DNA of 64,000 nt. Source: Roseiflexaceae bacterium. Its GTDB lineage: Bacteria; Chloroflexota; Chloroflexia; Chloroflexales; Roseiflexaceae. The stretch lies in assembly GCA_947474225.1 (NCBI GenBank), contig CANJHS010000001.1, forward strand, positions 1-64,000, read 5' to 3'. Each line of letters opens with the position of its first letter. Position 1 is the first letter of the stretch. The notes under the pieces are model-generated. The model made no database searches. It had not been told where the DNA came from and saw only the letters and a list, made by a program, of their open reading frames with translations. Shown here piece by piece: positions 1-64,000 of this stretch. The position numbers and the translations under genes are program-made.

Positions 1-333
1 CATGGCGTGAATGGTGTCAGATTGCTGAACGAACGCACCGTCGACCATGCGCGCAGTGTGCAGCGGTATGCTATTGATGCAACAGCGCAAGGGGTGCTTG
101 TGATGGGGTTGGGATTCCAGCTCCCTGCCTATGATATTGTCTCAGCTATGGGGAAACGTCGTGGGGTATTTGGTCACGGAGGCTGGGGCGGGTCTATCTC
201 GTTTGCAGATCCCGAAAACGATTTCGCCTTCGCGCTAACCAAAACACGCATGGTGAACAGCGATGACACGCTCCCTGTGAGTTTGGCTGTCGCTCAGGCA
301 ATCCGCAAGGAACTCGGCATTCCTGAGGAGTAA
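1..333 (+). CDS. Serine hydrolase, beta-lactamase fold, C-terminal part (cut by window start)
   Basis: The reading frame is open from base 1 and ends with TAA at 331-333, so about 110 C-terminal residues are visible. They align by eye over their whole length with the C-terminus of the next gene. Both carry an H-x-G-W-G-G motif (FGHGGWGG here), an FADP segment, a TKTRM segment and a final L-x-IPE. In class C beta-lactamase/esterase-type serine hydrolases the H-x-G is the third active-site motif (KTG-like). The SxxK nucleophile motif lies outside the window. The substrate cannot be told; these proteins are more often esterases or peptidases than antibiotic-resistance enzymes. It looks like the first member of a tandem duplication with the gene at 459. 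Confidence 0.8.
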   Translation, partial: HGVNGVRLLNERTVDHARSVQRYAIDATAQGVLVMGLGFQLPAYDIVSAMGKRRGVFGHGGWGGSISFADPENDFAFALTKTRMVNSDDTLPVSLAVAQAIRKELGIPEE

Positions 334-458
334 TTAGTCTCATCATGGCGTGAGAAGAGCACTTCGGAATTCCTCAAAGGTATTTTCAGCAGAAATCGAA
401 CGGCACAGTCGCCTCCTACGGCACGTTTTAACTTTCCGATGAATGAAAGGATGCCACC

Positions 459-1562
459 ATGCGAAATGGACCTGAAATGGATGCGCTGCGTACGCAACTC
501 ACAACCCAAATGGATTCCTTGATTGAAAGTGGCCGTGAAGAGGGTATGCAGCTCTCGGTATATCAACATGGCAATCAGATTATCGATATCACACGTGGTG
601 TCCGTGATGATGCAGGGACACCAATGTCTCCCGACGATTTGGTCCTGGTCTGGTCGACAAGCAAAGGTATCACTGCTGCCTCCATCCACCTACTCGCCGA
701 ACGAAATCTACTGGAATATGATGATCCCATTGCGCGGTATTGGCCACAGTTTGCACGCTACGGCAAAGAGGGAATCACCATTCGGCATTTGATGTCCCAC
801 ACAGCCGGTATCCCTCATCTGCCCGAAGACATCAGTATCGAAACGATGTCCAACTGGCAGGAAATGATGGAGTTGTTCGTCGAAATGAAGCCTCAGAGCA
901 TTCCGGGAAGGGTGTATGCGTACCACGGCCTCACCTATGGCTGGCCACTCGGTGAAATCGTCCGTCGGATAGATGGCCGCACATTTGCCCGATTTGTCCA
1001 AGAAGAAATCTGTGCACCGCTAGGTATCAAAAATCTCTTCTTTGGAGTACCTGCAGAACGGGCCCACCAAAAGGCGCGACTGAGCCATGATTTAGAGCGA
1101 CCACAAACAGATGCCCCACCATCCGCAGACCCAGTGCTGATGGCAAATCACCCAAGCATTCAGGCAGCGACCATCCCAGCTGCCAATATGATGGCTAACG
1201 CACGGTCAATTGCGCGCTTTTATGCGAGTCTCATTGGTGATGGTGTCAACAATGTGCGGCTGTTACCACCACGCCGTGTCACGAATATGACTGTAGTGCA
1301 GCGCTGGGGGATGGATCAAACACTGAATCGAGACATGGGCTTCGGGTTAGGCTACATCCTCGGCCATTCTGTGCCCACTCAATCGACGCGTATCAATGCA
1401 TTCGGCCATGATGGATGGGGCGGTGCCTGCGGCTTTGCAGATCCCGACTATGGGTTGGCTGTGGGCTTCACCAAAACACGGATGACGCTCAACCCAAATA
1501 ATCCATCTACTAGCTTGGAGCTCATGCGGACGTTACGTGCTGGCTTGAACATTCCTGAATAA
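459..1562 (+). CDS. Serine hydrolase of the class C beta-lactamase / EstB-like family
   Basis: The 367-residue protein has the three motifs of penicillin-binding/beta-lactamase-fold hydrolases: S66-T-S-K69 (nucleophile serine and general-base lysine), a YHGLTYG segment at Y155 (second motif, where YxN is usual), and H-D-G in FGHDGWGG near residue 310. No signal peptide is evident, so it is probably cytoplasmic and more likely an esterase or amidase than a secreted lactamase. An AAAGGA-like Shine-Dalgarno lies just upstream of the ATG at 459; ATG 477 is an alternative start. It lies 125 bp after a paralogue that ends at 333, and a strong terminator follows. The family call is firm, the substrate unknown. 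Confidence 0.85.
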   Translation: MRNGPEMDALRTQLTTQMDSLIESGREEGMQLSVYQHGNQIIDITRGVRDDAGTPMSPDDLVLVWSTSKGITAASIHLLAERNLLEYDDPIARYWPQFARYGKEGITIRHLMSHTAGIPHLPEDISIETMSNWQEMMELFVEMKPQSIPGRVYAYHGLTYGWPLGEIVRRIDGRTFARFVQEEICAPLGIKNLFFGVPAERAHQKARLSHDLERPQTDAPPSADPVLMANHPSIQAATIPAANMMANARSIARFYASLIGDGVNNVRLLPPRRVTNMTVVQRWGMDQTLNRDMGFGLGYILGHSVPTQSTRINAFGHDGWGGACGFADPDYGLAVGFTKTRMTLNPNNPSTSLELMRTLRAGLNIPE

Positions 1563-1575
1563 TTGCAGCATAGCA

Positions 1576-1609
1576 AACGCCCTCCATCCAAACGTTGGAG
1601 GGCGTTTTT
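1576..1609 (+). terminator. Rho-independent terminator of the serine hydrolase genes
   Basis: An 11-bp perfect GC-rich stem (1576-1586 with 1596-1606) and a 9-nt loop are followed by a T run on the plus strand. It sits 13 bp after the stop at 1562 and just before the end of the convergent lipoprotein gene. Confidence 0.9.
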
Positions 1610-1624
1610 CTTGTGTTCGTTTGA

Positions 1625-2656
1625 TCAGTTGTTGGTAATGATGATCGTTGTTTTTCCATCCGCTGCAGTAATGACAACCGAGATTTGTTTGCCGTCTTTG
1701 GAGTACATCTGCATCACCATGTCCGCTGTGTCCATACCCCCCTCGATGGAGGTATATCCTGCGGCGGGGAGTGCTTTGGCATAGAACTTCGCAGTATCAG
1801 TGATGCTCCCGGCGGTTGTAAAAGAAGCCATTTCACCAGTCTGCATGCTGACAACCGCATCTTCGGGCTTTGGCCAAGAGGTATCAGCCATTGCCGTACA
1901 TTCCGAAGGCAATTGTAAAGCCGGCACCGCATTGATGTCTGAAAGCACATACGACCATCGAAACGGTTCAAAAGCATCACCGTTTTTGGTTGTGCCTTCG
2001 ACATCCCATTGCATCGTGTAGCGATCCTGACGGTCTACAATGACGGTGCTCCGATACGACGTTCCATCATCGAGTCTATTGTCGTAGGTATATTTGTCGG
2101 TAGGTCGACCATTTACATCTGGACCGGCCCCTGCGGCGACAAGATCATAGCCAAACGTATCGAGAATGGTTTCTGGCTTAAAGATATTCGTGTTTTCGTC
2201 CACGTTCGCCACGATGATACAGGATTGCGGGTCACCACTGACCATGTATGTTTTGTCTGCAGTAGTAACAAGCATCGTCTGTGTATCGCCGGTATTCGTG
2301 CTCTGCCATATGCTCATTGAGACAACCGGATTTCGTTGCGAAGACTGCTTCCATGACCAGGTATCTTCTTTTCCATTGAGGGTTACTGCATAGCTAAAAG
2401 TCAGTGTGTAGCTATCGAGAGCCTGTAAGTTTTGTGCGTAGGTGCTGGGAGTCCAAACGTTGCCTGTATCGCCCGTTGCGTTCGCATCTGTTGATTCTGC
2501 CGTCTGGGGTTGCTCAGATTCTGCAGGTGTTGGTTCGTCGCTCCCAACGGAGGTATCTGCTGGTGCTGCACTTTGATCTGATGGAGCGGATGCATTACCG
2601 CACGCAATTACCAAAAAAGTAGCAAGAATCAGCAAAACTACATGGCGAAATTTCAT
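1625..2656 (-). CDS. Secreted lipoprotein, possibly LppX/LolA-like
   Basis: The 343-residue product begins MKFRHVV, has a hydrophobic stretch and a lipobox V-I-A-C at residues 16-19, then a Ser/Ala/Glu/Thr-rich linker to about residue 65. An AAAGGGG Shine-Dalgarno lies 8 nt before the ATG at 2656; longer versions of the frame lack one. The mature part (LDSYTLTFSYAV..., several Tyr/Thr/Trp-rich beta-like strands, an RSTVIVDRQD segment) resembles the half-barrel LppX/LprG/LolA-type carriers seen in Chloroflexota and actinobacterial lipoproteins. That resemblance is an impression, not a motif match. It lies 58 bp downstream of the GH106-like gene on the same strand and may be co-transcribed. The sorting signal is clear; the function is unknown. 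Confidence 0.75.
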   Translation of the reverse strand: MKFRHVVLLILATFLVIACGNASAPSDQSAAPADTSVGSDEPTPAESEQPQTAESTDANATGDTGNVWTPSTYAQNLQALDSYTLTFSYAVTLNGKEDTWSWKQSSQRNPVVSMSIWQSTNTGDTQTMLVTTADKTYMVSGDPQSCIIVANVDENTNIFKPETILDTFGYDLVAAGAGPDVNGRPTDKYTYDNRLDDGTSYRSTVIVDRQDRYTMQWDVEGTTKNGDAFEPFRWSYVLSDINAVPALQLPSECTAMADTSWPKPEDAVVSMQTGEMASFTTAGSITDTAKFYAKALPAAGYTSIEGGMDTADMVMQMYSKDGKQISVVITAADGKTTIIITNN

Positions 2657-2714
2657 TGGATCCCCTTTCTTATGGTAAGTAACGGCTTCATAGTACACCA
2701 CGCCACCTCGATTT

Positions 2715-5700
2715 TCAATACTTCCAGCCACGCAATTCTATGCGACCGAGAATCCCACTTACCTCTTGATGCGCGCTTGTATAGTGTGTCGGGCTATGCG
2801 CTGCCATATATGGTGCCAACGTGTTCGTGACGACAAGCGTGATCATATTTGCGCCCGACTTGATGGCATCGCCGACATCAAACAGATACGGAGACCAAAC
2901 CCGCGGCGAGAACACAATCCCGTTTACTTCGACTGCAACCGTACCACGGACTTCTGCGAGCGCAAGTACCCAGTGCGCGCAGTCAGATTCGATCAAAACC
3001 GTCCGTGTATATCTGACAGCTCCTGCATAATCCCCCAACCCTTGTGAGGCAAAATTCTCGGGTAAGCTGCATTCTGCCATTCCCCATTGGTATGAGATTG
3101 GTGCAGTCAGCATTGCAGCATCTGCAGCGCCTGTCGATGCACTGAGCATCAACAATGCTTCTCTTGCAGTGGTAGGTAGCTCGGCGATTCCGCTCCGGAC
3201 AGGTACTGCTTCGCCATCCACCGTCAAATCTACCTGTGCGGCAGTTGTAATGGTGAGATGAGTGGCACCACACGGAATGCGCCATTGCAACGACGTTTTG
3301 CGTGTCAAGCCAGGGTAGGCATCGGGTGTGAGTCGCACCACCGTGTCGTCTGCAGGACGGTCTTCGAGCCAATCAGCGCCAGGGAGAGGATGCGGTCGGC
3401 GGTCGATGAGCGGCCAACCGGGATCCATGTCGTTATACAAATCGGGGTCGGTGGCGAACGTCAAATCGACCCATTGGCGCCGACGGAGTTTGGCAACCGC
3501 CGGCGTCCCGCCACTGCGTACACACTGCCACCCCGCGCCACTCAATACCCGGGTAGACGCACCGTCAGCGTCATAGCGGCCATCGACCATCACGGCCACG
3601 CCACGGCCGCTGTCGAGCGCGTGAATTTCGATGTGGTGTGCACCGGCAGCGAGGGGACCCAAGCGGTACGGTTGCACACGCACGGTGCTGCCGTAGGGAT
3701 CGAATCCACCTTGGCGACCCACCTCGACACCATCGATACGCACGCTGACAGGCACATCAGCGACGACCATCAATGCGCCATCACGTGCATCTGCAGCGAG
3801 GTGAAACTGGTGTCCAAATGTCACATACGTCGAGGCAACGGGCGCATCTGGCTGCTCCATCCAGGTCGGGCGAATGTAGCGATCCGGATGGCGCAGCACG
3901 GCCCAGCTAGCTCGTAACTGCATCGACTGCTCGGGTGTCAAGTGGAATTCCAACAGATGCCGCCCCGCCGCGAACCGCCCATCCACAAACGCCGCATAGC
4001 CCGGGCTATCCGACGAGACGAGGACTCCGTCGAGCCAGATTTTCTTGGCCGCCGCAGCCGACACGACCAATGCACCGTCGACTGCGTCTTCGAGCACAAA
4101 TGTCGTCCGCACGCACACCGTCTGCAGCGGACTTACCTTGCCAAATGCCATATATTCTTCGGGGACATACCCCTTCGGTCCGAGCATGCCCCAGTGCAAG
4201 GAATCTTTGTGAATCCCCCGCGTCAGCGAATACACGACCGGTTGCCAGCCCTGGACACACAGTGGATCTGCACCCTGCTGCAATTGCGGCAGATGCGGGG
4301 TTACGTTTTCGGTGCGTGCATACCATCCGAATGTCCCAAAGCCTTGCGTCTGCACTCCTGCGTCACCGTGGAAGCGTACTGTCTGCGGCATCAGTAACTC
4401 GCTCGCAGGGCGATGCAAATCGCCATAGCGATTATCAACCGAAGGTTCAATGGACATCTGCCACGTACCGTCGAGTGGAATACTCTCGACGGCGGACAAC
4501 GGCAACGATGCATGCTGCGAACGAGATACGAGGCCAGCGGCATCGGGAATGAAAACTAATGCAATCGGGGAATCGGCAAAGGAAACGCGCCAACTGCCAT
4601 CGTTTGTCGCTGCTAACGGCACACGCTTGCCATCAGTCACATGCCACTGCTCGGCAGAAAGAACACCAGGCATGTGCAGTTGCAGTTCGCTCGGCAGACG
4701 ACTTCTGTCGAAGTCGTACGGGGTGCTGTTCCAATGGCCATTCCAGGCAAACGTCGAGGCGGATGCGAACGGGGTCACCAATACCACACGGCCGCCGTCG
4801 ACCTGCCGTTCTAACACATGAACCGACCCATCAATACGCCGTGGAATCCGGTGTAATACTGCTGGTACATCAACGACAGTGGCGACATGCAGTATTTGGT
4901 GGCATTGGCTCAGTTGTGATGGCATTGTTTCAACCGCAATGACCAAGCCTCCCGCACGGGCAAAATCAATAATCACCGCTGCGGCAGCCGGTTCAATATG
5001 GGTAATCGCAGGCAGAATAAGGCATCGATATGCCTCTTCCGACACACACAATTGCCCGTCTGCGTGCACTGCGCGGGCGATTGATGCATCATCGATCATG
5101 TCATAGTCACGTCGGTCTGCATCGAGGATTCCTGGTTTGGGATTATTCCAAAACATCGAACCGGTGATTGCGACAAAACACTTTTCTGCGCGCTGTGCAG
5201 CTGCCCCAGGACCGTGCATACGATAATCGGCTTGGACCGTTGTGGTCGGGAACAACACCGCGATGTCGCAAACATGACGACCCAGCGACAATATACCGGT
5301 CAGTCGCATGACTGCATCTGCCATGACACGGTAATGCTTCCAGTACGGCTGGCGCCAGCAGGTGGACGGCGGCGCCCACTCCCACCATCCACCACGCGTC
5401 GAATAATAGACCGCGTGTGGGTTGTACAGGGTCAGACCCGCACGCAGCCAGGGAACCAACCAGTCGAACGTCTCTTCGATGGTGCCGCCCCAGCCACTGC
5501 TGTGGAAGGCCTCGATCCACGAGCGTGGGCGCTGGTAGAGGTGCGCCATAGAGGAATGGATTTTGCCATTGCCGTGATGATCGCTGCCCGGCGCGCCGTA
5601 CCAGCTGTGGGTCTGCATGTAATCTGCATATTCATCGACCGCACCGATGGGCAACGCCATCCGCGCTGGACTTTGCTGGTCGAAGCCACAAATTAACCCG

Positions 5701-6575
5701 TGTAGGGCATGCCAGTCATAGAACGGTTTGAAGAACGCAGCCTCGGCGCGGTGTGCACGCCAGCGCTGATAGTCGATACGTACCTGTTGGTCATCGGCTG
5801 ATTCACCTTCGTAGAGTGAACCGAAACGCTCCAAGAGGTCGTAGCCATAGTGCGCTTGGAATGATGGTGCGAAATCTGCACTCCAGGTGGGCATCGACGG
5901 CATTTCGTCTTGGAATGAACCGACGATAACATCGCCAAAGTAGTCCCCAGCTTCGCGTTCAAAGGCCTCGTGCACGGTCGCGCGCAATGCAAGGCATGCA
6001 GCAGGATTGAGGTAATCAAAGCCGCGCTGCATCATAAAGACGAGGCGGACATGATGCTCTCCGGTCGCAGTCGTTTGCACTGCGTTACCAACTATCTGCA
6101 GGGTGGTCATCTGTCCTGCGCCGTCGATCTGCACGGCAGCCAGCGGGGTCCCACCAGCGGGGAACGTGACTACACCAGCCTCGGCACACGCAATCCGCTG
6201 GCTCCTTAATTCTTGTCCGGCATAGGAAGGCTCGCCGCGTACCAGTGTGCCTTGCAGATTCGCACCCGAAAAGCCAATCTGGTCATAAAACCACAGTCGA
6301 ATGCCCAACGAACGTGCATCAGCACACACCCCGCGGAAGATATCCCACCATTCTTTCGTCAAAAAGGCCGGCTCGTCAGCGAGTGAACCGTGCAGCGGGC
6401 CAGACGGTGCGAGATTCAAAATCACCAAGTTATAGACACCGCCGGCAGCAAATTGCTCGAGTTGCCAGCGCAATCGCCCCGATTCGAGCCGTTCTCCACT
6501 CCACCACCAGATTGGCGCTGGGGAAAAGGCATGATCGGGGTGCGTCAATCGCTGGATTGCATCTGCACTGGTCAT
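2715..6575 (-). CDS. Large intracellular glycoside hydrolase, GH106-like (putative alpha-L-rhamnosidase)
   Basis: The 1286-residue protein has no signal peptide. The N-terminus has the PAPIWWWSGE/QLEQFAAGGV pattern and a WFYDQIGFSGANLQG segment typical of GH106-related glycosidases (barrel with PSG-AGG-like loop). A GSFQDEMPS segment (D223-E224) is a plausible acidic catalytic region. A central LGRHVCDIAVLFP segment follows. The C-terminal end carries a jelly-roll sugar-binding module (GLGDYAGAVRYTRTV, then VEVNGIVFSPRVWSPY, then NMITLVVTNTLAPY). The ATG at 6575 is chosen because it overlaps the upstream isomerase stop as ATGA, implying translational coupling. Known members remove terminal L-rhamnose, but arabinosidase or related activity cannot be excluded. 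The cytoplasmic location means substrates are imported oligosaccharides or glycosides. Family-level call only. Confidence 0.75.
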   Translation of the reverse strand: MTSADAIQRLTHPDHAFSPAPIWWWSGERLESGRLRWQLEQFAAGGVYNLVILNLAPSGPLHGSLADEPAFLTKEWWDIFRGVCADARSLGIRLWFYDQIGFSGANLQGTLVRGEPSYAGQELRSQRIACAEAGVVTFPAGGTPLAAVQIDGAGQMTTLQIVGNAVQTTATGEHHVRLVFMMQRGFDYLNPAACLALRATVHEAFEREAGDYFGDVIVGSFQDEMPSMPTWSADFAPSFQAHYGYDLLERFGSLYEGESADDQQVRIDYQRWRAHRAEAAFFKPFYDWHALHGLICGFDQQSPARMALPIGAVDEYADYMQTHSWYGAPGSDHHGNGKIHSSMAHLYQRPRSWIEAFHSSGWGGTIEETFDWLVPWLRAGLTLYNPHAVYYSTRGGWWEWAPPSTCWRQPYWKHYRVMADAVMRLTGILSLGRHVCDIAVLFPTTTVQADYRMHGPGAAAQRAEKCFVAITGSMFWNNPKPGILDADRRDYDMIDDASIARAVHADGQLCVSEEAYRCLILPAITHIEPAAAAVIIDFARAGGLVIAVETMPSQLSQCHQILHVATVVDVPAVLHRIPRRIDGSVHVLERQVDGGRVVLVTPFASASTFAWNGHWNSTPYDFDRSRLPSELQLHMPGVLSAEQWHVTDGKRVPLAATNDGSWRVSFADSPIALVFIPDAAGLVSRSQHASLPLSAVESIPLDGTWQMSIEPSVDNRYGDLHRPASELLMPQTVRFHGDAGVQTQGFGTFGWYARTENVTPHLPQLQQGADPLCVQGWQPVVYSLTRGIHKDSLHWGMLGPKGYVPEEYMAFGKVSPLQTVCVRTTFVLEDAVDGALVVSAAAAKKIWLDGVLVSSDSPGYAAFVDGRFAAGRHLLEFHLTPEQSMQLRASWAVLRHPDRYIRPTWMEQPDAPVASTYVTFGHQFHLAADARDGALMVVADVPVSVRIDGVEVGRQGGFDPYGSTVRVQPYRLGPLAAGAHHIEIHALDSGRGVAVMVDGRYDADGASTRVLSGAGWQCVRSGGTPAVAKLRRRQWVDLTFATDPDLYNDMDPGWPLIDRRPHPLPGADWLEDRPADDTVVRLTPDAYPGLTRKTSLQWRIPCGATHLTITTAAQVDLTVDGEAVPVRSGIAELPTTAREALLMLSASTGAADAAMLTAPISYQWGMAECSLPENFASQGLGDYAGAVRYTRTVLIESDCAHWVLALAEVRGTVAVEVNGIVFSPRVWSPYLFDVGDAIKSGANMITLVVTNTLAPYMAAHSPTHYTSAHQEVSGILGRIELRGWKY

Positions 6576-8011
6576 GCCACCACCACACATTCTATGCCTA
6601 ACAACCGTGCCACATGCTGCAGCACTGTCGCATGATGACCAATCCCCAGAGCGACATGATGGGTCGGCGCTTGTTCGCACCAGGTATCCATGAAGGTCGC
6701 GGGGTCGAGCGCAAACTTGAGTCGGCTGTTCGTATTACCGATTTGCAGCACGGGGCCAGGGATTGACTGCCCTTCAGCGACCAACATACGCAGTTTGCCA
6801 TTGCCGTCTTGGGTCACGCCGAGGATTGTAATGGGACCGGTTTTGACGGTCAGCTCAATCGAAATCCCTTCGCCAGATTTGCCGTGATACAAGCTCAATG
6901 CCCGCATGTTCGGTTTTTTATCGCTGATGTGCGGGTGCGCAGGGCCGTCATGACCCATCAACACAAATTGTTCGGGAACGTCCATAGCATAGAACTCGGT
7001 AAACGATCCCCCTGCCCCGATGCGGTCCATGATGAACATGGCGACCGCAGTTTTGAGATCCCCTTCACCGGCACAGGGGATGCCCTGCCACGTCAACAGC
7101 GTCGCACCGACAATCAAATGTGCCGCTGCATCCGCGGTGGGCATACCAGGGATGCCACGATGGTAATAACAGAGTGCATCCAAACGGTGACGTTCTACCA
7201 ATGTATCGAGTCCGAGTGATGTTGCTGCTGCATTGTGTAACCCATCGGGAGTAACCGCCTTGGAGATACGGTCGACACCGACTGGTGCTTCGACGAACGA
7301 TGTACGAATACGGTCTACACGTTGCTGTATGTTGTCTGGAGCGGACGACTGTGTTGCTTCAGCAAGTTCGTCGAATTCGAGCCATTCGACGTGTGCGCCG
7401 AGTTGGGCATGCAGCATTGTCGGGTCGCTATACATGTCAAGCATGCCGGGATACGGGTGCCCCAGCATCCCAATACGGGAATTACGCAGGGCTGCTACGG
7501 CACCTGCGGCACGGATCCATTCGCCAATGCGACCCCAGGCACGAGGGTCATCGTGCAACGTTCCCGAGACGACTTGGAAGGGGATATGTGCCCGGCGGAA
7601 TGCGTTCGAAATTTCGGGAACGCAACATGCAGCACATGCCGCAAGCCAATTCGCCGTATCGGTATTTGGATAATCGAGTTGGGCGACGGGCTGCAGATTG
7701 AGGACAAGCACCTGAGTATTGGCACGCTGCACAATGGGTAACACTTGCGAAGACGTCGCATAGGTAGCGGTATGGCAGATGAGGAGGTCAACTTGTGATT
7801 TCGCAAAAAACTGCCCTGCTGCAGTGGCTTCCTGGGCGGTGTCGACCATGTTCGCGCCGATGACGTCAGCACCGAGCGTACGCAGCTGTTGGGCGATGAA
7901 TTCGTAGTACGAAAGCAATTCCTCGCGCAGTCCCGGGAACTGATTCCAATAGGCTTCGAGGCCAATCGCAAACAAGCCAATGCGGGGTTTCGTAACCGGC
8001 ACATGCTGCAT
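6572..8011 (-). CDS. L-arabinose/L-fucose isomerase family protein (AraA-type)
   Basis: The 479-residue protein has the open Rossmann-like N-terminal half of sugar isomerases. Candidate metal ligands match the AraA arrangement: E316 in a GEGDLKTA motif, E339 in GSFTEFYAMD, H354 or H359 in GHDGPAHPH, and H451/H452 in THHVALGIGHH. Family members interconvert an aldose and ketose with Mn2+ in the cytoplasm. The start at 8011 is set by an AAAGGAG Shine-Dalgarno 6 nt upstream; a longer frame to 8092 lacks one. The gene overlaps the GH106-like gene by 4 bp, so the glycosidase and isomerase are probably made together, the first releasing and the second isomerising the sugar. Which sugar (arabinose, fucose, or another) cannot be read from the sequence. 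Confidence 0.82.
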   Translation of the reverse strand: MQHVPVTKPRIGLFAIGLEAYWNQFPGLREELLSYYEFIAQQLRTLGADVIGANMVDTAQEATAAGQFFAKSQVDLLICHTATYATSSQVLPIVQRANTQVLVLNLQPVAQLDYPNTDTANWLAACAACCVPEISNAFRRAHIPFQVVSGTLHDDPRAWGRIGEWIRAAGAVAALRNSRIGMLGHPYPGMLDMYSDPTMLHAQLGAHVEWLEFDELAEATQSSAPDNIQQRVDRIRTSFVEAPVGVDRISKAVTPDGLHNAAATSLGLDTLVERHRLDALCYYHRGIPGMPTADAAAHLIVGATLLTWQGIPCAGEGDLKTAVAMFIMDRIGAGGSFTEFYAMDVPEQFVLMGHDGPAHPHISDKKPNMRALSLYHGKSGEGISIELTVKTGPITILGVTQDGNGKLRMLVAEGQSIPGPVLQIGNTNSRLKFALDPATFMDTWCEQAPTHHVALGIGHHATVLQHVARLLGIECVVVA

Positions 8012-8094
8012 ATCCGACTCCTTTGTCGCGTCATGAGATGATGCCTCAAGTGTAGCAGAGTGTATCTGTGCTGTCGGGGAATTCCCTTTCAATT

Positions 8095-8126
8095 ACACAA
8101 AAAACCGGGTGACGTACGTCACCCGG
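8095..8126 (-). terminator. Terminator of the dioxygenase gene (22-bp perfect palindrome)
   Basis: Bases 8105-8126 form a perfect 22-bp palindrome, GC-rich at its ends. Read on the minus strand it is followed by a T6 run. It lies 16 bp after the dioxygenase stop, so the dioxygenase is probably a separate transcript from the isomerase gene. Confidence 0.88.
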
Positions 8127-8141
8127 CGTTCGAAAGTATGT

Positions 8142-8927
8142 TTAATCGGCAAAAGGCGGTCGTGGATAGCCGACGCCAAATGGTTCTTCGGGCCGCTTCC
8201 AATCGCCAATCAGCGCGCGCCGCAGCGGCGTCGTACGGGCGACGAAGGCAGGGTCGTTATGCAAGCGATCCGACGGTATCAGCCAGGGTGGGGAATAGAC
8301 GATATGCATTGTGTGGCGGTCGAAGTCACGATCATTACGACCAGTACGGTGGAAGACCCCTTGGTGGAACAACAGCGCCGTGCCCGGTTTGCCGCAAATG
8401 ACATCGCGGATAGGCAAATCGTTCTCGTCCGCTTTGATGTCCTTGGGCCAGGCAGTCATATGATTGTGCGACCCGGGAATCATCACCATGTTGCCCATGC
8501 CGTCCTCAGACTGATCGGTCAAGTAGTACCCGACGCGGAGTTGCATGATAGGGGTTTGGGCAGACGATAAACGGCGGAACTCGTAGACGCCGGACCCGTC
8601 CTGGTGATAACCACCACCTTTGGTATTAGCCGGTTGGACGGTGGCCCAGGTGCTCTGCAAAATGAAAAAGTCACCCATCAGATTACGGATTTTGGGCAGC
8701 ACCGAAGGGTGGTCAATCAATTCTTCGATGGCTTGTTCGGACTCATACAAATGCCCGAGCTGACGCCATTCGCCCGCAGGGTACGCACTGTGAGCACGTC
8801 GCGAAGCAGCCAAAACGGCTTCGACTTCTGCTGGCGATAATGCATCTGGAATCACGAGGTAGCCGAACGTGTCGAACATGAATCGTTCGTGCTCGGTCAT
8901 TACACCAGGTTTGGCAATCGGGATCAT
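8142..8927 (-). CDS. Phytanoyl-CoA dioxygenase (PhyH) family Fe(II)/2-oxoglutarate oxygenase
   Basis: The 261-residue protein has the facial triad of Fe(II)/2-oxoglutarate oxygenases: H108-Q-D110 in GGGYHQDGSG and distal H193 in VFHRTGRN, with R204 as the likely 2-oxoglutarate anchor. The start at 8927 follows an AAGGAGG Shine-Dalgarno by 6 nt. PhyH-family members hydroxylate many small molecules; bacterial ones often act on natural products, ectoine or sugar-linked compounds, so no substrate is assigned. The gene lies upstream of the isomerase/glycosidase pair on the same strand but is separated by its own terminator. Its upstream side borders the repeat element beginning near 9007. Confidence 0.85.
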   Translation of the reverse strand: MIPIAKPGVMTEHERFMFDTFGYLVIPDALSPAEVEAVLAASRRAHSAYPAGEWRQLGHLYESEQAIEELIDHPSVLPKIRNLMGDFFILQSTWATVQPANTKGGGYHQDGSGVYEFRRLSSAQTPIMQLRVGYYLTDQSEDGMGNMVMIPGSHNHMTAWPKDIKADENDLPIRDVICGKPGTALLFHQGVFHRTGRNDRDFDRHTMHIVYSPPWLIPSDRLHNDPAFVARTTPLRRALIGDWKRPEEPFGVGYPRPPFAD

Positions 8928-9036
8928 CGTTGACCTCCTTGTTGTGGGTTGTGCGTGCATATGATGCTGGTAGTAGAGGATTTTGTCAATTGAATACAAA
9001 GAGTCGATCACGCAGAGGCGGGGATATACGGATTGC

Positions 9037-9181
9037 TATGACAGGCGTGGTACATACAGATACAACGAGCGAGGTACATACTCATGCAGAGGGTGAGATA
9101 TACACTGGAACGACGGGCGAGGTGTGCATTGTAATGACGGGCGAGGTGTGTGTTTTAAAACGGGCGAGGTGTACCTCGCCC
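9037..9181. repeat. 24-bp degenerate tandem repeat, six copies
   Basis: A core gcgaggt (or variant) recurs at exactly 24-bp steps: 9045, 9069, 9093, 9117, 9141 and 9165. Similarity rises toward the right-hand copies. The last copy closes into the inverted repeat at 9162-9181. The period is eight codons, but no convincing gene uses it. Confidence 0.85.
9162..9181. repeat. REP-like inverted repeat left of the RAYT gene
   Basis: gggcgaggt, a 2-nt loop and acctcgccc form a 9-bp perfect stem. The same element recurs at 9739-9758 on the other side of the transposase remnant, and with one change at 11760-11779. Confidence 0.8.
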
Positions 9182-9257
9182 TTGAGTTGCATGATGCGTA
9201 CCTTTTTTCGACAGTTAAACGGTATAGCATTTGAATTCGTTTTCTATCGAGTTGCAT

Positions 9258-9737
9258 ATGTACAAAAGACAAAATACCATCCACAGAAGTAACTATGATG
9301 GCGTATCTGCGATGCCGTATCACATCACCATCAATACCTTTCAGCGAATGCTTCTTTTTGGAACTATACGTGATACCAAAATGCAATGTTCCGATTATGG
9401 TCAGATTGCTGATGCTTGTATCGAAGAAATCCCGTTGCATTTCCCATTCATTCATATAGACACAAAGATGGTTATGCCTAATCATTGCCACATTTTGTTG
9501 ATCAACAACGGAATTCCTGCTGACTCGCGTTCGTCGCTCGGTTCCATCATTGGAGCATATAAATCATCGGTGAGTCGCATATAATACACCGATGTGTTAA
9601 CGAATCACCAGACAAAATCTGGCAACGAGGGAGCGATTTTCGTCCAATTGGATCGACAACTGATCTGCAGAACACCAGAGCGTACATTCTCGATAACCCA
9701 AAAAACTGGAGAGTATTCTCTTTACCTGCACTACCCA
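9258..9737 (+). pseudogene. REP-associated tyrosine transposase (RAYT, IS200/Y1-like), frameshifted
   Basis: The first frame encodes a short N-terminal arm, the YHITINTFQRMLLFG segment, the HUH motif (H-C-H in MPNHCHILL) and a likely catalytic Tyr in GAYKSSVSR, then stops at 9584. The rest of the protein continues in the +1 frame from about 9575: KIWQRGSDFRPIG, then LQNTRAYILDNPKNW, which match the conserved WQR and YI-x-NPxxW tail of RAYTs. A one-base frameshift near 9575-9584 therefore broke the gene. The flanking copies of the same REP inverted repeat at 9162-9181 and 9739-9758 are what such transposases recognise. It is probably inactive here unless frameshifting restores it. Confidence 0.8.
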
Positions 9738-9738
9738 A

Positions 9739-9758
9739 GGGCGAGGTAGACCTCGCCC
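9739..9758. repeat. REP-like inverted repeat right of the RAYT gene
   Basis: This has the same 9-bp arms as 9162-9181 (gggcgaggt ... acctcgccc) with a different 2-nt loop. A variant follows at 9787-9805 with arms gggcgaga and tctcgccc. Confidence 0.8.
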
Positions 9759-9786
9759 GCCACTCCATCTGTGATGTTGCTTCGAC

Positions 9787-9805
9787 GGGCGAGAGTGTCT
9801 CGCCC
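9787..9805. repeat. Variant REP-like inverted repeat
   Basis: gggcgaga, a 3-nt loop and tctcgccc form a perfect 8-bp stem. Both arms carry matched changes relative to the neighbouring REP, so base pairing is preserved. Confidence 0.7.
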
Positions 9806-9895
9806 CCGGTGCTTCACGATGCCTCTCCGGTTTGTAGGTATCTCTGCGCACGCAGATACTCTGCGTCTCTGCGTGATTGCTCCCCCCGGACGAAC

Positions 9896-11554
9896 CTACC
9901 TGAACCAATAGACATCACCCAGTAGCTCATCAAACGAATCCTGGAACGACCAAATAATCATCCCCGAGCCGCCATTAGAATGAATCGTCTGTCGTGCAGC
10001 ATGTAAATCACGTGCCAACCCACCAGCATCTCTGCTCCCCTCGCCGGGTTTTGAGGGGAATCCAATCTCGGTCACCACCACCGGTTTGTTTAATCCAAGC
10101 ACCTGTAGCTCTTGGATAGAACGGTTCAAATCATAAGGGAAGCCACGTCCATAATACCAATGCGCCTGATACCGTCCACTGTCATATGGCGAATCGTCAT
10201 AGTAGTGGAAGGTGTAGAAGTCGACCAAGTACGCCAAGCGAATGGGTGAATCAACCGGCTCAAAGTAACTCTTGGCAAATGCCATCCCAATTGTACGCAA
10301 ATGATTGCGATCGTTGGCGGCCACATCGGCTGCGATTGCCATCAAGAAGCGTTGGCGTTCAATGGCCATGGGCAGACACTCAGGATAATCTGCGTTATCC
10401 CAATCCCAACAGCGCAAATCGACTTCACTGCCAATGTCTGGTTCGTTGAACAAATCCCACGCCAAAATCCCCGGCCGTTGTGCAAAGTGCCAGACGAGCG
10501 GGCGTACATGGGTTGCCAATGCGTGCTCGTAATGCGCAGCACCAAGCAGTTCGCGTGGGTAATTGAACAACAGAACCGGCATCACATATATGCCGCGGGC
10601 ATTGGCAGCGTTCACGAGATTGTCGAGATGTTGCAGGGCAACGCCAGGACCTTTGGCGTCGTACAGAGGTATCGCCCCACCAAAAATGTAATAGTTCAGG
10701 AACACACGAACGGTATTGACCCCACGTGCCGCCAAACGATCAAAATCTGCTTCGATCGCTGATTGATCCCATGGGCAGGTCGGATCTGCACCGAATTGCA
10801 ACGTCCAGCATTTGGCGGCATCGACACCAGTAGCACGGACGTAATTCATACCACGCACCTCAAAAGGTTCACTCCCCGCGACAAGTTGCGTACCATTACT
10901 GCTGACAAAATTACCCCACGGGTTGCTCGCTGTTGTAGGAAACGGAGGGGCCGCTTTTAGCAGCGTAGACTGTACGTCATTCCCCAACAACCCAAGCATT
11001 ATTTGATTATTGGGATGCAATTCGAATCTGCGCCGCTCAAAGTATTGCACCGTCAGGGGAATACCCTCAATCGAAGTCTGGAACGCTCCCGTAATCGGGT
11101 ACCCAAAACGCATCAGACCACCGTTTTTGAGCCAATACTCGGCGAACGCACCACAGACGTCATACCCTGTCTGGCTGAACGACTGACAGCCGTTCGCTGG
11201 CGCTGGCTGTGTACCTCGCTGCCAAGGAGTCTGTTGCAATTCAAGTAACCGGGCGCCGAGACGCCCCGCAGTAATCGCACCATTGGGCTGAATTTCGAGT
11301 CTATCGCGCTCGAACCACTGGACCGTCAGGATTACTCCTTCGACCGATTCAGTGATTTGCGGCCCTTTGGGAAAACCGAACACTGCTAACCCGCCGTTGC
11401 GCTCCCAGTAGTCACGGATGGCACCGTTGATGCAGTACCCCGTCTCTCCGAAGCACCGATCGCCGCTCGCGGCTACAGTTAGCACCGGGAGTATGGTGTG
11501 GAACATACTGAAAAAAACGAGGGTAATAACGCTCCGCAGCAGAAATTTTGACAT
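9896..11554 (-). CDS. Secreted GH5-like glycoside hydrolase with two N-terminal repeat modules
   Basis: The 552-residue protein has a signal peptide (about residues 1-30). Two copies of a 70-80-residue module follow at about 34-108 and 123-195, each with a Cys-x-x-TGY-x-x-C start, a YW-x-x-NGGL-x-x-FG(F/Y)P motif and a TVQ(W/Y)FER motif. The catalytic clan-A barrel spans about 215-552. W366-D-L-F-N-E371-P gives the acid/base Glu, and VVVTE496IG the nucleophile. Such modules occur in many Chloroflexota secreted proteins and are thought to bind cell wall or polysaccharide. The likely role is extracellular endo-glycanase (cellulase or mannanase type); the exact substrate is unknown. Two REP arrays flank the gene, suggesting a mobile or recently rearranged segment. 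Confidence 0.82.
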   Translation of the reverse strand: MSKFLLRSVITLVFFSMFHTILPVLTVAASGDRCFGETGYCINGAIRDYWERNGGLAVFGFPKGPQITESVEGVILTVQWFERDRLEIQPNGAITAGRLGARLLELQQTPWQRGTQPAPANGCQSFSQTGYDVCGAFAEYWLKNGGLMRFGYPITGAFQTSIEGIPLTVQYFERRRFELHPNNQIMLGLLGNDVQSTLLKAAPPFPTTASNPWGNFVSSNGTQLVAGSEPFEVRGMNYVRATGVDAAKCWTLQFGADPTCPWDQSAIEADFDRLAARGVNTVRVFLNYYIFGGAIPLYDAKGPGVALQHLDNLVNAANARGIYVMPVLLFNYPRELLGAAHYEHALATHVRPLVWHFAQRPGILAWDLFNEPDIGSEVDLRCWDWDNADYPECLPMAIERQRFLMAIAADVAANDRNHLRTIGMAFAKSYFEPVDSPIRLAYLVDFYTFHYYDDSPYDSGRYQAHWYYGRGFPYDLNRSIQELQVLGLNKPVVVTEIGFPSKPGEGSRDAGGLARDLHAARQTIHSNGGSGMIIWSFQDSFDELLGDVYWFR

Positions 11555-11759
11555 GCAAACCCTGACAGACTACGCTGCGTTCCCCTACAGAACGCATACT
11601 ACAAACAGCGTACCATGCAGTGTCGTAGCACCGGCGCTTGGCGTGTTGCAGTTTGCTGACAAAAGGGTTGAGAAGGACTAAGAGGTGGGCACGTTCACGC
11701 AGCGTGCCCGCTCCGCACGAAGCGGGCAGTACCGGCTCAGGGGCGACGTGGGGTTTTAC

Positions 11760-11779
11760 GGGCGAGGCGTACCTCGCCC
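11760..11779. repeat. REP-like inverted repeat
   Basis: gggcgagg, a 4-nt loop and cctcgccc form the same element as at 9162-9181 and 9739-9758, with one base changed in the loop region. It lies in the gene-free stretch upstream of the GH5-like gene. Confidence 0.75.
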
Positions 11780-11811
11780 TTGATGGTCGTTGCATGACCG
11801 CATTGGTTCAG

Positions 11812-11904
11812 GGGCGACGTACACGTCGCCCGCAGAAACAATCACACATACTTCGCCCACAGATACAAATAAACGTACGTCGCCCGCAGATGCAATTCCA
11901 TCCA
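11812..11904. repeat. REP variant (ACGTCGCCC type) with a 27-bp tandem array
   Basis: A perfect 9-bp stem gggcgacgt/acgtcgccc with a 2-nt loop occupies 11812-11831. Its right half-site then recurs at 27-bp steps (tcgccc at 11826, 11853 and 11880). The whole gene-free stretch 11555-11950 holds this array, the REP at 11760, a stem of gcccgct/agcgggc at 11705-11728, and a 14-mer at 11740-11753 that recurs at 45811-45824. No gene is visible in it. Confidence 0.8.
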
Positions 11905-11950
11905 ATTGCGTGCAACCATACATCCCGTGACCATGGACGATGGTCCATGG

Positions 11951-13036
11951 TCAATCAATCTCTCCCATCATACGGTCGACGTCATTGAGCAACTCATTGA
12001 CCTCGTCACGCCAGCGCTCGACGTCGGATCGCGACGCAGATGTGGCACCGCCCATTTCCATTTCGATGTAGGCTGGCAACATCGTGTCACGAATAACGCC
12101 GAGGGAGTAAGTAATCTCCATCGGTTGGTCGGCGCAGGTCGGCACCGGAATACCGTTCAAACCCGAAAAGGTACGTTCTACAAACGATGAACTGAATGAA
12201 CTCTTTAATCCATAATCAGCGTATTGACTCATGTTGTTGAGCAACGAATGTGACACCGTTACCATTTTCGAGACACTGCTTACATACGCAGCAAGCTGTG
12301 GCTTGCAGGAGTCGACGGCTTTAGTAGGGATTGCGGTGGGCGGACGTTTAGTCGGCATAGTGGTCGGTGGAATCTTCGTCGGTACCGCGGTAGGAGCTAG
12401 CTGCGTAGGCACAGCGGTTGGTTCGGGCTGCGTCGCAGTGGGCGGAAGTGCTGTCGCAACGATGGGCACTGCAATTGAAGTGTCTACCGAATTGGCCGAA
12501 CGTAATTCAGCGATTGTTTTGCCAAAAATCATCTGAATACTCGATTCATCATTTGCCTTGAGCAAATTTCCTACATAGGTATCTGCAGCTGGCCCGAATA
12601 ATCCGTCACCGTCTGCTTCTTGCTTCTTTGCCTCAGCATCGTTACCTGCGAGAACTGCTTCTATCCAATCCATGTACTTGTGAACAGCTTCGAGGATATG
12701 TGCATGCACAAACATGCTATCAACATCGCACAATGGAGGATTAAACTCCAACAGACGGTCACGCGCATCGGTAAACACCAGTAATTCAGCTTTGGGAAGA
12801 GCGTCGTTGGTATTGATGAGCGCTGCAAAGACCGGTGCAAACTTCTGATTCCACGTGTGGACGAGAGTGGAGCAATCAGGTGTTGCAGTGGCAGGTACGG
12901 TGGGTATCTGAGTCGCAATCGCTATTGCTGTGGCCGTGTTTGTTGGAACCTTCATTTGCTGAGTGGTTGTTGCTGCTCCTCCGCAGCTCGTAATGACAAA
13001 CGCAATGACACAAAAAAACCAATGTATACGGTTAAT
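11951..13036 (-). CDS. Lipoprotein with Pro/Thr linker; apparent ATT start codon
   Basis: From the first conventional start (ATG 12955) the protein lacks a sorting signal. Reading upstream in frame to 13036 adds a textbook lipoprotein signal peptide: Asn-Arg, a hydrophobic run WFFCVIAFVI, and lipobox I-T-S-C followed by Gly-Gly. The codon there is ATT, preceded by an AGGAG Shine-Dalgarno at 6-nt spacing, and no ATG, GTG or TTG lies before the in-frame stop. The 361-residue product has two helical-looking domains (about 50-190 and 240-360) joined by a PTxxPT-type linker of about 45 residues. The function is unknown. A sequencing or assembly error turning ATG into ATT is the main alternative. 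Confidence 0.7.
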   Translation of the reverse strand: MNRIHWFFCVIAFVITSCGGAATTTQQMKVPTNTATAIAIATQIPTVPATATPDCSTLVHTWNQKFAPVFAALINTNDALPKAELLVFTDARDRLLEFNPPLCDVDSMFVHAHILEAVHKYMDWIEAVLAGNDAEAKKQEADGDGLFGPAADTYVGNLLKANDESSIQMIFGKTIAELRSANSVDTSIAVPIVATALPPTATQPEPTAVPTQLAPTAVPTKIPPTTMPTKRPPTAIPTKAVDSCKPQLAAYVSSVSKMVTVSHSLLNNMSQYADYGLKSSFSSSFVERTFSGLNGIPVPTCADQPMEITYSLGVIRDTMLPAYIEMEMGGATSASRSDVERWRDEVNELLNDVDRMMGEID

Positions 13037-13297
13037 AAAGTGCTCCTAAATAAATTTCTTTCATTATAACGTAAAACGTATTGGTGAAATAAAAATCACA
13101 AAGGATACTCTCTCGGGCAACACATGTAGAGACATTTTTTCATCTTGGGCAAACCATGACTTTCCCCTCCGTAGTCAACCCGTATATTGCGGTGTGCAGG
13201 TACTATGCGTGATCGTCCTCATTCCCGAATAAATCCTGACAGTATCGAATAATCCACATACAATACAGAGGTACTTTTTTACATTTGGAGAAATAAC

Positions 13298-14005
13298 ATG
13301 CAGAAAGCAGACATCCGCGGCAAATGGGCCCTCGTTACCGGCGCCAGCCGGGGTATTGGCCAACAAGTCAGCCGTGGCTTGGCATCGTACGGCTGTAATG
13401 TGGTGTTGCATAGCCGTCAGACCAGCGGTACCGATGCATTGGCAGCCGAGTTGCGCGCATTGGGCGTGCAGGTCCTGCAAGTCGCGGCAGAGTTGTCCGA
13501 CAGCTGCGACGTGGACGAGCTCATCACCAAAGTCCTCGCCGAGACCCCGGGCATCGACATCGTCTACAACAACGCTGCCGTCATGACCCCTTATCGTGGC
13601 GAATGGTTGGATGTACCGGCCGACGACTTCCACAAAAGCTTCGACGTCAACGTCGTGGCGCTTATTCGCATCTGCCATGGCTTCATTCCGGGCATGAAGG
13701 CCCGCGGCTGGGGTCGCATCATCAACGTCACGTCGGGTATCCAAGACCAGCCACAATTGATTGCTTACTCGATTTCGAAGGCAGCTGTCGACAAATTTGT
13801 CACCGACACTGCCAACCACATCAAGGGCAATGGGATTCTCATCAATCTGCTCGATCCGGGCTGGTTGCGCACCGATTTGGGCGGACCCAACGCCCCCAAT
13901 TCGGTCGAATCGGTTCTCCCCGGTGCACTGGTACCGGTGTTGGTCGATGACGGCACGACGGGCCATTTCTTCCGCGCCCAAGACTACGTCGGACAGACAC
14001 TGTAG
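13298..14005 (+). CDS. Short-chain dehydrogenase/reductase (SDR), classical type
   Basis: The 235-residue protein has the classical SDR motifs: TGASRGIG at 14-21 (dinucleotide binding), NNA at 91-93, N119, S146, and the catalytic Y157-x-x-x-K161. The C-terminal substrate region is short. The ATG at 13298 is preceded by GGAG at 7 nt. The reaction is NAD(P)-dependent oxidation or reduction of an alcohol/ketone; the substrate is unknown. It stands alone between repeat-rich gaps, with a hairpin at 14024-14050 after it. Confidence 0.88.
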   Translation: MQKADIRGKWALVTGASRGIGQQVSRGLASYGCNVVLHSRQTSGTDALAAELRALGVQVLQVAAELSDSCDVDELITKVLAETPGIDIVYNNAAVMTPYRGEWLDVPADDFHKSFDVNVVALIRICHGFIPGMKARGWGRIINVTSGIQDQPQLIAYSISKAAVDKFVTDTANHIKGNGILINLLDPGWLRTDLGGPNAPNSVESVLPGALVPVLVDDGTTGHFFRAQDYVGQTL

Positions 14006-14023
14006 GGCACCTCTGAAGCGGGT

Positions 14024-14050
14024 GAGGTACCCCGGACTTCGGGGTACCTC
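14024..14050. repeat. Perfect 11-bp hairpin after the SDR gene
   Basis: gaggtaccccg, a 5-nt loop and cggggtacctc form a perfect stem 18 bp after the SDR stop. No T run follows, so it is not a canonical terminator. Its gaggt/acctc ends resemble the REP family at 9-12 kb. The rest of 14006-14195 holds only the 11-mer ctctgcgtgat at 14144-14154, which matches the ends of the 9007-9877 element. Confidence 0.6.
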
Positions 14051-14195
14051 GATTATTGTGGAACGTGGGCGCCGAGCGTGATATCGCATGATGGCCGATG
14101 CATGCCTGGCTCTACGGACTCCCCGCCCTCCCGCTCTCTGTGCCTCTGCGTGATCGTTCCTATACATCTGGGTGATTGTTCCTGTTTTTTCCATA

Positions 14196-14227
14196 CAAAA
14201 ACTCCCCACCGTTCGGTGAGGAGTTTT
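14196..14227 (-). terminator. Terminator of the tRNA-Lys gene
   Basis: A stem of about 12 bp (one mismatch) and loop gttc, followed on the minus strand by TTTTT, lies just downstream of the tRNA 3' end. Confidence 0.8.
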
Positions 14228-14231
14228 GAAT

Positions 14232-14306
14232 TGGTGCGCCGCGATGGGCTCGAACCATCAACACACTGATTAAGAGTCAGTTGCTCTACCATTGAGCTAG
14301 CAGCGC
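14232..14306 (-). tRNA. tRNA-Lys (anticodon CTT)
   Basis: A full cloverleaf can be folded: a 7-bp acceptor stem (GCGCTGC with GCGGCGC, one G-U pair), D stem GCTC/GAGC, anticodon stem ACTGA/TCAGT with loop CTCTTAA, T stem GATGG/CCATC with loop TTCGAGC, and an encoded 3' CCA. The anticodon CTT reads AAG (Lys). The 3' end points toward the repeat-rich stretch at 9-14 kb. Confidence 0.96.
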
Positions 14307-14456
14307 CTACAACGTAGATAATTATACCATCACCAAACAGAGAATGCAAATGCTTGTACAAAACCCTCGCCTACCGTTGTGTACATGCAATCTGGTACTA
14401 TGACAACAATCTTAACGTAGCGTCTGCACGGTCTACACGAATGAAAGTTGGCGGCA

Positions 14457-15554
14457 ATGAATTGGACACCCACCATTCTGCGCATCCGCGATATATCCAT
14501 CAAAATGCACATCACCTTCCTATTGCTCCTTGCCTTCGAAGCATGGATCTGGAGCACACACGGCGTCACCGGTATTGCCTTCGGGATTGGCTTGACCGTC
14601 TTGTTGTTCACCTGCGTGATTCTGCACGAGCTTGGGCACGCACTCGTGGCCCGGGCATTGGGTATCCCCGTGCGTGAGATTCTGCTGCTCCCCATTGGCG
14701 GCATCGCCTATCTGACGAAAACACCCAAGACGCCCCGTGATGAATTACTCATTGCCATTGCTGGCCCACTGGTCAACGTCGTGATCGCGCTGTGTTTGTT
14801 GCCATTCGTCGGAACGTCTTCGTCGATTGTCGATTTCCCAGGGCCAGAGTCTGCACCGACCGTTAATTTACTGCTGACTGGGCTCTATTCTGCCAATATC
14901 ATGTTGGTGCTGTTCAACCTGTTACCTGCCTTTCCGCTCGACGGTGGACGCATCCTGCGCGCTGCATTGGCGATGGTAATAAGCGAACGCAATGCCACGA
15001 CCTATGCCACGGTGATAGGACAAGGCGTTGCAGTTGTGATTGGTACAATCTCCGTCATGAGCGGCCAAATTTTCTTGGCAATCACCGCGTTATTCATTTT
15101 CTTCAGTGCAGGTTCGGAGCGAGGCGAGACTCGCGCACGCTCACTGCTCGTCACCCGCCGCGTCGGGGACGCATACAACCACATGGCGTTGTCACTATCA
15201 CCTGCAGACCGTACCAGTCGTGTCGTCGATTTGATTTTGACTTCATATCAACCTGACTTTGCCGTGATGCAGGGTAACACCATTCTCGGCATCGTCACCC
15301 GTGCCCATGTGCTCGAAGCGCTCGCAACCGAACCCGTCGATCAATATGTTGCGGCAATCATGAATCGCGATTTCGTCCGCGTGCCACATACGATGACGCT
15401 CGACGAAGTGCGGATGACTATTGCTGCTGCGAGTGACGAAGTTGCAGCAGTGTTTAATGGCAAAGAGTACCTCGGCTTGGTAAGCCTCGTCGACATCGAC
15501 GAAGCGTTGGCTGTCATTGACTATGTGGACCGCAATAAATCACTCACCGCCTAA
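14457..15554 (+). CDS. Site-2-type intramembrane metalloprotease (M50) with C-terminal CBS region
   Basis: The protein has about 365 residues. HELGH at 57-61 binds zinc and supplies the catalytic Glu; NLLPAFPLDGG (D162) gives the third ligand. Six or so membrane segments occupy residues 15-220. The soluble tail (about 225-350) reads like a CBS pair (DFAVMQGNTILGIVTRAHVLEAL, then EYLGLVSLVDIDEAL). The architecture matches the SpoIVFB/Rip3-like group, which cleaves membrane-tethered regulators; CBS tails in this group respond to nucleotides. The start is uncertain: ATG 14457 and in-frame TTG 14448 both lack a strong Shine-Dalgarno. No obvious substrate gene is adjacent. Confidence 0.88.
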   Translation: MNWTPTILRIRDISIKMHITFLLLLAFEAWIWSTHGVTGIAFGIGLTVLLFTCVILHELGHALVARALGIPVREILLLPIGGIAYLTKTPKTPRDELLIAIAGPLVNVVIALCLLPFVGTSSSIVDFPGPESAPTVNLLLTGLYSANIMLVLFNLLPAFPLDGGRILRAALAMVISERNATTYATVIGQGVAVVIGTISVMSGQIFLAITALFIFFSAGSERGETRARSLLVTRRVGDAYNHMALSLSPADRTSRVVDLILTSYQPDFAVMQGNTILGIVTRAHVLEALATEPVDQYVAAIMNRDFVRVPHTMTLDEVRMTIAAASDEVAAVFNGKEYLGLVSLVDIDEALAVIDYVDRNKSLTA

Positions 15555-15635
15555 CGTTTCCTTTCAAAGTCCACAAATGCGCTATTTCGTTTGCTATACT
15601 AGGGTCATACACTTCTGTGTGACCACCGAGGGACC

Positions 15636-16667
15636 ATGCAACTCATTGATCTCGATCCCCGCCAGATAACCGTCGAACACGATACCCTGCGTGAAGACGT
15701 CGGCGACGTCAGTGGATTGGCCGCTACCATTGCAGAACAAGGTATGCTCCAACCACTCGGCGTCGTCCAGCATGCCGATGGCATCTATCAACTGCTCTAT
15801 GGGTTGCGACGGCGCACTGCTGCACTCCAACTCGGCTTGGCAACGGTGCCGTGTCTGGTCTTTGCAGACGAAGCAGAACGCAATTTGGTGCGGCAGCTGA
15901 CGGAGAATCTGCAACGCCGCGACCTCAACGACCTCGAGCAAGCCAATGCCTTCCAGCGCCTCCGTGGCCAATTCGCCCGCGCTACACCCGACGCCGATGA
16001 AGGCACCCTCGACGAGGCCGTCGGCAACACCGTTGGCCTTTCGGCGCGCACCGTCCGCCGCTATCTGGGACTGCTCGATCTCGATGTCAGCATCCAGTCG
16101 TTCTTGCGTACCGGACAACTGACCGTCACCCAAGCACAGCACCTGCGCCGCATCAGCAACGAACAAACACGCATCGAACTAGCACGCACAGCAGTCGACG
16201 AAGGTATGTCTGCTGCCGAGCTCAGTCGACTTGCGAGCTTCTTTGCCGCCAACCCCGACGAATCACTCGACAGTGCCATCCAATCTTTTCAACAACCAAC
16301 CATGGGAATTGCGGCACATGGCATAGACGACGCGACGTATTTGCCACCGGCGCTACATGAATTCGAACTTGCCGCACCACAACCCAGCCTACCAAGCAGC
16401 GGGACTTCTGGCGAGTATCTCTCGGACGATAGTGTGATGGGCAGCTCAAAAATCCGCCAAGCCAAAATTAAATCGCTTGATCACATGGTCGACGAGACCG
16501 ATAGGCTGTTGCGGGTGTTTGCCGAAGGGCAGCTGCAACGGTGGCTCGACCGCGATGAGAATGCACCAATCAAAGTCGGGATGATGATTGTCCACCTTCG
16601 GCGCCTCCTCAAAGGACTGAACGACGTCGTGCAAAGCGAACAATGGGCCATTGATATTGATGAATGA
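15636..16667 (+). CDS. ParB/Spo0J-family protein (ParB N-domain plus KorB-like HTH)
   Basis: The 343-residue protein has a ParB N-terminal domain with the GLRRR box at 56-60 (family GxRR, CTP/nucleotide-contacting) and LVRQLTENLQRRDL at 84-97. A helix-turn-helix region follows at about 125-165 (LSARTVRRYLGLL). The C-terminus (about 220-343) has no clear dimerisation domain. There is no parA beside it, so it need not be the chromosome-segregation ParB; stand-alone ParB-like proteins also act as transcription factors. A -10-like TATACT lies at 15595-15600. The stop overlaps the next gene as ATGA, so the two are made together. Confidence 0.85.
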   Translation: MQLIDLDPRQITVEHDTLREDVGDVSGLAATIAEQGMLQPLGVVQHADGIYQLLYGLRRRTAALQLGLATVPCLVFADEAERNLVRQLTENLQRRDLNDLEQANAFQRLRGQFARATPDADEGTLDEAVGNTVGLSARTVRRYLGLLDLDVSIQSFLRTGQLTVTQAQHLRRISNEQTRIELARTAVDEGMSAAELSRLASFFAANPDESLDSAIQSFQQPTMGIAAHGIDDATYLPPALHEFELAAPQPSLPSSGTSGEYLSDDSVMGSSKIRQAKIKSLDHMVDETDRLLRVFAEGQLQRWLDRDENAPIKVGMMIVHLRRLLKGLNDVVQSEQWAIDIDE

Positions 16668-17701
16668 GGCCACAGATGACAAATCGTCCTAGTGGAGTAC
16701 GGCGGAGTTCAAAACAGACCTTTCGGCGTCGTTTGGTTATCTTTCGTTCACTCTTCCGTGAACCTTGCACGTCCGAAGCGTTAATTGGCATTGTCAATGC
16801 AGAATTTGGTCAAGATGGCTACCCGAGTGCTGCTGCAATGGCACTCAAGCACGACCTCGATGCCCTAAAACGCGAGTATGGCTGCGAAATTCGATTTGAT
16901 CGGACGCAACGCACGTATTCGCTCCATCATGTCGGCGATTTCGCGATTTTGGACCTCCCGCGTGAGAGTCTCGAGGCGCTCAACTTCCTCGATACCAACT
17001 TCCCCGAAGACCATATGCTCGCGGCGTTCGTCAGCGTCCAAAAGCTGCTCCGCCAAGTGCGCATGCTGTTACCAGACGCCGAGCGCAAGGTAAGTCCCAG
17101 CACGCTGACCATCCGTAGTTTTGGTCGTCAGCAGCGTGTTTTCGACAGCAACACCATGCGTACGATACGCAAGGCGGTAGAAAACCGCCAGATGCTGTCG
17201 TTTTCGTATACCAGCAACTTCGAGCTCAACGGGTCGCGCAAGCACACGGTCGCTCCGTATGGACTGTTTATGCGTGACGGGCACATGTATCTGGATGCGG
17301 TCCTCATCCATGTAGAACCGGCAGGCAACGCCGTGCCGCATACGACGGTCGAATACCGACTCGAGCGTATCATGAAAAAAACCGCGCAGCTCCTGCCCAA
17401 TATCATCCCTGCAGAGCGACCACCGCAACCACGCTATCATCTTGTCTACCGCCTCGATGCTGCAGTCGCACGCCGTCGCGACCTCGCGACGTTCTTCCCC
17501 GATAGCACGATTACGTACCACGAGGACGACACAGCAACGGTGTCAGCAGTTGTGACGAATCTCTGGACGACACGCCAAGTGCTGTTGCGTTATGGTGGAG
17601 CATGCAAAGTACTCGAACCAGTCGAGCTTATCGCGATGTTCCGCCAGACTGTGGACGAACTTGCCGCCCATTACCCCAATCAGAGCGACAATATCCACTA
17701 A
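16664..17701 (+). CDS. WYL-domain transcriptional regulator
   Basis: The 345-residue protein has an N-terminal winged-helix region (about 20-90: IFRSLFREPCTSEALIGIV...), a WYL domain at about 165-245 (MLSFSYTSN, VAPYGLFMRDGHMYLDAV) and a C-terminal WCX extension (QVLLRYGGACKVLEP). WYL proteins bind nucleic-acid or nucleotide ligands and control DNA-damage, phage-defence or other stress genes. The start ATG 16664 overlaps the ParB-like stop by 4 bp; ATG 16676 is a possible alternative. The coupling to a ParB-like gene is unusual. Targets are unknown and no defence genes are adjacent. Confidence 0.85.
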   Translation: MRPQMTNRPSGVRRSSKQTFRRRLVIFRSLFREPCTSEALIGIVNAEFGQDGYPSAAAMALKHDLDALKREYGCEIRFDRTQRTYSLHHVGDFAILDLPRESLEALNFLDTNFPEDHMLAAFVSVQKLLRQVRMLLPDAERKVSPSTLTIRSFGRQQRVFDSNTMRTIRKAVENRQMLSFSYTSNFELNGSRKHTVAPYGLFMRDGHMYLDAVLIHVEPAGNAVPHTTVEYRLERIMKKTAQLLPNIIPAERPPQPRYHLVYRLDAAVARRRDLATFFPDSTITYHEDDTATVSAVVTNLWTTRQVLLRYGGACKVLEPVELIAMFRQTVDELAAHYPNQSDNIH

Positions 17702-17758
17702 ACGCAGGTCCGTGTTCGTGCATTCATCTTTCATTTAGTTTCTCCACCAAATCACGTG

Positions 17759-17764
17759 TATAAT
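17759..17764 (+). promoter_or_regulatory. -10 promoter element of the DEAD-box helicase gene
   Basis: A perfect TATAAT lies 31 bp before the GTG start. No good -35 hexamer is visible at the normal distance. Confidence 0.55.
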
Positions 17765-17794
17765 AGATTGGTTATAGAGAATAAGGAGAGATGT

Positions 17795-19447
17795 GTGACA
17801 AACACATTCGAGGGACTTGGATTGAGTCAGGGGTTGCTCGCAACGATTAGTGAGCTTGGGTATGTTACCCCGACTCCAGTTCAAGAAGCCTCTATCCGTT
17901 ACATGCTTCAAGGGTCCGATGTTATCGGCCAAGCACAGACGGGCACAGGGAAGACGGCAGCATACGCTTTGCCGTTAATTGATCGCATTGATATGGATCG
18001 TCGTGAGGCACAGGTACTTGTACTGACCCCAACTCGTGAGTTGGCCGTACAAGTGGCAACTGCCTTCAAGGGCTATGCCAAACACCGTCGCCTCAACGTC
18101 GTCGCGATATATGGCGGACAGCCAATCTCCACACAGCTCCGTTCGATGCACGCTGGTGTGCATGTCCTGGTGGCGACACCGGGCAGACTCATCGATCACA
18201 TGAATCGTGGGAGCATCTCTCTCAAAACGGTCCAAAGCATCGTTTTGGACGAAGCAGACGAGATGTTGGCCATGGGCTTTATTGATGACGTCGAGACAAT
18301 CCTGGCAGGGTTGCCTACTCCGCACCAAACTGCATTGTATTCTGCGACGATGCCGGACGCCATTTTGCGCCTCACCAAGCGCTATATGACCAATCCCCAA
18401 CATATCGCAATTGCATCCAAGCAGCAGACCGCCGAACATATCGAGCAACGTGCCTACGAAGCATTGCACAGCGATCGCTTTGAAGTTTTGTCACGTTTGT
18501 TGCAGTTCGAACAACCCAGCGCAGCAATGATTTTCTGCCGTACCCGTATGGATGTCGATAATGTGGGCGAAAAACTCACCGCACGCGGTTTCAATTGTGA
18601 CACCTTGCACGGTGAACTATCACAAACGCAGCGTGATAGGGTGATGCATCGCTTCCGTACCAATCAGAGCGACATTTTGGTTGCTACCGATGTAGCTGCG
18701 CGAGGACTCGACGTCGATCATGTCACACACGTCATTAACTACGAATTACCACCCGATCCCGAGATATACGTCCACCGTATTGGTCGTACCGGTCGTGCCG
18801 GCCGCAGTGGCGTCGCCATCTCAATCACCACTCCTCGTGAGCGCTTTGTGTTGCGTACTATCGAACGCATGACCAAGGCTCCGATCGCGACTGCAGCCTT
18901 ACCGACCCTTGCCGATTTGCGCCTCAAGCAAAAATCGCAACTCGCACAGAAGGTGCTTGACACCATCACCAAAGAAGACCTGTCCACCGAACGTGCACTC
19001 ATCCAGGGTATGGGCGAAGGACATAATCTCGAGACCATCGCCGCAGCCGCGTTGCGTATTGCATTCGGCGAACAACTCCACGGCAGTGACCATGATCCCA
19101 TCATCAACTCCATCAACGCCGCAGCACGTGGTTATCAGACGGCACCGGCAGCCGCCCCACGCGGGAATGCAGACAAGCCTTTCCGTCCGCAGGATCGCGA
19201 ATCGGTACGCTTGTGGTTGGACATCGGCCGCGAAAAAGGCATCCGTGCTGGAGATATCGTCGGCGCAATTGCCAACGAAGCCAACATCCCTGGCCGCCTC
19301 ATCGGCAGCATCGAACTCCACGACGGCTTCTCCTACGTGAGTGTGCCTTCGCGCGATGCACGCAAGGTCATTGATGTTCTCAACCGTGCAACCATCCGTG
19401 GGCACAAAGTCCGTGCCAACATTGTGGTAGCCAAAAAGGGAAACTAA
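17795..19447 (+). CDS. deaD: DEAD-box ATP-dependent RNA helicase (DeaD/CsdA type)
   Basis: The 550-residue protein has motif I (AQTGTGKTAAY), PTRELA, the DEAD box (LDEADEML), SAT, RGLDVDHV and HRIGRTGRAGR in order. A C-terminal DbpA-like RNA-binding domain covers about the last 75 residues (LWLDIGREKGI, IGSIELHDGFSYVSV, IRGHKVRANIV). It unwinds RNA duplexes in ribosome assembly, mRNA decay and cold adaptation. The GTG at 17795 is chosen because AAGGAG lies 6 nt upstream. A terminator follows at 19480, so it is monocistronic. Confidence 0.93.
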   Translation: MTNTFEGLGLSQGLLATISELGYVTPTPVQEASIRYMLQGSDVIGQAQTGTGKTAAYALPLIDRIDMDRREAQVLVLTPTRELAVQVATAFKGYAKHRRLNVVAIYGGQPISTQLRSMHAGVHVLVATPGRLIDHMNRGSISLKTVQSIVLDEADEMLAMGFIDDVETILAGLPTPHQTALYSATMPDAILRLTKRYMTNPQHIAIASKQQTAEHIEQRAYEALHSDRFEVLSRLLQFEQPSAAMIFCRTRMDVDNVGEKLTARGFNCDTLHGELSQTQRDRVMHRFRTNQSDILVATDVAARGLDVDHVTHVINYELPPDPEIYVHRIGRTGRAGRSGVAISITTPRERFVLRTIERMTKAPIATAALPTLADLRLKQKSQLAQKVLDTITKEDLSTERALIQGMGEGHNLETIAAAALRIAFGEQLHGSDHDPIINSINAAARGYQTAPAAAPRGNADKPFRPQDRESVRLWLDIGREKGIRAGDIVGAIANEANIPGRLIGSIELHDGFSYVSVPSRDARKVIDVLNRATIRGHKVRANIVVAKKGN

Positions 19448-19479
19448 CCCAACGGTACCCCGATTCTCATCCAATCCAT

Positions 19480-19509
19480 CCCGTGCTCTGTTACAGAGCA
19501 CGGGATTTT
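19480..19509 (+). terminator. Terminator of the DEAD-box helicase gene
   Basis: A perfect 11-bp stem (19480-19490 with 19494-19504) and 3-nt loop are followed by A then T5, 32 bp after the helicase stop. Confidence 0.92.
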
Positions 19510-19559
19510 TGGTAGGATACTCACACACAACGTCGTGCCCGCACGCAAAGGAGCACTCT

Positions 19560-22244
19560 ATGCCTAGCCTCCGCCCCGTCGGTCTACGCACCGAATACCT
19601 GATCGAACCTCGTGGCGTCGAAGAAGCCCACCCCCGGCTCAGCTGGCGCCTGAGTGGCGGCGGTACCGACGCACGCCAAATTGCCTACCAGATTCGTACT
19701 GCCGATACCGCAGACTCACTCAAAAAAGAAGATTCTCTCCTTTGGGACAGTGGTCGCCATAACGCCGGACTGAGTGCATCTGTCCGCTACGCTGGCCCTG
19801 CACTTTGTGAAGGACAGACCGTGTACTGGCAGGTGCGCATATGGGATGAATCCGACGCCCCGAGTCCATGGAGCGCAGTCGCACTCTGGCAGCAAGGCAT
19901 CTCGGCCGCAGCCTGGGATGACGCTGCCTGGATTGCATTCCCATCTGCCAAAGACAACGGCGAGATGAGTGCCCCCGCCGCGCAACTTACGCATGCATTC
20001 ATTACGACAGGCGCAATCAAAGAAGCAACGCTCTACGTCAGCGCCCTCGGTGTCTATGAAGTGCGCATCAATGGGACTGTGGTCGGCGACCGCATATTGA
20101 CCCCCGGATGGAGCGACTACCACCATCGGGTGATGTACCAGGCATATGATGTAACGTCAATGCTCGGGAATGCGCAACATCTCATCGCCGCGCACATCGG
20201 CGATGGCTGGTATAGCGGGTACTTGGGCTTTGAAAACAATTTCGTGAATTACGGCAAACATCCTGCATTTCGCTGTCGGCTGGTGATTCAATACGCCGAT
20301 GGGACGAATCAAACGGTCGTAACCAACAAAGACTGGCGCGGCCGCGATAGCTACATCCGTGCTGCCGACTTCTATATGGGAGCCAGCATCGATTACACAC
20401 GCCAGGGCCATGGCTGGGACACTGACCCCGCCGTTAGCGCCGCTTGGAAAAAAGTCAAAACGGTAAAGTATGAAGGGACAATGAGCCCAGACACTTCGCC
20501 ACCATTGCGTATTATCGAATCACTCCCCGTCAAACGCGTGACGCAGCCTGCACCAAAAGTCTACATCGTCGACTTTGGTCAAATATATGCCGGCTATATG
20601 CGCCTCAAAGTGCGTGGTACAGCGGGACACAAAATCACCATCCGCTATGGCGAAATTCTCAACACAGATGGTTCACTGCACACGATTAATTTGCGTGCTG
20701 CCAAACAGACCGATACCTTCATCCTGGATGGTACCGAGCGTTGGATCGAGCCGACGTTCACCTACAAAGGCTTTCGGTATGTCGAAGTCACCGGCCTCGA
20801 CAAAGCACCCCATCCCGAAGATGTTGATGGCTGTGTGATGCATGTTGACGCCCCATTAACCGGCGAATTCAAGAGCTCAGAAAAACTACTGAATCAGCTC
20901 TGGAAAAACATTCGCTGGGGGCAACGTGGCAACTTCATGTCGGTGCCGACGGACTGCCCACAGCGTGACGAACGCCTGGGCTGGACCGGCGACATGCAAA
21001 TATACGTGCGAACTGGCATTTACCAGATGGACAGCGCTGCATACCTCACTAAATGGATGCGCGATGTGCGCGACGGTCAACACGCCTCTGGTGCATTCCC
21101 GGATGTTGCGCCGCGTATCGTCGTCGAAGCAGAGGGTGCGCCGGCCTGGGGAGACTGCGGTGTGGTTGTCCCATGGACGCTGTGGCGGATGTACGGGGAC
21201 ACAACATTCATCACCGAAAACTGGTCTGCCATGGAGCGCTGGATGGCGTTTTTGCTCGAGACGAATCCCAACCTGCGTCGACTCAATCGGCGCGGCAATG
21301 ATTATGGCGACTGGGTCGCCATGGATTCTGCGACGGCGCGTGATCTGATTGGCACTGCCTATTGGGCACACGACGCCACACTGATGGCGCAAATGGCCGC
21401 AGCAGTCGGCAATACGGTAGGATTCGATACCTATAAGAAACTCGCCGAAGACGTCCGTGTCGCGTTCAATACCGCCCATGTCGCAGAATCAGGAGCAGTG
21501 GTCGGTGATATCACCAATATTCACCCGCACCTCGTGCATCTCAATATGCCACTCAATGCCGAGACCCAGACCAACTATGCATTAGCACTGAATCTGGAAT
21601 TGTTGCCACAACATTTGATCGCACCTGCCACACAACGACTCAAACTCGAGATTGCACGGCGTGGCACCCACCTTTCTACCGGCTTTGTGGGCACCATGCA
21701 CCTCTTGCCCGCCCTTACCCGTGGTGACGCAAACGAAACGGCATATCGCCTTCTGCTCCAACAAGAATTCCCTTCGTGGCTCTACCCGGTCACCCAAGGT
21801 GCAACCACCATGTGGGAGCGCTGGGATTCGATACATCACGAATTTGGGCTGCAAACACCGACCATGAATTCATTCAACCACTTTGCCTACGGGTGTGTCG
21901 GCGATTGGATGATGCGCGTCATGGTGGGCATCTGTGATCACCCAGATCTTCCCGGATTCCAAACGGCCCTGATTGCACCCCAGCCCGGCGGTGGGATTCG
22001 TGACGTGGCCGGTGCCTACACGTCGCAATTTGGTACCTACAAGAGTTCTTGGAAGCACAAGGGTACGCATCTCAGTCTCACCATCACCGTTCCCCCAGGC
22101 TGTGCAGCCGACGTTGTCGTACCAACCTCGGACCGCAAGAGCATCCGCCTCGAGGGCAAAAAAGTTTCTACGACAGAAACAGCACATGGACACGTCGTCC
22201 ATCTCGGCGCTGGATCGTATACATTCACCAGCGTCTTGGCGTAG
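19560..22244 (+). CDS. Alpha-L-rhamnosidase, GH78
   Basis: The 894-residue protein lacks a signal peptide. N-terminal beta-sandwich modules (residues 1-330) include the GH78-typical opening (LRTEYL, then HPRLSWRL, then WQVRIWDES, WSA). The catalytic (alpha/alpha)6 barrel has the signature DCPQRDERLGWTGD at about 465-478 and WGDCGVVVPW nearby, and a C-terminal sandwich follows. It hydrolyses terminal alpha-L-rhamnosides from glycosides or oligosaccharides taken into the cytoplasm. ATG 19560 follows GGAG at 8 nt. It complements the GH106-like enzyme at 2.7-6.6 kb, so the strain has two unrelated rhamnosidase-type enzymes. It sits alone between two terminators. Confidence 0.92.
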   Translation: MPSLRPVGLRTEYLIEPRGVEEAHPRLSWRLSGGGTDARQIAYQIRTADTADSLKKEDSLLWDSGRHNAGLSASVRYAGPALCEGQTVYWQVRIWDESDAPSPWSAVALWQQGISAAAWDDAAWIAFPSAKDNGEMSAPAAQLTHAFITTGAIKEATLYVSALGVYEVRINGTVVGDRILTPGWSDYHHRVMYQAYDVTSMLGNAQHLIAAHIGDGWYSGYLGFENNFVNYGKHPAFRCRLVIQYADGTNQTVVTNKDWRGRDSYIRAADFYMGASIDYTRQGHGWDTDPAVSAAWKKVKTVKYEGTMSPDTSPPLRIIESLPVKRVTQPAPKVYIVDFGQIYAGYMRLKVRGTAGHKITIRYGEILNTDGSLHTINLRAAKQTDTFILDGTERWIEPTFTYKGFRYVEVTGLDKAPHPEDVDGCVMHVDAPLTGEFKSSEKLLNQLWKNIRWGQRGNFMSVPTDCPQRDERLGWTGDMQIYVRTGIYQMDSAAYLTKWMRDVRDGQHASGAFPDVAPRIVVEAEGAPAWGDCGVVVPWTLWRMYGDTTFITENWSAMERWMAFLLETNPNLRRLNRRGNDYGDWVAMDSATARDLIGTAYWAHDATLMAQMAAAVGNTVGFDTYKKLAEDVRVAFNTAHVAESGAVVGDITNIHPHLVHLNMPLNAETQTNYALALNLELLPQHLIAPATQRLKLEIARRGTHLSTGFVGTMHLLPALTRGDANETAYRLLLQQEFPSWLYPVTQGATTMWERWDSIHHEFGLQTPTMNSFNHFAYGCVGDWMMRVMVGICDHPDLPGFQTALIAPQPGGGIRDVAGAYTSQFGTYKSSWKHKGTHLSLTITVPPGCAADVVVPTSDRKSIRLEGKKVSTTETAHGHVVHLGAGSYTFTSVLA

Positions 22245-22263
22245 CAACCAAGAAATCAGCACG

Positions 22264-22295
22264 AAAACGCCACACAGCATGCTGTGTGGCGTTTT
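22264..22295. terminator. Bidirectional terminator, 32-bp perfect palindrome
   Basis: The stretch is a perfect palindrome with A4 at one end and T4 at the other, lying between the convergent GH78 and M20 peptidase genes. It can stop transcription from both sides. Confidence 0.92.
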
Positions 22296-22324
22296 GGTTT
22301 TTGGAAGGGTATAGTCTCTCCCGA

Positions 22325-23452
22325 TTATGCCGGCAACAAGGTCCGAATCACAGTGGTAAACATATTACAGCTGCTGATAATGGATGGCAGATTGACCCAC
22401 TCGTTGCACTGATGAAAGTTGTCACCCCACGGCCCGTACAACACCGTCGGAATGTGTGCAAGTTCCGCAGTCAAATTTGCATCCGACACACCGGTCGAGT
22501 AGGCGAGTTCTGCCGACTCGCCCCATTCATCATGATACGCATGCTTTAGAGCTACCACAAGCGGATGCATCGGACCAATCTCGAACGGCGGATAGTACGG
22601 AGGTGGAGTCGTGAGTTTGATAGTGGCGGGCGAATTCATCCCATCCACGACTGCATGCATCTGCTTCATGACGACCTCACGCGTTTCTCCGGGGACTGTC
22701 TGACGAGAAATCAAGATTTCTGCTTTTTCAGGGATGGTGACAACGTACTGGGCACTGCCACTAAGGAACGAAAGAATTGATTGCGACGCCGGAATGCGCG
22801 GATGTTTGCCCAGCGGGAGTTCGTCTACTTTGGTAACGAATTTGGCACCTTCACTTGCCGCATTGATTCCCTGCCAGGGCATGAACCCATGCGCCGCTTT
22901 CCCGATGACTTCGGCACGTACCAGGATTTTTCCCGTTGCGCCAACATTAATGATTGGATGAACGGATTCGGACACGATACAGAAGTCGGCACTGATCCCT
23001 TGTTCGATCATGGCGTTGGCACCAATGGAATAGGCTTCTTCATCGACCACAGAGGAGAAAATAAGAGTTCCGCGCCACGCACCGAGGTTCTGCGCAAAGG
23101 CCCGTGTGACGAGCATATTCGCAACGACGCCTGACTTCATGTCGCATGCACCGAGGCCGTACAACCGGTCGCCCTCAATACGTCCCTCCCATGGATCACA
23201 GTCCCAGCCATCTGCTGCGAGGACCGTATCCACATGGCCGTTGAGGAGCATCGTTGGCCCAACGCCGTTGTGAATCTTGACGATGACATTGGGAGCAGCA
23301 GACGTCGGCCAGATTTCGGGAGTCATACCATTGCGGTTGAACCAGTCAGCAACGGCACTTTGGCAAGCGTGCTCAGCACCCGGGTAGGATTTGATGGCGA
23401 CGAGTTGTCGGGTCAAGGAAATCGCTTCGGCGAGATCATACGAGAACGGCAT
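22325..23452 (-). CDS. M20-family metallopeptidase (ArgE/DapE/CPG2-like)
   Basis: The 375-residue protein has the M20 metal-site motifs: H73-V-D75, D104 in CDMKSG, catalytic E138 with E139 in VVDEEA, a further acidic residue in VSES, and a C-terminal His in FHQCNEWV. The lid domain lies at about 175-290. Members hydrolyse N-acyl amino acids or peptides (acetylornithine, succinyl-diaminopimelate, carboxypeptidase G2 substrates); the subgroup cannot be decided. The upstream alpha/beta hydrolase stop directly abuts the ATG (TAAATG), so the two form an operon. Confidence 0.9.
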   Translation of the reverse strand: MPFSYDLAEAISLTRQLVAIKSYPGAEHACQSAVADWFNRNGMTPEIWPTSAAPNVIVKIHNGVGPTMLLNGHVDTVLAADGWDCDPWEGRIEGDRLYGLGACDMKSGVVANMLVTRAFAQNLGAWRGTLIFSSVVDEEAYSIGANAMIEQGISADFCIVSESVHPIINVGATGKILVRAEVIGKAAHGFMPWQGINAASEGAKFVTKVDELPLGKHPRIPASQSILSFLSGSAQYVVTIPEKAEILISRQTVPGETREVVMKQMHAVVDGMNSPATIKLTTPPPYYPPFEIGPMHPLVVALKHAYHDEWGESAELAYSTGVSDANLTAELAHIPTVLYGPWGDNFHQCNEWVNLPSIISSCNMFTTVIRTLLPA

Positions 23453-24268
23453 TTACTTATCCTTGTGTCGTTTGAGGAAATCAAAAACCATGGCGGCGAA
23501 CGCGTCCGGCGCTTCGCGCCGGATACAATGCCCGACGTTGCGGATGAGAGCGATTTCGAGCAGTGGGTTGAGGGAACGAGCCAGTGCGGCGGTTTCGGCG
23601 TTCACGAGCGCACCACGCGTGGGATCACCAACGATGAGGAGTGACGGCACACCAACGTGCGTCATATAATCCTTCCAGGGCGTCATGCGGGATGGATCGT
23701 CTGGAGCACGATCCGGATTGAATTGCTCTTTTGATTCGACCCAATAGAGGATTTCTTCGGCGCGCCATGTTGGATTTTCGGTGATACAGCGACGAATCAG
23801 CTGATCGGTCGTCATCGCCTTTATGCTGTTCATCCATACCTGATGCGGCGGTATGGCTCCGGCAGGTTCTGGCTTGGGTTCCACCCATTCACGCAATGGA
23901 GGATCTTCGAGAATCACACCACGCAATACCGCAGGGAACGTCGCTGCAGCGGCCAATGCCATCCCTGCCCCCATAGAGTGCCCAATAACAAACGGATGTG
24001 CCAGGTGCAGTTGGCTAATCAACGCGCGTACATCACCTGCTTGGTCGCTCGGCGTGTACTGTGCGCCGGGATTGCTGGACAGACCGTGCCCACGTGCATC
24101 GATGAGCACGACGTCGTACGCAGCAGTCAGTGGCTCTGCGATGGCCTTCCAGCACGAGCCATTATCAGAAAATCCGTGTGCAAATATCACAGGGATGCCA
24201 TGACCGGCACGCTGATAGTGCAGTTTGACCGTGCCGGATTGAATGAACCCCGATGTCCAATTCATCAT
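23453..24268 (-). CDS. Alpha/beta-fold hydrolase
   Basis: The 271-residue protein has an oxyanion HGFSDN segment, a DARGHGLS motif, the nucleophile elbow GHSMGAG, a candidate acid Asp in LIVGD and catalytic His in NVGHCI. AAGGAGG lies 5 nt before ATG 24268; the adjacent ATG 24265 (8 nt) is equally likely. The short cap region is Pro/Trp-rich. The cellular role is unknown (esterase, lactonase or C-C hydrolase). It is co-transcribed with the M20 peptidase downstream. Confidence 0.88.
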   Translation of the reverse strand: MMNWTSGFIQSGTVKLHYQRAGHGIPVIFAHGFSDNGSCWKAIAEPLTAAYDVVLIDARGHGLSSNPGAQYTPSDQAGDVRALISQLHLAHPFVIGHSMGAGMALAAAATFPAVLRGVILEDPPLREWVEPKPEPAGAIPPHQVWMNSIKAMTTDQLIRRCITENPTWRAEEILYWVESKEQFNPDRAPDDPSRMTPWKDYMTHVGVPSLLIVGDPTRGALVNAETAALARSLNPLLEIALIRNVGHCIRREAPDAFAAMVFDFLKRHKDK

Positions 24269-24950
24269 CTCATCCTCCTTCAGTGCCCCCAATGAGGGAA
24301 CAACGGGCGCCGCGTGAGTCTGTGCCAAAGTCAGCCATGTAAAAACGAGACCGTGCAGGATAGCTCGGATGGAAAAATTCCCATCGGCTTACCCGGTGCT
24401 GAGGCGCATCCCAAGGTTGCACCGATAATACCACCATTCACTCTAGTGCACACAAAATGCCCCACTTCACGTACACGTATCGACCCTGTGCACGCCATGC
24501 AGAACATCTGCACGCGGTCGGGATTGCCTGCATATACGTACGCATAAGAGCGCATCCTACCAGAGCACCCCAACCGGCAGGTGCGTCGATCCAAAACAGT
24601 GTTGGGCACCTCATATCCTACCAATTTCAGCCATACATCGCGATTATTTGGAGACAAGGTGCCTACACGCAGGATACGACCTCTCGGCGCTTGGTCGGGG
24701 GGGATTGTGCAAACCCTGCACGATTCGCAGTCACTGAGCATTACACTGGATTATGCGGCACGCATTCGTGCATTGGCGTACATCTATGAAAAAACATTGT
24801 GGTGTAAGGAATCGTCTCGCTACGGCTACACAGTGATAAATCAAGGAATGAATGACCTGTGTGGTAGGGATATCGTGATCAGACAAATCACATAAGTGTT
24901 TTTTTGATGAATTTTCGTTGCGCTGTGCGGTCTGCGCTCCAGGAATTTTG
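24269..24950. other. Gene-free stretch of about 680 bp
   Basis: No frame in this stretch has a Shine-Dalgarno, a recognisable motif or normal composition. Minus-strand frames here are Cys-rich and unlike the neighbours. It separates the alpha/beta hydrolase start from the end of the thioesterase gene. It could be a decayed gene or a long upstream region. No stable terminator hairpin was found by eye. Confidence 0.5.
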
Positions 24951-25370
24951 TCAGCACATTTCTTTGACCCAGGGTAGCAGTCCGGCAAACAAATCCTCAG
25001 GGAGCTGTGTGGCGCGCATGGTATCGCGTGACACGACGATGTGATGCGTCTCTGCTTCGACTAAAACATCAGCCGTATCATGGAGCAAAATGCGGTAGCC
25101 AAAACTCACGCGGCGGCGTTTTGCCTGCGTCACCATCGATTCGACGGTGACGAGATCATCAAATCGCGCTGGCCGGCGGTAACGCACCTGAATATCTGAG
25201 AGTACGATGAGAAATCCGCGCGCTTCTATGTCGCCATACGGCATCCCTGCCTCTCGCAGCAGATTGACACGCCCCACCTCAAGCCAGGGTAAATAGGCCG
25301 CGTGATGGACGACGCCCATCGCGTCTGTTTCGGCGTACCGTGCTCGAAAGGTAGTCCGCTGCACCTTCAT
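24951..25370 (-). CDS. Acyl-CoA thioesterase, YbgC/4-hydroxybenzoyl-CoA thioesterase type
   Basis: The 139-residue hotdog-fold protein has the N-terminal motif YAETDAMGVVHHAAYLPWLE (catalytic Asp at about residue 13). It hydrolyses acyl-CoA thioesters in the cytoplasm; YbgC-like members act on short or aromatic acyl-CoAs. ATG 25370 overlaps the upstream MBL gene stop as ATGA; a TTG 12 bp upstream is the only alternative. It is the last gene of a tightly overlapping chain. Confidence 0.87.
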   Translation of the reverse strand: MKVQRTTFRARYAETDAMGVVHHAAYLPWLEVGRVNLLREAGMPYGDIEARGFLIVLSDIQVRYRRPARFDDLVTVESMVTQAKRRRVSFGYRILLHDTADVLVEAETHHIVVSRDTMRATQLPEDLFAGLLPWVKEMC

Positions 25371-26269
25371 ACGCGACGCCAAACAAGCCCATCGGCCGAC
25401 AACTCTGCGACAGCAGCACCATCAGCGACGAGCCAATTGAGGTAGGCCGCAATTCCCGATGCAAACACTGCATACTGGGCGAGCGACGCAGAGGGCATCG
25501 CGAGCACTTGCTGGACAGAAGCAACCACCGCTGGGAGCGTCTTGGGCGTCTGAAGCGCAGTCAATACCAATGCGCGACTGTGTGTAATCGCCGCCAGATT
25601 TGCTGCGATGGTCTGTTCTAATTCCGTTCGCTTCACCGCTTCGCCATGGCCAGGAATCCAATGCGTCACCGCCAAGCTGCGAACCACCGCAAAAGATGCG
25701 CACTGAGCTGCCACATCATGGGCATACGGAACGCCGTATTTGGTGAGTACCCGGTCCCCAAAAAATCCATCCGCCGCAAAACAGACATCGTCTACCACCA
25801 CCGCCACTTGCGCCAGCGAATGTCCGGGGATAGGAACTGTCAAAAGCTGCACATCGAGCACAGTCAATTCCCCAGCATCAAATCGCTGATGGACCGGGGA
25901 GGGTGTCGCCATAACGAATTTATTGCGCATTGCAAGAAGCGGGCTTGCGCCACCCGAAAGATACATGGGCTCGAGGTAGGGATCCTCAATCAACGGTGCT
26001 TCACGTCGTGGTGCATAGACCTGCAATCCAGGGATGTTGCGCACCAGGTAATCATTCCCACCCACATGATCGGCGTGATGATGGGTCGAAACGACTGCGG
26101 CGAGGGTTAATCCAACCGCCTCGCAGGCACGGCGCAGGATCCGCGACGCTTCTTTGTCGATACCAGTATCGACGGCAATTGCCTGTTTGTTTGAGGCGAC
26201 AATGACGCCCAGATTATTGGTCCCTGGGAGGTACGCTGTGCGTTCTGACAAAAAGACAAGATTCGTCAC
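25367..26269 (-). CDS. Metallo-beta-lactamase-fold hydrolase
   Basis: The 300-residue protein has the HxHxDH motif (THHHADHVGG), a later His in PIPGHSL, an Asp in FAADGFF and a His in WIPGHGE, the full binuclear metal set. The C-terminal helical tail (about 215-280) resembles the extension of glyoxalase-II/RNA-processing-type MBL enzymes. The start is GTG 26269: GGAG lies 8 nt upstream and the codon overlaps the previous stop as GTGA. GTG 26278 lacks a ribosome site. The substrate is unknown. The coupling to a thioesterase suggests a thioester or acyl substrate, but that is inference. Confidence 0.87.
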   Translation of the reverse strand: MTNLVFLSERTAYLPGTNNLGVIVASNKQAIAVDTGIDKEASRILRRACEAVGLTLAAVVSTHHHADHVGGNDYLVRNIPGLQVYAPRREAPLIEDPYLEPMYLSGGASPLLAMRNKFVMATPSPVHQRFDAGELTVLDVQLLTVPIPGHSLAQVAVVVDDVCFAADGFFGDRVLTKYGVPYAHDVAAQCASFAVVRSLAVTHWIPGHGEAVKRTELEQTIAANLAAITHSRALVLTALQTPKTLPAVVASVQQVLAMPSASLAQYAVFASGIAAYLNWLVADGAAVAELSADGLVWRRV

Positions 26270-26625
26270 TGTTTCCACTCCAATTGCCCAAATGACAGAC
26301 TAGAACTGTCGAACTCGTTCTCTTCCGGCGGAAGGAGCGCCAACAAGTGCGTAATATCAGCGCGCATCCGCATGATATTGACTTCCGTCTGTCGTGGTTC
26401 ATCGTCGGTTAAGGACAACGCACGTGCCAACATAACCCGTGGTGCGGTCACGAGCCCCAATTTCATTTGGTTGCAGGCATTGGCGTATTGCGCCAATGCC
26501 TTGGATTCATTGCTCCGTGCTGTTAACCAAAATGTTTGAAATTGCATGAATGCCTCGTCGTAGTGACCTGCATTAAATGCAGTAACCCCGGCGGTTATCA
26601 GCGTATCACGATTCTTTGTCATCAT
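26266..26625 (-). CDS. DUF309-like small protein
   Basis: The 119-residue protein resembles DUF309: an early G-x-x-AFNAGHYDEAF-x-x-FxxFW segment, then a second helix pair with KALAQYANACNQMKLG and APRVMLARAL. It is probably an all-helical cytoplasmic protein of unknown function. ATG 26625 or 26622; the gene begins inside the last codons of the upstream membrane-protein gene (about 20-bp overlap) and ends overlapping the MBL gene. Confidence 0.7.
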   Translation of the reverse strand: MMTKNRDTLITAGVTAFNAGHYDEAFMQFQTFWLTARSNESKALAQYANACNQMKLGLVTAPRVMLARALSLTDDEPRQTEVNIMRMRADITHLLALLPPEENEFDSSSLSFGQLEWKQ

Positions 26626-26965
26626 GTGGCACCGGGTTCGTTGCTTTAAAGGCGTCTGCTTGTTTGCGGGCTTCTGACTGAATCTGCGTCGCTTCGCCGC
26701 GCAGCGCTGCACGCACTAAGAATGCACCGGCGATAAGAATCGGAGTAAATGCGATGATGGCGATGGTACTCTGATACTGCTCGATGTAATCCGTTTGCAT
26801 GCGAATTGCCGCATTCAAAAACAGTATGAATCCCGCAATCATCGCCGACAAAAACGCTTTCGCGCGATTCGGTTGCCCCATGCTGAGTGCATTTTTGCGC
26901 ATACGGATAAGCACTATCACCACGACACACATTGCCACCAAACTGAACATGCTCGGCTGCTGCAT
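26606..26965 (-). CDS. Small membrane protein, unknown function
   Basis: The 119-residue protein has three likely membrane segments (about 5-24, 37-58, 69-90) and a charged C-terminal tail. AAGGGG lies 7 nt before ATG 26965. No family was recognised. It starts 43 bp after comM ends and begins the overlapping chain membrane protein, DUF309, MBL, thioesterase. Confidence 0.7.
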   Translation of the reverse strand: MQQPSMFSLVAMCVVVIVLIRMRKNALSMGQPNRAKAFLSAMIAGFILFLNAAIRMQTDYIEQYQSTIAIIAFTPILIAGAFLVRAALRGEATQIQSEARKQADAFKATNPVPHDDKES

Positions 26966-27008
26966 ATTTTTCCCCTTGTCACTGGTATGGCCATTATACG
27001 GCAGCCAT

Positions 27009-28517
27009 TCAGACCCGAGGCGCATCCACTTGACCACGGTACTGCAATGCTTCGGCAATATGCTCGGTACACACCGAATCGTGGCCTTCGATGTCTGCAA
27101 TCGTGCGTGCTACCCGCAGCACGCGGAAGTATGCACGGGCCGAAAGCATCAGCTTCTCGGTCGCCCTTGCCAATAATGCCGAACCTGACTCGTTGGGAGT
27201 CGCCCATTGCTTTATCTGGACCTGCGACATGTCGGCGTTTGTACATCCTTGGCGCGCATATTGACGAGCCCTGGTCACTTCGACGCGCGTGCGAATATCA
27301 GCAGTAGACTCGCCACGTGCCACAGACAACAGCTGGCCGACTGCAATCCGCGGCATATCGAGATGCATGTCAATCCGGTCCAAAATAGGCCCGCTCACGC
27401 GCTTTGCGTAGCGTTCGAGTTCGAGCAATCGACACGTGCACGCGCGTTCACGGTCGCCGCGCCAGCCACAGGGACAGGGATTGCGCGCGGCAACCAGCAT
27501 CAAATTTGCCGGCATCAGGACGGATCCATGTGCCCGACTTATCGTAATCGACCCATCTTCGAGTGGCTGGCGCAACACCTCGAGTTTGCTCCCATACTCA
27601 GGGAGTTCATCCAAAAACAAAACCCCGCGGTGTGCAAGAGTCACCATCCCTGGTTTGATGCGGGCTGCGCCCCCACCGACCAACCCTGCAATTGAGGTTG
27701 TATGATGCGGTGCACAGAACGGGCGCATACGCGACATGAAGCCGTCGCGCCCGAGGATACCTGCGATGCTGCGAATCTTGGCGACCTCCAGCGTTTCGAC
27801 CTCGGTGAGCAATGGCAAAATCCCCCACAACGCGCGAGCCATCATCGTCTTGCCAGACCCCGGCGCACCGGTCAGCAGAATATTATGTCCACCCGAAGCC
27901 ACAACTTCGAGTGCGCGACGTGCGTGCTGGTTGCCACGGACTTCCGCAAAATCAACCATATCGGGGCTCTGATCGGGAGTCGGCAGCGCAGCCGGCGCTG
28001 CAATCTTCACACGACCTTCGAGGTAATCCACCACTCTGCGTAACGTATTGCAAGGGACAATGTCTATTCCATTCACCAACGCAGCCTCAGAAGCAGCCGC
28101 TTGTGGGACGACCACATGCGTCATCCCGGCTTCGCGGGCGGCAATGACCATCGGCAGCATCCCGTCTGTACTGCGCAAACTACCATCAAAACCTAGCTCG
28201 CCCAAAAACGCTGTCTTCGTATGCAACGTACGCAGTTGTTCCGTTGCCATTAGCATGGCAACGGCAATCGGCAGGTCATACGCAGGACCACCCTTTCGCA
28301 TATCAGCCGGAGCCAGGCTCACAGAGATACGGCGCATGGGGAAAGAAAATCCACTATTCCGAATAGCAGCCCTGACGCGCTCGCGACTCTCTTGGACCGC
28401 TGTATCGGCTAATCCAACCACGGTAAACGACGGCAATCCACCGGCGATGTCGACTTCAACGGTCACCACAGCACCATCTAATCCACGAATCGCGCAACTC
28501 AAAATATGTGCAAACAT
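27009..28517 (-). CDS. comM: Magnesium-chelatase-like AAA+ protein ComM (YifB)
   Basis: The 502-residue protein has an N-terminal Lon-like domain (about 1-165; Ser in the LADTAVQESRERVRAA region), Walker A GAPGSGKT at 217-224, Walker B LFLDELPEY, and a Cys-rich segment (CPCGWRGD-x-x-RACTC). ComM is a hexameric helicase that promotes branch migration when incoming DNA is integrated in natural transformation. The start at 28517 has AGGAGG 7 nt upstream, but that site lies in one arm of a perfect hairpin (28522-28556). The C-terminus is followed by the membrane-protein gene with 43 bp between. Confidence 0.93.
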   Translation of the reverse strand: MFAHILSCAIRGLDGAVVTVEVDIAGGLPSFTVVGLADTAVQESRERVRAAIRNSGFSFPMRRISVSLAPADMRKGGPAYDLPIAVAMLMATEQLRTLHTKTAFLGELGFDGSLRSTDGMLPMVIAAREAGMTHVVVPQAAASEAALVNGIDIVPCNTLRRVVDYLEGRVKIAAPAALPTPDQSPDMVDFAEVRGNQHARRALEVVASGGHNILLTGAPGSGKTMMARALWGILPLLTEVETLEVAKIRSIAGILGRDGFMSRMRPFCAPHHTTSIAGLVGGGAARIKPGMVTLAHRGVLFLDELPEYGSKLEVLRQPLEDGSITISRAHGSVLMPANLMLVAARNPCPCGWRGDRERACTCRLLELERYAKRVSGPILDRIDMHLDMPRIAVGQLLSVARGESTADIRTRVEVTRARQYARQGCTNADMSQVQIKQWATPNESGSALLARATEKLMLSARAYFRVLRVARTIADIEGHDSVCTEHIAEALQYRGQVDAPRV

Positions 28518-28521
28518 AGCA

Positions 28522-28556
28522 ACACCTCCTGTGACCTATACCGTCACAGGAGGTGT
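28522..28556 (-). promoter_or_regulatory. Perfect hairpin sequestering the comM ribosome binding site
   Basis: The 14-nt arms 28522-28535 and 28543-28556 are perfectly complementary around a 7-nt loop. On the comM transcript the 3' arm contains the AGGAGG Shine-Dalgarno and the 5' arm contains CACCTCCT, the same sequence as the anti-Shine-Dalgarno end of 16S rRNA. No T run follows, so it is not a simple terminator. It lies between the upstream gene stop (28575) and comM. Confidence 0.75.
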
Positions 28557-28574
28557 AAAAGGTACGTGCGCGCG

Positions 28575-29135
28575 TTATTCTTCGTCGGGCAATTCGTCGT
28601 AGTACGCAGCCAAACCACTGACCATCGCCTGAACCATCAACGGGGTTGCCGCATCACTCATCAGTGTCATGTATGCATTATTGGCAAGCAATACTGCTCC
28701 TTGGATGTTGTTTTCCTCAATCAACGCCGGCAAAAATCGCTGCGATTGCTCCGAAAGAGCGCGGCGGATACGCGCAGACATAATTGCATCGAGGGCGCGA
28801 ATGATATATTCCGTAAACGCTGGATCTTCTTCGTCCTCAACGATGGGTGGTTCGCCGATGCTTTCAATCACATCAGCAATGAGCCAACCATCCAACGCCA
28901 TCACCATAAAGCGATTGTCACGGTACAGTGTCAGACTCTGCGCATGATACGCATCGATACTGGTCAGCGACTCTTGCACGCTTTGGCGTTCGCGGCGGGC
29001 TGCCTCCATTGCCTCCCGGATTGCTGCAAGTTCCGCCGCGTCAGGAGCGCTTTCGAGCGGAGTACCCGCACAACGTGTATACGCAGCATGTGTGTAGGCA
29101 GTAGAACGTCGCGCAGGACGTTGTGATTCTGACAT
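28575..29135 (-). CDS. Hypothetical protein
   Basis: The 186-residue protein is mostly helical and acidic at the C-terminus (EDEEDPAF segment; ends DELPDEE). Residues 33-60 (AAELAAIREAMEAARRERQS) look like a coiled coil. It has no signal peptide and no family was recognised. AGGAG lies 6 nt before ATG 29135. It is the first gene before comM on the same strand, 18 bp from the comM hairpin, so it may be co-transcribed with comM. Confidence 0.72.
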   Translation of the reverse strand: MSESQRPARRSTAYTHAAYTRCAGTPLESAPDAAELAAIREAMEAARRERQSVQESLTSIDAYHAQSLTLYRDNRFMVMALDGWLIADVIESIGEPPIVEDEEDPAFTEYIIRALDAIMSARIRRALSEQSQRFLPALIEENNIQGAVLLANNAYMTLMSDAATPLMVQAMVSGLAAYYDELPDEE

Positions 29136-29391
29136 TTTATTCTCCTGCAGAGTTTGGATATATATAGTCTATACGTTGGACACGATTCCTGCAACTCATG
29201 CTTCATTTCTGTCCCATCACATGAGTTCCTCCTCGACTGATTCAGACAATTCCATCAACTGGGTGGTGCGATAGTGCAATCGGGGTGTCAAAAAAATGGG
29301 GGACCGTACATTCACCGTCGTTTCGCAAGCGCCGAAGTGCGATTGTCGGTAAAATAAAGCATTGAATGATCATTCCTGCGAAAGGACCTGC

Positions 29392-30693
29392 ATGACATCC
29401 GCACCGCCACAGATGGCCCAAGTCGCCTGCCCGAGTTGTCAGACCCCGATACGGGTGGGTGTGATTAATTTCATCGATGCCAACGAACAACCTCAGCTCA
29501 AAAGCATTTTGCTCGGCGGCCGCCTCAATTCCGCACAGTGTACCTCCTGTGGGTCACCGATTAGCTTGGCTGCCCCATTGGTCTATCACGATTCGACCAA
29601 ACAATTCTGTTTCGTCCATATTCCACAGCAGCTGATGGCGAGTGCCAAAGGAGCCGAAGTCGAGCGATTTGTCGGCAGCATTACCGGTAAGTTGATGCAG
29701 AGTTTACCTCCCGATTTAGCTAAAGGGTACTTGCTCTCGCCACGCAAATTCTTGACGATGCAAACGCTCATCGAGGCAGTGCTCGAAGGCGACGGCATTA
29801 CCAAAGAAATGATGGCTGCGCAACGTAAACGAGTCGAGATTATCAGTCAGTTGCTCGAAGGGCTTTCTACCAGTGACGCTGCGCTGCTTGATGCACTCAA
29901 AGCGAATCAGGCGGACATCGACGAAGAATTTAAATCCACCTTGGCTGCATTCGTCGATGCTAGCGCCATGAGTGGCGACCAAGAAGGCATGGCCCAATTG
30001 GCTGCGCTCCAGGCAAAAGTGACCCAATTCATCGGCGGCGATGCGACCATTGCATATGAGCTGCTCATCGAGCAACTCCGTTCTGCCCCAGATGCTGATG
30101 CTCTGCGCGCCTTGATGCAAGCCAATCAAGAGACCATCGACTATACCTTCTTTGATATCTTCAACGAAAAAATCATCGCCGCACAGACCGCCAATGACGA
30201 AGTAACCGCGACAACCCTTGCAGAACTGCGGACACAAATCCTCGCACTGTACGAAGAGATCCAAGCAAATATCGAAGCCGCATATACTCGCGCAGGCCAA
30301 ATCCTCGATGCCGTCTTTCCGTCCGAAGACGCTGCAGCAACGCTGACCGCACACCTCGACGAGCTCGACGACGTCTTTGATATTTTGCTCGATGGCCAAC
30401 GTACGATGGCCGAACGGGCAGGTGATGATGCAACGGTAGCGCGACTGACCGAGATCATCGCATTGACCGTACAGGTAAAAGACGCCGCCTTATCCCCCGA
30501 AGATCGCGCGGTGCAGGCAATATTGAAGAGCGAAAACCCGACGCGATTCATCCGCGAAAACTTCGGCATGATTACCGGTGCCGTCGTCAAACAATTGAAT
30601 GAACTCGCAGAAGACTATACAACCAAAGGCAAAATCGAGGACGGCGATCGTGTCCGACGAATTGCTCGCGAAGCCGGTGCGATGCTGTTCTAG
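29392..30693 (+). CDS. CpXC-domain protein
   Basis: The 433-residue protein starts with a zinc-ribbon-like domain: CPSC near residue 13 and CTSCG near residue 50, with INFIDA and LLGGRLN between, the pattern of CpXC proteins. The rest is helical with repeated acidic helices (ALKANQADIDEEF, LMQANQETIDYTF). The function is unknown. ATG 29392 follows AAAGGA by 6 nt. The preceding gap 29136-29391 is a divergent intergenic region with no gene. The GNAT gene follows after 9 bp, so they are likely co-transcribed. Confidence 0.78.
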   Translation: MTSAPPQMAQVACPSCQTPIRVGVINFIDANEQPQLKSILLGGRLNSAQCTSCGSPISLAAPLVYHDSTKQFCFVHIPQQLMASAKGAEVERFVGSITGKLMQSLPPDLAKGYLLSPRKFLTMQTLIEAVLEGDGITKEMMAAQRKRVEIISQLLEGLSTSDAALLDALKANQADIDEEFKSTLAAFVDASAMSGDQEGMAQLAALQAKVTQFIGGDATIAYELLIEQLRSAPDADALRALMQANQETIDYTFFDIFNEKIIAAQTANDEVTATTLAELRTQILALYEEIQANIEAAYTRAGQILDAVFPSEDAAATLTAHLDELDDVFDILLDGQRTMAERAGDDATVARLTEIIALTVQVKDAALSPEDRAVQAILKSENPTRFIRENFGMITGAVVKQLNELAEDYTTKGKIEDGDRVRRIAREAGAMLF

Positions 30694-30702
30694 GGGGATT
30701 GG

Positions 30703-31584
30703 ATGCTCGTTACGCGACCCTATCAAAGTAATCCAGACTTTGTGGCCATGCAGCAGCTTGTTTCGCGATTGTGGGTTCAGCAGGCTCCGTTCGTCTATGC
30801 ACTGCCTGGTGATTTGACGTGGTGGCGCGCAGCTACTCCTGACGACTCGGGGATCCGCGATACGACCCTCTGGTATATCGATGATGCGCTGGTGGGGTTT
30901 GTATGGCGCGCCGGTGATGACGCCGATATTCTCTATGACACTGCCATCCCAGGGCTTGCAACGTCCATCCTGGCACATGTGGCTGCGCATACCCCATCAT
31001 CGGGGCTTGTGTATGCGTTTGACCGCCATACCGATCGTACGGACATCTTACGCGGCCTTGGGTATGACAAAGGTGACACGGCATTTCGGATGCACATTAT
31101 GGACCCAAGAAACGTTCCACACCTTGAGATCCCACAGGGGTGGGAGGTTTGTCAGCTACCGGCTGGCTTCGCCGCCAATCAAGAACGATCTGATGCACAG
31201 CGCAGTGCATTCCAAAGCACCAAAATGACCCCAGAGCGGTATGCGTTTGCGCGCTCACTCCCCTACTACACCGGTGACTGGGATCTCGTGCTACGGACCC
31301 CGGCAGGTGACATAGCCTCGTTCGTGACCATCTGGGTAGACGCTGCTTCGCAGACCGCCCACTTCGAACCCGTCGGCTGTGTGCATCCATACAAACGACA
31401 AGGCTTGACCAGGATGTTGCTCTGCGAAGCACTCCGCCGCTTAGCAGACGCACGTATCACAACCGTGTGTGTACTCAGCGCACCACTGTCCGCAGAGCAT
31501 CCAGCAGGGTGGCTGTATGAATCGTGCGGGTTCCATTTGATCGATCATATCTCCCAATGGTCTCGGGTACCCCAAGACGCATAG
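30703..31584 (+). CDS. GNAT-family acetyltransferase (probable double domain)
   Basis: The 293-residue protein has a C-terminal GNAT core with acetyl-CoA loop VHPYKRQGLTRMLL and ESCGFHLID. The N-terminal half (LWYIDDALVGFVW, YDKGDTAFRMHI) looks like a degenerate second GNAT fold. A GGGGG ribosome site lies 5 nt upstream of ATG 30703. The acceptor substrate is unknown. Confidence 0.8.
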   Translation: MLVTRPYQSNPDFVAMQQLVSRLWVQQAPFVYALPGDLTWWRAATPDDSGIRDTTLWYIDDALVGFVWRAGDDADILYDTAIPGLATSILAHVAAHTPSSGLVYAFDRHTDRTDILRGLGYDKGDTAFRMHIMDPRNVPHLEIPQGWEVCQLPAGFAANQERSDAQRSAFQSTKMTPERYAFARSLPYYTGDWDLVLRTPAGDIASFVTIWVDAASQTAHFEPVGCVHPYKRQGLTRMLLCEALRRLADARITTVCVLSAPLSAEHPAGWLYESCGFHLIDHISQWSRVPQDA

Positions 31585-31626
31585 TGGTATACTGCCTGTA
31601 GTACGCATCTCAGAACGGAGCCTCGC

Positions 31627-32181
31627 ATGAATCTCTGGCACGAACTTGACCCAGGGCCGAGCTGGCCTGAAGTCATCAATGTCATCGTCGAAATCCCCAA
31701 GGGCTCCCGTAACAAATACGAATTCCATAAGCGCACCGGCGCATTTAAGCTTGATCGCGTCCTCTACTCGGCAGTGCATTATCCTGGTGACTACGGCTTC
31801 ACTCCTCAGACATATTACGATGACCAAGACCCACTCGACGTCCTAGTCATGACCAATTTGCCGACATTCACTGGCTGTATTGTTGAAGCACGTCCCATCG
31901 GACTCTTTAGAATGCTCGACCGCGGCGAACCAGACGACAAAATTCTCGCCGTTCTGCATTATGATCCGTTCTTTTCTGACTATACTGACTTTACCCAGTT
32001 GCCCAGTCATTACATCCGCGAAGTAGAGCACTTCTTCAAAGTCTACAAAGACCTCGAAGGTGGTCGCGTAGAACCAATCGGATGGGATAATGCAGCCGTC
32101 GCCAAAGAGCGCATCCGCTACGCAGTCAATCGCTACTGGGACATGCGTGCCGGTCGCGTCGACAAAGCACCACTGCAGTAA
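31627..32181 (+). CDS. ppa: Inorganic pyrophosphatase, family I
   Basis: The 184-residue protein has the family I active-site signature D-D-Q-D-P-L-D at about 66-72, YPGDYGFTPQT, and Lys/Tyr residues in EIPKGSRNKYEF. It hydrolyses pyrophosphate to drive biosynthesis in the cytoplasm. A TATACT -10-like element lies at 31588-31593. The stop TAA overlaps the Shine-Dalgarno of the next gene. Confidence 0.94.
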   Translation: MNLWHELDPGPSWPEVINVIVEIPKGSRNKYEFHKRTGAFKLDRVLYSAVHYPGDYGFTPQTYYDDQDPLDVLVMTNLPTFTGCIVEARPIGLFRMLDRGEPDDKILAVLHYDPFFSDYTDFTQLPSHYIREVEHFFKVYKDLEGGRVEPIGWDNAAVAKERIRYAVNRYWDMRAGRVDKAPLQ

Positions 32182-32191
32182 GGAGGCCGTC

Positions 32192-32641
32192 CTGTCATTC
32201 GCTTCTACGCCGGATCGCGATCAACGCACCGCATATTCTGCCGGTGGGATTGTCTATCGCGCATACGCTGGGTCGATCGATGTGGCGATGATAGCGACAC
32301 ACAACGGCAAGCGCTGGGGCTTACCGAAGGGACATGTACGCCGCGGAGAGACATCCGAAGCTGCGGCCCTACGCGAAATCGCCGAGGAAACAGGACTCCA
32401 CGGTGTCATTCAGACGCATCTGACCACCATTGAGTACTGGTTCCGCATCGGCACGCTGCGTATCCACAAATATGTAGACCTCTTTCTCGTACAATACACC
32501 CTCGGTGACATCCAACCACAACCGAGTGAAGTCGATGCAGCAGAGTGGGTCAATATCGAATCTGCTATCCTCCGTGCCTCATTTCAGCGTGAACGCGACG
32601 CACTAAGTAACGCCCAGCTGCTCCTCTCCCCACTGAGTTAA
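32192..32641 (+). CDS. Nudix hydrolase; likely CTG start
   Basis: The Nudix box is complete (G-H-V-R-R-G-E, then REIAEETGL), and the fold strands before and after are present (YSAGGIVYR, WVNIE). The domain starts immediately, so translation must begin near 32192. AGGAGG at 32181-32186 overlaps the ppa stop, and the in-frame codon at normal spacing is CTG (32192). No ATG, GTG or TTG lies between there and the core of the domain. The 149-residue product would hydrolyse a nucleoside diphosphate derivative such as Ap4A or an oxidised nucleotide. Translational reinitiation from ppa is likely. Confidence 0.82.
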   Translation: MSFASTPDRDQRTAYSAGGIVYRAYAGSIDVAMIATHNGKRWGLPKGHVRRGETSEAAALREIAEETGLHGVIQTHLTTIEYWFRIGTLRIHKYVDLFLVQYTLGDIQPQPSEVDAAEWVNIESAILRASFQRERDALSNAQLLLSPLS

Positions 32642-32648
32642 CTACACC

Positions 32649-32687
32649 AAACCACCCCCTGGCTCAATCGAGCCAGGGGGTGGTTTT
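32649..32687. terminator. Bidirectional terminator between ppa-nudix and sdhB
   Basis: A 17-bp perfect stem (32649-32665 with 32670-32686), loop aatc and a T4 end. The A-rich left arm makes a T run on the other strand, so it can end both convergent transcripts. Confidence 0.94.
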
Positions 32688-32694
32688 CTTGAAA

Positions 32695-33453
32695 TTAATC
32701 GACTGAACTCCCGCCAGCAATTGTCGCCGACAACAGGTCGCGATTCAATCGGCCGATGAAGTGCAATCCAATTTCTTTGGGGCAGGCTGCTGAGCATTCA
32801 CCGATGTTCGTGCAGCCACCGAACCCTGCAGCATCCATCGTTGCAACCATGTTCAACACACGACTTTTACGCTCCGGTTGACCTTGCGGCAACAACCCCA
32901 AATGTGCAATTTTGGCTGAAGTAAAGAGCATTGCCGATGCATTTGGACATGCCGCGACACACGCGCCGCAACCGATACACTGCGCCGCATCAAATGACAA
33001 ATCTGCATTCTCTTTAGCGATGGGGGTACTATTTGCGTCGGGGGCACTCCCCGTACCAGCCGAAATGTAGCCACCAGACTGAATGATTTTGTCGAAAGCA
33101 CCGCGGTCGACGACGAGATCTTTGATAACAGGGAAAGCCTTTGCACGCCATGGCTCCACCGTGATCTCGTCTCCATCTTTGAAGGACCGCATGTGCAACT
33201 GACAGGTCGTAGTAGCGAGTTGTCCACCGTGCGCGAGTCCATTGATCATCACACCGCACGATCCACAGATACCTTCGCGGCAATCGTGATCGAATGCAAC
33301 CGGCTCTTCGTTTTTGGAGATGAGCTGTTGATTGAGGATGTCAAGCATTTCGAGGAACGACATATCTGGCGAGACATGATCGACCTGATATTTCACGAGA
33401 CGTCCGGATGCTTGTGCACCTTTTTGACGCCATACATTGATGGTAATTTTCAT
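32695..33453 (-). CDS. sdhB: Succinate dehydrogenase/fumarate reductase iron-sulfur subunit
   Basis: The 252-residue protein has a plant-ferredoxin-type [2Fe-2S] motif CREGICGSC plus a later C, a [13 protein letters not shown] [4Fe-4S] motif, and [12 protein letters not shown] for the third cluster. It passes electrons from FAD to quinone. GGAGGAG lies 6 nt before ATG 33453. The last gene of sdhCAB. Confidence 0.95.
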
Positions 33454-33473
33454 ACGACGCTCCTCCGGTCGAC

Positions 33474-35444
33474 TTACTTATAACTACGGGTGGCGAGTTT
33501 AATGCTCTCAAACTGGAGTTGCTCACGGTGCAGTACTGCCTGACTTGGATCACCAAAGTGTTCCCAAGCAGCGACGTAGCAATACTCGTCATCGTTACGA
33601 AGTGCTTCGCCTTCCTCGGTCTGGCTTTCTTCACGGAAGTGGCCACCACACGATTCGCCACGTTCGAGTGCGTCGCGCACCATCAGTTCGCCCAACTCGA
33701 TGAAGTCTGCCACACGGCCGGCCTTTTCGAGTTCTTGGTTCAACTCATTGCCCGATCCAAGGACACGCACATCGCTCCAGAATTTTTCCCGCAATGCCGG
33801 CAACAGCGTCAACGCCTTCTTGAGGCCTTCTTCTGTACGTGACATCCCGCAGTATTCCCACATGATGTTGCCTAACTCACGGTGAAACGAATCCACCGTA
33901 CGAGTCCCATTAATCGTCAAGAACTTTTGGATACGATCTTTGACTGCATTCACGGCTTCGGCTACGGCAGGGTGCGAGGAATCAACCTGGCTATAGCCAC
34001 CGGTTGCGACGTAGTTCCCAATGGTCGACGGCAAGACAAAGTAGCCGTCTGCCAGCCCTTGCATCAGTGCACTGGCACCGAGACGATTTGCTCCATGATC
34101 TGAGAAGTTCGCTTCGCCGCCGACGAACATCCCTGGGATAGTCGACATCAAGTTGTAGTCAACCCACAAACCGCCCATGGTGTAATGCACGGCAGGATAA
34201 ATGCGCATCGGCACCTTATAAGGATTTTCACCCGTAATGCGCTCGTACATATCGAACAAGTTGCCGTAGCGTGCCCGCACGGTGTTTTCGCCCAAACGCT
34301 TCATCGCTGCGCTAAAGTCAAGGTAAACGCCCAACCCACCAGGGCCGACGCCTTGACCTGCATCACAGACCATTTTGGCAGCACGTGAGGCGATGTCTCG
34401 TGGGGCGAGGTTCCCATAACTAGGGTAGCGACGCTCTAAGAAGTAGTCACGCTCTTCTTCGGGGACTTTGTCTGGTGAACGCGCATCGCCCTTTTCTTTG
34501 GGCACCCATACGCGGCCATCATTACGAAGAGATTCAGACATCAACGTCAGTTTGGACTGATGATCACCGCTGACAGGGATGCAGGTAGGATGAATCTGGG
34601 TGTAGCATGGGTTGGCAAAGAACGCCCCACGCTTGTGTGCGCGCCAGGCGGCAGTCACATTACACCCCATAGCATTGGTGGAGAGATAGTATACATTGCT
34701 GTACCCGCCCGTTGCCAAAATGACCGCGTCACCGAGGTGTGACTCTATCTCGCCCGTGACCATATCGCGTGTCACGATGCCTCGCGCACGACCGTCGATG
34801 ATGATGATGTCCAACATCTCTGTGCGTTCATTGAGTTGCACGGTACCTGCAGCGACCTGGCGACTCAATGCGGAGTATGCGCCAAGCAACAACTGCTGCC
34901 CCGTCTGACCTCGTGCATAGAACGTACGGGACACCTGTGCACCACCAAATGAACGGTTGTCGAGGTAGCCACTGTATTCACGGGCAAAAGGCACACCCTG
35001 ACTGACACACTGGTCAATGATGTTCACACTCAACTCGGCCAAACGATAGACGTTTGCCTCACGAGCACGGAAGTCGCCACCTTTGATGGTGTCGTAGAAC
35101 AAGCGCTGCACACTATCGCCGTCATTGCGGTAATTTTTGGCAGCGTTGATGCCACCCTGTGCGGCGATACTGTGGGCACGGCGGGCACTATCTTGATAAC
35201 AGAATGCTTTGACGTTGTAGCCTTGCTCGCCCAATGTGGCAGCAGCTGCGCCACCAGCAAGTCCAGTGCCGACAACAATAATCGTATGCTTGCGTCGGTT
35301 GGCTGGATTCACCAACTTCATTTCGAACTTGTGCTTGGACCACTTCTGTTCGAGGGGTCCTGCAGGGGCATTTGCATTGAGCCGCGCGTCGGTATATTCG
35401 ACCGGCTTGCGTGTTTCGACCTGTGGCTTCGTTTCTGTGGTCAT
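33474..35444 (-). CDS. sdhA: Succinate dehydrogenase flavoprotein subunit
   Basis: The 656-residue protein has the dinucleotide fold [13 protein letters not shown] and the FAD-attachment region with [13 protein letters not shown]. Catalytic-site segments include [22 protein letters not shown] and [13 protein letters not shown]. It oxidises succinate to fumarate with covalent FAD. The length and organisation fit the type B, long-flavoprotein group (with a single cytochrome b subunit). GGAG lies 9 nt before the ATG. Confidence 0.96.
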
Positions 35445-35474
35445 ACCCTATACTCCATTATGTCTACGTAGACG

Positions 35475-36155
35475 TTATTTCAAAATTCCAAGCAAGACAA
35501 CAATCGGTACCGTGGCGAACCCTGCAAACAAGCCAACTCCGGACAATACCGCTATGCCACGAAACAACTTCTCGGTTCGGCGCGTGTTGATTCCCAATGT
35601 CTGCATCGCACTCCATACCCCATGATAGAGGTGGGTACCAAGCGCTGCAACCGCCACAATATAGACAGGAGCAGCCCACACCTGGCTCGAGAAACCGGTG
35701 ATGACGTTATGATACGGGTCACCTTCGATGAATCCTGGCAGTGCAGTCCCGACGGTGAAGTGCAGGAGATGATAAATCACAAAAAAGAAAATAGTCACGC
35801 CGCCCCAGCGTAATGTGAGGGAAGCAAACGACGCCTGCTTCCGTTTGACTTTCTTGTAGGCAATCGGTCTGCCTGCATTGTCGATACGTGTCAACTGGAT
35901 TGCTGCTGTAACATGCAGAATCACAGACAAGAGCAACACAATGCGGATAACCCACAAGATTGTACCGGCGGGGAGTGCTGGCTCGCCTACGACACGCAGA
36001 AAATGCGAATACGCATTAAAGCCCTCTGGCCCTTCGAATATCTTCAAATTACCGATCATATGCACGATCACAAAGCCATACAACACAATACCAGTCACCG
36101 CCATGATGGCCTTTTTGCCAATGGTAGACTGGTTCAGGGTCAGCGCAGCCGCCAT
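35475..36155 (-). CDS. sdhC: Succinate dehydrogenase cytochrome b558-type membrane subunit
   Basis: The 226-residue protein has five membrane segments (about 15-38, 65-85, 105-130, 150-170, 200-222) and several conserved His (VIVHMIGNL, VILHVTAAIQL, YHLLHF, GTHLYHGVW) suited to bind two hemes, as in the single-subunit cytochrome b of type B succinate:quinone reductases. AAAGGA lies 7 nt before the ATG. The first gene of sdhCAB; the type B complex uses menaquinone. Confidence 0.93.
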   Translation of the reverse strand: MAAALTLNQSTIGKKAIMAVTGIVLYGFVIVHMIGNLKIFEGPEGFNAYSHFLRVVGEPALPAGTILWVIRIVLLLSVILHVTAAIQLTRIDNAGRPIAYKKVKRKQASFASLTLRWGGVTIFFFVIYHLLHFTVGTALPGFIEGDPYHNVITGFSSQVWAAPVYIVAVAALGTHLYHGVWSAMQTLGINTRRTEKLFRGIAVLSGVGLFAGFATVPIVVLLGILK

Positions 36156-36208
36156 AACGATTCCTTTTGTTGATGCCCCTCCCGGGGTGGTATGTTTTCG
36201 CGGACGTG

Positions 36209-36237
36209 ATTATACGACACAATGGACCCTTTGTCTA
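36209..36237 (-). promoter_or_regulatory. Promoter of sdhCAB
   Basis: On the minus strand, -35 TAGACA (36232-36237), a 17-bp spacer and -10 TATAAT (36209-36214), about 50 bp before the sdhC start. Confidence 0.75.
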
Positions 36238-36294
36238 TTTGGCAGCTGAGCGTATGGCGTCTTCTCGCACTATGGAATTTGCTACACTACCACC

Positions 36295-37395
36295 ATGTCG
36301 AATCGCTTTTCTACATTTCTCACCCTCTGCTGCATCGTCGTCATTCTCGCGAATGGCGTACAGGCCTGGGGCAAACGCAATCAACCACTCCCACCACTCC
36401 CTGCTCAGCAGCTGGTGCACACGACTCTCCCAAAATCTGGTGTCCACACACGTCTGAGCGGCGTTGCGGACCAACACTATCTGACGAGTCAACTCGACCT
36501 GGTGCAAGAATTGGGCACACCATGGATCGTAGAACTCTTCCCATGGGCATATGCGCAACCACGTTCGGCCTATGGTTACGATTGGACGGGTTTTGACCGC
36601 ATCATCGACCAAGCGCACGTACGTGGCATCTCGATCATTGCACGCCTCGACATTGTGCCTGCCTGGGCGAGACCTGCTGATAGTAGTGACCGCCTGCTTT
36701 TACCAAGTGCATACGCAGATTACCGCGCCTATGTAGTGACTTTTGTGCAACGCTACGCACACCGCGGCGTTACGCATATTATCCTCTGGAACGAGCCAAA
36801 CCTGCGTTTCGAATGGGGCGGCCGTACTCCTGACCCCGAAGCCTATGCGGCACTTGTACAATTCGTCGCACCGGCCATCAAACGGGTAGCTCCGGGGATA
36901 GGCATCCTCGCCGGCGGACTATCACCGGGGGCATCACTGGGTGATAATGCAGAAGTACGCCTCGATGACAAGGTGTTCACCGAGCGGTTTTTTGCCGCAG
37001 GTGGTGGGAGTGCAATCGACGGTTGGTCTGTGCACGCCTATGGGGCGCAACGACCGCCCAACGACCTGCCCAAATGGGAGGTTGTCAATCTGCGTCGTGT
37101 CGAACTTATCCACGACCTTGTCACTGCCTATCGCGACATCCCCATCTATATTACCGAATCAGGGTGGAATGATAGCTCCCGCTGGCAATCAGCAGTCACC
37201 GCAGCCGAACGCATCCGCTGGAGTCGCGGCGCCTATCAATATGCCCAACACACACCCTGGATTGCGTGCCTGGTGCTCTGGCAATTCGGCCTTCCTAATG
37301 CAACGCACACGTACCAAGATGGCTGGGTAGTGATTGCTGGTGACGGCACCCCACGTGCTATTTTCTATGAGTTGAAAGCCTTATTGAATCCGTAA
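36295..37395 (+). CDS. Secreted clan-A glycoside hydrolase (GH39/GH5-like)
   Basis: The 366-residue protein has an N-terminal signal peptide or anchor (residues 1-25). The barrel carries the acid/base Glu167 (ILWNEPN) and nucleophile Glu288 (IYITESGW). Substrate-loop segments PWIVELFPWAYAQP and VLWQFGLP also match clan A enzymes such as beta-xylosidase/GH39 relatives. It probably acts on cell-surface or extracellular polysaccharide; the substrate is not assignable. There is no good Shine-Dalgarno before ATG 36295 and a TACACT lies just upstream, so a leaderless transcript is possible. Confidence 0.8.
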   Translation: MSNRFSTFLTLCCIVVILANGVQAWGKRNQPLPPLPAQQLVHTTLPKSGVHTRLSGVADQHYLTSQLDLVQELGTPWIVELFPWAYAQPRSAYGYDWTGFDRIIDQAHVRGISIIARLDIVPAWARPADSSDRLLLPSAYADYRAYVVTFVQRYAHRGVTHIILWNEPNLRFEWGGRTPDPEAYAALVQFVAPAIKRVAPGIGILAGGLSPGASLGDNAEVRLDDKVFTERFFAAGGGSAIDGWSVHAYGAQRPPNDLPKWEVVNLRRVELIHDLVTAYRDIPIYITESGWNDSSRWQSAVTAAERIRWSRGAYQYAQHTPWIACLVLWQFGLPNATHTYQDGWVVIAGDGTPRAIFYELKALLNP

Positions 37396-37404
37396 TAATA
37401 CACA

Positions 37405-37430
37405 GAAAACCGCACGGCGTACCGTGCGGT
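37405..37430 (-). terminator. Terminator of the der operon
   Basis: accgcacgg and ccgtgcggt pair around a 4-nt loop (37409-37430). On the minus strand a TTTT run follows, 21 bp after the der stop. Confidence 0.82.
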
Positions 37431-37451
37431 CTGTCCACAGAAACCCGAGCG

Positions 37452-38969
37452 TTATACTTCTTCTGCCTCGTCGATTTGTTCGTCACGAACCCAAAATACT
37501 TCGGCTTCGTCATCGTGGGATTCGTCATCCCACAAGTTAATCTCAAATGGCTCGTCCATCTCAACTGCCACTGTAGTGCGTGCATCGTGTGGATTCGGCC
37601 GGCGCTGTTTGGGCTTCGGCTTATTCGGGTCCTTTTCGGCACGACTGCGGAAGACGATTTTGATGGGTGTGCCGATGAATCCGAATTTCTCGCGTAACCG
37701 ATTCTCCAGGTACCGTGCGTACCCCCAGTGAATCTGCGCAGAATCATTGGTAAAGAACAAAAATACCGGCGGGTCGATTTGCGGCTGCGTTGCGTAGTAA
37801 ATGCGCAAATGGGCGCCCACGCGGATTGAAGTCGGTGGATGCTCAAAAACTGCAAGGCGGAGCAGGGCATTGAGTTGCGAGGTCGAGACGCGCTTACGAC
37901 GCTCGAGTGCAATCTTCATTGCCGTTGGCAACACTTGATCGACACGTTGACCGCTTTTCGCCGAAATAAACAGCAGCGGTGCGTACGGGATGAACTTAAA
38001 TGCTTCGCGAATCTGTCGTGTGAAGTTGTAGAACGTCTCGTCGTCTTTGACGATGAGGTCCCACTTATTCACCAGAATACACACGCCTTTGTTCTGCTCG
38101 AGAATCATGCCCGCGACATGCGTGTCTTGTGCAGTAACGCCTTCTTCCGCATCGATCAGTAGCATGGCGACATCAGCGCGTTCGATGGCACGCAATGTAC
38201 GCAGCACGCTGTGCTTTTCGACACCGGGTTCGACACGTCCGCGGCGCCGCACACCTGCGGTATCAATCAACATGCCCGGTTGACCGTCAATGTCGATGGG
38301 GGTATCGATGGCATCACGCGTCGTGCCTGGGATCGACGACACAACGCTCCGTTCTGTGCCAACAAGACGATTAAGCAGTGACGACTTGCCGACATTCGGA
38401 CGACCAACCAATGCAACGCGCACCGTCTCGTCGCGCTCTTCTTCTTCGTTGGGAGGGAACAATGCAGTCACTGCGTCGAGCACATCACCGGTACCTACAC
38501 CATGGTAAGCACTCATTGGGATTGGCTCGCCGAGGTTCAGGTTGTAGAATTCAATAGCATCGACATTTTTGGCGAGCGTGTCGGCTTTGTTTGCAGCCAA
38601 AACAATCGGTTTGCCCGATTTGCGCAACATCTCTGCCACTTCGTCGTCCGCTGCAGTAATACCATAGACGGTGTCTACAACAAAGAGCATCACATCGGCT
38701 TCTGCAAGGGCGATTTTGACCTGTTCGCGGACCTGACGAGCGATTTCTTTCTGTGGAGTACCCTCCGTCAAGTCATCGTGTTCAAACAACAACCCGGCGG
38801 TGTCGACGACGGTGAACTGACGGCCATTCCAGATGCAGTCACCATACAAACGGTCGCGGGTCGTCCCTGGCAAGTCTTCGACAATGGCTTTGCGTTGGCC
38901 GATAAGTCGATTAAAAAACGTCGATTTTCCCACATTGGGACGACCGACGATAGCAACAACTGGTTTCAT
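37452..38969 (-). CDS. der: Ribosome-assembly GTPase Der (EngA)
   Basis: The 505-residue protein has two tandem G domains, each with GRPNVGKS (residues 8-15 and about 190) and DTAG ([16 protein letters not shown]), then a KH-like C-terminal domain. The tail is unusually acidic (about the last 40 residues; ends EQIDEAEEV). Der is needed for 50S subunit maturation. The start overlaps the stop of the upstream DUF512 gene by 4 bp (ATGA). Confidence 0.96.
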
Positions 38970-40468
38970 TCCGCTACCGTTACTTCTATCCGAGTCAGCG
39001 CCTTAATGTAGCGCACGACTTCGTCTGGTTCGCTCGCCATAACACAGGCCACGCCAGAGGCGATGGTGATGTCACTGAGCGTCATATTATCGATGGTAAT
39101 TTCACCCTTGTGATCAAACATGACTCGAGGCAGCAATGCACGCGTGGCACCGGAGTCGCGTAACACCGGTACGACGTCTTGACCCATCAACAATCCCGAC
39201 ACCGTTACCGTCTCACCAAAGAACTGATTGACGACCGGCAACAGCACCGCAGACAAACCATCGACACGATTGAGTCGTTCGACGATGCGTGCCAACGTTG
39301 GGGCGATCAAGGTCCCACACACGAGTGCTAAATCGGTGGGTTGGTTGAGTTTTGCTGGCAGCTTGCGTTGGGCTTTTTGCCAGCAATCCAAAAAGTCACG
39401 TGTCATGCCGACACCGTTGGAATACTGTGGCATGCCGTCATATCGTTCTGCAGCCGGGAGTGGCCGGTCGCTCAACAAATAAAACTCGTCTGAAGGATAG
39501 ACCAACGAAACCCCGTGGAGTTCGGTGTATTTCGTCTGGTATGTCTCGATGATGTCGACCACACGACCCGCTTCTTCAGCGTTGTAACAACGCATGGGAA
39601 CGTCGGTTGCAGCGCCGAGTCGTGAACAGTAGCCGAGATCCTCGGATTTAATTGCTTTGTCCCACAACGGTTGACGCTCCCAGTTGGCATCGATCCAATC
39701 CGGTCCTTCGTGGATTTCGATGGCAGTTTTGATACTCTGTGGACGCTTCCCTTCGAAGCGATACTTGGTTAAGCCCACAGGGACGACTGCGATGGTCTCG
39801 ACAATGGGATAGAGATCAGCTAATTCGCGGATGCTCTGGTGTAACAACGCGCCGTCGTTGATGTCGGGCATTGCAACAATCTGGGCATGCACCTGAATGC
39901 CCATATCGCCTAAACGCTTGATTTGGTCGATTACATTGGGGACGTCTACTTTGCCCAACAGGACCGCACGGGCAGTTTTGTCGGTAGCATGGACCGAAAT
40001 GTACTGCGGGGACAAGCGTTGTTCGTCGATGCGCTGCCAGTCTTCTTCGACCAGATTTGTGAAGGTAACAAAGTTGCCATACAAAAATCCCAGTCGATAA
40101 TCATCGTCCTTCAGGTACAACGTCTTGCGTAGTCCCTTGGGCATCTGCGTCAAAAAGCAGAACGGGCATTTGTTGTTACACGTTCGTAAGCGGTCAAATA
40201 ACGGCTCCGAAAATTCGATGCCCAAATCATCGTCTTCATCTTTTTCAATCTCAAAGATGAGCGATTCTTCACCGCGCAAAATAGCGACTTCGACAAGTTC
40301 ATTGGCTATATAAAAGCGAAAATCAATCGCATCCCGTAAGCGGTGCCCGTTCACGGATACGACTATATCGCCCATTTGCAAACCCGCAGCCAAGCCTGTA
40401 CCGCGTGGATCGAGTTCTGTTATCTCACCACCGGTGCCGGTGATTTTCTTCAAATCTGGTTGGTATTC
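38966..40468 (-). CDS. PDZ/radical-SAM DUF512 protein
   Basis: The 500-residue protein has an N-terminal PDZ-like domain (about 8-70), a C-x-x-x-C-x-x-C cluster motif (CNNKCPFC) near residue 100 that would bind a radical-SAM-type [4Fe-4S] centre, and a C-terminal DUF512 domain. The family is often found beside der, as here (4-bp overlap), which suggests a link to ribosome biogenesis. The exact reaction is unknown. ATG 40468 is preferred; GTG 40486 is the alternative. Confidence 0.85.
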   Translation of the reverse strand, partial: EYQPDLKKITGTGGEITELDPRGTGLAAGLQMGDIVVSVNGHRLRDAIDFRFYIANELVEVAILRGEESLIFEIEKDEDDDLGIEFSEPLFDRLRTCNNKCPFCFLTQMPKGLRKTLYLKDDDYRLGFLYGNFVTFTNLVEEDWQRIDEQRLSPQYISVHATDKTARAVLLGKVDVPNVIDQIKRLGDMGIQVHAQIVAMPDINDGALLHQSIRELADLYPIVETIAVVPVGLTKYRFEGKRPQSIKTAIEIHEGPDWIDANWERQPLWDKAIKSEDLGYCSRLGAATDVPMRCYNAEEAGRVVDIIETYQTKYTELHGVSLVYPSDEFYLLSDRPLPAAERYDGMPQYSNGVGMTRDFLDCWQKAQRKLPAKLNQPTDLALVCGTLIAPTLARIVERLNRVDGLSAVLLPVVNQFFGETVTVSGLLMGQDVVPVLRDSGATRALLPRVMFDHKGEITIDNMTLSDITIASGVACVMASEPDEVVRYIKALTRIEVTVAE

Positions 40469-40506
40469 CATGATTCTCGTGTTCACTGTGCTATACTTGT
40501 CATTGA

Positions 40507-40536
40507 ATTATACCACGGAAGGCGTTATCCTGACGA
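40507..40536 (-). promoter_or_regulatory. Promoter of the DUF512-der operon
   Basis: On the minus strand, TCGTCA (40531-40536), an 18-bp spacer and TATAAT (40507-40512), about 40 bp before the DUF512 start. It overlaps the start region of the divergent secreted-protein gene. Confidence 0.7.
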
Positions 40537-41420
40537 CATGCAGACGTGCACGAGCACATACAATTGTCATTTCTGCGACAGCGTTGTTACTTACGTTTGG
40601 ACAGCTCCATTCATTCAAAGCAAGTGACTTCACGACCGCTGTGAGTGCACGAGTAGCCCCGTACCTCAAACGCGGGAGCGGCTACGTCCGGCCGGAATTT
40701 CGTGCTGATGTTGCTCGTGACAGAATTCGCATTTTAACCATTGCCAAGCGATATAACATTCGATCTCAAACCAACATGTCGGATTCCCAATTCGCTACCG
40801 TCATGGTTACCATTCTCTACACCGAACACAACGGCTGGCTAGAGGATGAATTCCCTATCATCCGACCAATCACACCAATCTACCAAAACGCGCAGGCATT
40901 CAGCAATACCTGGTTTGGCTCGAACTTTAGCGTCTGGCCATCGAACCTGCGGCCTTCGGTTGTACGTGAGATACTTTCCAAATCCGTTCCCCAAGTGGGC
41001 ACGGTAGTACTACCACTCGCCATACCGCCCGTGGCGGATTTGCAATTGAATGCACAACAACTCGCCAACACGCCTGACAGCGCGTACGAGTTACTCGGGG
41101 CGAACCTACGCCGCGGGGTTTACCGCGCGCAACACGAAGGCGTCATCGTAACGTGGCAGACCCTGTTGGCGTGGCACAACGCGGGTATTGTCAATCCGAC
41201 AGTCATGGCAAAAAACCCATCACTCTTGCATTATTTGAGCCGTGCAGTCCCCTACATCTCCCCTGCACAAAGCCTTTTTCGCAGCATCGGCATGTGCCAA
41301 AACACCCCGCCGGTAGCGGTGACTGACCGAAGCGCCCACGCCACAGAATCACACAACAACTACGCATTCACAAACGCGGCACCTGCTATGCAGGTACCGC
41401 GTTCTCCGGTGGCTGATTGA
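40530..41420 (+). CDS. Secreted protein of unknown function, lysozyme-like pattern
   Basis: Translation most plausibly starts at CTG 40530: GGAAGG lies 7 nt upstream and the next residues form a signal peptide (RRAR, then IVISATALLLTFGQLHSF). ATG 40470 in the same frame gives two hydrophobic segments and no ribosome site. Of 296 residues, the middle has ILYTEHNGWLEDE and, about 40 residues later, FSVWPSNLRPSVVREIL. This resembles the Glu-centred pattern of lysozyme/lytic-transglycosylase folds, but it is a weak inference. It ends without a gap against dedA (convergent). Confidence 0.6.
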   Translation: MTTCRRARAHTIVISATALLLTFGQLHSFKASDFTTAVSARVAPYLKRGSGYVRPEFRADVARDRIRILTIAKRYNIRSQTNMSDSQFATVMVTILYTEHNGWLEDEFPIIRPITPIYQNAQAFSNTWFGSNFSVWPSNLRPSVVREILSKSVPQVGTVVLPLAIPPVADLQLNAQQLANTPDSAYELLGANLRRGVYRAQHEGVIVTWQTLLAWHNAGIVNPTVMAKNPSLLHYLSRAVPYISPAQSLFRSIGMCQNTPPVAVTDRSAHATESHNNYAFTNAAPAMQVPRSPVAD

Positions 41421-42062
41421 TTATTTTGCGTTTCGTGCTTTGATATATTCCCACACCATCGGAACGAGCGACAAGACGATTACCGCTAATGCCACAAGTT
41501 CAAAGTTTTTGGCGACGAATGGCAATTGACCGAAGAAATAACCCGCCCAAATAAACAATCCCGTCCAGATGATACCGCCAATGACGTTGTACGTGAAAAA
41601 TACTTTGTAATCCATATGTGCAATCCCAGCGACAAAGGGAGCAAACGTACGCACAAATGGGGTAAATCGCGCCAAGATGATCATTTTGGCGCCATGCTTT
41701 GCATAGAACTGGTTGGTCCTTTCGATGTGTTCTGCTTTGACAAATGGCAAATTCCAATCCAAAATACGCATCCCAAACCGGCGACCAAGTGCATAGTTGA
41801 CACTATCACCAACGATTGCCGCAATGGATAACAACCCAAACAGCACGAACGGATTCAAGCCAGCGGCAGCATCGGCCGAGATTGCGCCTGTGGCAAACAA
41901 GAGCGAATCACCTGGCAAAAACGGGGTTATGACAAGTCCCGTCTCGCAGAAAATAATCAAGAACAGGATGGCGTTTGTCCATACCCCGTATGTTGCAGTT
42001 ATCTCTTTGAGACCCTTATCGAGATGGAGAAAGAAATTCAACAATTCGCGTAACGTATCCAT
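41421..42062 (-). CDS. DedA-family membrane protein
   Basis: The 213-residue protein has the DedA/SNARE-associated core: FCETGLVITPFLPGDSLLF, NYALGRRFG, and ARFTPFVRTFAPFVAGIAHM. Four or five membrane segments. DedA proteins act as lipid scramblases or undecaprenyl-phosphate flippases in the cytoplasmic membrane. AAGGAG lies 8 nt before ATG 42062. The TAA stop abuts the convergent gene stop with no gap. A hairpin at 41376-41405, inside the convergent gene, may end this transcript. Confidence 0.9.
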   Translation of the reverse strand: MDTLRELLNFFLHLDKGLKEITATYGVWTNAILFLIIFCETGLVITPFLPGDSLLFATGAISADAAAGLNPFVLFGLLSIAAIVGDSVNYALGRRFGMRILDWNLPFVKAEHIERTNQFYAKHGAKMIILARFTPFVRTFAPFVAGIAHMDYKVFFTYNVIGGIIWTGLFIWAGYFFGQLPFVAKNFELVALAVIVLSLVPMVWEYIKARNAK

Positions 42063-42074
42063 CGTGATTTCTCC

Positions 42075-43883
42075 TTAGCCCTCCCATGGGCGATAATCAA
42101 ATGTCTGATGGCGGAAGTACGTATTATAGAGCTCAGCATAGTGGCCACCACCTGCTAGCAAAGATTCGTGACTGCCTTGTTCGATGACGTCACCGTTCTT
42201 GAGAACGAGAATTCGATCTGCCGAGCGGACCGTCGATAAGCGATGGGCGATCACAATGCTTGTACGCCCTTGCATCACCACATCCAAACCTTCTTGAATC
42301 TGTGCTTCGGTGAATGGATCAATGCTCGCTGTTGCTTCGTCGAGGAAGAATATCGACGGATTACGCAACAACACACGCGCCAGCGCTACCAATTGACGTT
42401 GTCCCAACGACAGCCGACTGCCACGCTCGCCCACATCACTCATAAGACCATCAGGCAAGTCAGCAAGCCATTCACCACCACCCAATGCCTGGGCAGCTTT
42501 GAGCACTTCCGTGTCATCTGCTTCGGGACGCCCGTAGCGAATGTTTTCCATGACATTACCAGAAAAAAGAAAAGGTACCTGCGGCACGAGTCCCGTGTGT
42601 GTCCGATATGCCGCCAAGTCGAGTGTGCGGATATCTCGTCCATCAATAAAGATGGACCCTCCTTGGAATTCATAGAAGCGCAACAGTAACTTGACGATAC
42701 TCGATTTGCCGGCGCCAGTGTGCCCTACGATGGCGATTTTTTCACCGACTTTGATGTGCAGATTGAAATCATTCAACACCACACTCTCAGGATTGTACGC
42801 AAATCGGACGTTTTTGAATACCACCTCACCTGGCATCTCGGTTACTGGCAGACTGTCACTCTGCGTCACCCGTGCTTCGGCATCCATCAACGCAAAGACA
42901 CGTTCACCAGCGGCTAAGCCAAGCTGGAACTGGCTCCAAAACGACGCGATGCTCGTTAATGGAAAAAAGAACAAGCCGACACTCTGGATGAACAAGAACC
43001 AGTCACCCACGGACAGATTGGCGGGATTTTCGATAGAAATACGCCCACCAAAATACACCAACACAACCAATGCCAACCCCGTGATGCTCCCTAAGACCGG
43101 CCAGATACTCCCAAAGATAATGCTTTGCCGCACTTTGATACGATATTGCATCGCATTGGTCTCGGCAAACTCTTTGTAAATCAGCGCTTCGCGACGGAAG
43201 CTTTTGGCAACCCCTATACCGCTCACAGTCTCAGAAACGGCACTGTTTACCAACGAACTTGCTCGTTGCGCTTGCTGTGTGGCACTCCGTGCAATGCGGC
43301 GAAAAGCCAATGCAGCAACAATAACCAACGGCGAAATCGCCAAGGTAATCCAGCCCAACGTCACATTCACAAAGAACAACGACGCGGTAACTGCAATGAC
43401 CAGCATCACTTGGCTCAGGAGCTCGATACTGAGCGTTACCACGGAAGAAAAATCGTTTGTGTCGGACAAGACACGACTTACCACTTTGCCCGACGCAAAT
43501 TCGTCGTAAAACGACATATCCCGTGCCAAAACGGCGTTCATCGAGTCCTCACGGACCTTCAACACCACTTCGCCCACGGCAATGGCGGTGTAGCGTTGTC
43601 TGAGGTAGTTCACCAACCAGCCTACGACCCCAAGGAATGTGATGAACGCTGCCCACTTCAACACAATCGTGACATCTTCTCCCTTTGCGGCATCGTCGAT
43701 TCCCTTTGAAATCAACTTCGCTGCTAATGGTGGAAAGATCGATCCGACCGCAGTGACAATCGATACCAACACCATCGTTTTGACATGTGGGCGGAAGTAC
43801 GCGGTTATACGACGGAGCAGTTCACCGTCGCTATATTGACGATCGTATGCCTCAGCATCCAATCCATCGAGAACAAATCCCAT
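42075..43883 (-). CDS. ABC exporter, half-transporter with catalytic NBD
   Basis: The 602-residue protein has six membrane helices (about 30-320) and an ATP-binding domain with Walker A GHTGAGKSS, Walker B FFLDEATASID (catalytic Glu present) and H-loop VIAHRLST. The signature is LSLGQ instead of LSGGQ. GGGAG precedes ATG 43883. It follows its partner gene after 11 bp and forms a heterodimer with it. Confidence 0.9.
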   Translation of the reverse strand: MGFVLDGLDAEAYDRQYSDGELLRRITAYFRPHVKTMVLVSIVTAVGSIFPPLAAKLISKGIDDAAKGEDVTIVLKWAAFITFLGVVGWLVNYLRQRYTAIAVGEVVLKVREDSMNAVLARDMSFYDEFASGKVVSRVLSDTNDFSSVVTLSIELLSQVMLVIAVTASLFFVNVTLGWITLAISPLVIVAALAFRRIARSATQQAQRASSLVNSAVSETVSGIGVAKSFRREALIYKEFAETNAMQYRIKVRQSIIFGSIWPVLGSITGLALVVLVYFGGRISIENPANLSVGDWFLFIQSVGLFFFPLTSIASFWSQFQLGLAAGERVFALMDAEARVTQSDSLPVTEMPGEVVFKNVRFAYNPESVVLNDFNLHIKVGEKIAIVGHTGAGKSSIVKLLLRFYEFQGGSIFIDGRDIRTLDLAAYRTHTGLVPQVPFLFSGNVMENIRYGRPEADDTEVLKAAQALGGGEWLADLPDGLMSDVGERGSRLSLGQRQLVALARVLLRNPSIFFLDEATASIDPFTEAQIQEGLDVVMQGRTSIVIAHRLSTVRSADRILVLKNGDVIEQGSHESLLAGGGHYAELYNTYFRHQTFDYRPWEG

Positions 43884-43894
43884 CGGTATACTCC

Positions 43895-45664
43895 CTACGT
43901 AGACGGCTGATTATGCTCGTCACGGGCGAAAATTCTGCGATATGACATACTCTGTTGCATAAGTTCTTCGTGGCTCCCCTGAGCCTCAATCCGGCCGCGC
44001 CTGATAACCACAATCCGGTCCGCCCAACGAATCTGGGCCAATCGATGGGTAATCAACAAGGTCGTGCGGCCTTTGAGGACTTCACGCATTGCGCGTTGAA
44101 TCTGGTCTTCGGTGGCACTGTCGATTGCGCTCGTCGAATCATCGAGGATGAGGATGCGCGGGTTGGTCAAGAATGCACGGGCGATTGCTATGCGTTGGCG
44201 TTGTCCACCAGACAATGTCACGCCTCGTTCACCAACAACTGTATCGTACCCTTCAGGGAAGCCAGAAATGAAGTCGTGTGCCTGCGCCTGTTGGGCAGCC
44301 CAAATGATGCGTTCGCGCGGGACGTCATTGCGTGCACCGAAAGCAATGTTTTCGGCAATCGTTTTCGAAAACAAAAAGATATCTTGCTCGATCATCGAAA
44401 TCTGCGAACGTAGCGAATCGAGATTCCACAACCGTACGTCGATGCCGTCGATCGAAACAACCCCTTCGGTCGAATCGTACGTCCGGTTTACCAGGCGGGT
44501 CAATGTTGTCTTACCGGATCCGGTTTGACCGACAATGGCAATTGTTTCACCCGGCTTGGCCGAGAAGCTGATATCGGTCAAAATATTGGCATCGCCGTAC
44601 CCAAACGAAACGTTTTTGAATTCGAGTTGCCCGCTGACGACATGCGATTCGCCCACTGGGTTCTCGTCCATTTCGGTTTCAGTATTGATGATTTTGAGAA
44701 TGCGTTGCGCACCCGAGAGACCAAACTGTACCAACGAGAACATAAACAATGAAATAAATGTCGGGAATTGAAAGAGCGAAATCAATGTCATAAAGGCGAC
44801 AACTTGTCCCGTCGTGATTACCCCGGTGCTCTGTAGCCACATCGCATGCCCGAAACCGAGTCCGGTCATCAAACCATAGAACAGGAATGGGATATAGCGC
44901 GCCTTTATTTCGCCCTCTTGGACAAACAAGTCGCGATACCGTGCAATCACCGCGCGGAACTTATCGGCTTCGAATTTCTCGCGTGCCGTCGCCTTTACTA
45001 CCTCGATACCCTGGATTGCTTCAGACAATGTGGCACTGACAACACCATACTGGCCACGCATCATCCCAGCAACAGGTCCAAGTTGCCGATTATAGCGAAT
45101 GAGCCCCCAGATCAGACTGGCGACAAACAGCAACGGTATGGGTAAAAGCTGAATGCTTATCGATGCAATCGCAATAACCGGGGTTATCAACTGCGTAGTT
45201 GCTTCGATAATCAGACTGATTCCTGGCGAAATCATCATGTTCAACTGCGACACATCCCCGGTCGCTGCTGCCATCAAATCGCCTACCCGCTGCCGATTAT
45301 GGAATGTCTGACTTTTGCTCAACAGGCTGATGTAGAGTTCTTCGCGCGCATCGCGTTCCATACGTGATGCCAAAAATTCTCGAATCACCGTATTGATCAT
45401 GTCGATTAACGCAAATGCAGATCGTACGACGAAAATAGCAATCGATACGCCAACGAGCTGTTCGATCGGCTTTCGATCTTTGATGATGTCGAATGCTTGT
45501 TGGATTTGGATAGACGTATACGTAAAGCCACTAATTGCGACAATCGCCAATATGACAAAGCCAATTGGCAGTAACGGATAACGCATCACATGTGACACGA
45601 CCCACCGTACAGATGTCGATCTGTTGTATGGATATTCATTCCCGGTACGAAATTCTCGTAACAC
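43895..45664 (-). CDS. ABC exporter, half-transporter with degenerate NBD
   Basis: The 589-residue protein has six membrane helices and an NBD with Walker A GQTGSGKTT, a canonical LSGGQ signature, and Walker B LILDDSTSAID in which Asp replaces the catalytic Glu. H-loop LITHRLAQ. GTG 45664 is chosen because AAGGAG lies 5 nt upstream; GTG 45670 is too close. A TATACT -10 lies at 45695-45700. Paired with the next gene it makes a TM287/288-like heterodimer with one degenerate site. Substrate unknown (drug, lipid or peptide). Confidence 0.88.
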   Translation of the reverse strand: MLREFRTGNEYPYNRSTSVRWVVSHVMRYPLLPIGFVILAIVAISGFTYTSIQIQQAFDIIKDRKPIEQLVGVSIAIFVVRSAFALIDMINTVIREFLASRMERDAREELYISLLSKSQTFHNRQRVGDLMAAATGDVSQLNMMISPGISLIIEATTQLITPVIAIASISIQLLPIPLLFVASLIWGLIRYNRQLGPVAGMMRGQYGVVSATLSEAIQGIEVVKATAREKFEADKFRAVIARYRDLFVQEGEIKARYIPFLFYGLMTGLGFGHAMWLQSTGVITTGQVVAFMTLISLFQFPTFISLFMFSLVQFGLSGAQRILKIINTETEMDENPVGESHVVSGQLEFKNVSFGYGDANILTDISFSAKPGETIAIVGQTGSGKTTLTRLVNRTYDSTEGVVSIDGIDVRLWNLDSLRSQISMIEQDIFLFSKTIAENIAFGARNDVPRERIIWAAQQAQAHDFISGFPEGYDTVVGERGVTLSGGQRQRIAIARAFLTNPRILILDDSTSAIDSATEDQIQRAMREVLKGRTTLLITHRLAQIRWADRIVVIRRGRIEAQGSHEELMQQSMSYRRIFARDEHNQPST

Positions 45665-45739
45665 ATCCACTCCTTGGTTATTTGACCAAAAAGAAGTATA
45701 CCATAATGTTTGATTGAAACGGTTTGTGGGGCATTAAAT

Positions 45740-45775
45740 AAAAAGGGGAGCGTGTGAGAGCATAGCTCTCACACG
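45740..45775 (-). terminator. Terminator of the nudC transcript
   Basis: An 11-bp perfect stem (45751-45761 with 45765-45775) with a 3-nt loop; on the minus strand CTCCCC then T5 follows. The rest of the gap 45776-45951 holds G-rich repeats, including the 14-mer at 45811-45824 shared with 11740-11753. Confidence 0.75.
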
Positions 45776-45951
45776 CGAGTGAGGAAACCGGGTTGCCCCG
45801 GGGGGAGTTGGGGGCGACGTGGGGCGGGATGTTGTCTCCAACATTGTGATGACCGTCGCAAACACCACCAATGAATGTAATATACCACCGTTCTACGTAC
45901 AGAGTATAAGAAACACATAAGAGGATTCTGAAATGCCTCTGAGACAGGTAT

Positions 45952-46812
45952 TTACGACACCAATACTCGATCAAATCCTGTAATCATCCCAGTCGCAGTC
46001 TGCTTTTTGAGCCATATGTCGAGAATCTGACCGGATATTGCTGTTGGAGGAGGCGTCAGCGGCATCGCATCACGGTCGAACCAGCGCGCATCGGCGAGCT
46101 CTTCGGCATCCATCACGATGTCACCACTTTTGTACTCAGCCAAGAATCCAACCATCACCTGATGTGGGAACGGCCAACACTGACTGCCGACATAGCGGAT
46201 GTTGTGCACTTCGACCCCGACTTCTTCGCGCACTTCACGGGCGACACACGACTCAAAGTTTTCGCCAGGCTCAGTGAATCCGGCGACAAGGCTGTATCTA
46301 TCACCCCAGCCTACTTTGGTTGTCAGCAAAACCCGGTCGCCGGAATGAATCAAGACGATAATCGCAGGGCTCACCGGCGGGAATATTTCGAATTTGCACG
46401 GCTCACAGCGATACCCCCAGTTGTTGGGAATAGCGTGATAGGGTGCTCCACAACGCGTGCAAAAGCGCGACAAGGTACGGAATTCGACCAATTGCTTGGC
46501 GTAACTCGCTGCCATGATAACTTCGGGCTTTACGCCAGGAAGATTCATCAAATTACGCAGATTGATTGTCTGCAAACCCTCTGACAACTCGCAATCGGCA
46601 GGAACGACTGCTGCATAGACCGAGACATCGCCCTGTGTTCCCAACACAAATTGTTCCGTCGTCGTAATCGCGCTCGGACCGTGCGGTGTTCCCGTCAACG
46701 GAGACGTACCATTTGTTACCTCAACCACGAGGTCGTCACCACGCATCACATACCAGAGATGAATTTTGCCCGTTGGACGATTGGGCGGATAGGCTCGAAT
46801 GAATGGCTCCAT
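45952..46812 (-). CDS. nudC: NAD(+)/NADH pyrophosphatase-type Nudix hydrolase (NudC)
   Basis: The 286-residue protein has a zinc ribbon (FCTRCG, then YRCEPC), the Nudix box GFTEPGE-x7-REVREEVGV and the NudC tail motif as SQCWPFPHQ (usual SQPWPFPQS). NudC cleaves NADH or removes NAD caps from RNA. The P-to-C change in the tail motif is unusual. The start at 46812 follows AAGAGG; upstream ATG at 46845 has no ribosome site. It lies 16 bp after ctaG. Confidence 0.9.
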   Translation of the reverse strand: MEPFIRAYPPNRPTGKIHLWYVMRGDDLVVEVTNGTSPLTGTPHGPSAITTTEQFVLGTQGDVSVYAAVVPADCELSEGLQTINLRNLMNLPGVKPEVIMAASYAKQLVEFRTLSRFCTRCGAPYHAIPNNWGYRCEPCKFEIFPPVSPAIIVLIHSGDRVLLTTKVGWGDRYSLVAGFTEPGENFESCVAREVREEVGVEVHNIRYVGSQCWPFPHQVMVGFLAEYKSGDIVMDAEELADARWFDRDAMPLTPPPTAISGQILDIWLKKQTATGMITGFDRVLVS

Positions 46813-46828
46813 GTGACCTCTTTGTCTG

Positions 46829-47608
46829 CTAAACCATACTGTCATCGCCTGGTCGATTAAACCAGCGGAAGAATACTACCGTGAGTACCAAGAAATAGAC
46901 TAATCCGCCAGGCAGCCACATCAGCAGCCCTGCCAGTTCTTGGTCTGCTTGTGCTGCCATCCCCCATGGGCGTGACACTGCCTCGTACGAGGGATATACG
47001 ACAAACCCAGCAAAGGTAAGCAATGCCCCGATGATGGTCGGCGGCAGAGACATGAAAAAGAGATACAGCATCAAGAACCCCGGGGTTGAACGCGGCAACT
47101 CAGGCTGATGACTGAAGACTGGCCACCACGAAATAAGCGACCCAAAAATGAACATCACATGTTCGAGCACGTGAACCTGCTGATCTCGTATCGCCAAATC
47201 ATAGTTCGCCGGCAAATGCCACCCGACAAAAATGACGTTAAAGATCAAAAATACTACGAGTGGATTGAGAAATGCCTTCATCAACACCAGCACATTTTTG
47301 TTGACCAAGAACAGACTCCCTACCGCAGGAGGGATACTGAGAATCAACAAGGGCGGCACAACCACAATCATGATGAGGTGTTGCACCATATGCATGGCCA
47401 ATGAAACCAAGGCGAGGGTATCAATCGGTGACACGAGCGCCATGAACAGCAAAACAATTGCCAACAGGAATCGATTGCGTTCAAGCGGTATAGCAGGTGT
47501 TACTCCGCGGGAGCGTGCAAATGGACCCGTCATCCAGAAATACAGCACGATACTGAACAGCAACACAATGATAATGGTCGGCTCAAAATTCCATGCATAC
47601 AGATTCAT
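46829..47608 (-). CDS. ctaG: Cytochrome c oxidase assembly factor CtaG (caa3 type)
   Basis: The 259-residue protein has seven membrane segments and CtaG motifs including MHMVQHLIMIVVVPPLL and LEHVMFIFGSLISWWPV. The conserved His residues (MHMVQH, HVLEHVMF) are candidate copper ligands. AGAGGG lies 5 nt before ATG 47608. It is separated from the cox genes by a terminator and lies just upstream of nudC. Confidence 0.9.
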   Translation of the reverse strand: MNLYAWNFEPTIIIVLLFSIVLYFWMTGPFARSRGVTPAIPLERNRFLLAIVLLFMALVSPIDTLALVSLAMHMVQHLIMIVVVPPLLILSIPPAVGSLFLVNKNVLVLMKAFLNPLVVFLIFNVIFVGWHLPANYDLAIRDQQVHVLEHVMFIFGSLISWWPVFSHQPELPRSTPGFLMLYLFFMSLPPTIIGALLTFAGFVVYPSYEAVSRPWGMAAQADQELAGLLMWLPGGLVYFLVLTVVFFRWFNRPGDDSMV

Positions 47609-47659
47609 GTAACCCTCTTGCTGTGACCCACATATCTTACATGATGCACTGATGGAATG

Positions 47660-47694
47660 AAAAAGCACCGTCACGGGACAACCCGTGACGGTGC
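47660..47694 (-). terminator. Terminator of the cox operon
   Basis: A 13-bp perfect stem (47665-47677 with 47682-47694) with loop acaa, followed by T5 on the minus strand, 11 bp after the subunit IV stop. Confidence 0.93.
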
Positions 47695-47705
47695 TCGGGC
47701 AGGAA

Positions 47706-48038
47706 TTACCCTGCAATCCCGACGTGGTGCGAAAACAACTTGAGAAATCCTAGGCAAAAGGTGAATGCAAAGGTGAGAGGTACCAAAAAGACAAACTGGA
47801 AAATTTTCGCATCACCACGCAAATGCATGAAGAATGCAATGACTCCGGCGCCTTTGATCAAGGCAAGGGCCAGCAACAAAATCAGAAACACTGTTTCAGA
47901 CATATGTGACTGAACCAAGAAGATTCCAACTTCGAGTGCGGTAACCACTGCCAGCAATGCGCCAATCATCCAATAAAATTTGGTTCCGTGTGATTCGTGG
48001 GCCTCTGCATGGCCCTCATGGGTGACATGGTCTGCCAT
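47706..48038 (-). CDS. Cytochrome c oxidase subunit IV (CtaF-like)
   Basis: The 110-residue protein has a His-rich N-terminus, then three membrane segments (about 20-40, 48-70, 80-100). It stabilises the caa3 oxidase. GAGGA lies 6 nt before the ATG. It follows subunit III after 11 bp. Confidence 0.88.
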   Translation of the reverse strand: MADHVTHEGHAEAHESHGTKFYWMIGALLAVVTALEVGIFLVQSHMSETVFLILLLALALIKGAGVIAFFMHLRGDAKIFQFVFLVPLTFAFTFCLGFLKLFSHHVGIAG

Positions 48039-48049
48039 GAGATTCCTCC

Positions 48050-48721
48050 TCAGATCAAATAAATCAGGGTGAAGATAGCCACCCAGACAAGGTCAACAAA
48101 GTGCCAATAGAGGCCGACGAGTTCGATGTCCATGGGGTTTTCTGGTGAATTCGGGAATTTGCCGACCTTCACGTAAGTGGCAATCAACCAGATGATACCG
48201 ATGGTGACATGCAATCCGTGGAAGCCTGTCATGGTAAAGAACGTCACACCGAAGAGGCTTTTGACGGTTTCACCTTCGAGGACATATTGCGGGGCGAGCT
48301 TCAACCCTTCGGCGTACAGATGGGTGAATTCGTACGCTTGACCACCGACAAATGCACAACCCAGCAAGATGGTAGCCATTTGCCAGAATCGGAAACGCTT
48401 CCAATCTTTGTCTTTGGACGCTGCCAAAGAGAGCACCATGGTCAGTGAGCTAGCCAACAAAATCGCAGCGAGCACAGTGGTCAGGTTAATGCCCAGGAAG
48501 TGTAAGCGTGGATCAAGATGCTCAAGAGTGCCTGCAGCAGCAAGAGTAGCCTTGGTACGTGCATAGAAAATCAAATGTGTGGTAATGAGTGTAACGAAGA
48601 ACAACGTTTCGGAACCGAGAAATGCCCACATACCGAGTTTACGGCTGTCGACGCCTAAGCTGCCGACTTGCGGTGCTTGATGCGCTTCGCCGTGGGAGCC
48701 GTGACTCACAGAAGTATCCAT
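48050..48721 (-). CDS. ctaE: Cytochrome c oxidase subunit III
   Basis: The 223-residue protein has five to six membrane segments, the FFTMTGFHGLHVTIG motif and WHFVDLVWV at the C-terminus. GAGGAGG lies 5 nt before ATG 48721. It is part of the oxidase core that binds lipid and steers oxygen. Confidence 0.93.
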   Translation of the reverse strand: MDTSVSHGSHGEAHQAPQVGSLGVDSRKLGMWAFLGSETLFFVTLITTHLIFYARTKATLAAAGTLEHLDPRLHFLGINLTTVLAAILLASSLTMVLSLAASKDKDWKRFRFWQMATILLGCAFVGGQAYEFTHLYAEGLKLAPQYVLEGETVKSLFGVTFFTMTGFHGLHVTIGIIWLIATYVKVGKFPNSPENPMDIELVGLYWHFVDLVWVAIFTLIYLI

Positions 48722-48771
48722 GTATCCTCCTCGAGAGCGGTGCACACGTTGTGTGCACCGCTTCAGTCTGC

Positions 48772-50712
48772 TTAGTGATGGCTACCCATGTACGGCGAGT
48801 CACGGCGTGAATCGACGACCCAGCCACGAATACCAATGAACACCATGACGATGCCAATGCCAATGAATCCGAATGCTGCGATGCCTTCTGGCATACCCAG
48901 TATTGCCTTGTGAATATAGATGAATCCTAGGGCTGCAACTGTCAGGCCACCGGACAACAGCATTGGGCTGAAGGTTAACGTTGGCATATGAATGTCGCTT
49001 GCACCAGGGGTAGATTCGTCGGTGTACTCATAGCGGACCATAGAAGGCTTGCTGTGCCCGCCGTGATCATCACCTGCTACATGTGGGTACTTTGCATCCC
49101 ACAGCGGCCGTCGGCTTGTAACAACCGGGATGTGCAAGAAGTTGTAGGACGGTGGTGGGGAAGGAATTACCCACTCGAGTGTTGCGGCATCCCATGGATC
49201 ATTGCTGGCAAGTGTCCCGGAACGCACACTTTTAATCGCGTTGTAGAGAAACATCAATATCGACAAAGCCAACAGGAAGGTACCAACAGTTTCGATTTGG
49301 TTCCAGATCTCCCAACCCATCCCGGCTTCGTAGGTATAGACGCGGCGAGGCATACCTTCGGTGCCCACAATGTGCATCGGGAAGAACGTCAGGTTGAACG
49401 ATACCATCATCAACCAAAACTGTATCTTACCAAGACCTTCATCGAGCATCCGCCCAGTCATCTTGGGGAACCAATAAAAAGCGCCGGCGAACAATCCGAG
49501 AATCGAACCACCAAAGAGCACATAATGCAAGTGAGCGACGACGTAGTAACTATCGGTCTGTTGCAGATCGATAGGTGACGATGCAAGCGTAATACCCGAA
49601 ATACCACCGATGATGAACATCGAAATGAATCCGATAGCATACAGCATGGCCGTAGACAAGCGGAGGTCACCGCTCCACATTGTTGCAATCCAGTTAAAAA
49701 TCTTGACGCCGGTAGGAATGGCAATGACCATTGATGCACCCGAGAAGAATGCATTTGCCATTGGTCCCATGCCCGTGCCAAACATGTGATGTGCCCACAC
49801 GATGAAGCCCAAGAACCCAATGGCAACACCAGAGTACGCCACAAACGAGTAGCCAAAGATTGGCTTGCGAGAGAATGTTGGCAGAATCTCAGAGACCATT
49901 CCCATCACCGGCAGAATCAGGATGTAGACCTCTGGGTGACCAAAGAACCAGAACAGATGCTGCCACAACATGGCATCACCGCCCTGCGCAGGATTAAAGA
50001 AGGCTGCACCGAATTGACGATCAAACAACAGCTCAATCGAAGCAACGGTGAATGTAGGGAATGCAAAGATGATGATGAAGCTGACGACCATGTTCATCCA
50101 GACGAACAATGGCATACGGTTAAGCGTCATTCCTGGTGCACGCATGTTGAGCACAGTCACGATGAAGTTGAGTGCGCCGGCAATAGAGGCAACACCGGTC
50201 AAACCGAGCCCGAGAATCCAGAAATCCATCCCAGATCCCGGGGAATATTGTGTCATCGTTAACGGTGCGTACGAGAACCAGCCTGCATTCGGTGCACCGC
50301 CGGTGAGGAAGCTCAAATACAAGAGCAAACCACCACCGATAAACAACCAAATGGAAAGCGCGTTTAGGCGTGGGAATGCCATATCACGTGCACCGACCAT
50401 CAAGGGTACAACGTAGTTACCAATACCAACATTCATCGGCATGATCATCAAAAAGACCATGGTCGTGGCATGCATGGTAAATAATTGATTGTAGGTATCA
50501 GCTGACAAAAAGGTGTTGTTTGCTGCACCCAACTGCACGCGCATCAACACTGCCTCGATGCCGCCAATAATGAAAAACGTAAACGCAACAATGATATAGA
50601 TGATGCCGATCTTTTTGTGATCGACGGTTGCTAGCCATGAACGCCACGAAAATCCCTTGGTATACGAGGAATTCGTATGCGCCGATGCTATGTGTTGCTC
50701 CGCAATGGCCAT
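48772..50712 (-). CDS. ctaD: Cytochrome c oxidase subunit I
   Basis: The 646-residue protein has about 12 membrane helices. Heme a and a3-CuB ligands are in TMHATTM, FWFFGHPEVYILILP, VWAHHMF and YYVVAHLHYVLFGG. The FGHPEVY segment (Tyr crosslink and His ligand) is that of A-type oxidases. AAGGAG lies 6 nt before the ATG. The catalytic subunit. Confidence 0.96.
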   Translation of the reverse strand: MAIAEQHIASAHTNSSYTKGFSWRSWLATVDHKKIGIIYIIVAFTFFIIGGIEAVLMRVQLGAANNTFLSADTYNQLFTMHATTMVFLMIMPMNVGIGNYVVPLMVGARDMAFPRLNALSIWLFIGGGLLLYLSFLTGGAPNAGWFSYAPLTMTQYSPGSGMDFWILGLGLTGVASIAGALNFIVTVLNMRAPGMTLNRMPLFVWMNMVVSFIIIFAFPTFTVASIELLFDRQFGAAFFNPAQGGDAMLWQHLFWFFGHPEVYILILPVMGMVSEILPTFSRKPIFGYSFVAYSGVAIGFLGFIVWAHHMFGTGMGPMANAFFSGASMVIAIPTGVKIFNWIATMWSGDLRLSTAMLYAIGFISMFIIGGISGITLASSPIDLQQTDSYYVVAHLHYVLFGGSILGLFAGAFYWFPKMTGRMLDEGLGKIQFWLMMVSFNLTFFPMHIVGTEGMPRRVYTYEAGMGWEIWNQIETVGTFLLALSILMFLYNAIKSVRSGTLASNDPWDAATLEWVIPSPPPSYNFLHIPVVTSRRPLWDAKYPHVAGDDHGGHSKPSMVRYEYTDESTPGASDIHMPTLTFSPMLLSGGLTVAALGFIYIHKAILGMPEGIAAFGFIGIGIVMVFIGIRGWVVDSRRDSPYMGSHH

Positions 50713-50722
50713 TTCGGACTCC

Positions 50723-51853
50723 TTATTTCTCTGCCGGCTTTGTGACTGGTAACTTCATGCTGTCGAGGTAGGCGACCAAATCGGCAATTTCTTGGTTGGT
50801 CAATGTGCCTGCTTTGATGACACGTCCCATCAGGTTACCCTGCTTGACGGCCTCTGGGTCATGCAACCAACGTGCCAAATTATCTGTCGAGTATGGAAGG
50901 ACGCCCGCAGCAATCGTTACCCGATTGCCGTAGTGTGTCAGATTTGGTCCGATTTTGCCCTTCGCAGCGGTGCCGCTGATCATGTGACAACTCATACACT
51001 GCTTCTTGGGTTCTGCGAACAACGCAGCACCGCGTGCGGCATCACCGGTCATACCGAGGACACTAATCGTGGCCGCTGAAGCAGCTGGGAGCGTTTTGAA
51101 GGACGACTTCCAGGCTTCGAATTCGGCAGGAGCAAGAGCAATCACACGGAATCGCATCTGTGCGTGTGCTTCACCACAGAATTCCGAACAAAAGGCATGG
51201 TAGATGCCGGGTTCGGTTGCTGTAAACGCCAGATAATTTGTTTTTCCTGGAATCATGTACGTCTTGCCGGCAAGCTTCGGAATCCAAAAGTTGTGCATGA
51301 CGTCCGCTGCTTCGAGTTGAATCTGCACCGACTGACCGACGGGAATATACAAATCGGATGCAGTAACTAGTGCGTTTTCTGAGCTTTTAGCCCCAGACAA
51401 CGGGCTGCACTCTTCTGGAGTAACATCATATTTGAACTCAAACCACCACTGATGTGCAGAAGCGCAGATTTTAATCGCCTCTGGTGGTTGGTACGAATTT
51501 TGAGCCTGGACGCGGAATGAAATCACCGCAATCACCAGAACAACAATTGCGGGTGCAATCGTCCAGGCAATTTCGATGTTCGTGTTGCCATGTGTCTGCA
51601 CCGGCAGTGGCGCGTCTGGCTTCTTTGAACGGAAACGAAACACGGTGTATACCAACGCACCTTGAACGATCACAAAGACGGCTACTGCCATCCAAAAAAC
51701 CGGCGTCAGTACATCATCCAAAATGCGGGTTGCATGGTCACCGTACGTGTACAGCGTCGTCGCCGGAAGATTCGTACAGCTGGCCAGCACCAACATTGAG
51801 CCAAATAACAAGGCTAACGCCCGTTTCGTGCTCACTTGTGCTCCCTTTCTCAT
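50723..51853 (-). CDS. ctaC: Cytochrome c oxidase subunit II with fused cytochrome c (caa3)
   Basis: The 376-residue protein has a lipobox-type signal peptide (LVLASC), two membrane helices, the CuA site C-S-E-F-C-G-E-A-H-A-Q-M, and a C-terminal cytochrome c domain with CMSCH and a later Met. It receives electrons from an external cytochrome or menaquinol-linked donor. AAAGGAGC lies 4 nt before ATG 51853. The first gene of ctaCDE-subunit IV. Confidence 0.95.
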   Translation of the reverse strand: MRKGAQVSTKRALALLFGSMLVLASCTNLPATTLYTYGDHATRILDDVLTPVFWMAVAVFVIVQGALVYTVFRFRSKKPDAPLPVQTHGNTNIEIAWTIAPAIVVLVIAVISFRVQAQNSYQPPEAIKICASAHQWWFEFKYDVTPEECSPLSGAKSSENALVTASDLYIPVGQSVQIQLEAADVMHNFWIPKLAGKTYMIPGKTNYLAFTATEPGIYHAFCSEFCGEAHAQMRFRVIALAPAEFEAWKSSFKTLPAASAATISVLGMTGDAARGAALFAEPKKQCMSCHMISGTAAKGKIGPNLTHYGNRVTIAAGVLPYSTDNLARWLHDPEAVKQGNLMGRVIKAGTLTNQEIADLVAYLDSMKLPVTKPAEK

Positions 51854-51977
51854 TCTTGCTCCTTTACCACCCGCCACATCGACTCCTCTAAAACCAGTTG
51901 TGAAAGATTGCACCAATAGGAGCGTCTAGACACAATGATTGTAGGAAAGACTCGAAGCCGGATAATTACACATACCG

Positions 51978-52005
51978 ATTATAAACAAAACCATCAATCC
52001 GTCAA
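51978..52005 (-). promoter_or_regulatory. Promoter of the cox operon
   Basis: On the minus strand, TTGACG (52000-52005), a 16-bp spacer and TATAAT (51978-51983). It lies 125 bp before the ctaC start. The rest of 51854-52085 shows only a weak hairpin. Confidence 0.8.
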
Positions 52006-52085
52006 ACGAATCCCTACGGGGATGCCTTGCAGCACTAAAAATGAGACACGCCATGTATGCGAAAAAGACAGTTTGCATTGGAGAC

Positions 52086-52886
52086 TTACCCTGCAAAATC
52101 GATTGCTGCACACAAGTCGTTGACCGAACGGGTTGAGTCACGGGTCAATAGGGCAAGGAATTCTACATTACCGGCTGGTCCGGTAATAGGTGACCGTACA
52201 AGTCCTGCACACCCATACCCCAGCGCAGCTGCTGCCGACAAGACTTCTACTACCGTACTCTTTCGTACATCGGGATCACGAATAACTCCGCCACGACCTA
52301 CCTGATGGACACCTGCTTCAAACTGCGGTTTGATGAGGGCAATGATCCAGCCGTCGGCGTGTAACAGGTCCTTGACCGCGGGGAGGACGAGACGCAGCGA
52401 AATGAACGCGACATCGATGACCGCACCCCTAGGCGGCAGTTGTGCGTGTGCAGCAACAGGGAGTTCGCTGAGATAGCGTATGTTCGTTCGTTCGAGCACA
52501 ATGACACGCGCATCACTGCGTATGCGATAGTCGAGAATTCCGTACCCGACATCGACAGCATAGACAGCCGCGGCTCCCCGTTGTAGCAGCACATCGGTGA
52601 ATCCCCCCGTCGACGCCCCAACATCCAACGCAGTCATCCCCGCTGGATCGATCCCAAATGCATCGATGGCATGGGCAAGCTTATGGCCGCCACGACTGAC
52701 ATATGGCAAACTTTCTACCAATTCGATGTCAGCATCTAACAACAATGATTCACCCGGGCGGCGACAGGTCTCGTGGTTGACTTTGACCGAACCGGTGAGG
52801 ATGAGCGCTTGCGCCTTTGCTCGCGATTCGGCGAGGCCACGCGCAACGACAAGCAAATCGAGGCGCATTCGTGGTGGCTTACTCAC
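52086..52886 (-). CDS. tlyA: TlyA-family rRNA 2'-O-methyltransferase
   Basis: The 266-residue protein has an N-terminal S4 RNA-binding domain (RLDLLVVARGLAESRAKAQALI) and a SAM-binding methyltransferase domain (LDVGASTGGFTDVLLQRGA). Conserved catalytic Lys residues lie in RGGHKLAHA and LIKPQFEAG. TlyA methylates 16S and/or 23S rRNA ribose. GTG 52886 overlaps the CoA-transferase stop as GTGA. Confidence 0.93.
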   Translation of the reverse strand: MSKPPRMRLDLLVVARGLAESRAKAQALILTGSVKVNHETCRRPGESLLLDADIELVESLPYVSRGGHKLAHAIDAFGIDPAGMTALDVGASTGGFTDVLLQRGAAAVYAVDVGYGILDYRIRSDARVIVLERTNIRYLSELPVAAHAQLPPRGAVIDVAFISLRLVLPAVKDLLHADGWIIALIKPQFEAGVHQVGRGGVIRDPDVRKSTVVEVLSAAAALGYGCAGLVRSPITGPAGNVEFLALLTRDSTRSVNDLCAAIDFAG

Positions 52887-54076
52887 AGACCAATTACTCC
52901 ATCTGCCCGGAACGATGCTATTTCGCCTTCGTCAAAACCAAGCTCAGCAAGCAACTCATCGTTATGTTCACCTAATCGTGGCGGATAGCGACGGATACTC
53001 CCAGGAGTTTTGGAAAAGCGATAGGGCGGACCGACGACCTTGACAGAGCCAGCAGTGGGGTGCTGTATGGTCTGGATGAGATCGAGCGCAGCCACTTGGG
53101 GATCTTGAAAGGCTGCCGCTAAGTCACGTACCGCACCTATGGGGATACCCGACGGAGCCAACAGTGCTTCGAGTTCTGCGACGGTATGGAGCGCAAAAAT
53201 AGGCGCGAGGAATGCATTTAACGCTGGGCGGTGTTCACTCCGCAGACGATTGGTACTGAAGCGTTCGTCTGCTTTGAGTTCGGCGAGTCCGAGTGCATCA
53301 CAAAAGCGTCGCCACAAATCATCTGACCCCACCGCAAGATTGAACCATGCATCTTTTGCATGATACACACCATATGGCGAAATGGTTGGGTGATGATTGC
53401 CACTTGTTTTTGGTGCTTCTCCCGTAGCAAAATACCGTGCTGCCTGGTAGGTCATAATTGCCAATTGACCCGCCAGAAGTGACGTATCAATGTACTGTCC
53501 TTCACCGGTCTTTTCGCGGTGGAGTGCAGCAACCATGACTGCGTACGCAGCGTGCATGCCAGCGACCAAATCTGCAATGGCAATACCGACCCGCATCGGT
53601 GCGCCATCAGGTTCACCGGTGACACTCATCAACCCACCCAATCCCTGGGCAATTTGGTCATACGCGGCACGATTGCGATCTGGACCCACCTGCCCAAACC
53701 CCGATATTGAACAATAGATGATGTCGGGACGAATCAGAGCGCATTCGGTGTAGCCAAATCCCATCCTTTCGAGTGCCCCCGGAACAAAATTTTCGATGAG
53801 GACATCACACGATGCGACCAACCGAGACAGTATTTGTGCAGCGCGCGGATGACGCATATTGATACTCACACTCCGCTTGTTGCGGTTGACACTGAGGTAA
53901 TAGCTACTCTCACCGCCTTCGAACGGCGGACCCCACGCACGTGAGTTATCGCCGACTTCTGGCTGTTCGATCTTGATGACCTCTGCACCCATATCGCCGA
54001 ACATCTGGGTGCAATAGGGGCCAGTCAACGCGCGTGAAAAATCCAGGACGCGCATCCCTGCGAGTGGGAGTGTCAT
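52883..54076 (-). CDS. Class III CoA transferase (CaiB/BaiF family)
   Basis: The 397-residue protein begins VLDFSRALTGPYCTQMFGDMGAEVIKIE, matching the family. The catalytic Asp lies in AIADLVAGMHA (about residue 165). Members move CoA between acyl groups (formyl, carnitine, succinyl, malyl or mesaconyl types). ATG 54076 follows GAGGA. Neighbours tlyA (4-bp overlap) and ppc (13 bp upstream) give no clear substrate. Confidence 0.88.
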   Translation of the reverse strand: MTLPLAGMRVLDFSRALTGPYCTQMFGDMGAEVIKIEQPEVGDNSRAWGPPFEGGESSYYLSVNRNKRSVSINMRHPRAAQILSRLVASCDVLIENFVPGALERMGFGYTECALIRPDIIYCSISGFGQVGPDRNRAAYDQIAQGLGGLMSVTGEPDGAPMRVGIAIADLVAGMHAAYAVMVAALHREKTGEGQYIDTSLLAGQLAIMTYQAARYFATGEAPKTSGNHHPTISPYGVYHAKDAWFNLAVGSDDLWRRFCDALGLAELKADERFSTNRLRSEHRPALNAFLAPIFALHTVAELEALLAPSGIPIGAVRDLAAAFQDPQVAALDLIQTIQHPTAGSVKVVGPPYRFSKTPGSIRRYPPRLGEHNDELLAELGFDEGEIASFRADGVIGL

Positions 54077-54089
54077 AGAATCCTCTACC

Positions 54090-56891
54090 CTATCCGGTGT
54101 TTTTGAGACCGGCTGCAATACCGCTAATAGTAAGCAAAATCGCATCTTCGAGTGCTTCGTGGCCTTCTGCGTCAGGAAATTCGCGCAGGCGCCGCAATAA
54201 TTCAACCTGGATGTACGAGATGGGGTCGACGTACGGATTACGCAGCGCTATCGAGCGTTGCAAGACGGGACTCCGCGCCAAAAGTGTATCGCTCTGCGAA
54301 ATCAGACAGACCGCAGACACACTCCGAGTGTATTCTTCTTCGATGGTGGTCATCATGCGCAGTGCGAGCCCTTGATCCGTCACTAATTCTGCATACCGTT
54401 GTGCAATGTACATATCAGCCTTGCCCAAAATCATTTGTGCATTGTCAATCATCGAGCGAAAAAACGGCCAGTCACGATACATCTGTTGCAACACCGCACG
54501 TGCAACATCCGGCCCTTCGGCGTAACCATCGACAAAGACTTCTACCGCTGCACCCAATCCATACCAACCCGGCAAGGTGAAGCGTGATTGCATCCAACTG
54601 AATACCCACGGAATTGCACGTAAATCTTCGATGCGTTGACTGTTCCGTCGTGCTGCCGGGCGACTACCGATTTTGAGCCGGCTAATCTCGGCGATTGGTG
54701 TTACTTCGCGGAAAAATCCGACAAAATCCGGATTGTCGTAGACCAGCCCACGGTAGGTCGCACGTGAAGCGGTTGCTAGTGTCTCGAGGACATCGGTCCA
54801 CGCACTCGGCGGATCGGCTGGTCGCACGAAAGCAGCTTTCATGACTGCATGGACGACTTGCTCGAGATGGCGTTTGGCCAGCTGCTGCAACGAGTAACGA
54901 TCAGAAATCACTTCTCCTTGCTCGGTGATTTTGATTTGACCAGCCACACTCCCTGGTGGTTGCGCGAGAATTGCCTCGTTCGTCGGTCCACCGCCACGAC
55001 CGATTGACCCACCTCTGCCATGAAAGAGACGCATGCTGATTTGATAGCGGGTACCCAGATCGCGGATCTTGCGTTGTGCTTCATACAGCGCCCAATTAGC
55101 CGACACAAAGCCGACATCTTTGTTGCTATCGGAGTACCCAATCATGATTTCTTGGATGTCGCCACGGCGCTTGACATGAGCGCGGTATGTTGCGTTCTGC
55201 CAACACGCGTCTATGACCTTCTCACAATGCGCAAGATCATCGCCTGTCTCGAACAACGGCACAATATCAATCCCACCATTCGGCAATGCGAGGACACCGG
55301 CTTCACGCGCCAGTAACAAAACGGTGAGTACGTCCGACACCCCGCGGGTCATTGAGACAATCATTGTCTGAATGGTACCTGGCGCGAGTTGCTGGTTAAT
55401 GGAGGTTACGATACGGAAGGTATCAATGATTTCGTTCGTTGGTTCGCTATATTGTGGTTGAGCGGGGATGAGTGGCCGTAGCGCCTGTAATTCTTGGACC
55501 AACAATTGTGTGCGCTCTTGTTCATTGAGCGCGAGGTAATCGGTCTCGACTCCTGAATCAAGGAATATCTCAGCGATTGCCGCAGCATGCCGTTCGCTAT
55601 GCTGGCGAATATCAAGTGATGCGAAACTCATGCCAAAGACTTCGATTTGGCGGATGAGGTCATGGAGCGCGCCATGTGCGACATCTTGACCATTGTTTGC
55701 GACAAGCGAATCTACCAAAATACCGAGGTCAGCCAATAGTTGACTGCTGTTGGTATAAATGTGTGCATCGACTTGGTCTTGTGGGGTAGGCCACACCGGT
55801 CGCAGGGTTTTGGTATGGTCGATAGTGACGCGCAGACGATGTGCAATCAAGAGCATTTTACGTCGGTACGGTTCGTGCGGGTAGCGTTGCAGTACCTCTG
55901 TCGCTGTTTTGGGGAAGACGACTGCATCTGCCGCAAGTGACTCGAGCAACGATGCAGAAACAGTGACCTGACGGTCAGAATTACTCAACCGTCTACTCAG
56001 TGTTTCGGCTTCATTTGCATACAACTCAAGCGCACCGATTCGCATCAAACGGACGGCTTCGATAGTCGTTTCCGGCCGAACGTACGGATTCCCATCACGG
56101 TCGCCGCCCATCCAAGAGCCAAAACGAAGAATTGCTGGGACGTGCCATTTCGTGTCTGGGTAGGTAGTGGCCAATGACCGCTCGAGGTCACGGTAGAGGG
56201 TGGGCACAAGCCGGGCTATACTCTGTTCGAAATAGTAGAGGCCGTTTTTGACTTCATCTATCACGGTCGGGCGAACGACTCGAATATCGTCGCTCTGCCA
56301 AAGACCAACGACTTCTTCACGGACTATTGCAATCACATCGGGGTCAGTCAGATAAGAGGTATCATGCGCAACAGGATCCAGTAGGTTGACCAGGCGGCGC
56401 AATTTATCGAGGGTTGTTCGTCGTCGTGCTTCGGTTGGGTGGGCGGTAAATACCGGCCGAACTGTCGCCTGAAGCAGCCAATGTTGAATTTCTGCTGCTG
56501 AGACCCCTTGTGCGGCGATGTCATGGACTGCTTGACCGATGGATTCATGCGTAGGTTTGTGCACATGCCGTGCGTGCCGTTCACGTTCATTCAGTACCCA
56601 GGTTCGTTGGAGTTGCTCCGACAAATTTACCAAAGCAAAATACGTGCTGAAAGATTTAATCAGGTCTTTCAGCGCAGTGATGTCGAGCGTAGCAATACGA
56701 CTTTGGAGGTCACGCGTGCGTTGCACAGAGGGATGGGCACGCAGTTCTTTGCTCAATGCACGGACAGCTTCTTCGCTCTCGAAAGCCGTTAAACCTGCTT
56801 GGGTACGAATCACATCACCGAGCAGATCACCCAAAAAATGTATGACCGCTGACAGGCGATCCCGCCCACCGCGATCGTGTGGCTGGGGCAT
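54090..56891 (-). CDS. ppc: Phosphoenolpyruvate carboxylase
   Basis: The 933-residue protein has the catalytic His segment VFTAHPTEA, the GYSDSNKD motif and FHGRGGSIGRGGGPT, and a C-terminal SGIAAGLKNTG. It makes oxaloacetate from PEP and bicarbonate, an anaplerotic or carbon-fixing step. ATG 56891 follows GGAGC. Family length is usual. Confidence 0.96.
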   Translation of the reverse strand: MPQPHDRGGRDRLSAVIHFLGDLLGDVIRTQAGLTAFESEEAVRALSKELRAHPSVQRTRDLQSRIATLDITALKDLIKSFSTYFALVNLSEQLQRTWVLNERERHARHVHKPTHESIGQAVHDIAAQGVSAAEIQHWLLQATVRPVFTAHPTEARRRTTLDKLRRLVNLLDPVAHDTSYLTDPDVIAIVREEVVGLWQSDDIRVVRPTVIDEVKNGLYYFEQSIARLVPTLYRDLERSLATTYPDTKWHVPAILRFGSWMGGDRDGNPYVRPETTIEAVRLMRIGALELYANEAETLSRRLSNSDRQVTVSASLLESLAADAVVFPKTATEVLQRYPHEPYRRKMLLIAHRLRVTIDHTKTLRPVWPTPQDQVDAHIYTNSSQLLADLGILVDSLVANNGQDVAHGALHDLIRQIEVFGMSFASLDIRQHSERHAAAIAEIFLDSGVETDYLALNEQERTQLLVQELQALRPLIPAQPQYSEPTNEIIDTFRIVTSINQQLAPGTIQTMIVSMTRGVSDVLTVLLLAREAGVLALPNGGIDIVPLFETGDDLAHCEKVIDACWQNATYRAHVKRRGDIQEIMIGYSDSNKDVGFVSANWALYEAQRKIRDLGTRYQISMRLFHGRGGSIGRGGGPTNEAILAQPPGSVAGQIKITEQGEVISDRYSLQQLAKRHLEQVVHAVMKAAFVRPADPPSAWTDVLETLATASRATYRGLVYDNPDFVGFFREVTPIAEISRLKIGSRPAARRNSQRIEDLRAIPWVFSWMQSRFTLPGWYGLGAAVEVFVDGYAEGPDVARAVLQQMYRDWPFFRSMIDNAQMILGKADMYIAQRYAELVTDQGLALRMMTTIEEEYTRSVSAVCLISQSDTLLARSPVLQRSIALRNPYVDPISYIQVELLRRLREFPDAEGHEALEDAILLTISGIAAGLKNTG

Positions 56892-57173
56892 ATTTATGCT
56901 CCGTAGCGTCAATGAAATTGTCAGACTATTGTACCATAGCACGCAAAAATGAAGCGGCAGAAATCCCCATGGATGCACATATCATATGCCGCTATCGGTA
57001 TTTTTCTGATCCAACGTATGTGCCGCGCGGTTCTTCTCGAGTCCAATGGTCATCACGGGATCGTTCGGTCAACTGATCATTCCCACCCGACTCCGTCGAT
57101 AATGCAGCGAAATAAGAGGAACCGGGCAGGATTCTCTCATGGATTTTTGACCAACACATGACAACCTGAAGGC

Positions 57174-57179
57174 TATAAT
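57174..57179 (+). promoter_or_regulatory. -10 element upstream of the double solute-binding lipoprotein
   Basis: A perfect TATAAT 39 bp before ATG 57218. The best -35-like sequence (TTGACC at 57147) is 21 bp away, longer than usual. The divergent gap 56892-57217 shows no gene or hairpin. Confidence 0.5.
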
Positions 57180-57217
57180 ATAAATAACTGTTCACACTTC
57201 TGAAGAAATAGGGTTTT

Positions 57218-60016
57218 ATGTTGAGACGCAAATGTATTGCTTTGTTTTGTGGCTTCGCGGTATTTCTCCAGGCATGTGGTTCTGGGAGTGCTGCATTACC
57301 GACCATTCCTGCTGGGGAGCCGACTGCGGTACCCATTAACAATGGAGGCGCAGTAGCTACTATTTCGTTCGGCGTCTACGACTATGAACGCACCATTTAT
57401 GAAACCATCATTGACCGATTCAATCAAGAACATCCCGAAATACATGTCGTTCTGCTCCCCCTCGACGACATCACCCAGACATACCCCGACGCATCGGGGA
57501 ACTACCCAGCAGAGTCAACCACAAGCATGCTACGGCGCGTTGTAACGGCAGTCGACATTGCTCCTTCATATTTGGTGAACAAAGATGCCATAAATACCGG
57601 CTTACTCCTTGACCTAAAGCCATACATGGATGCTGATACAGCGTTTGACCGGACCGACTATATCCCAGGTGTCCTCGAACGCTACTCGAGTAACGAAGCA
57701 GTCTACAGTCTGCCCCGTGCCATCAACATCCAAGCGCTGAGTTTCAACAAAGATGTGTTCAAAAAAGCATCCATCCCGACACCCGCACAAAATTGGACCT
57801 TCGCGGATATGATTGCGGTCGCTGAACAACTGACTATCAAAGAAAATGGTGTGGTCAAGCAGTACGGGTGGTACGACGCCACCGGCGGCAATATTTTGTT
57901 TACCTTCCTCCTCGACAAAGTCGGTGTCGACACGCTCGGCATGAACCCTTCTGACTTAAAGGCAAATGATCCGAAAATCATCGAAGCACTGCGTCTCTAC
58001 AAAGATTACATCGATCGGGGAGTCGTGGTCGGCCCCAGCAACACCATGGGAGCTGGCATGGCTGCAGGCAGTACGGGCAAGGAACCGTCAATGCTAAACG
58101 ATCCTACCCAACTGGTTCGTGATGGCAAGGTTGCACTCTGGGGCGAATCGGCTATCTGTTGCGGTGACCAAGGGCAGGCTCTGACCTTTCCAATTGGCAG
58201 CGCAGTAATGCCCAATGGGACATATATCGACACAATGACGAATACCGAAGGCTACATAGTCAGTAGTGGTACCAAATCCCCTGCTGCAGCATGGACATTC
58301 GTCGAATGGATGACGCGGCAACCGATTCCCAATGATTCTAAGTCAACCAACATGCCCGGCTATCTCTACACCCGTAAATCACTCAATGCACAGTTCCCTG
58401 CGACAAACGCCGATGAAACGGCGCGCAATGAAACATATTTGTACGCAATCGCGCACTTCCCTGCAATGCGATTTACCCCCAATGGCGACTTTACTGTGTA
58501 TTACACAGTGCTGAATGCAACATGGGCGATGTTTGAACAAGAGCCTAAGACACCCCAACAGGCATTGCAACAAGTGTACGAAAACATGCAGTCTTCTATG
58601 AATATGACAAATGTAACCCCCAGTCCAACACCAGACTCGCGGCCGGTCGTTGTGGCAACTCCAGGAGCGCAAGAAGCCAAAGCAAATCAAACAACGATAA
58701 GCTATGCGGCCTATGGCCTGTCTGCAACAGACATTCGACGACAAATAAAGGAGTTCAATACAGCCGAGCCAGACGTTTTTGTCAAAATTGTTTCAACGGA
58801 CAACGTCACTACGACACTGACATTCAGCGACATGGCCAAACAAGCCGATTGTTTTTATTGGGGAGTGAATACCCCGTCGACTGATGCTGAAATCGCTTCC
58901 GTCATGGACCTACAGCCACTTATTGACGAAAATGGCACGATGGAGACACAAGATATCCCGCCGACGTTGTTTGGAATGATGACCAAAGACGGGAAATTAT
59001 TTGGTTACCCCGATACATACTCAGGACGCGGTCTCGTCTATTTCCCCGATGCATTCAAGAAAGTCGGCTTGGCAGAACCTACGGCAAAATGGACACCGGA
59101 CGATTTCTTGCAGGCAGCCAAAGCACTGTCTGGCAACGGCTCATACGGCTACTCGTCTATGGGGAACTATCTCAATGACATTAACTTTTGGGTCGGCCAA
59201 TTCGGTGGTGCACTGACTACCGGTGAAGGCAAAGATTTACGGGTTGCGTTTGGCTCTGCTGCATCGATCAAAGCTATATCGTGGTTCTTGGCATTAGCAA
59301 CGGAATACCACGTCATGCCGATGCCGGTGCTGTATTATCGTGTAGATTCAAACCCTTCGATGAGCGATCCAAGCTACGAGCTGCAGTCGCAAGGGAAATT
59401 AGGCATGTGGTTTGATGTTTCATTAGGCGGGTTTGATCCGATGAACAGCAATACTGATCCCACCGCACCCAAGACAATGCCTGCCAAAATGGCTCCTATG
59501 CCCATAGGCGCAGGGGGAGTCAAGTCTGCGGATGTGAATGTGTCGGGATTCCATGTGTCGGCAAATGCACAGAATCCGCAAGCATGTATGAAGCTCATTG
59601 AGTACCTATCCAATCAATCATCGGTGTTTAACTACGGCAGTATCCCAGCTCGGACAACGGCTGCAAACTCAGCAGTATTCGAACAAACCAATTCATACCT
59701 CATACCACTACGTGATGTGATGAAGCAAATGTTGGTCGAAAAGCCCAGCTACAACGGGAATCCCAATAGCTTCTACGCGTTCGAAGGATATTGGCTCAAC
59801 GAAGCGCTCGACAACATCCTCACCGCCAAAGCAGATCCAACGGTAGTCTTGACCAAAGCACAAGACACAACCAATGCATATCTGACGTGTGCAGCCAAGA
59901 GCGACCCGACAACAGGGAGCTTGCTTGCCTGTGCCAAACAAGTAGATCCTAATTACAAAGGATATTTGAGTGATCAAACGCCCGTTCCGCTCGCTGCAGA
60001 AACTCTCGCACCATAA
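57218..60016 (+). CDS. Lipoprotein with two fused extracellular solute-binding domains
   Basis: The 932-residue protein has a signal peptide and lipobox (FLQAC). Domain 1 (about 47-460) and domain 2 (about 495-900) each read like cluster-1-type sugar-binding proteins: FNQEHPEI and FNTAEPDV lines near their starts, SLPRAIN/FGYPDTYS hinge-like segments, and WTFADMIAVAEQL/WTPDDFLQAAKAL segments. A Thr/Pro linker (about 466-495) joins them. Two such domains in one polypeptide is rare. The gene is followed not by import permeases but by an HlyD-like adaptor and an FtsX-like permease. A weak AGGG precedes ATG 57218. Confidence 0.85.
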   Translation: MLRRKCIALFCGFAVFLQACGSGSAALPTIPAGEPTAVPINNGGAVATISFGVYDYERTIYETIIDRFNQEHPEIHVVLLPLDDITQTYPDASGNYPAESTTSMLRRVVTAVDIAPSYLVNKDAINTGLLLDLKPYMDADTAFDRTDYIPGVLERYSSNEAVYSLPRAINIQALSFNKDVFKKASIPTPAQNWTFADMIAVAEQLTIKENGVVKQYGWYDATGGNILFTFLLDKVGVDTLGMNPSDLKANDPKIIEALRLYKDYIDRGVVVGPSNTMGAGMAAGSTGKEPSMLNDPTQLVRDGKVALWGESAICCGDQGQALTFPIGSAVMPNGTYIDTMTNTEGYIVSSGTKSPAAAWTFVEWMTRQPIPNDSKSTNMPGYLYTRKSLNAQFPATNADETARNETYLYAIAHFPAMRFTPNGDFTVYYTVLNATWAMFEQEPKTPQQALQQVYENMQSSMNMTNVTPSPTPDSRPVVVATPGAQEAKANQTTISYAAYGLSATDIRRQIKEFNTAEPDVFVKIVSTDNVTTTLTFSDMAKQADCFYWGVNTPSTDAEIASVMDLQPLIDENGTMETQDIPPTLFGMMTKDGKLFGYPDTYSGRGLVYFPDAFKKVGLAEPTAKWTPDDFLQAAKALSGNGSYGYSSMGNYLNDINFWVGQFGGALTTGEGKDLRVAFGSAASIKAISWFLALATEYHVMPMPVLYYRVDSNPSMSDPSYELQSQGKLGMWFDVSLGGFDPMNSNTDPTAPKTMPAKMAPMPIGAGGVKSADVNVSGFHVSANAQNPQACMKLIEYLSNQSSVFNYGSIPARTTAANSAVFEQTNSYLIPLRDVMKQMLVEKPSYNGNPNSFYAFEGYWLNEALDNILTAKADPTVVLTKAQDTTNAYLTCAAKSDPTTGSLLACAKQVDPNYKGYLSDQTPVPLAAETLAP

Positions 60017-60031
60017 TCCTTGATTCGATAC

Positions 60032-60055
60032 GCCCTGCCGGAGTATCGGCAGGGC
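60032..60055 (+). promoter_or_regulatory. Hairpin between the binding-protein and adaptor genes
   Basis: gccctgccg and cggcagggc pair perfectly around a 6-nt loop. No T run follows. It may stabilise the upstream mRNA or reduce readthrough. Confidence 0.6.
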
Positions 60056-60082
60056 ATGGTTACGTTCTGTAGGAAAAATGAG

Positions 60083-61675
60083 ATGTTACGACATACACAG
60101 CATTGGCTTATTTGCAGTTTATTTGTCCTCGTGAGCTGTACAAATCCCACATCTACAGCTTCACCGACACCTACTGCAATACCCAGCGACGCCACATTAG
60201 CTGAGCCGACATATACCGTTGCATTAGGTACGGTAGAACGTGTCATCAATGACACCGTAACAGCTACTCCCGTCGATTCGAGCAAACTCGGGTTTGGTCG
60301 TGATGGAGTCGTCAGCGAAGTGCTGGTCGAGAGTAGTGCTGTCGTCAAAAAAGGTGACATCCTGGCACTCCTACAACAAACCGAGGCAGACGAAGCACTC
60401 CGCAAAGCTACTGATGATTTAGATATGGCCAAAGCCGATTTTGCGAGTGCCAAAGAATCAAACGACAAATTGATAGTGCTCAAGCGACGTGCGGTGGCGA
60501 CAGCGCGTACACAGCTCGATGAAATCCTGCCAGGCGGCACCAAAGATCTGCTCAAATCTGCACAAAAAGATTTAGACACCAAAATTCGTGCTGCCAGAAC
60601 AACCCAAGAAGACAGTGTGATATCCGTGGAAGACGCCGAGTATGCGATTACCACAGCTACAAACACGCTGGTAGATACCCAGTTGGCCTACAGTAAAGCA
60701 TACTGGCATGTCGACTGGGTCAAGCGCTATGGTACCGATCCTCTCGAACCATTCATCTGGTTCAACATGAAACGCGTACCCAATTACCTCGATGATGAAG
60801 GCAAGCGGGAATACGATAAAGCATTAATTGCTGCCACAGATGCGCTTCGCAGTGCAGAACGTGCAGTGAGTTCCGCACAACGTGCTTTTGTACGCGCAAA
60901 AGAAGCACGCGATGTCGATGTTTCGAACGCACTCGACGCAGTCGACACCGCGCGCCAACAACGCGATGCACTCCTGGCTGGAGATGACAATCCTGACATT
61001 ATGGCAGCGCGCGACACGCTCGAGACTGCGGAACTCGAGTTGTCGATTGCGGAAGGCAACACCTTTAAAACAGAACAAAAGGTACTCGATTCTGCACAAC
61101 GAGCCTTTGACAAAGCGCAAAAGGATGTCGATGGTGGACGACTCATATCGCCACGCGACGGGACAGTATCGTCGGTGAATCTCCTTCCTGGCAATATGGT
61201 ATCGGCATTTTCACCTGTCATCGAGGTCGCGGATCCAACACAAATCGAATTCCAAGCGAGTCTTGGTTCTGAAATCATGAAGTTACTGAGTGAAGGACAG
61301 AGCGCCGAAATACATCCAGTCGAACGACCAGATTTGATGCTCGTGGCGATTATTCGGCGGCTCCCACCACCATACGGAAAAGCCGGCGGTGCGGTGACCG
61401 ACATCGACCAATCGACACGATTCACTGTCGTTGATGCAAAAGACTACAACGTAAAAGCGAATGCGCGCGGCACCCTGAGTATAGTTATCGAACGTCACGA
61501 AAACACATTGTGGTTACCACCAGAAGCCATCCGAAAGTTCGGCGAGCGCGACTTCGTTGTTGTTCGTGAGGGGGCTATGGAAAAGCGAGTCACAGTGGCG
61601 ATTGGGATTCGCGGCGGTAATCGGGTCGAAATTTTGACTGGATTGCGAGTAGGTGATGTCGTCGTTGGTCAATAG
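60083..61675 (+). CDS. HlyD/MacA-type membrane fusion lipoprotein
   Basis: The 530-residue protein has a signal peptide with lipobox (VLVSC), then a Thr/Pro spacer. A lipoyl-like half (GVVSEVLVESSAVVKKGDILALL), a long alpha-helical hairpin (about 115-360; charged coiled coil), then the second lipoyl half (ISPRDGTVSSVNLLPGNMVS) and a C-terminal barrel follow. It bridges an ABC permease to the outside; the lipid anchor fits a monoderm cell. ATG 60083 follows AGGA at 8 nt. It overlaps the permease start by 20 bp. Confidence 0.88.
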   Translation: MLRHTQHWLICSLFVLVSCTNPTSTASPTPTAIPSDATLAEPTYTVALGTVERVINDTVTATPVDSSKLGFGRDGVVSEVLVESSAVVKKGDILALLQQTEADEALRKATDDLDMAKADFASAKESNDKLIVLKRRAVATARTQLDEILPGGTKDLLKSAQKDLDTKIRAARTTQEDSVISVEDAEYAITTATNTLVDTQLAYSKAYWHVDWVKRYGTDPLEPFIWFNMKRVPNYLDDEGKREYDKALIAATDALRSAERAVSSAQRAFVRAKEARDVDVSNALDAVDTARQQRDALLAGDDNPDIMAARDTLETAELELSIAEGNTFKTEQKVLDSAQRAFDKAQKDVDGGRLISPRDGTVSSVNLLPGNMVSAFSPVIEVADPTQIEFQASLGSEIMKLLSEGQSAEIHPVERPDLMLVAIIRRLPPPYGKAGGAVTDIDQSTRFTVVDAKDYNVKANARGTLSIVIERHENTLWLPPEAIRKFGERDFVVVREGAMEKRVTVAIGIRGGNRVEILTGLRVGDVVVGQ

Positions 61676-64000
61676 TAAGATCTATGCGTTCACACATGCG
61701 GTCGGTCTCTTATTGCGCGCTACTGTGCGACGTACGGTAGCATCACCGACTGCTACATTAGCGTTGATTTTTGCCTTGTGTATACCAATTACCCTGGGAA
61801 TTATCGTCCCGAGTTACGCAAATGCCGCAGGGACTCGCATTCTCAATAGTCAAATTGAGCGGCAAACGCTACAGACACAGCGACCAGCACTCGGCTTATT
61901 GTTTCGCTCGGTCCGCGGTACCAAACCAATTGCATGGCGCTCAGTCAGCGCCGGTGATGCCCTGATGACGCAGAACGCAGCAGCCTACCTACAAATACCT
62001 ATTGCCTCATTAACACGGCATATCCGCACCATCCCCTACGGATTCATGTCGGTACAAGGCAATGCAAACGGTACCCCACTTGGTACAGCCCCGATTGCAA
62101 CGCTGGTCGGCGTTGACGAGCTAGTGACCGTTATCAATGGCTCCCGACCTATTGCGGGCGGGACTCCGCTGCAGGCGATGGTTTCGCGGAGTTATGCAAA
62201 CGAAATCGGCATCAACATTGGCGATGAATATGTCCTCACTGCCAAAGATGGCCTGAGTTCCGTTCACATGATCATCGTCGGCATCTGGCAACCCAAAAAC
62301 GCAAAAGATCCGAACTGGCTTTATGATCCGGCAACGCTCAGTTCGATGTTCTTTGTGAACACCGAAGATATGCTGACGCACGTCGCAGAGGCGTTCCCTG
62401 AGGGTATTGCTCAGGCGGCGTGGTATATCCAGCCAGGCGACGTTCAGTTTGGACCAGGACAAATAACCACACTCGAAGGACGAATCCGCACACTCGCCCA
62501 AGAGATGGAGAAAATTCCCGCAAAACTCGAACGCAGCCCCTTAGCCAGCTTCGCTGCAGTCAATAGCACGATTTCGGATCTGACTCTCCGGACCGGCATA
62601 ATTTCGGCACCCATTGCCTTATTGGCATTCTTTTTTGTGGTGCAACTCGCAACTATCACCTATGAACGGAGACGGGACGAATACGCATTGCTCAGGAGCC
62701 GCGGTATGACAATACCCCGCTTACTATTGGTCGGCGGGGTACAGTGGTTGGTGTATATTGCAGTTGCAACCATTCCCGCTGTCCCTATTGGGCTGTTGTC
62801 GGCTGGGGTAATGTTGCGCACCCAATCGTTTTTGCAAGTGGGTGGTCCAGCCTATATGGTGCCTGGATTACCTGCGCAGGCTTGGTTCGTCATCGTCGCG
62901 GTGTGGCTCGTGGTTTTGGTGATCGGCCTACGCCCGATTGTCAATGCCAGTCGGCGAACATTGAGCGACAGCGGCAAAAGCCGGCGGCGTGACACATTGA
63001 CCGGCGTTGTTCGTGTCTTGTTTGAAGTGCTGGTAATGGTTGCAGTCGGGTACGGCTACTACCAACTGTATGGCGCCCAAGCACCCGAAGGCGACCTCTT
63101 TTCAAACCCATTGACACTTGCTTTACCGGTACTGACGAGTCTGTCACTTGCTCTCGTTGCGAACCGCATCTTGCCGCTTCTGTTTGCGGCAGGGCAACAC
63201 ATTGCCCGTAGGACTGATTCTTTGGTTGCAATTTTGGCATTGCAGACAATAGCACGTCGACCAGAGCGCCTCCAAACGACGGTGTTGTTGTTGACACTTA
63301 CATTGGGAGTAGGCGGGTATGTCGCCTCTATGGCAGCGACCGTCGATTACGCAACCGAGAACGGGATTGGGTATCGCACCGGAGCTGATACCATCCTCAT
63401 CGAGACCGCTTCCAGCAACCCTCCAAAAAACGGCGAAACGGCCAGTGGAAATGTCTATCTCTTGACACCAATAGGGGCACATAGCGGATTACCAGGCATC
63501 GGCAATTTTACCGCAGTTGGCACATACGAGACGCAAGTATCACTCGGTAACAAGCAGACAAATGCCAACCTGATTGCAATCGATCGTGTACACTTTGCTG
63601 CAGCAGTCCCTCACTTCAAAGACATCTGGTTGGGGGAAGGGAACTCATTTGGCGCATTGATGAATCAACTTGCCCAGGCACGCGATGGTGCTATTTTGAG
63701 TGCGTCGATGGCGGGCAACACCAAAATCGGAGACAAGATTGCAGTCACCTTCGAAATCGACGGGACGCAGGTCTCCTCCAAAGTGCGTATTGTTGGGATC
63801 GTATCGGGATGGCCGGGCCAATACGACAGCGAAAAGCCATTTCTGATCACAAACCAAAACTTCATCTCAGAAGAAATGGGATTCGTACCACCAACCGATA
63901 TATGGATGACGCGTGATCTCAGCATTGCAGTTACGACACTCGTCAGCGCTACCCGTGCCGTCGGAATTCCACTGCTGGATGTCCTAGACCGCCAGGATTT
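61656..64000 (+). CDS. FtsX/MacB-type ABC permease, cut by the window end
   Basis: The frame from ATG 61656 is open to the last base (about 781 residues shown). It begins inside the adaptor's last codons. A hydrophobic segment near residue 35 is followed by a large extracytoplasmic domain (about 60-300), then FtsX-type membrane helices with the inner motif YERRRDEYALLRSRGM (about 335-350). A second FtsX half begins near residue 530 (QTIARRPERLQTTVLLLTLTLG). Such duplicated FtsX permeases (LolCE/YknZ-like) work with a separate ATPase, not in this window. Confidence 0.87.
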   Translation, partial: MSSLVNSKIYAFTHAVGLLLRATVRRTVASPTATLALIFALCIPITLGIIVPSYANAAGTRILNSQIERQTLQTQRPALGLLFRSVRGTKPIAWRSVSAGDALMTQNAAAYLQIPIASLTRHIRTIPYGFMSVQGNANGTPLGTAPIATLVGVDELVTVINGSRPIAGGTPLQAMVSRSYANEIGINIGDEYVLTAKDGLSSVHMIIVGIWQPKNAKDPNWLYDPATLSSMFFVNTEDMLTHVAEAFPEGIAQAAWYIQPGDVQFGPGQITTLEGRIRTLAQEMEKIPAKLERSPLASFAAVNSTISDLTLRTGIISAPIALLAFFFVVQLATITYERRRDEYALLRSRGMTIPRLLLVGGVQWLVYIAVATIPAVPIGLLSAGVMLRTQSFLQVGGPAYMVPGLPAQAWFVIVAVWLVVLVIGLRPIVNASRRTLSDSGKSRRRDTLTGVVRVLFEVLVMVAVGYGYYQLYGAQAPEGDLFSNPLTLALPVLTSLSLALVANRILPLLFAAGQHIARRTDSLVAILALQTIARRPERLQTTVLLLTLTLGVGGYVASMAATVDYATENGIGYRTGADTILIETASSNPPKNGETASGNVYLLTPIGAHSGLPGIGNFTAVGTYETQVSLGNKQTNANLIAIDRVHFAAAVPHFKDIWLGEGNSFGALMNQLAQARDGAILSASMAGNTKIGDKIAVTFEIDGTQVSSKVRIVGIVSGWPGQYDSEKPFLITNQNFISEEMGFVPPTDIWMTRDLSIAVTTLVSATRAVGIPLLDVLDRQD

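Follow-up and report, generated by a model that had tools for sequence, protein, structure and literature searches.

A tandem solute-binding lipoprotein encoded with a MacA-like adaptor and a YbbP-like type VII permease in Roseiflexaceae

Introduction

What distinguishes type VII ABC systems from one another is the extracytoplasmic partner that takes or processes the extracted material, and in YbbP, one of their permeases, 10 transmembrane (TM) helices carry large domains between TM1-2 and TM7-8 (PMC12646458). In Escherichia coli YbbAP-TesA this single-chain permease is combined with two copies of one LolD-like ATPase and with a separate partner, an esterase. In MacAB-TolC a MacA adaptor adjoins an FtsX-type permease, MacB, in which the ATPase is fused to a 4-TM permease. 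Gram-positive forms (Spr0693-0695, YknWXYZ) have the adaptor without an outer-membrane duct, and their conduit was proposed to end in the cell-wall zone (PMC5985334). BceAB with BceRS ties a 10-TM type VII permease with one extracellular domain to signalling, sensing being done by a kinase complex. Solute-binding proteins (SBPs), on the other hand, are tied by reviews to importers (PMC8386196, PMC11466899), and tandem SBP domains occur in GlnPQ (PMC8025302). In the open-licence literature we found no report of SBPs with MacB/FtsX systems or of SBP-anti-sigma fusions, which is not proof of novelty.

The window analyzed here is the whole stretch of 64 000 nt at positions 1-64000 of contig 1 in a 2.97-Mb genome (87% complete) from a small-genome genus within the Roseiflexaceae (Chloroflexota), a lineage whose members live in lakes and hot springs. 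Three adjoining genes at its end encode a lipoprotein with two SBP domains, a MacA-like adaptor and an FtsX-type permease. Like YbbAP-TesA, the set has a single-chain 10-TM permease with two extracellular domains, LolD-like ATPases and a separate extracytoplasmic partner, but its partner is a tandem SBP where YbbAP has an esterase, it includes a MacA-like adaptor and its two ATPases differ from each other. With MacAB-TolC and its Gram-positive forms it shares the adaptor adjoining an FtsX-type permease, and with the latter also the absence of an outer-membrane duct; unlike in MacAB-TolC, the permease is a fused pseudo-dimer lacking the fused ATPase of MacB, the ATPases are separate, an SBP is present and the genome yielded no TolC match. 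BceAB resembles the set in its 10-TM permease, but the permease here has two extracellular domains, any sensing would be done by the SBP and the set of the window genus contains no kinase gene. Finally, the tandem SBP domains are as in GlnPQ and the sugar-type SBP fold is as in CUT1 importers, but both of these are importers with their own importer-type permeases, and no MalF/MalG is linked to the double SBP.

Results and discussion

The tandem solute-binding lipoprotein

The first gene of the set (57218..60016, plus strand) encodes 932 residues comprising a signal peptide with lipobox (residues 1-20), a first domain, a proline-rich linker and a second domain. The first-pass annotation, made from the sequence of the window, had read two binding-protein domains in this single lipoprotein, and Pfam agrees: SBP_bac_1 matches above the cut-off were observed at 57398-58318 (E 8e-17) and 58742-59614 (E 7e-16), and the lipobox is LQAC, with Cys20 kept in 39 of 41 aligned homologues. 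An AlphaFold2 model computed from 42 sequences (mean pLDDT 82.9, pTM 0.80) likewise bears out the expectation that both domains fold as complete binding proteins, as it contains two complete alpha/beta binding folds with the proline-rich linker between them. Domain 1 (residues 47-460, 57356..58597, plus strand) is delimited by Pfam, the model and its hhalign alignment to domain 2, the linker (residues 464-490, 58607..58687, plus strand) by conservation in homologues and domain 2 (residues 491-915, 58688..59962, plus strand) by Pfam and a structural match. The nearest solved structures are sugar and glycerol-phosphate SBPs. In a second structural comparison the matches listed were all to domain 2, which aligned to sugar SBPs with VIA Z 26, rmsd 4.4 and 366 aligned positions; domain 1, which weakly resembles UgpB, is therefore assigned by Pfam, by its homology to domain 2 and by the model.

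The two halves are homologous by BLASTP (E 2e-13) and by profile alignment (hhalign probability 100%, E 2e-61, 383 columns), from which it follows that the double SBP originated by tandem duplication. We considered whether domain 2 is a degenerate copy and rejected this: conservation of the two domains is about equal, with that of domain 2 slightly higher. Four cysteines of domain 2 (Cys545, 790, 891 and 905) are invariant in 42 of 42 homologues. Trp308 and Trp731 occupy equivalent positions in the two halves and are near-invariant among homologues, which makes them candidate cleft residues. In operon-linked proteins the linker is conserved above about 94% of domain stretches of the same length, and its conservation is ordinary in unlinked double-SBP paralogues; a docking site at the conserved linker is weakly hinted at by this pattern.

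Adaptor and permease

The second gene (60083..61675, plus strand) encodes a lipoprotein of 530 aa with an HlyD_3 match and the lipobox LVSC, whose Cys19 is invariant in 17 homologues. By profile comparison its nearest solved relatives include MacA (4dk0, 5nik, 3fpp). The permease gene (plus strand) starts with an ATG at 61656 (a GTG lies at 61653), overlaps the adaptor gene by exactly 20 bp and extends from 61656..64000 on to contig position 64463, giving 935 aa in total. Reading frames, sizes and order of the three genes are as initially described, including the MacA/HlyD-like and FtsX assignments and the 20 bp overlap. In the permease two FtsX domains above the Pfam cut-off were found, the protein being duplicated, and no ATPase domain. 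We modelled an orthologue (L105) that is 77% identical to the part of the permease in the window (pLDDT 78, pTM 0.71). Over the whole length its best Foldseek match was E. coli YbbP (9ge6, E 1e-21; also 9ge7), followed by BceB, LolC/E and MacB, and the 24 best matches were all YbbP, BceB, LolC/E, MacB or MacB-like. These matches (YbbP, BceB, LolE, MacB) support the mechanotransmission (type VII) class that had been proposed for the transporter. Extracellular domains lie at about 58-308 and 562-793 according to hydropathy and model; hydropathy alone yields 9 TM segments, the model helices allow 10, and both fit the published YbbP topology. Judged by motifs and models, an FtsX-fold permease with a large extracytoplasmic domain and a MacB/LolD-type ATPase partner would place the set in type VII.

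The set is flanked by genes for PEP carboxylase and an IlvD/EDD-type dehydratase, the latter at 64840 on the 3′ side of the permease. An ATPase gene and more permease had been looked for past position 64000. The rest of the permease was indeed there, ending at 64463, but an adjoining ATPase was not, and the IlvD dehydratase follows without any importer permease of the MalF/MalG/UgpA type, in line with the view that the two downstream genes do not form an importer. Beside the window set we found no TesA-type hydrolase.

Conservation of the gene set

The order SBP-adaptor-permease is kept in genus g1, Roseiflexus, AL-N1, OHK40 and others. The double SBP is present in the reasonably complete genomes of the window genus and in the other Roseiflexaceae genera, and adaptor and permease accompany it in every case in which the contig extends far enough. 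Because the trio recurs in this way, its association is not due to chance. The first-pass annotation had made conservation of the three genes elsewhere a test of its reading; the same order does occur in other Roseiflexaceae genera, while it is altered in the Chloroflexaceae and in one Herpetosiphonaceae genome, which also possess the set. In the Chloroflexaceae the order is ATPase-SBP-ATPase and the linkage persists. Mere synteny was rejected as a cause of the kept order, since the outer neighbours vary between genera (PEP carboxylase, a ~1,080-aa protein, a sigma factor, a two-component system) and the set stays. Among 400 Chloroflexota genomes the strict form of the family (E 1e-40) was found in Chloroflexales only. 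More distant double SBPs occur in the Anaerolineae; one of them adjoins the start of a MacB-type permease, and another is followed after about 1.4 kb by an FtsX permease gene.

We compared the surroundings of 46 distinct double SBPs. None had MalF/MalG within 4 kb on the same strand, and a type VII part was nearby in 20 of the 46 (14 of 20 among those with 3 kb on both sides). For the single SBPs in the same loci the picture was reversed, with MalF/MalG beside 10 of 13 and an FtsX permease beside 0 of 13. These numbers bear on the possibility that the double SBP works for a MalF/MalG importer whose genes lie at another locus, its co-transcription with adaptor and permease being accidental. Such a role would suit its fold and its nearest relatives, which are importer SBPs, and the genome does contain more SBPs of the SBP_bac_1 family at other loci. 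However, an importer permease adjoins none of the double SBPs, their type VII link outlasts changes in gene order across three families and the single SBPs mostly retain a MalF/MalG of their own. Because of these linkage counts we regard an orphan importer component as very unlikely.

A detached ATPase pair

In Roseiflexus the trio is followed by one protein of two fused MacB/LolD-type ATPases, and in AL-N1, G011 and others by two separate ATPases of this type; in G015 the ATPase genes come directly after the permease. In the window genus the ATPases are absent from the trio locus. The genome under study has a lone ATPase pair ~30 kb away on contig 1 (94228-95801) with no adjoining permease. 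Lone pairs share the contig of the trio in G010 and G002 and lie on other contigs in G009, G003, G006 and G008. Their Walker A, signature and Walker B motifs are intact, the best models for the pair are LolD/MacB/DevA/YbbA, and in the tree the lone ATPases fall on the side of the trio ATPases, a 100/100 branch separating them from the ATPases of a paralogous set. The analysis shows that the gene linkage is conserved, which folds the proteins have, and that an ATPase pair akin to the trio ATPases exists; the motifs and tree suggest that the lone pair likely drives the trio. A dead system for want of an ATPase was rejected as first choice, as a trio-type pair is present on the same contig. The paralogous set (adaptor-permease-ATPase-ATPase without SBP; contig 34, L087:6717-12987) may offer another source of energy if the trio shares its ATPases, but these form a separate clade. 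A third permease of this genome stands alone (L088:1396-4314). For annotation based on adjacency, ABC ATPase genes that have moved from the operon in one genus and are still recognisable constitute a trap.

The lone pair (L213:8228-9801) is located between ilvD and an MFS-like gene. Genes of the IlvD/EDD family adjoin both the trio (64840 onward; L002:7840-9807) and the pair (L213:6449-8131), perhaps as a trace of the rearrangement that parted trio and ATPases. At residues about 235-280 of the first ATPase in each pair (L213:8228-9106; also in the L084 and L087 ATPases) there is a conserved C-terminal extension, AGRLQIP...GGILIRP, which by eye looks AbrB/MraZ-type and has no Pfam match.

Hints of sensing

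In the metagenome-derived Herpetosiphonaceae genome MGR_bin415 an ECF sigma factor gene is directly followed by a fusion of zf-HC2, a TM segment and the double SBP (L128:9054-12538, identical to L100), and then by adaptor and permease. The SBP of this fusion is without lipobox and has the zf-HC2 domain (E 3e-4; 21.2 bits, just under the Pfam cut-off of 22.2) and the TM segment at its N-terminus. Going by its domains, the protein is built like a membrane-bound anti-sigma factor whose external sensor is the SBP. A histidine kinase and a response regulator are encoded divergently from the set in OHK40. The support for a sensing role is independent but thin, consisting of these two single cases.

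Both cases would also fit an SBP that is a sensor only, the ligand state setting expression or activity while the ABC part handles something else, as for BceAB with its kinase. We consider this improbable for the window lineage, in which the SBP is a lipoprotein whose only TM segment is its signal peptide, with neither a sigma nor a kinase gene adjoining it.

Proposed function

Taken together, our findings are best explained if the trio and the detached ATPases form an SBP-equipped type VII ABC machine of the MacB/LolCDE/YbbAP class, in which the doubled SBP is the dedicated extracellular partner that captures ligand and switches ATP-driven movement, and which is not an importer. We assign this reading a probability of roughly 55%. 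The permease, one chain of 10 TM helices that bears two extracellular domains, would be powered by the MacB/LolD-type ATPase pair encoded about 30 kb away and would carry the lipid-anchored MacA-like adaptor. The two SBP domains would capture a ligand outside the membrane, in the wall zone; their fold suggests an oligosaccharide, a glycerophosphodiester or a glycoconjugate. The ligand-bound SBP could then dock on adaptor or permease and switch on ATP-driven movement, so that the ligand would be either sensed or passed to the adaptor channel and pushed off the membrane. Gating of the transporter by ligand capture, and export of any substrate at all, are matters of inference; the movement may serve export, extraction or pure signalling. 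More tentatively, and at somewhat less than even odds, the set may represent a class of type VII machines in which the tandem SBP is an obligatory ligand-dependent switch, with extracellular glycan or glycoconjugate at either domain signalling to the YbbP-like permease and MacA-like adaptor and controlling outward work or envelope signalling instead of uptake. The sensor-exporter originally envisaged stands in its transporter class and has gained the thin support for sensing, but it had missed the ATPase pair, which is detached in the window genus.

A different division of labour would give the SBP the part of LolA or TesA, as acceptor or carrier: a glycolipid or glycan extracted from the membrane by the permease would be received by the double SBP, and the adaptor would act as chaperone or conduit. 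That a partner taking or processing extracted material defines type VII systems (PMC12646458), that the nearest permease is YbbP and that domain 1 weakly resembles UgpB are all consistent with this idea. However, SBP domains clamp soluble ligands and are without a demonstrated hydrophobic cavity, and the anti-sigma fusion favours sensing, so that we find an acceptor rather unlikely. If the SBP-equipped machine is real, an SBP serving as type VII extracytoplasmic partner would join the SBP and type VII schemes and would make available to mechanistic studies a type VII machine that can be addressed by ligand. It would also indicate that a phylum with a poorly understood envelope has a conserved envelope system.

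Cell envelope and stand-alone double SBPs

A search for OEP (TolC) gave no match in 24 of 26 Roseiflexaceae genomes, and the genome under study (87% complete) is one of the 24. Cryo-tomography of Roseiflexus indicated an apparent absence of an outer membrane (PMC7332563). With no TolC found and an outer membrane apparently missing from Roseiflexus, a conduit, if there is one, would lead no further than the cell-wall zone. Contig 131 (L247) of G004, an incomplete genome of the window genus, does contain two strong TolC (OEP) matches, while all others of the genus are without them; the matches are possibly contamination.

A few large genomes contain many double SBPs that stand alone with no adjoining type VII part, which implies that the SBP can act without the type VII machine. 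Such expansions were observed at L093/L136 (AL-N1), L133, L142 and L149, some of them in tandem. Among the expansions, one pair flanks a signal peptidase and an ABC exporter, and one has a split ECF sigma reading frame upstream.
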